The notes under the pieces were generated by a model. The model was not told the origin of the DNA. It did no database searches and saw nothing but the letters and a program-made list of their open reading frames with translations. From Candidatus Bathyarchaeota archaeon (GTDB lineage: Archaea; Thermoproteota; Bathyarchaeia; TCS64), in the NCBI GenBank assembly GCA_018396515.1, contig JAGTQJ010000009.1:1-10252 (forward strand): a stretch of 10,252 nucleotides of DNA. Reading direction: 5' to 3'. Each line of letters starts with the position of its first letter. Position 1 is the stretch's first letter. Position numbers and translations under genes: made by a program. Shown here in pieces: positions 1 to 10,252 of this stretch.

Positions 1-1
1 A

Positions 2-118
2 GGCATAAGAAACACAAACAGGGATGATGAGGAAAACCAGCGGGCCAAGATACCACCGATCAAAACGATCCTCAAGATGTTCAATGAAGGCCCATTCAAA
101 AAACACGAGAAATTGTGA
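2..118 (+). CDS. C-terminal end of an unidentified ORF cut by the window edge
   Basis: An open frame enters from the left edge and runs 38 codons to a TGA. It is basic and polar and ends in FNEGPFKKHEKL. I recognise no domain. It lies just upstream of a degraded antitoxin gene and may itself be debris, since nothing shows that it is still translated. It could also be a chance open frame. Confidence 0.2.
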   Translation, partial: GIRNTNRDDEENQRAKIPPIKTILKMFNEGPFKKHEKL

Positions 119-127
119 AACCCGATT

Positions 128-248
128 ATGTTCCACATTGTTGTGATAGTCTCTAAGAAGGGGCTAGTCGTTATCCCCAGGGAGGCTAGGGAAGAACTCG
201 GCCAGCACGGCTCTCAGAGTATATATCGAGGAGACCGAATGCATATAA
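128..248 (+). pseudogene. Degraded AbrB-type antitoxin remnant with frameshift
   Basis: From ATG 128 the frame reads VSKKGLVVIPREAREELG, which matches the SpoVT/AbrB swapped-hairpin signature (a K-G-x-V-x-I-P core followed by a short helix ending in LG). After that point the reading frame makes no sense and stops at 271. The next frame instead continues as RVYIEETECI and stops at 246-248, which is the usual second half of the fold. One frameshift near 203-212 therefore explains both halves. No toxin gene follows, and the next gene downstream (the PIN protein ending at 297) is convergent. Intact family members usually have 70-90 residues, so this copy is also short. The motif is seen directly; loss of function is inferred. 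A sequencing error at the shift is the main alternative. Confidence 0.55.
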
Positions 249-296
249 TAGATATAACACATCTTCCCTAGCACATTCGAGCACTTATACAACCGC

Positions 297-722
297 TTAC
301 GGCCGCTCTGTTACCCTTATCACATTCTCCAGCTTATCGAAGTCTTTGTCAAATGAGTATATCTCCCCGATACCTCTACTGAGCATGAAGGTATATGCTA
401 GGGCGTCGTTAAGCCCGACCCTACACCCCTCCGCCACCGGGAGGGCTGAGAGATAGTCTCGATGTGATATCTCCACGATGTGGATGTTCCCCTTCATCAG
501 GAGGCCCCTGATCACCTCGAGGGCGGTCTCAAGGGGCATGAAATCCTCAAGGAGGTTCGCTATCTCTCCTAGGTGTACGACCGTTGTCACGACCTCCTCG
601 CCTCCGTTCACCCTCGTGATTATGGCCTTCGCCTCCTCCTTGATCCTCTTCTCATGCTCCTGAAGCCTTCTTCTTGGCTTTATATAGGCATGTATGAAGA
701 CATTTGAGTCTATGAAGCGCAT
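297..722 (-). CDS. vapC: PIN-domain toxin, VapC-type ribonuclease
   Basis: A 141-residue PIN-domain protein, the usual size for a VapC toxin, predicted to be a Mg-dependent endoribonuclease acting on tRNA or rRNA when freed from its antitoxin. The PIN acidic residues are in place: D5 in RFIDSNVFIHA, E53 in HLGEI, D106 in GLNDALAY and D125 in YSFDKDFD. The ATG lies one base after the antitoxin TAG, so the two genes are translationally coupled and presumably share a promoter upstream of the antitoxin. All active-site positions are present, so I expect an active toxin. The RNA target cannot be read from sequence. An acquired rather than core gene is likely, given the toxin-antitoxin debris around it. 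Confidence 0.88.
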   Translation of the reverse strand: MRFIDSNVFIHAYIKPRRRLQEHEKRIKEEAKAIITRVNGGEEVVTTVVHLGEIANLLEDFMPLETALEVIRGLLMKGNIHIVEISHRDYLSALPVAEGCRVGLNDALAYTFMLSRGIGEIYSFDKDFDKLENVIRVTERP

Positions 723-723
723 C

Positions 724-966
724 CTAGCCCCCCCTCTGCGCCCTAAGTTCCCTCCTCACGGAGTGCCAGTCGGAAAGGTCGCTCTCAAGCTCAACCTCCA
801 CCGAGTCGAAGTACCTAGTCAAGTCCACCTCCCTATAAGCTCTTATCTCTATGGAGTCCCCCCTCCTCACCATGACGACCTTACCCCCCTCAAGAACCTC
901 ATCACGCCACTCCTTTGGAATCACCAGCCTACCCTGCCTATCGATAGTCTTAATTACCACTTCCAA
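724..966 (-). CDS. vapB: AbrB/SpoVT-type antitoxin of the downstream PIN toxin
   Basis: An 80-residue antitoxin with an N-terminal swapped-hairpin DNA-binding domain. Residues 4-21 read VIKTIDRQGRLVIPKEWR, with the diagnostic GRLVIPKEW. The acidic C-terminal half (about residues 45-65, then RRELRAQRGG) is the expected toxin-binding tail. Such proteins neutralise the PIN nuclease and, with it, repress their own promoter. The start is TTG at 966-964, backed by a GGTGAT ribosome site (976-971) four bases upstream and a TATA-like box at 999-1006. The only nearby ATG upstream runs straight into a stop. The toxin ATG follows one base after the stop. The segment EIRAYREVDL is nearly repeated in the relic at 5641-5727, which points to a related family. 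Confidence 0.85.
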   Translation of the reverse strand: MEVVIKTIDRQGRLVIPKEWRDEVLEGGKVVMVRRGDSIEIRAYREVDLTRYFDSVEVELESDLSDWHSVRRELRAQRGG

Positions 967-970
967 TTAT

Positions 971-1006
971 ATCACCATAAAAATTCATGATTCCATTTAA
1001 TATAAA
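971..1006 (-). promoter_or_regulatory. Promoter and ribosome site of the first AbrB-PIN pair
   Basis: On the minus strand a TATA-like TTTATATT occupies 1006-999. About 26 bases further on, near 977, would be the start of transcription, and GGTGAT (976-971) follows immediately. It complements the 3' end of archaeal 16S rRNA and sits four bases before the TTG start. This arrangement decides the choice of a TTG start. Autoregulation by the AbrB protein would be expected here, but I see no clear operator repeat. Confidence 0.5.
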
Positions 1007-1046
1007 TTTCCCCCGCATCCTCCTATCGGCTAAGGCTACGCTCACC

Positions 1047-1398
1047 TTAGAACATATAAGATCCTAGAAGCCTTGAAGCCCTCAAGCAATACCTGTTGAA
1101 CAACGAGTCCTCCCCCATCCCCCTCTCAAGATACCCAGACATGGAGTACCTAAACCCTAGCTGAGTCCCATAGATGACTATCTCAAATGGAACAATCCTT
1201 GTATGTTTGGAGGGTTCTTTAGGCCTTCTTTATGACCAAGCTCTTCACGCTTTCCACCGACTATGGGCCTCCCCTGAAACCGAACCTTAGGATCACCCCG
1301 CAGAGATGATAGTGCTGAACCCATGTAAACATCGACCGTAGAGGACAAAGATATGGATCATTGGTGAAGGCCACCCCTTGGGTGGGGGAAAGGTACAT
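1047..1398 (-). pseudogene. Frameshifted remnant of an unidentified protein-coding gene
   Basis: Three minus-strand frames each read protein-like in consecutive segments. From ATG 1398 comes MYLSPTQGVAFTNDPYL. A second frame, open over 1181-1357, gives VDVYMGSALSSLRGDPKVRF and then GRPIVGGKREELGHKEGLKN. A third frame, open over 1050-1229, gives TRIVPFEIVIYGTQLGFRYS and ends LFNRYCLRASRLLGSYMF before TAA. Codon use (AGG, GGG, CTC) is like the host genes. Joined, they would make about 115 residues with at least two frameshifts. I do not recognise the family. The third segment lacks any start codon at its front, which supports decay rather than an intact small gene. This reading is an inference from frame continuity. 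Confidence 0.4.
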
Positions 1399-1651
1399 TT
1401 ATTACTATGAGGATCTAACGGTTCATCGGCTGGAGATCTTGTGGGAGTATGTGATCAGCAGCGCCACAATATTCTGCTTAATAGTGACCGTGGGTGCATT
1501 GCTGAATGGTAGGATAACTAGGAGGGAGATCTCCAGGCTCATGAAATCCTCCCACCATGAAGGGCAGTTTATTCCTAAGAGGGTTAGAAGCTCAGTCTGG
1601 CTCCTGGTATGGCTCTTAGGGTACAAGTTTAAGGGGAAAGGTGATCCTTGA
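1361..1651 (+). CDS. Doubtful 96-residue ORF, probably a composite of debris
   Basis: This open frame begins at TTG 1361 with no ribosome site. Its first part overlaps the minus-strand relic at 1047-1398. Its middle contains one hydrophobic helix (about residues 28-50, ending VGALLNGRITRREISRL) that could be a membrane segment. Its last third is the start of an AbrB-like antitoxin relic (EGQFIPKRVR). The three parts do not look like one protein. I list it because an automatic caller would report it. The central stretch 1430-1540 could be a leftover of a membrane protein, but nothing supports expression. Confidence 0.15.
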   Translation: MVKATPWVGERYIYYYEDLTVHRLEILWEYVISSATIFCLIVTVGALLNGRITRREISRLMKSSHHEGQFIPKRVRSSVWLLVWLLGYKFKGKGDP

Positions 1652-1709
1652 GCCATTACAGGAACTACCGAGAGAGGATTTCATTGAAGAAAGGTTAAAG
1701 GATCACTAA
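1541..1709 (+). pseudogene. AbrB-type antitoxin relic with a frameshift
   Basis: From ATG 1541 the frame contains EGQFIPKRVR, matching the AbrB core G-Q-x-x-I-P-K-x-(I/V)-R. It later reaches YKFKGK, where the frame is lost at 1636-1641. The next frame then reads VILEPLQELPREDFIEERL and ends at TAA 1707-1709. A G-K-V-I-L-E-P strand followed by an acidic helix is the usual end of AbrB antitoxins, as in the intact copy at 5166-5429 (ERVVLEPLHD). A change of one base near 1637-1641 would join the halves. A PIN-domain relic follows on the same strand, as expected for an antitoxin-toxin pair. The motif match is partial, so the call is moderate. Confidence 0.42.
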
Positions 1710-1788
1710 ACCTTTACTTCATGAGGCGAAGGTCACAAGAGACAAAATAGGGTGGCTCCTCAGAGACCTGATGTTAGGATCGACTAGG

Positions 1789-1910
1789 GTACTCATGGAC
1801 ACAAGTGTGATGATAGAATAAATTGACAAAGGGGGCTAACTCCACGAGGGGGCCGAACTCGTCTCCCTGCAGCTCTTAGCAGGCAAACTAGAGGTTTTAT
1901 ACTGGCCGAG
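1789..1910 (+). pseudogene. PIN-domain (VapC-type) toxin relic with two in-frame stops
   Basis: One frame reads VLMDTSVMIE, stop (1819-1821), IDKGG, stop (1837-1839), LHEGAELVSLQLLAGKLEVL and then YW. This is the N-terminal part of a PIN domain: the first strand with catalytic Asp at 1798-1800 in LMDTS, helix 1, and the G-K-L-E-V strand of helix-strand 2. Both stops are TAA, where Tyr and Lys codons would fit. The open frame extends upstream to 1699, so the antitoxin relic ending at 1709 and this toxin slightly overlap or abut. The remaining three quarters of the toxin is missing; the surface-protein gene begins at 1934. The promoter of that gene is probably embedded in this relic. Confidence 0.55.
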
Positions 1911-1930
1911 ACATACTACACATCTGGTGA
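1895..1930 (+). promoter_or_regulatory. TATA-like box and ribosome site for the surface-protein gene
   Basis: TTTTATAC at 1895-1902 lies 32 bases before the ATG at 1934, placing a start of transcription near 1924-1928. GGTGA at 1926-1930 is a short Shine-Dalgarno match only three bases from the ATG. The box lies inside the toxin relic, so decay of that gene may have supplied the promoter by chance. Confidence 0.4.
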
Positions 1931-1933
1931 GTT

Positions 1934-2932
1934 ATGGACAAAGGGTTAGTTCTAATAGTGGTGGGGTTTCTGCTTTTTTCAAATTCTTTTGCCCCTAAGA
2001 TCTCTTCCATATCTGATCCAGATCTTGATAAGGCCGTCATTTATCTCTTGACTCAATACAACCCTATCGTGGGGCTGATACCCGAAGTCCCCGATGGTGA
2101 TACTTATTGGCTTTTATCCGATAATCTCTTAGCCCACGCCATTCTAAAACACTATGATCCCTCCAACACGACATTAACAAATATAGCTAACAACATCTCA
2201 ACAACCTTATCTAACTATATGAAAAGCTATGGAATTTCTCAGATCAGCCAATATAACACACTATTAGGTTCCAACCCATATTTTAATAATACACTATCCT
2301 ATGTAATAACCAGGAATAGTTATGTCATTAAGGTTCACCTAAATAATGGAACAAGTATCTTAAGCCCTTATGAGTATGCGGATATCGCCTTCCTATGGGC
2401 CCTCCACGCCTACAGACGGGGCGATCTCCAGAAGGCCATAGAACTGTTCAGCGTTGGGGCAGGGATGTATGATGGCGTGGGTTTAAATGACCTTCCCTTC
2501 AGGGAGGGAGAGTCAAGGGGGGTCTATCAGACCTACAAGCTAGCCCTATACCACCTGACAGGCCAGATCCTCAACCAAATGGTCCCCAGAACAGTCTCGG
2601 AGAGGATAAAGGGCCTCCAGGCCCCCAACGGGGGTTTCTACACGGGATACTACCCCAATGGAGCCATTCCAAAAGCCGTGACCACAAACACTGAAACCAC
2701 ATGCCTAGTGATCTACGCCTATTCTCCTAAGATAATAGAGAACTATTTCGGCCGATCTTCAACATCAACCCAGAGCCTACAAGAGGATCCCTCTACCCCA
2801 TCTATTGAGTTGATATCTGGAATGGGAATACTGCTCACCATCATAGTTATAATAGCTTACAGAATAAGGATAACAAGGATCCAAAAACCCTACACTACCT
2901 ATACAAACTTAAAAAAAATCCTAGGATTCTAA
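1934..2932 (+). CDS. Secreted, membrane-anchored surface protein with helical-repeat ectodomain
   Basis: A 332-residue protein of unknown function, predicted to face the outside of the cell. Residues 4-20 (GLVLIVVGFLLFSNSFA) form a signal peptide or N-terminal anchor. Residues 294-309 form a C-terminal membrane helix followed by a basic tail, with a Ser/Thr/Gln-rich linker (275-290) before it. Four N-glycosylation sequons (N78, N87, N118, N138) agree with exposure. The ectodomain shows regularly spaced aromatic helices (LLSDNLLAHAIL; IAFLWALHAYRRGDL; VYQTYKLALYHL) and GGFYTGYYPNG then TNTETTCLVIYAY. This pattern recalls alpha/alpha-toroid enzymes such as glycoside hydrolases, or prenyltransferase-like barrels. 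No catalytic acid pair can be assigned, so enzymatic activity is only a possibility. The first half is clearly richer in AT than the second. It stands alone between toxin-antitoxin debris and an AT-rich gap. Confidence 0.75.
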   Translation: MDKGLVLIVVGFLLFSNSFAPKISSISDPDLDKAVIYLLTQYNPIVGLIPEVPDGDTYWLLSDNLLAHAILKHYDPSNTTLTNIANNISTTLSNYMKSYGISQISQYNTLLGSNPYFNNTLSYVITRNSYVIKVHLNNGTSILSPYEYADIAFLWALHAYRRGDLQKAIELFSVGAGMYDGVGLNDLPFREGESRGVYQTYKLALYHLTGQILNQMVPRTVSERIKGLQAPNGGFYTGYYPNGAIPKAVTTNTETTCLVIYAYSPKIIENYFGRSSTSTQSLQEDPSTPSIELISGMGILLTIIVIIAYRIRITRIQKPYTTYTNLKKILGF

Positions 2933-2942
2933 TAAGAATCCT
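2923..2942 (+). terminator. Hairpin spanning the stop codon of the surface-protein gene
   Basis: AGGATTCT (2923-2930) and AGAATCCT (2935-2942) form a perfect 8-base-pair stem around an AATA loop, with the TAA stop codon (2930-2932) at the edge of the loop. There is no strong T-run after it, so it is weak as an archaeal terminator; it may be an mRNA 3' end structure. The overlapping palindrome ATCCTAGGAT is a competing fold. Confidence 0.35.
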
Positions 2943-3275
2943 CCAGCTTTAGGTATGTGAGTATAATGAAGTCTTGAATTCGGTAATATTCATAGGTCAA
3001 ATCATAGATAGTAAGGGTCTAGGAAAACACTGACATAGATTTAAAGAATAGTGTTTTAATCCTTCCCCCCATATTTCCCACAACCTCACTAAAAATATTT
3101 ATCCAAGGATGGGAGGGGGTAGGCATCTACTGGTTAAATCTTCAAATCAATGGATTCGTTTCACGGTTTGTCTATTTTAAACCTACAGCTACGATGCTAA
3201 AAGGAATAATTAGAAAATAGAATAACATGGAATCTTTTAAACGTTTAAATTTAAATTCCAATATATAATCAACGT
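2943..3275. other. AT-rich intergenic stretch without a recognisable gene
   Basis: I see no coding segment on either strand here; stops are frequent in all frames. It holds a stem of eight pairs with an 18-base loop (AAAACACT 3024-3031 with AGTGTTTT 3050-3057), a perfect 14-base palindrome TTTAAACGTTTAAA (3236-3249), and several TATA-like runs such as AAATATTTAT near 3094-3103. No promoter can be tied to a particular gene. Confidence 0.5.
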
Positions 3276-3413
3276 TTATTTTCTAGGATCTTGTGTAAAA
3301 ACGAAGAACCATCTGATTGCTTGATCTGGATCATCCCTAATACGGCCCTCCATATTCTTTTCAGCCCTTCATAAAAGCGCTTGGAAACATGTCAAGATCT
3401 CTAGCTCCTCCAT
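3276..3413 (-). pseudogene. Possible N-terminal HEPN-domain remnant
   Basis: From ATG 3413 the minus strand reads MEELEILTCFQALL, stop (TGA at codon 15), then RAEKNMEGRIRDDPDQAIRW, a short Phe-rich segment and TAA at 3278-3276. Archaeal HEPN proteins of the COG2250/PaREP1 type commonly start with a charged helix, then R/N-A-E-x-N and a helix with D-x-A-x-x-W/H. The first 35 codons fit that pattern. A GAGG ribosome site lies a few bases before the ATG, which supports a former gene. Only about a third of a HEPN domain would be present. It is divergent from the intact MNT-HEPN pair. The family assignment rests on a short, weak pattern. Confidence 0.3.
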
Positions 3414-3447
3414 TAAACCTCTTTGGATAACACCATTTCCCCTCACA

Positions 3448-4098
3448 ATGGATGAATATCTCAATAAATTCCATCAAGAAGAAATTAAGATCGATAACCT
3501 AATTAACTATGAGAATCTTCTAAAGTCATGGTTTGCAGACACGCACAAGTGGAGGCGGAGAAGGTTGAACGTGGGGAACCCCGCCGAAGTCGAAGGGATA
3601 AGGGACAAGGATAGGGGTGACCTCCTCAGAGAGCTCTTAAAGCTCCTCTCCGAGGCCTTCGGGGAGGGGCTGGTGACCGTAGCCGTATTCGGCTCGGTCG
3701 CAAGGGGGGAATCCAAGCCCACCAGCGACACAGACATACTGGTCATCGCAGAGAACATGCCTAGAAGCATGAGTGAGAGGATGGAGGCCCTGGCCGGGAT
3801 CCTGATGAGGCTTGAGGCCTCTGAGGCCTGCAGGAGGCTCAGGGAGCGGGGGATCTCCACATGGGTTCAATTCCACCCCCTAATGGTGGATGAGGCGAGA
3901 CTCCACAGGCCAATATACCTAGACATGGTTGAGGACGCCGTCATCCTCCACGACCGAGGAGGGTTCTTCAGATCGATCCTTAACGGGCTGAGGGGGAGAC
4001 TGGAGGAGCTAGGGGCTAGGAGGGTTCGCCTAGGAGACGGCTCCTGGCTCTGGGACCTGAAGCCGGACATTAAGCGTGGGGAGGTCGTCGAGATATGA
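3448..4098 (+). CDS. MNT-type minimal nucleotidyltransferase (antitoxin of MNT-HEPN pair)
   Basis: The nucleotidyltransferase signature is complete: residues 79-96 contain VAVFGSVARGE then SDTD, that is G82-S83, ten residues, D94-x-D96, the ATP/Mg site. In studied MNT-HEPN modules such as MntA-HepT this enzyme adds AMP to the HEPN toxin and silences it, and the same role is inferred here. Its TGA overlaps the HEPN ATG (ATGA at 4095-4098), so the two are coupled. The ATG at 3448 has no ribosome site, and the first 35 or so codons are AT-rich and unlike the rest. TTG 3565 (residue 40) has GGAGG (3551-3555) nine bases upstream and would give a 177-residue protein, close to the family's usual start. 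I keep the long frame but consider 3565 at least as likely. Confidence 0.85.
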   Translation: MDEYLNKFHQEEIKIDNLINYENLLKSWFADTHKWRRRRLNVGNPAEVEGIRDKDRGDLLRELLKLLSEAFGEGLVTVAVFGSVARGESKPTSDTDILVIAENMPRSMSERMEALAGILMRLEASEACRRLRERGISTWVQFHPLMVDEARLHRPIYLDMVEDAVILHDRGGFFRSILNGLRGRLEELGARRVRLGDGSWLWDLKPDIKRGEVVEI

Positions 4099-4535
4099 AC
4101 ACCGAGGCGATGGCTAGAAGCTACCTCGAGGACGCGGCCTACTCCATGGAGGAGGCCAGAGAAGCCCTCGAAAGGGGTAGATACCACAGGGCCGTCAGGA
4201 GGGCTCAGGAGGCCGTCGAGCTCAGCCTAAAGGCGGCGTTAAGGATCCTAGGCATAGAACACCCAAGGGAGCACGACGTAAGCGAAGCCCTGAGAGATGT
4301 GGCCAGAACCAGAGGGATCCCAGACTGGTTCAGGTCGGAGCTAGAGGCACTGATGATGGTGAGCAAGAGGCTGGCATTAGAGAGGGGGCCAGCATTCTAC
4401 GGTGACGAGGGGGCGCTCACCCCCCCTAGGCAACTGTATGGGGAGGAAGACGCCAGAAGAGCGATAAGGGATGCAGAAAAGGTATTTGAATTATGTAATA
4501 GACTATTTGAATGGTGGAAAGATAAACAAACATAA
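4095..4535 (+). CDS. HEPN-domain protein, partner of the upstream MNT
   Basis: A 146-residue, mostly helical protein of the HEPN superfamily. Residues 8-50 give the first long helices (RSYLEDAAYSMEEAREALER then YHRAVRRAQEAVELSLKAAL), followed by the loop GIEHPREHDV typical of archaeal HEPN proteins that pair with MNT. The C-terminal part has FYGDEGALTPPRQLYGEEDA and a last helix of the form A-x-x-D-A-E-x-V-F-E. Many HEPN toxins are RNases with an R-x4-6-H motif in the late helix. At that place I see RLALERGPAFYG, with no histidine, so RNase activity is uncertain. R50-x5-H56 exists but sits in the wrong region. It overlaps the MNT gene by four bases. The last few codons become AT-rich. Confidence 0.82.
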   Translation: MNTEAMARSYLEDAAYSMEEAREALERGRYHRAVRRAQEAVELSLKAALRILGIEHPREHDVSEALRDVARTRGIPDWFRSELEALMMVSKRLALERGPAFYGDEGALTPPRQLYGEEDARRAIRDAEKVFELCNRLFEWWKDKQT

Positions 4536-4747
4536 ATTAGAATTAAAATCGAATAAGTTTATAAATTAAAAGAACTATTTCATATTGAAAGTTCGATTTC
4601 TAATCGGGTTTAGGCTAAGTCTCTATTGCATAAAATTCCTCTCCACAATGCCTCGATGAATGAAAGATTCACCTTTATGTCTAAAATCGTTAGCGCGAGT
4701 GTTCCCATGCTTCCTGGGCCTCTAAAAAGCATAGAATACGCCGAACT
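4536..4747. other. AT-rich gap between convergent genes
   Basis: The HEPN gene and the PIN toxin converge on this stretch. AAATCGAA (4546-4553) and TTCGATTT (4592-4599) could pair over a 38-base loop. On the minus strand a run of five T residues follows the toxin stop near 4723-4727 and could act as an oligo-T terminator. I see no gene. Confidence 0.35.
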
Positions 4748-5212
4748 TCACCGTTCGAATGCTTCCGCAAAAATCTCTGGGATTACGAGGTTTGATGTAT
4801 CTTTGCCTTTTGATTCGAGGATTTGTATAAATTTCCTGTCAATTGTAAGGAATGGAATCTTGTGTTCATATGATACTGCATATAATAGGTTGTCTATGAA
4901 ATCCTTATGAACCTCATGGTATAGGCTATATGCTTCAGAGAAGGCTATTGCTCCCGGCGTTACTATTGTGTAGCTGTTTCTTATCGCTTCAATGCCCCTC
5001 TTCACCAAATCCACCTCTCTCTCCGATACAAGTTTTAAGACCTTCCACATCGCCTCCAGCATACAGGCTTCTATATAGCACACCTCAACCCTATGGAAAT
5101 GCTTTATAGCTTCATAGACCTCCCCTTCAACCTCTAAACCTAGAGCCGGGAGGAGGAAGCTCGTATCAACGAGTATCCTGGTTGGGGCCGATATACCTCT
5201 CCTGTTGTTCAA
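4748..5212 (-). CDS. vapC: PIN-domain toxin, VapC-type ribonuclease
   Basis: A 154-residue PIN-domain protein, predicted to be a Mg-dependent RNase. Residues 13-20 (ILVDTSFL) carry catalytic D16; E48 or E53 in YIEACMLEAMWK is the second acid; D104/D107 in HKDFIDNLLYAVS and D125 in FLTIDRKF complete the site. The start is TTG 5212, because no other start codon exists before the first strand. The gene therefore overlaps the antitoxin by 47 bases, and the VDTS strand lies where the antitoxin stops. GGAGAG immediately upstream is a possible but closely spaced ribosome site. The overlap means the toxin is translated with its antitoxin. The protein differs clearly in sequence from the PIN toxin at 297-722, so the two pairs are not a recent duplication. 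Confidence 0.85.
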   Translation of the reverse strand: MNNRRGISAPTRILVDTSFLLPALGLEVEGEVYEAIKHFHRVEVCYIEACMLEAMWKVLKLVSEREVDLVKRGIEAIRNSYTIVTPGAIAFSEAYSLYHEVHKDFIDNLLYAVSYEHKIPFLTIDRKFIQILESKGKDTSNLVIPEIFAEAFER

Positions 5213-5429
5213 CGCTCTCCCGCTCCAGCTCCTCTAGGGTAACCCTTGCAATCTTCCTCCCGTGGAGGGAGAGCCACACAGCATCATGCAAGGGCTCCAA
5301 TACTACCCTCTCCCCATCAACAGTAACCCTCACTCTACACCCCTCCTCCAACCCCAGCCTATCGGAAACAGCCTTCGGGATAACCAATGTGCGCTTCTTG
5401 CCCACCCTCGATATAAAAGTCAGAGACAT
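5166..5429 (-). CDS. vapB: AbrB/SpoVT-type antitoxin with long acidic tail
   Basis: The N-terminus MSLTFISRVGKKRTLVIPKA is the AbrB swapped hairpin, followed by LGLEEGCRVRVTVDGERVVL. The tail LEELERESVEQQERYIGPNQ is acidic and helical and probably binds the PIN toxin encoded by the overlapping gene. The frame is open to a TTG at 5444, but I start it at ATG 5429 (87 residues): the TATA-like sequence at 5460-5467 puts transcription start near 5438, inside or past the longer start, and the motif begins directly after this Met. Autorepression of the pair is expected from the family but no operator repeat is obvious. Confidence 0.85.
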   Translation of the reverse strand: MSLTFISRVGKKRTLVIPKAVSDRLGLEEGCRVRVTVDGERVVLEPLHDAVWLSLHGRKIARVTLEELERESVEQQERYIGPNQDTR

Positions 5430-5459
5430 ACAATTACCAGACAAATCACAATTTTCAGA

Positions 5460-5467
5460 ATTAATAA
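5460..5467 (-). promoter_or_regulatory. TATA-like box of the second AbrB-PIN pair
   Basis: The minus strand reads TTATTAAT in an AT-rich stretch centred about 35 bases before ATG 5429. This predicts a very short leader and is the main argument for that start over TTG 5444. Confidence 0.4.
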
Positions 5468-5505
5468 GTCTTTCCGTTTAAAATACTACAACCATCAATA
5501 AGTAA

Positions 5506-5727
5506 AGTCAGAATTTAGGGACTGTTCTAACTGGACCCCTCAAGAGGCTGATGGTATGGGGTTCCAAGAGATCATTTGTGGAGGATGAAGAGCTCAAGAT
5601 ACTAATTCAAGCACATGCCCCCCCCTTCACGCTCTACTAAGCTGACCAGAGGCTCGAGATCACCGAGGGCGCCTACAGAGAGGTAGACCTAGCTAGCGCC
5701 CTGGAGAAATGGCCGCAGAAACATTGA
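5506..5727 (+). pseudogene. Antitoxin-like relic, AbrB-type tail after an in-frame stop
   Basis: One frame is open from 5506, is broken by TAA at 5638-5640, and continues ADQRLEITEGAYREVDLASA then LEKWPQKH to TGA 5725-5727. The segment EITEGAYREVDL is close to EIRAYREVDL in the intact antitoxin at 724-966, in the same second-half position of that fold. The part before the stop (VEDEELKILIQAHAPPFTLY) does not show the G-x-V-x-I-P core, so only the 3' half is assigned. The stop overlaps a following ATG as TGATG, as is usual in toxin-antitoxin operons. No promoter was identified. Confidence 0.4.
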
Positions 5728-5830
5728 TGGGGGTAGAAGCTGAACCATACTCCCAGGTTAAGAGGGGACACGGAATAGTAGTCCTAGACTGATGGGAAAC
5801 CCATTCATAGGATACGAGGCTAAGTACTGA
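5727..5830 (+). pseudogene. Possible PIN-domain toxin relic
   Basis: The ATG overlaps the preceding stop (TGATG). The frame reads MGVEAEPYSQVKRGHGIVVL and then D (5787-5789), followed by a stop; a shift to ATG 5792 continues GNPFIGYEAKY before TGA. Spliced, this gives I-V-V-L-D-x-N-P-F-I-G-Y-E, the first strand and helix of a PIN domain with its catalytic Asp and the usual x-N-x-F-I. The rest of the toxin is absent or unrecognisable, though a frame at 5847-5984 has protein-like pieces such as RRPKEAVETIHG. The position directly after an antitoxin-like tail is what makes the call credible. The motif is short, so chance cannot be excluded. Confidence 0.38.
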
Positions 5831-6031
5831 GAATTGAATTTTAAGCCGCAGGCCAAAAGAGGCGGTTGAGACGATCCATGGCTAAGGGATTCCAAGAGCA
5901 GGTCTCATGAGAATGAGTTCCAGAACCATAGGCGTCGTAGACCACAGTCCAATGGAAAACCTTGATATCTATTTAAGAGTTTAAAAAATCATTTAAAGTT
6001 AGGAGTTTGAAGTTCTCTTGGATGGGGTAGA
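5831..6031. other. Stretch without an intact gene, with promoter elements at its end
   Basis: One plus-strand frame gives two protein-like pieces around a TAA (RRPKEAVETIHG; then RTIGVVDHSPMENLDIYLRV to TAA 5982-5984), possibly the remains of the toxin relic just upstream, but I cannot assign them. The last 50 bases are AT-rich with TATA-like runs TTTAAAAAA (about 5980-5988) and ATTTAAAG (5991-5998), which lie 34-50 bases before the coiled-coil gene and are its likely promoter. Confidence 0.35.
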
Positions 6032-6568
6032 ATGAACGGGAGCGATATCTTGGAGAGAGTAAGGGGTGAGAGGGGTCTTCTCGAGAGGATTATGAGCAGG
6101 GTTCCTGGCTATAGGGGTTATAAGGAGAAGGAGCTGAGGAGGGAGAGCGACAGGCTGGTTAGGATGGAGGCGGTGGGCAGGCTCAAGGCCTCCAAGGAGA
6201 TCCTGAGGAGAAGGCTCGCGAATCCCATGATGGTGGGGAGGCTGTCGACGGAGGATGCCTGGAGGCTTGAGACCCTATCAGCCCGCCTCGATAGGGTGAC
6301 CCAGAGGATAGAGAGGGCTGCCGCTGGCTACGCGGGGTTCTTCGACGCCGTTAAGGTGAGGGAGGATAAGCTCGAGATGGTATTGCAGCATGACCTGAAC
6401 CTGGTGGAGATGGCTGAGAGGGTGAGGGCCGAGATGGAGAGGGCCTCCGAGGTGGAGACGGGGACTGAAGACTGGAGGAAGGCGATGGATGGGCTGATGA
6501 AAAGGGTTGAGGAGCTAGACGCCCTAATAGACAGGAGGGGCGAGATACTCAGGGGGTTGGAGATATGA
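6032..6568 (+). CDS. Coiled-coil protein associated with SPFH-zinc ribbon protein
   Basis: A 178-residue soluble protein, almost all charged helix, with coiled-coil potential at about residues 1-60, 75-97 and 125-175. It has no signal peptide, membrane helix or zinc motif. Two stretches look like conserved family signatures: PGYRGYKEKELRRESDRLVR (25-44) and GYAGFFDAVKVREDKLEMVL (99-118). From memory, proteins with similar segments are found next to YdjI-like SPFH genes in several bacterial phyla; this should be treated as recollection and not as a database result. It precedes the SPFH gene by 66 bases on the same strand and is probably co-expressed. The role is unknown; a scaffold or adaptor binding the SPFH assembly is the simplest idea. 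It is not PspA by sequence, although a similar place in the cell is conceivable. Confidence 0.75.
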   Translation: MNGSDILERVRGERGLLERIMSRVPGYRGYKEKELRRESDRLVRMEAVGRLKASKEILRRRLANPMMVGRLSTEDAWRLETLSARLDRVTQRIERAAAGYAGFFDAVKVREDKLEMVLQHDLNLVEMAERVRAEMERASEVETGTEDWRKAMDGLMKRVEELDALIDRRGEILRGLEI

Positions 6569-6621
6569 ACATATCATGGGATAAACCTCTAAAATATCTG
6601 AGAGGCGGAGCTAAGATTGGA

Positions 6622-6628
6622 GAGGTGA
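6622..6628 (+). promoter_or_regulatory. Strong Shine-Dalgarno site of the SPFH gene
   Basis: GAGGTGA lies six bases before ATG 6635 and matches the 3' end of archaeal 16S rRNA over seven bases. It fixes the start of the SPFH gene and excludes the nearby ATG at 6631, which is in another frame. Confidence 0.6.
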
Positions 6629-6634
6629 AGATGG

Positions 6635-7672
6635 ATGCCTAAGGTGATCGAGTGGAGGGACGCAAGGGAGGGGGAGATGGTCTGGAGGTATCCCGTAGAG
6701 GAGATAGCCTGGGGGGACAACCTCGTGGTCCACGAGTATGAGGCCGCCGTCTTCTTCAGGGATGGGAAGGCCTACGACGTCTTCAGGGCTGGGAGGCACG
6801 TCCTGACCACCGCGAACCTCCCCCTCATCACGAGGATCCTATCCGCCATGGCGGGCTTCGACAGGGTTCCATTCAGGGCATCCGTTATATTCATCTCCCT
6901 CAAGCAGTTCCTAGGCAGGTTCGGGGCCCAGGGCCAGACCAAGGAGCTCGCCCCCCTCAAGTTCTATGGGAGCTTCTGGTTCAGGGTTGAAGACCCGAAC
7001 CTATTCGTGAACGAGGTTGTGGGGGGCCAGAGCCTATACACGACGGACGGCCTCCAGAGCTTCCTAAGGGGATACTTCAACGAGAGGCTCATCGACACCC
7101 TGAGCCAGTACTCCCTGGCCGAGGTCTACGGAAAGCTCGACGAGACTAGCCTCCTGACCAAGAGCATCCTATTCGAAGCCCTCTCGAGGATCGGCCTTGA
7201 GCTTATAGACCTGAAGTTCGAGGGGATAGACACAACCCCGGAGTGGAGGGACAGGATCTTCTACCTAAGGACAGGGGTGGGAGCCCCGGAGGTCCTGAGG
7301 ATGGAGACCGTCCAGAGGGCAGCGGAGAGCCTATCCAAGAGCCCCGGGGCAGCCTTAGGGGCGGGAATAGCCGTCATCCCACCCCTCTTCCAGCAGCCTC
7401 CGCCGAGCCAGCAGATGATCCAATGCCCAAGATGCGGCTTCCAGAACCCCATGGCCTCAAAGTTCTGCGGGAACTGCGGGGCCCCCCTCCAAGCCGCCGT
7501 GGGAGGGGTTACATGCCCGAAGTGCGGACGCTTAAACCCACCGGGTGCAAAGTTCTGTCTGGAGTGTGGAAGCCCCCTAGCCCAGACCCTCAAATGCCCA
7601 AGCTGTGGATTCGAGGTCCAGCGAGGGGCGAAGTTCTGCCCCAACTGCGGGGCAAAGCTGACCGAGGGGTAA
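6635..7672 (+). CDS. SPFH-domain (YdjI-like) protein with three C-terminal zinc ribbons
   Basis: A 345-residue protein. Residues 1-215 are an SPFH/band-7 domain of the YdjI (COG4260) type: VIEWRDAREGEMVWRYP at the start, then AAVFFRDGKAYDVFRAGRHV, LKFYGSFWFRVEDPNLFVNE and the helical RGYFNERLIDTL. There is no membrane helix, so it would sit on the membrane or on a partner from the cytoplasm. A Pro/Gln-rich linker (249-260) leads to three CxxC-x10-CxxC zinc ribbons with cysteines at 264/267/278/281, 294/297/308/311 and 321/324/335/338. In Bacillus, YdjI helps localise PspA to membranes; a scaffold or sensor role is inferred here. Most YdjI-like proteins I know of have one or two ribbons, so three is on the high side. 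It follows the coiled-coil gene and precedes the arrestin-like gene on the same strand. Confidence 0.88.
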   Translation: MPKVIEWRDAREGEMVWRYPVEEIAWGDNLVVHEYEAAVFFRDGKAYDVFRAGRHVLTTANLPLITRILSAMAGFDRVPFRASVIFISLKQFLGRFGAQGQTKELAPLKFYGSFWFRVEDPNLFVNEVVGGQSLYTTDGLQSFLRGYFNERLIDTLSQYSLAEVYGKLDETSLLTKSILFEALSRIGLELIDLKFEGIDTTPEWRDRIFYLRTGVGAPEVLRMETVQRAAESLSKSPGAALGAGIAVIPPLFQQPPPSQQMIQCPRCGFQNPMASKFCGNCGAPLQAAVGGVTCPKCGRLNPPGAKFCLECGSPLAQTLKCPSCGFEVQRGAKFCPNCGAKLTEG

Positions 7673-7766
7673 GACCCACAAAGGTTGGAGCCCACGAGGA
7701 TTTAAACATGGAGTCAAACTTAAATTGAAATAGGCATTAGGGAACTCGAATTTATGGGGATGGCGG

Positions 7767-8366
7767 ATGTCCTTTCTGAGGAAGCTCAAGGATAAACTCA
7801 CACCTCCAAAGGCCTCTTTATCTCTGAAACTGAATAGGGAGAGCTTCACATTGGGTGAGAATATCGAGGGAGTACTGACCATCTCCTCTGAGGAGGACTT
7901 CGATGCCAAAGATATAAGATGCGAGATCAACTGCACGGAGTCTGTGAAGAAGACGAGAAGGGAGTACGACGAGAAGAAGGGGAGGGAGGTGGAGAGGGAG
8001 GTATGGGAGCATGCAACCCTCTACTCATCAAGGCCGACCCTGAGGGGTGCCACAAGGATCTATAGGGGATATAGGGAGGAGATCCCCTTCAGCATAGGCC
8101 TACCCCCAACGGGGAGACCCACATACAAAAGCATAAACAACAACGTGGTCTGGAACATAAAGGGAGTCATAGGGGTTGATGGCAGACCCGACGTCGTCAG
8201 CAGAACCATGGAGATCCAGGTCGCCCAGCCCATCGCTGCGCCTGTTATAAAGGAGGTCATAGTAAAGGAGAAGGAGGTTGTCATGATACCATGCAAGTAC
8301 TGTGGAACCCTGATGCCCCAGACAGAGACCATATGCCCCCACTGCGGAGCTAGGAGAACAGGGTAA
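7767..8366 (+). CDS. Arrestin/Spo0M-like protein with C-terminal zinc ribbon
   Basis: A 199-residue cytoplasmic protein. Residues 15-155 fit an arrestin-fold beta sandwich: SLSLKLNRESFTLGENIEGV (18-37, the first strands), a variable charged insert (60-82), IPFSIGLPPTGRPTYKS (106-122), and VVWNIKGVIGVDGRPDV (127-143), which together resemble Spo0M and Vps26-type proteins. A linker with VIKEVIVKEKEVVMIP leads to one zinc ribbon, cysteines 176/179/190/193. The ribbon is of the same kind as those in the preceding SPFH protein, which suggests shared binding or assembly. The start is ATG 7767 with GGCGG just upstream; the ATGs at 7754 and 7760 are in other frames. A TATA-like TTAAATTG near 7720-7728 could give it its own promoter within the 94-base gap. 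Function unknown; membrane or protein trafficking is an inference. Confidence 0.82.
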   Translation: MSFLRKLKDKLTPPKASLSLKLNRESFTLGENIEGVLTISSEEDFDAKDIRCEINCTESVKKTRREYDEKKGREVEREVWEHATLYSSRPTLRGATRIYRGYREEIPFSIGLPPTGRPTYKSINNNVVWNIKGVIGVDGRPDVVSRTMEIQVAQPIAAPVIKEVIVKEKEVVMIPCKYCGTLMPQTETICPHCGARRTG

Positions 8367-8633
8367 AACACCACAAGATCGAGCTATCATAGACAGAGAA
8401 CCCCAGATTCACCTTCAGATTCGAGATTCACCCCTTCAACCTTCAATATTCGATGGCAATTCTCTGAAAATCGTCCTCTGAATCTCTCATACCCTTAATC
8501 ATTAATGTCTAGAACTTGAAACCTTGGAGCTCCCCCATGCTCTAGAGACTCCAGGGAGAATTCTTAGATGGCCTAGATCCAAAATCAAGTGGCAGGATTC
8601 CATCTATGATAGGGCCCACCGATATGATGAGGC
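8367..8633. other. Intergenic stretch between convergent genes, with a short direct repeat
   Basis: The arrestin-like gene and the small minus-strand gene converge here. AGATTCACC occurs at 8405-8413 and again at 8424-8432, with AGATTC between them (8417-8422), giving three small tandem copies. I see no gene, tRNA or clear terminator. Confidence 0.35.
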
Positions 8634-8906
8634 TCACTGGGGCTTCAGGCTCGGCTCCCTCGGCTTTGCCTTAAGCTCTGGCGGGATCTTCACAACCCTG
8701 ACGATATTCTGGCTGTTTATGAGGTATATAGGCGTCCCATCTGGGTTATACTTCTTCAGCCTCTTCACCCCTATTAGCACCAGCTTCACCTTCAGGAGGG
8801 AGCCGTCCTCGAGCTGGTAGATGTTCCAGTGCTCCTCAACCTCCCTGAAGTCCAGGTCGACGCCCTCGGATATATCCTCAGGGGTCAGGGGGATCTGCAC
8901 GGCCAT
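8634..8906 (-). CDS. Small 90-residue protein of unknown function
   Basis: I do not recognise a named family. The protein begins MAVQIPLTPEDISEGVDLDF, continues through a beta-rich middle (HWNIYQLEDGSLLKVKLVLI then YNPDGTPIYLINSQNIVRVV), and ends with a Pro/Lys tail. There is no signal, membrane helix or cysteine cluster. The middle reads like a small beta-barrel or roll. From memory, similar middle segments occur in small archaeal proteins, but I cannot name the family. The start ATG 8906 has GAGG a few bases upstream. It lies 62 bases after the M20 gene on the same strand and could be in its operon, although CTTTATCTTCC in the gap might be a separate promoter. The opposite-strand ORF at 8524-8820 is judged to be its shadow, because the host-like codon pattern is on this strand. 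Confidence 0.65.
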   Translation of the reverse strand: MAVQIPLTPEDISEGVDLDFREVEEHWNIYQLEDGSLLKVKLVLIGVKRLKKYNPDGTPIYLINSQNIVRVVKIPPELKAKPREPSLKPQ

Positions 8907-8968
8907 ATCTTTCAGCCTCTAATGAACACCAATGTGGAGGGGGAAGATAAAGCTCTCCATCGATGTGT

Positions 8969-10195
8969 TCATGAACTCCTCTCCATGGTGCAGACCTTCG
9001 CCGCCGTGAGGGCTAGGCTCCTGGCGCAGATGAGCATCTCATCCACCCTGACATGCTTCTCAACCTCTTCGGGGTATCCCCTAGGGCCGTAGAGGCAGCA
9101 CTCCATCCCTGCTAGGGCTAGGTGGGCCGTATCGTTCCCGCAGTAGCTGTACGGCGGGACCGCCCCCACCCTCTTCGGGTATGAGCCGGTCACCTCCCTG
9201 TGGCTCTCCTTCAGGATCTTGACGACCTCGGAGTTGGGGCTCACATCCATGGGCGGCATGGGGTTGGCTGCGACCCTGAACTTGGGGTTCACCGGATACT
9301 CGAACTCATACCTGAACTCAGGGTCCTCCTCCCTGATTCCCTCCAGGAGCTCGACCACCTTGGAGTTGATCATCTCAGGGGTGAGGCCTGGGGGATACCT
9401 GAAGTCAACGATGATGGTGCAGAAGTCTGGTATGTTGTAGGGCCCCGCCAGGTCGTGGTCTCTCCCTCTCCCCCCGATTATGCTTCCCACAACCCATCTC
9501 GGGGCTCCGGGGAGATCCGGGTCGAGCACCTCGAACCTCAGCCCTCTGAGCCTCTCCATCACCTTTATCATCTTCTGGATGGCGTCTATGCTCTCCTCCA
9601 TCCTGCTTATGTGCTCGCTCCTCCCGATGGTGTTTATGGCGAACTGGTGGACCCCCACACACTTGGTCAATATGTTCTCCACGCCGTAGGGCTCAGGGAC
9701 TATGGCCATATCAGCCCATACACCGCTCCTGACCAGGTGGATGGTTCCAACCCCCCCTTGGAGCTCCCCAACCACGCATGCGACTATCAGATCCCCTTTA
9801 AGCTCGATTCCAGACCTCTTCACCGCGGCGGCTGCCACCGACATCGCCGCGACCCCCGACTTCATATTGTGCACCCCAGCCCCCCAGAGCCTGTTCCCCT
9901 CCCTCCTAGGCTGGAAGGGGTCCCACCTCCATGACTCGGTTAATGGGTCTATATCAAGGTGGCCGTTGAACATCATGCTCCTCCCCCCTCCCCTCCCCCT
10001 AAGCCTGGCCACCACCTGCCTCCTCCCAGGCTGGACCTCCTGCATCTCCACCTCAAACCCAAGGTCCTCGAAGTAGTCCCTCATATACTCCGCAGCTGGG
10101 GTCTCCCTGGTGGTGAAGCTAGGTATCCTCACGAGCTCGGAGGCCAGATCCACGACCTCCTCCTCCCTGACGAGTCCCAAGACCTCACCCTTCAA
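8969..10195 (-). CDS. M20-family amidohydrolase (ArgE/DapE-like) with altered metal site
   Basis: A 408-residue M20 metallohydrolase of the usual size for acetylornithine deacetylase/succinyl-diaminopimelate desuccinylase-like enzymes, which remove acyl groups from amino acids or peptides with two zinc ions. Seen in order: FNGHLDID (H79, D81), WGAGVHNMKSG (106-114), VVGELQGGVG (E144), VPEPYG (E168), the lid-domain GRSEHISRMEESIDAI (H195), and GPRGYPEEVEKH (H381). The bridging Asp normally found in the GxxDMKG motif is Asn110, and the second Glu of the Glu-Glu pair is Leu145. The first zinc site is kept but the second is damaged, so it may be a one-metal enzyme or inactive. The start is TTG 10195 with GGAGGG (10207-10202) six bases upstream. 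The substrate cannot be told from sequence. Confidence 0.85.
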   Translation of the reverse strand: MKGEVLGLVREEEVVDLASELVRIPSFTTRETPAAEYMRDYFEDLGFEVEMQEVQPGRRQVVARLRGRGGGRSMMFNGHLDIDPLTESWRWDPFQPRREGNRLWGAGVHNMKSGVAAMSVAAAAVKRSGIELKGDLIVACVVGELQGGVGTIHLVRSGVWADMAIVPEPYGVENILTKCVGVHQFAINTIGRSEHISRMEESIDAIQKMIKVMERLRGLRFEVLDPDLPGAPRWVVGSIIGGRGRDHDLAGPYNIPDFCTIIVDFRYPPGLTPEMINSKVVELLEGIREEDPEFRYEFEYPVNPKFRVAANPMPPMDVSPNSEVVKILKESHREVTGSYPKRVGAVPPYSYCGNDTAHLALAGMECCLYGPRGYPEEVEKHVRVDEMLICARSLALTAAKVCTMERSS

Positions 10196-10201
10196 CTCAA
10201 A

Positions 10202-10237
10202 CCCTCCGCCCTATAAGCTGGGCATTTCAGATTTAAG
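10202..10237 (-). promoter_or_regulatory. Promoter and ribosome site of the M20 gene
   Basis: The minus strand carries CTTAAAT (10237-10231) about 40 bases before TTG 10195, and GGAGGG (10207-10202) six bases before it. Together they support the TTG start and a short leader. A second TATA-like TTATAG lies nearer, at about 10211-10216, but is less well placed. Confidence 0.4.
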
Positions 10238-10252
10238 GGTGAGGGGGGAACC

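Follow-up and report, generated by a model that had tools for sequence, protein, structure and literature searches.

Bacteria use PspA for membrane maintenance, and in animals arrestins, which have two tandem arrestin domains, act as cargo adaptors. In Bacillus subtilis, the SPFH protein YdjI of the pspA-ydjGHI locus lacks an anchor, has a zinc-finger motif close to the C-terminal end and depends on YdjG/H for its recruitment to the membrane, according to the available text of the study (PMC8581546). Of 915 archaeal genomes, over half contain no Psp domain at all in the available part of the survey by Popp et al. (PMC9239133). SPFH-zinc-ribbon proteins have already been published for archaea, including one in the ESCRT loci of Methanobacteriales described by Makarova et al. 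in 2024 (PMC10936438, available in part), as have archaeal arrestin-clan proteins, in a source that gives Vps26 two tandem arrestin domains (PMC2515105, available in part).

We analyzed a window of 10,252 nucleotides (the whole stretch of DNA under study) from a Candidatus Bathyarchaeota archaeon, in which three adjacent same-strand genes had been predicted to encode coiled-coil, SPFH and arrestin-like folds. The open reading frames, the Pfam matches and an AlphaFold model of the arrestin bear this out (Table 1). All three genes look to be under purifying selection, with dN/dS values of ~0.21 (coiled-coil), ~0.11 (SPFH) and ~0.13 (arrestin) against the same-genus genome G001. Gene order downstream of the module is kept in G001 and G002, the upstream part not being comparable; the downstream part of the contig therefore belongs to the window's genus, and contamination is ruled out as its source. 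Also downstream on this contig is an S49/NfeD1b-like peptidase gene, whose counterpart in G001 is 87% identical. The nearest NfeD1b/S49-like gene found lies ~7.6 kb beyond the SPFH gene, and NfeD is not adjacent, as it would be in an SPFH-NfeD operon. Upstream, the window holds two PIN-MazE pairs and one MNT-HEPN pair, all toxin-antitoxin-like.

Table 1. Features of the three-gene locus, in window coordinates.
Feature	Position	Strand	Details and basis
Possible archaeal promoter, A/T-rich, two TTTAA motifs	5971-6000	+	32-60 bases 5' of the coiled-coil start codon; by eye
Coiled-coil / helical-bundle protein gene	6032-6568	+	178 aa; first gene of the pair; ORF list
Signature 1, PGYRGYKEKELRRES, residues 25-39	6104-6148	+	Helix 1-2 loop and start of helix 2; alignment and model
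Signature 2, AAAGYAGFFDAVKVR, residues 96-110	6317-6361	+	Helix 3-4 loop; alignment and model
SPFH (Band_7_1) gene	6635-7672	+	345 aa; three C-terminal C4 zinc ribbons; Pfam and motif scan
Three CxxC-x10-CxxC zinc ribbons, residues 264-281, 294-311, 321-338	7424-7648	+	Motif scan
Possible separate arrestin promoter, A/T-rich, GATTTAAAC ... AACTTAAATTG	7699-7727	+	By eye
Arrestin-fold gene	7767-8366	+	199 aa; single sandwich, predicted N-terminal helix, flexible linker, one zinc ribbon

AlphaFold models the coiled-coil protein as five long helices (pLDDT 83, pTM 0.80) of 21-30 residues, shorter than the hairpin helices of ESCRT-III. Its two signatures had been thought conserved, and in a 52-sequence alignment they proved the most conserved of nine segments: the predicted loops 24-32 (VPGYRGYKE) and 96-110 (AAAGYAGFFDAVKVR) average 3.62 and 3.35 bits, respectively, and the other seven segments 1.61-3.00 bits. 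Judging from the helix order, both conserved loops should sit at one end of the helical bundle. Pfam has no family for this protein. NCBIfam NF047596 (LIMLP_15305, named for a Leptospira locus tag) shows near full-length similarity to it (4.8e-14, residues 6-172) but scores 52.6 bits, far under the curated cut-off of 210, which none of 300 genomes sampled from the phylum reaches. Searching PDB sequences with the coiled-coil profile turned up nothing beyond weak, generic helical matches, the best being the TorS sensor (0.005). Homology to PspA was not supported, with an hhalign probability of 0.3% between the 52-sequence profile and a 5-sequence PspA profile (sequence profiles only). PADLOC returned a weak match to LmuB (8e-4, 15.7 bits), and a plasmid collection held no match to the coiled-coil query.

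The SPFH protein is of the YdjI type: it has a Band_7_1 domain (1.3e-25 in Pfam), C-terminal zinc ribbons and no transmembrane helix by hydropathy (best 19-residue value 1.2). The ribbons predicted for this protein and for the arrestin were recovered by motif scan, three in the former and one in the latter, and the CxxC-x10-CxxC motif appeared in 0 of 5,000 shuffles of either sequence. Most aligned SPFH relatives carry two or three ribbons; a divergent copy in G003 has none. Families are mixed in the SPFH tree, a pattern suggestive of horizontal transfer. PADLOC found no match for the SPFH or the arrestin protein, and in a phage collection SPFH matches were partial and confined to two records.

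The third protein belongs to the arrestin clan by its Arrestin_N match (4.8e-6, 27.1 bits against a Pfam cut-off of 24.9). Its AlphaFold model is all-beta, with one beta-sandwich (block pLDDT 92-98 over residues 11-150) plus the ribbon at residue 176. Profile matches in the PDB included an ARRestin-domain protein, TXNIP, Spo0M and VPS26C chains, and the Spo0M structure 5cl2 was matched at 7e-4. The protein thus shares the Arrestin-N sandwich with Spo0M and the clan at large; unlike Spo0M, it consists of one sandwich and then a zinc ribbon, and against the Spo0M family PF07070 it reaches 15.3 bits, under the cut-off of 23. Nor does it have the tandem two-domain layout, its single sandwich being followed by linker and ribbon. 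We do not claim an amphipathic N-terminal helix, as 5-21% of shuffles score equally well.

The three genes had been expected to recur as neighbors, and this holds for the coiled-coil and SPFH genes. The outcome named beforehand as refuting the prediction was not observed. Among the organism's own genome and 60 relatives, the coiled-coil gene is present in 14 of 61, each time with SPFH adjacent (14/14); SPFH occurs in 16, the two additional copies sitting at contig ends. The coiled-coil gene is not generally essential, because most near relatives are without it (47 of these 61 genomes). Across the 300 phylum genomes it was found in 110. SPFH counts in this sample rest on the best 136 of 170 matching genomes, down to ~4e-12, and distances among the three genes are those between matched segments, not gene ends. 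Among the SPFH matches listed, one follows the coiled-coil match on the same strand, at a distance of up to 300 bp, in at least 97 of the 110 genomes, on the same contig at 0.8-3.2 kb in 10, and none was seen on the coiled-coil contig in 3 (including G343, where it is on another contig, and G156, whose match is unlisted). SPFH was likewise called in 79 of 80 loci that had been selected from a genome collection for their coiled-coil motifs; in the exception, L041, the contig ends inside the coiled-coil gene. Loci L138-L141 have a divergent pair in rearranged form, which may be orthologous.

Neighbors within 5 kb were counted at 124 loci (six duplicates dropped, others may remain), and the resulting shares are not unbiased, because most loci are Bathyarchaeota sequences selected by their coiled-coil motif. 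A zinc-ribbon protein of ~250 aa accompanies 72 of these loci, just upstream of the pair in non-fused lineages, and 59 have a small hydrophobic protein in which some four helices were read by eye; arrestin is found at 13 and HtpX at 9. At least one of the zinc-ribbon, small hydrophobic and arrestin proteins lies within this distance in 93 loci, and the pair stands without any of the three in 31, some of which are short contigs. The small hydrophobic and zinc-ribbon partners were each found in 0 of 3 genomes of the window's genus. No Pfam match identified the small hydrophobic protein as LiaF-TM-like, and in the zinc-ribbon protein the PepSY family PF03413 stayed sub-threshold (E 0.21), 'PepSY-like' being a label only. 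One neighbor in L142 has an MIT-like match of 0.004, under the cut-off. In 36 loci of other lineages, a class I lysyl-type tRNA synthetase adjoins the pair.

The expectation of neighborhood held more loosely for the arrestin. The arrestin profile matched 94 genomes, of which the 48 at ~1e-18 or better were kept; those dropped mostly match the ribbon alone, and G095, G260, G293 and G093, also dropped, match the sandwich (G093 has a partial arrestin ~1.4 kb from its SPFH gene, that of G293 is on a different contig from SPFH, and the SPFH list does not include G095 or G260). Among the matches listed, the arrestin lies within 10 kb of the module in 24 of 42 genomes, spanning nine families and several orientations, and within 2 kb in 17; for a random position, chance linkage is estimated at ~1.35% per genome (20 kb in 1.5 Mb). 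It is unlinked in the other 18, being on a different contig in 13 and at a distance of 19-113 kb on the same contig in 5. A second strong arrestin of G327 was omitted from this count, and G101 and G212, among the six counted as arrestin without partner, do have SPFH matches, which would make 24 of 44 linked. Four of the 48 arrestin genomes (G135, G151, G157 and G336) have neither a coiled-coil nor an SPFH match among those listed. In the window's genus, in G258 and in G238, the arrestin gene follows downstream of the pair on the same strand; in G258 the gap is 1.5 kb and contains other ORFs. Other genomes have it in convergent, divergent or upstream position, at 6-7 kb, or with no linkage at all. 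At least three SPFH clades contain linked cases, and the orientations differ. The linked cases of families f1, f11, f31, f34 and f50 that were placed in the tree form one SPFH clade and so are not independent events.

The original prediction took the common ribbon as a sign of a shared partner. Such ribbons are common, and on its own this is weak evidence. In three f26 genomes, however, the arrestin and a homologue of the ~250-aa zinc-ribbon protein (hhalign 99.95%, E 6e-38) are domains of one fused protein; this fusion ties the arrestin to another module protein and is the better evidence for a shared partner. We conclude that the coiled-coil and SPFH pair is the firm unit and the arrestin an optional third partner.

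Like pspA-ydjGHI of B. subtilis, a species among the controls matching the Band_7_1 SPFH search, the archaeal locus combines a soluble Band_7_1 SPFH bearing a C-terminal zinc finger with a coiled-coil partner, and in many archaeal loci hydrophobic and zinc-ribbon proteins lie near the pair. It differs in that a shorter helical protein with no detectable similarity to PspA takes the place of PspA, in the added arrestin and in the three ribbons of the window's SPFH. PspA (PF04012), which marks a Psp system and is missing from view in the window, was not found in the organism's own genome either (G000, 65% complete). PspA is nearly absent from the phylum sample, being above cut-off in 6 of 300 genomes, and of these only G274 also has the coiled-coil gene. 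Plasmid SPFH loci of Paracoccus, Novosphingobium, Burkholderia and Gemmatirosa all carry an SPFH of the same profile; on the Paracoccus plasmid it precedes a homologue of the zinc-ribbon protein that resembles the archaeal one outside the ribbon too (2.4e-21), and a toxic-anion (TelA-type) protein lies two genes upstream. The coiled-coil, arrestin, small hydrophobic and HtpX profiles had no match in these four bacterial loci in any frame. Meth_adaptin ESCRT loci, as far as the available text describes them (PMC10936438), also unite an SPFH with zinc ribbon and adaptor-type beta-sandwich proteins, one of them with a zinc ribbon; the window instead has an arrestin, not an adaptin appendage, its coiled-coil is a separate protein, and no Vps4 or ESCRT-III is seen. 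The presumed novelty for archaea therefore narrows: SPFH-zinc-ribbon and arrestin-clan proteins were already in print (PMC10936438 and PMC2515105, each available in part), whereas our literature search found no description of the coiled-coil-SPFH pair, its partners or the arrestin linkage.

We give an even chance to the module being a PspA-less counterpart of pspA-ydjGHI, in which an SPFH platform and its helical partner, joined in some lineages by an arrestin adaptor, serve membrane surveillance or repair. The SPFH protein would probably oligomerise on the cytosolic face of the membrane, and the coiled-coil protein would dock on it as a dedicated partner, the two forming a physical complex in which it fills the PspA slot of the bacterial system. 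Neither protein has a recognisable membrane anchor, and attachment would therefore come from partners. In many lineages these would be the small hydrophobic and/or zinc-ribbon protein, and in ones like the window's perhaps the arrestin-fold adaptor. The arrestin would recruit lipid or protein cargo, and the module as a whole would likely sense or repair membrane damage, as in a stress response. The tight coupling of the pair, the linkage and fusion of the arrestin, the recurrent partners, the near-absence of PspA, the Paracoccus locus and the properties of YdjI speak for this reading. Against it stand the missing profile similarity between the coiled-coil protein and PspA, its short helices, the lack of both recurrent partners in the window's genus, the 31 loci where the pair has none of the three partners, the 18 genomes with an unlinked arrestin and the many near relatives without the coiled-coil gene.

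An ESCRT-related SPFH-arrestin module could account for the PDB chains matched by the arrestin profile, for the SPFH-zinc-ribbon protein of Methanobacteriales ESCRT loci (PMC10936438, available in part) and for a weak Snf7 match on another contig of the organism's own genome (G000:C80; 2.1e-5, under the cut-off). Yet a Pfam scan of 19 proteins from the window and its contig revealed neither Vps4 nor an ESCRT-III or adaptin family, the Snf7-like gene of G001 is ~90 kb from the module, and no ESCRT gene was recognised by eye among the listed neighbor clusters, so that we consider this reading unlikely. It also seems improbable that the SPFH complex regulates an HtpX-type membrane protease in the way that HflK/C and YbbK regulate FtsH, the coiled-coil and arrestin proteins serving as adaptors. 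Such a quality-control role would agree with the report, in the available text of Hinderhofer et al., that YbbK possibly replaces proteases including HtpX and interacts with FtsH (PMC2636767), with the HtpX-like (M48) genes near 9 of the 124 loci and with the S49/NfeD1b-like peptidase on the window's contig; but HtpX is absent within 5 kb from the other 115 loci, the window's included, and the S49-like gene is ~7 kb from the module.

The looseness of the arrestin linkage raises the question of whether only the coiled-coil-SPFH pair is a unit, with the arrestin an independent Spo0M-like protein co-travelling by chance or shared transfer. The 18 unlinked genomes among the matches listed, the four with neither partner, the possible separate promoter in the window and the one clade shared by the f1, f11, f31, f34 and f50 cases would all agree with this; we nevertheless hold it to be quite improbable, given the linkage in at least three SPFH clades and different orientations and the fusion with another module protein. 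Hardly credible is a role as defense or mobile-island cargo: the three toxin-antitoxin-like pairs upstream, the family-mixing SPFH tree and the weak LmuB match point that way, but PADLOC matches neither SPFH nor arrestin, and elsewhere the pair has a housekeeping context beside the tRNA synthetase (36 loci).

The reading as a PspA-less counterpart of pspA-ydjGHI admits a bolder version, which we put forward tentatively and with more doubt than belief: an ancient, PspA-independent membrane-surveillance machine of the phylum, in which an unrelated helical bundle would take the PspA/ESCRT-III role on a YdjI-type SPFH and a one-domain arrestin would be the cargo or lipid adaptor. If true, it would to our knowledge be the first known case of arrestin and SPFH in one archaeal machine. 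The gene pair, carried by many archaea, provides concrete proteins for testing membrane repair without Psp, and a stripped-down arrestin beside an archaeal SPFH bears on the origin of arrestin-type adaptors.

The gene-level facts about the module are established. Its three reading frames were as originally predicted when the ORFs were checked, and Pfam upheld the SPFH and arrestin domain calls. The genes lie on a contig of 19,267 bases from a 65%-complete genome. Exact CxxC-x10-CxxC motifs occur three times in the SPFH protein and once in the arrestin, with none found in 5,000 shuffles. Relative to G001, a genome of the same genus, dN/dS was 0.164/0.763 for the coiled-coil gene, 0.064/0.581 for the SPFH gene and 0.081/0.611 for the arrestin gene.

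The coiled-coil protein, modelled from a 52-sequence alignment (mean pLDDT 83, pTM 0.80), has helices at residues 3-23, 33-62, 65-68, 73-95, 111-139 and 146-175. Its two signatures had been thought conserved, and the best-conserved segments are indeed these regions, the loops that join long helix 1 to 2 and long helix 3 to 4. From the helix order of an up-down bundle, we infer that both loops lie at one end, where they would form a single surface. In the arrestin model (23 sequences; mean pLDDT 89, pTM 0.69), a helix at the N-terminus (2-11) precedes an all-beta sandwich, which a linker of low confidence (158-168) connects to a ribbon. Against the PDB, the arrestin profile matched an arrestin-domain protein, TXNIP and Spo0M, and VPS26C more weakly; the SPFH profile matched stomatins.

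The suggested test, whether the three genes recur side by side, came out positive for the coiled-coil and SPFH pair. Among 61 genomes (our own and 60 relatives), the coiled-coil gene was found in 14 and the SPFH gene in 16; the two adjoin in constant order in all 14 coiled-coil genomes, and the remaining two SPFH genes, with no partner in view, sit at contig ends. Across 300 sampled genomes from the phylum, 110 carried the coiled-coil family, representing 50 of 127 genera. An SPFH match lay within 300 bp downstream on the same strand in 97 of these 110 genomes and 0.8-3.2 kb away on the same contig in 10, with order or strand altered in some; for the other three, none was seen on the coiled-coil gene's contig. 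At loci L138-L141 of family f40, possibly Sulfolobales, divergent coiled-coil and SPFH genes are rearranged and 0.4-3 kb apart. A search of a protein collection returned at least 5,034 coiled-coil matches (E <= 0.001) among 8,000 scored candidates, and none of the 120 matches listed carried a Pfam domain.

For the arrestin, the outcome of that test was mixed. Ten of the 61 genomes had an arrestin match, seven of them spanning most of the sandwich. Within this set, adjacency to the pair is confined to the window's genus (G000, G001, G002); in G051, G036, G056 and G060 the arrestin lies on contigs other than the pair's. A wider count took 42 genomes with a strong arrestin match plus a coiled-coil or SPFH match: the arrestin was within 2 kb of the pair in 17 and within 10 kb in 24, from nine families, with no linkage within 10 kb in 18. 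It is convergent and downstream in families f11 and f31 and genome G154, divergent and upstream in f34 and G215, downstream on the same strand in the window's genus, G258 and G238, upstream on the same strand and fused in f26, and 6-7 kb upstream in f28. These linkages are not all independent events, because an SPFH clade of 14 rows (support 100/100) unites those linked members of f1, f11, f31, f34 and f50 that were included in the tree. Also in this clade is an f8 member, G163, with its arrestin on a different contig; f26 with G215, f28, and G238 fall in other clades. The mixing of families of different classes within the 14-row clade suggests horizontal spread. Beyond the window's genus, its family yielded only divergent copies (G003, G008) in the 61-genome sample.

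Other partners recur around the pair. Among 124 loci, most picked by the coiled-coil motif and with six duplicates dropped, the genes found up to 5 kb from the coiled-coil gene encoded SPFH (123), a zinc-ribbon protein of about 250 aa (72), a small hydrophobic protein (59), arrestin (13), HtpX (9) and a 379-aa coiled-coil/zinc-ribbon protein (3); 93 loci had at least one of the zinc-ribbon, hydrophobic or arrestin proteins. In many Bathyarchaeota this zinc-ribbon protein is encoded directly upstream of the pair. A fusion in three f26 genomes links the arrestin to a homologous domain (hhalign 99.95%, E 6e-38), and in three further f26 genomes (G063, G212, G224) the arrestin matches fall in open frames of 362-503 aa. 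Homology is probable between two small hydrophobic families, one 5' and the other 3' of the pair (hhalign 97.3%, a type of score that membrane composition inflates). Profile searches found neither hydrophobic nor zinc-ribbon protein in the window's genus. At three loci that have a divergent form of the pair, proteins of 377-379 aa with a coiled coil and a C-terminal ribbon are encoded directly upstream; one segment appears PH-like by eye.

Locations of neighbouring and partner features
Feature	Location	Strand	Details
VapBC-like pair	window 297-966	-	PIN (1.2e-12), adjoining MazE/AbrB-type antitoxin (1.6e-6)
HEPN-MNT-like pair	window 3448-4535	+	nucleotidyltransferase (8.1e-9) overlapping HEPN protein (9.1e-23)
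Second PIN and MazE/AbrB-type pair	window 4748-5444	-	1.3e-7; 5.3e-8
745-aa protein, window's contig	L024:15292-17529	-	S49 peptidase/NfeD1b-like N-terminus
Arrestin-zinc-ribbon fusions	L130:5565-7067, L131:4146-5603, L132:9897-11360		family f26
377-379-aa coiled-coil/ribbon proteins	L034:5090-6229, L036:1743-2882, L037:10444-11577		
Protein 3' of SPFH	L142:7622-8608		weak MIT-domain match
Paracoccus zinc-ribbon protein	L164:4947-6404		

With the second PIN pair, three toxin-antitoxin-like pairs stand upstream of the module. The nucleotidyltransferase also matches PADLOC candidate PDC-S09. The S49/NfeD1b-like protein, about 7 kb downstream, has an 87% identical counterpart in G001.

PspA, the membrane-maintenance protein of bacteria, exceeded the cut-off in 6 of the 300 phylum genomes, one of which also has the coiled-coil gene. 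The absence of PspA beside the module extended to a check of our own genome outside the window, where none was over the cut-off (genome 65% complete). Profile comparison gave no support for a relation between the coiled-coil protein and PspA, with no similarity detected (0.3%). A weak ESCRT-III-like gene lies elsewhere in our genome, away from the module. At another locus, the protein directly 3' of SPFH has a MIT-domain match below the cut-off (0.004), a possible link to Vps4/ESCRT.

Titles, abstract starts and passages of the open literature yielded no description of the pair or its arrestin linkage. The nearest publications found there are surveys of ESCRT (PMC10936438), Psp (PMC11237479, PMC9239133) and SPFH proteins (PMC2636767), and a paper on arrestin origins in which archaea are already credited with Spo0M-type arrestins (PMC2515105). 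In the accessible text, a vesicle review covers SPFH proteins generally (PMC6524685), a Haloferax oxidative-stress table includes an SPFH gene (PMC12482152), and the one paper found to name LIMLP_15305 does so in a non-coding RNA table (PMC7567364). In passages on B. subtilis, YdjI is a soluble SPFH protein that carries a zinc-finger motif; recruitment of PspA to the membrane requires it, and YdjI in turn depends on two membrane proteins, YdjG and YdjH (PMC8581546). Excerpts of Ravi et al. cover operons of this type, along with further Band-7 proteins that partner PspA (PMC11237479).

In bacteria, the same SPFH type is found on a Paracoccus plasmid, where the gene two positions upstream encodes a toxic-anion resistance protein and the next gene downstream a homologue of the archaeal zinc-ribbon protein. 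The archaeal profile match extends past the ribbon in this homologue, so the zinc-ribbon partner has bacterial relatives. On a Novosphingobium plasmid, genes for DUF4178 and DUF350 proteins and a polyamine synthase come after SPFH. The coiled-coil and arrestin profiles had no match in the four bacterial SPFH loci examined. SPFH-ribbon proteins may be platforms that accept different soluble partners. In these archaea the helical bundle would be such a partner, with arrestin as an adaptor on the platform in some lineages, and the module may form a physical complex at a membrane site with a role in stress.
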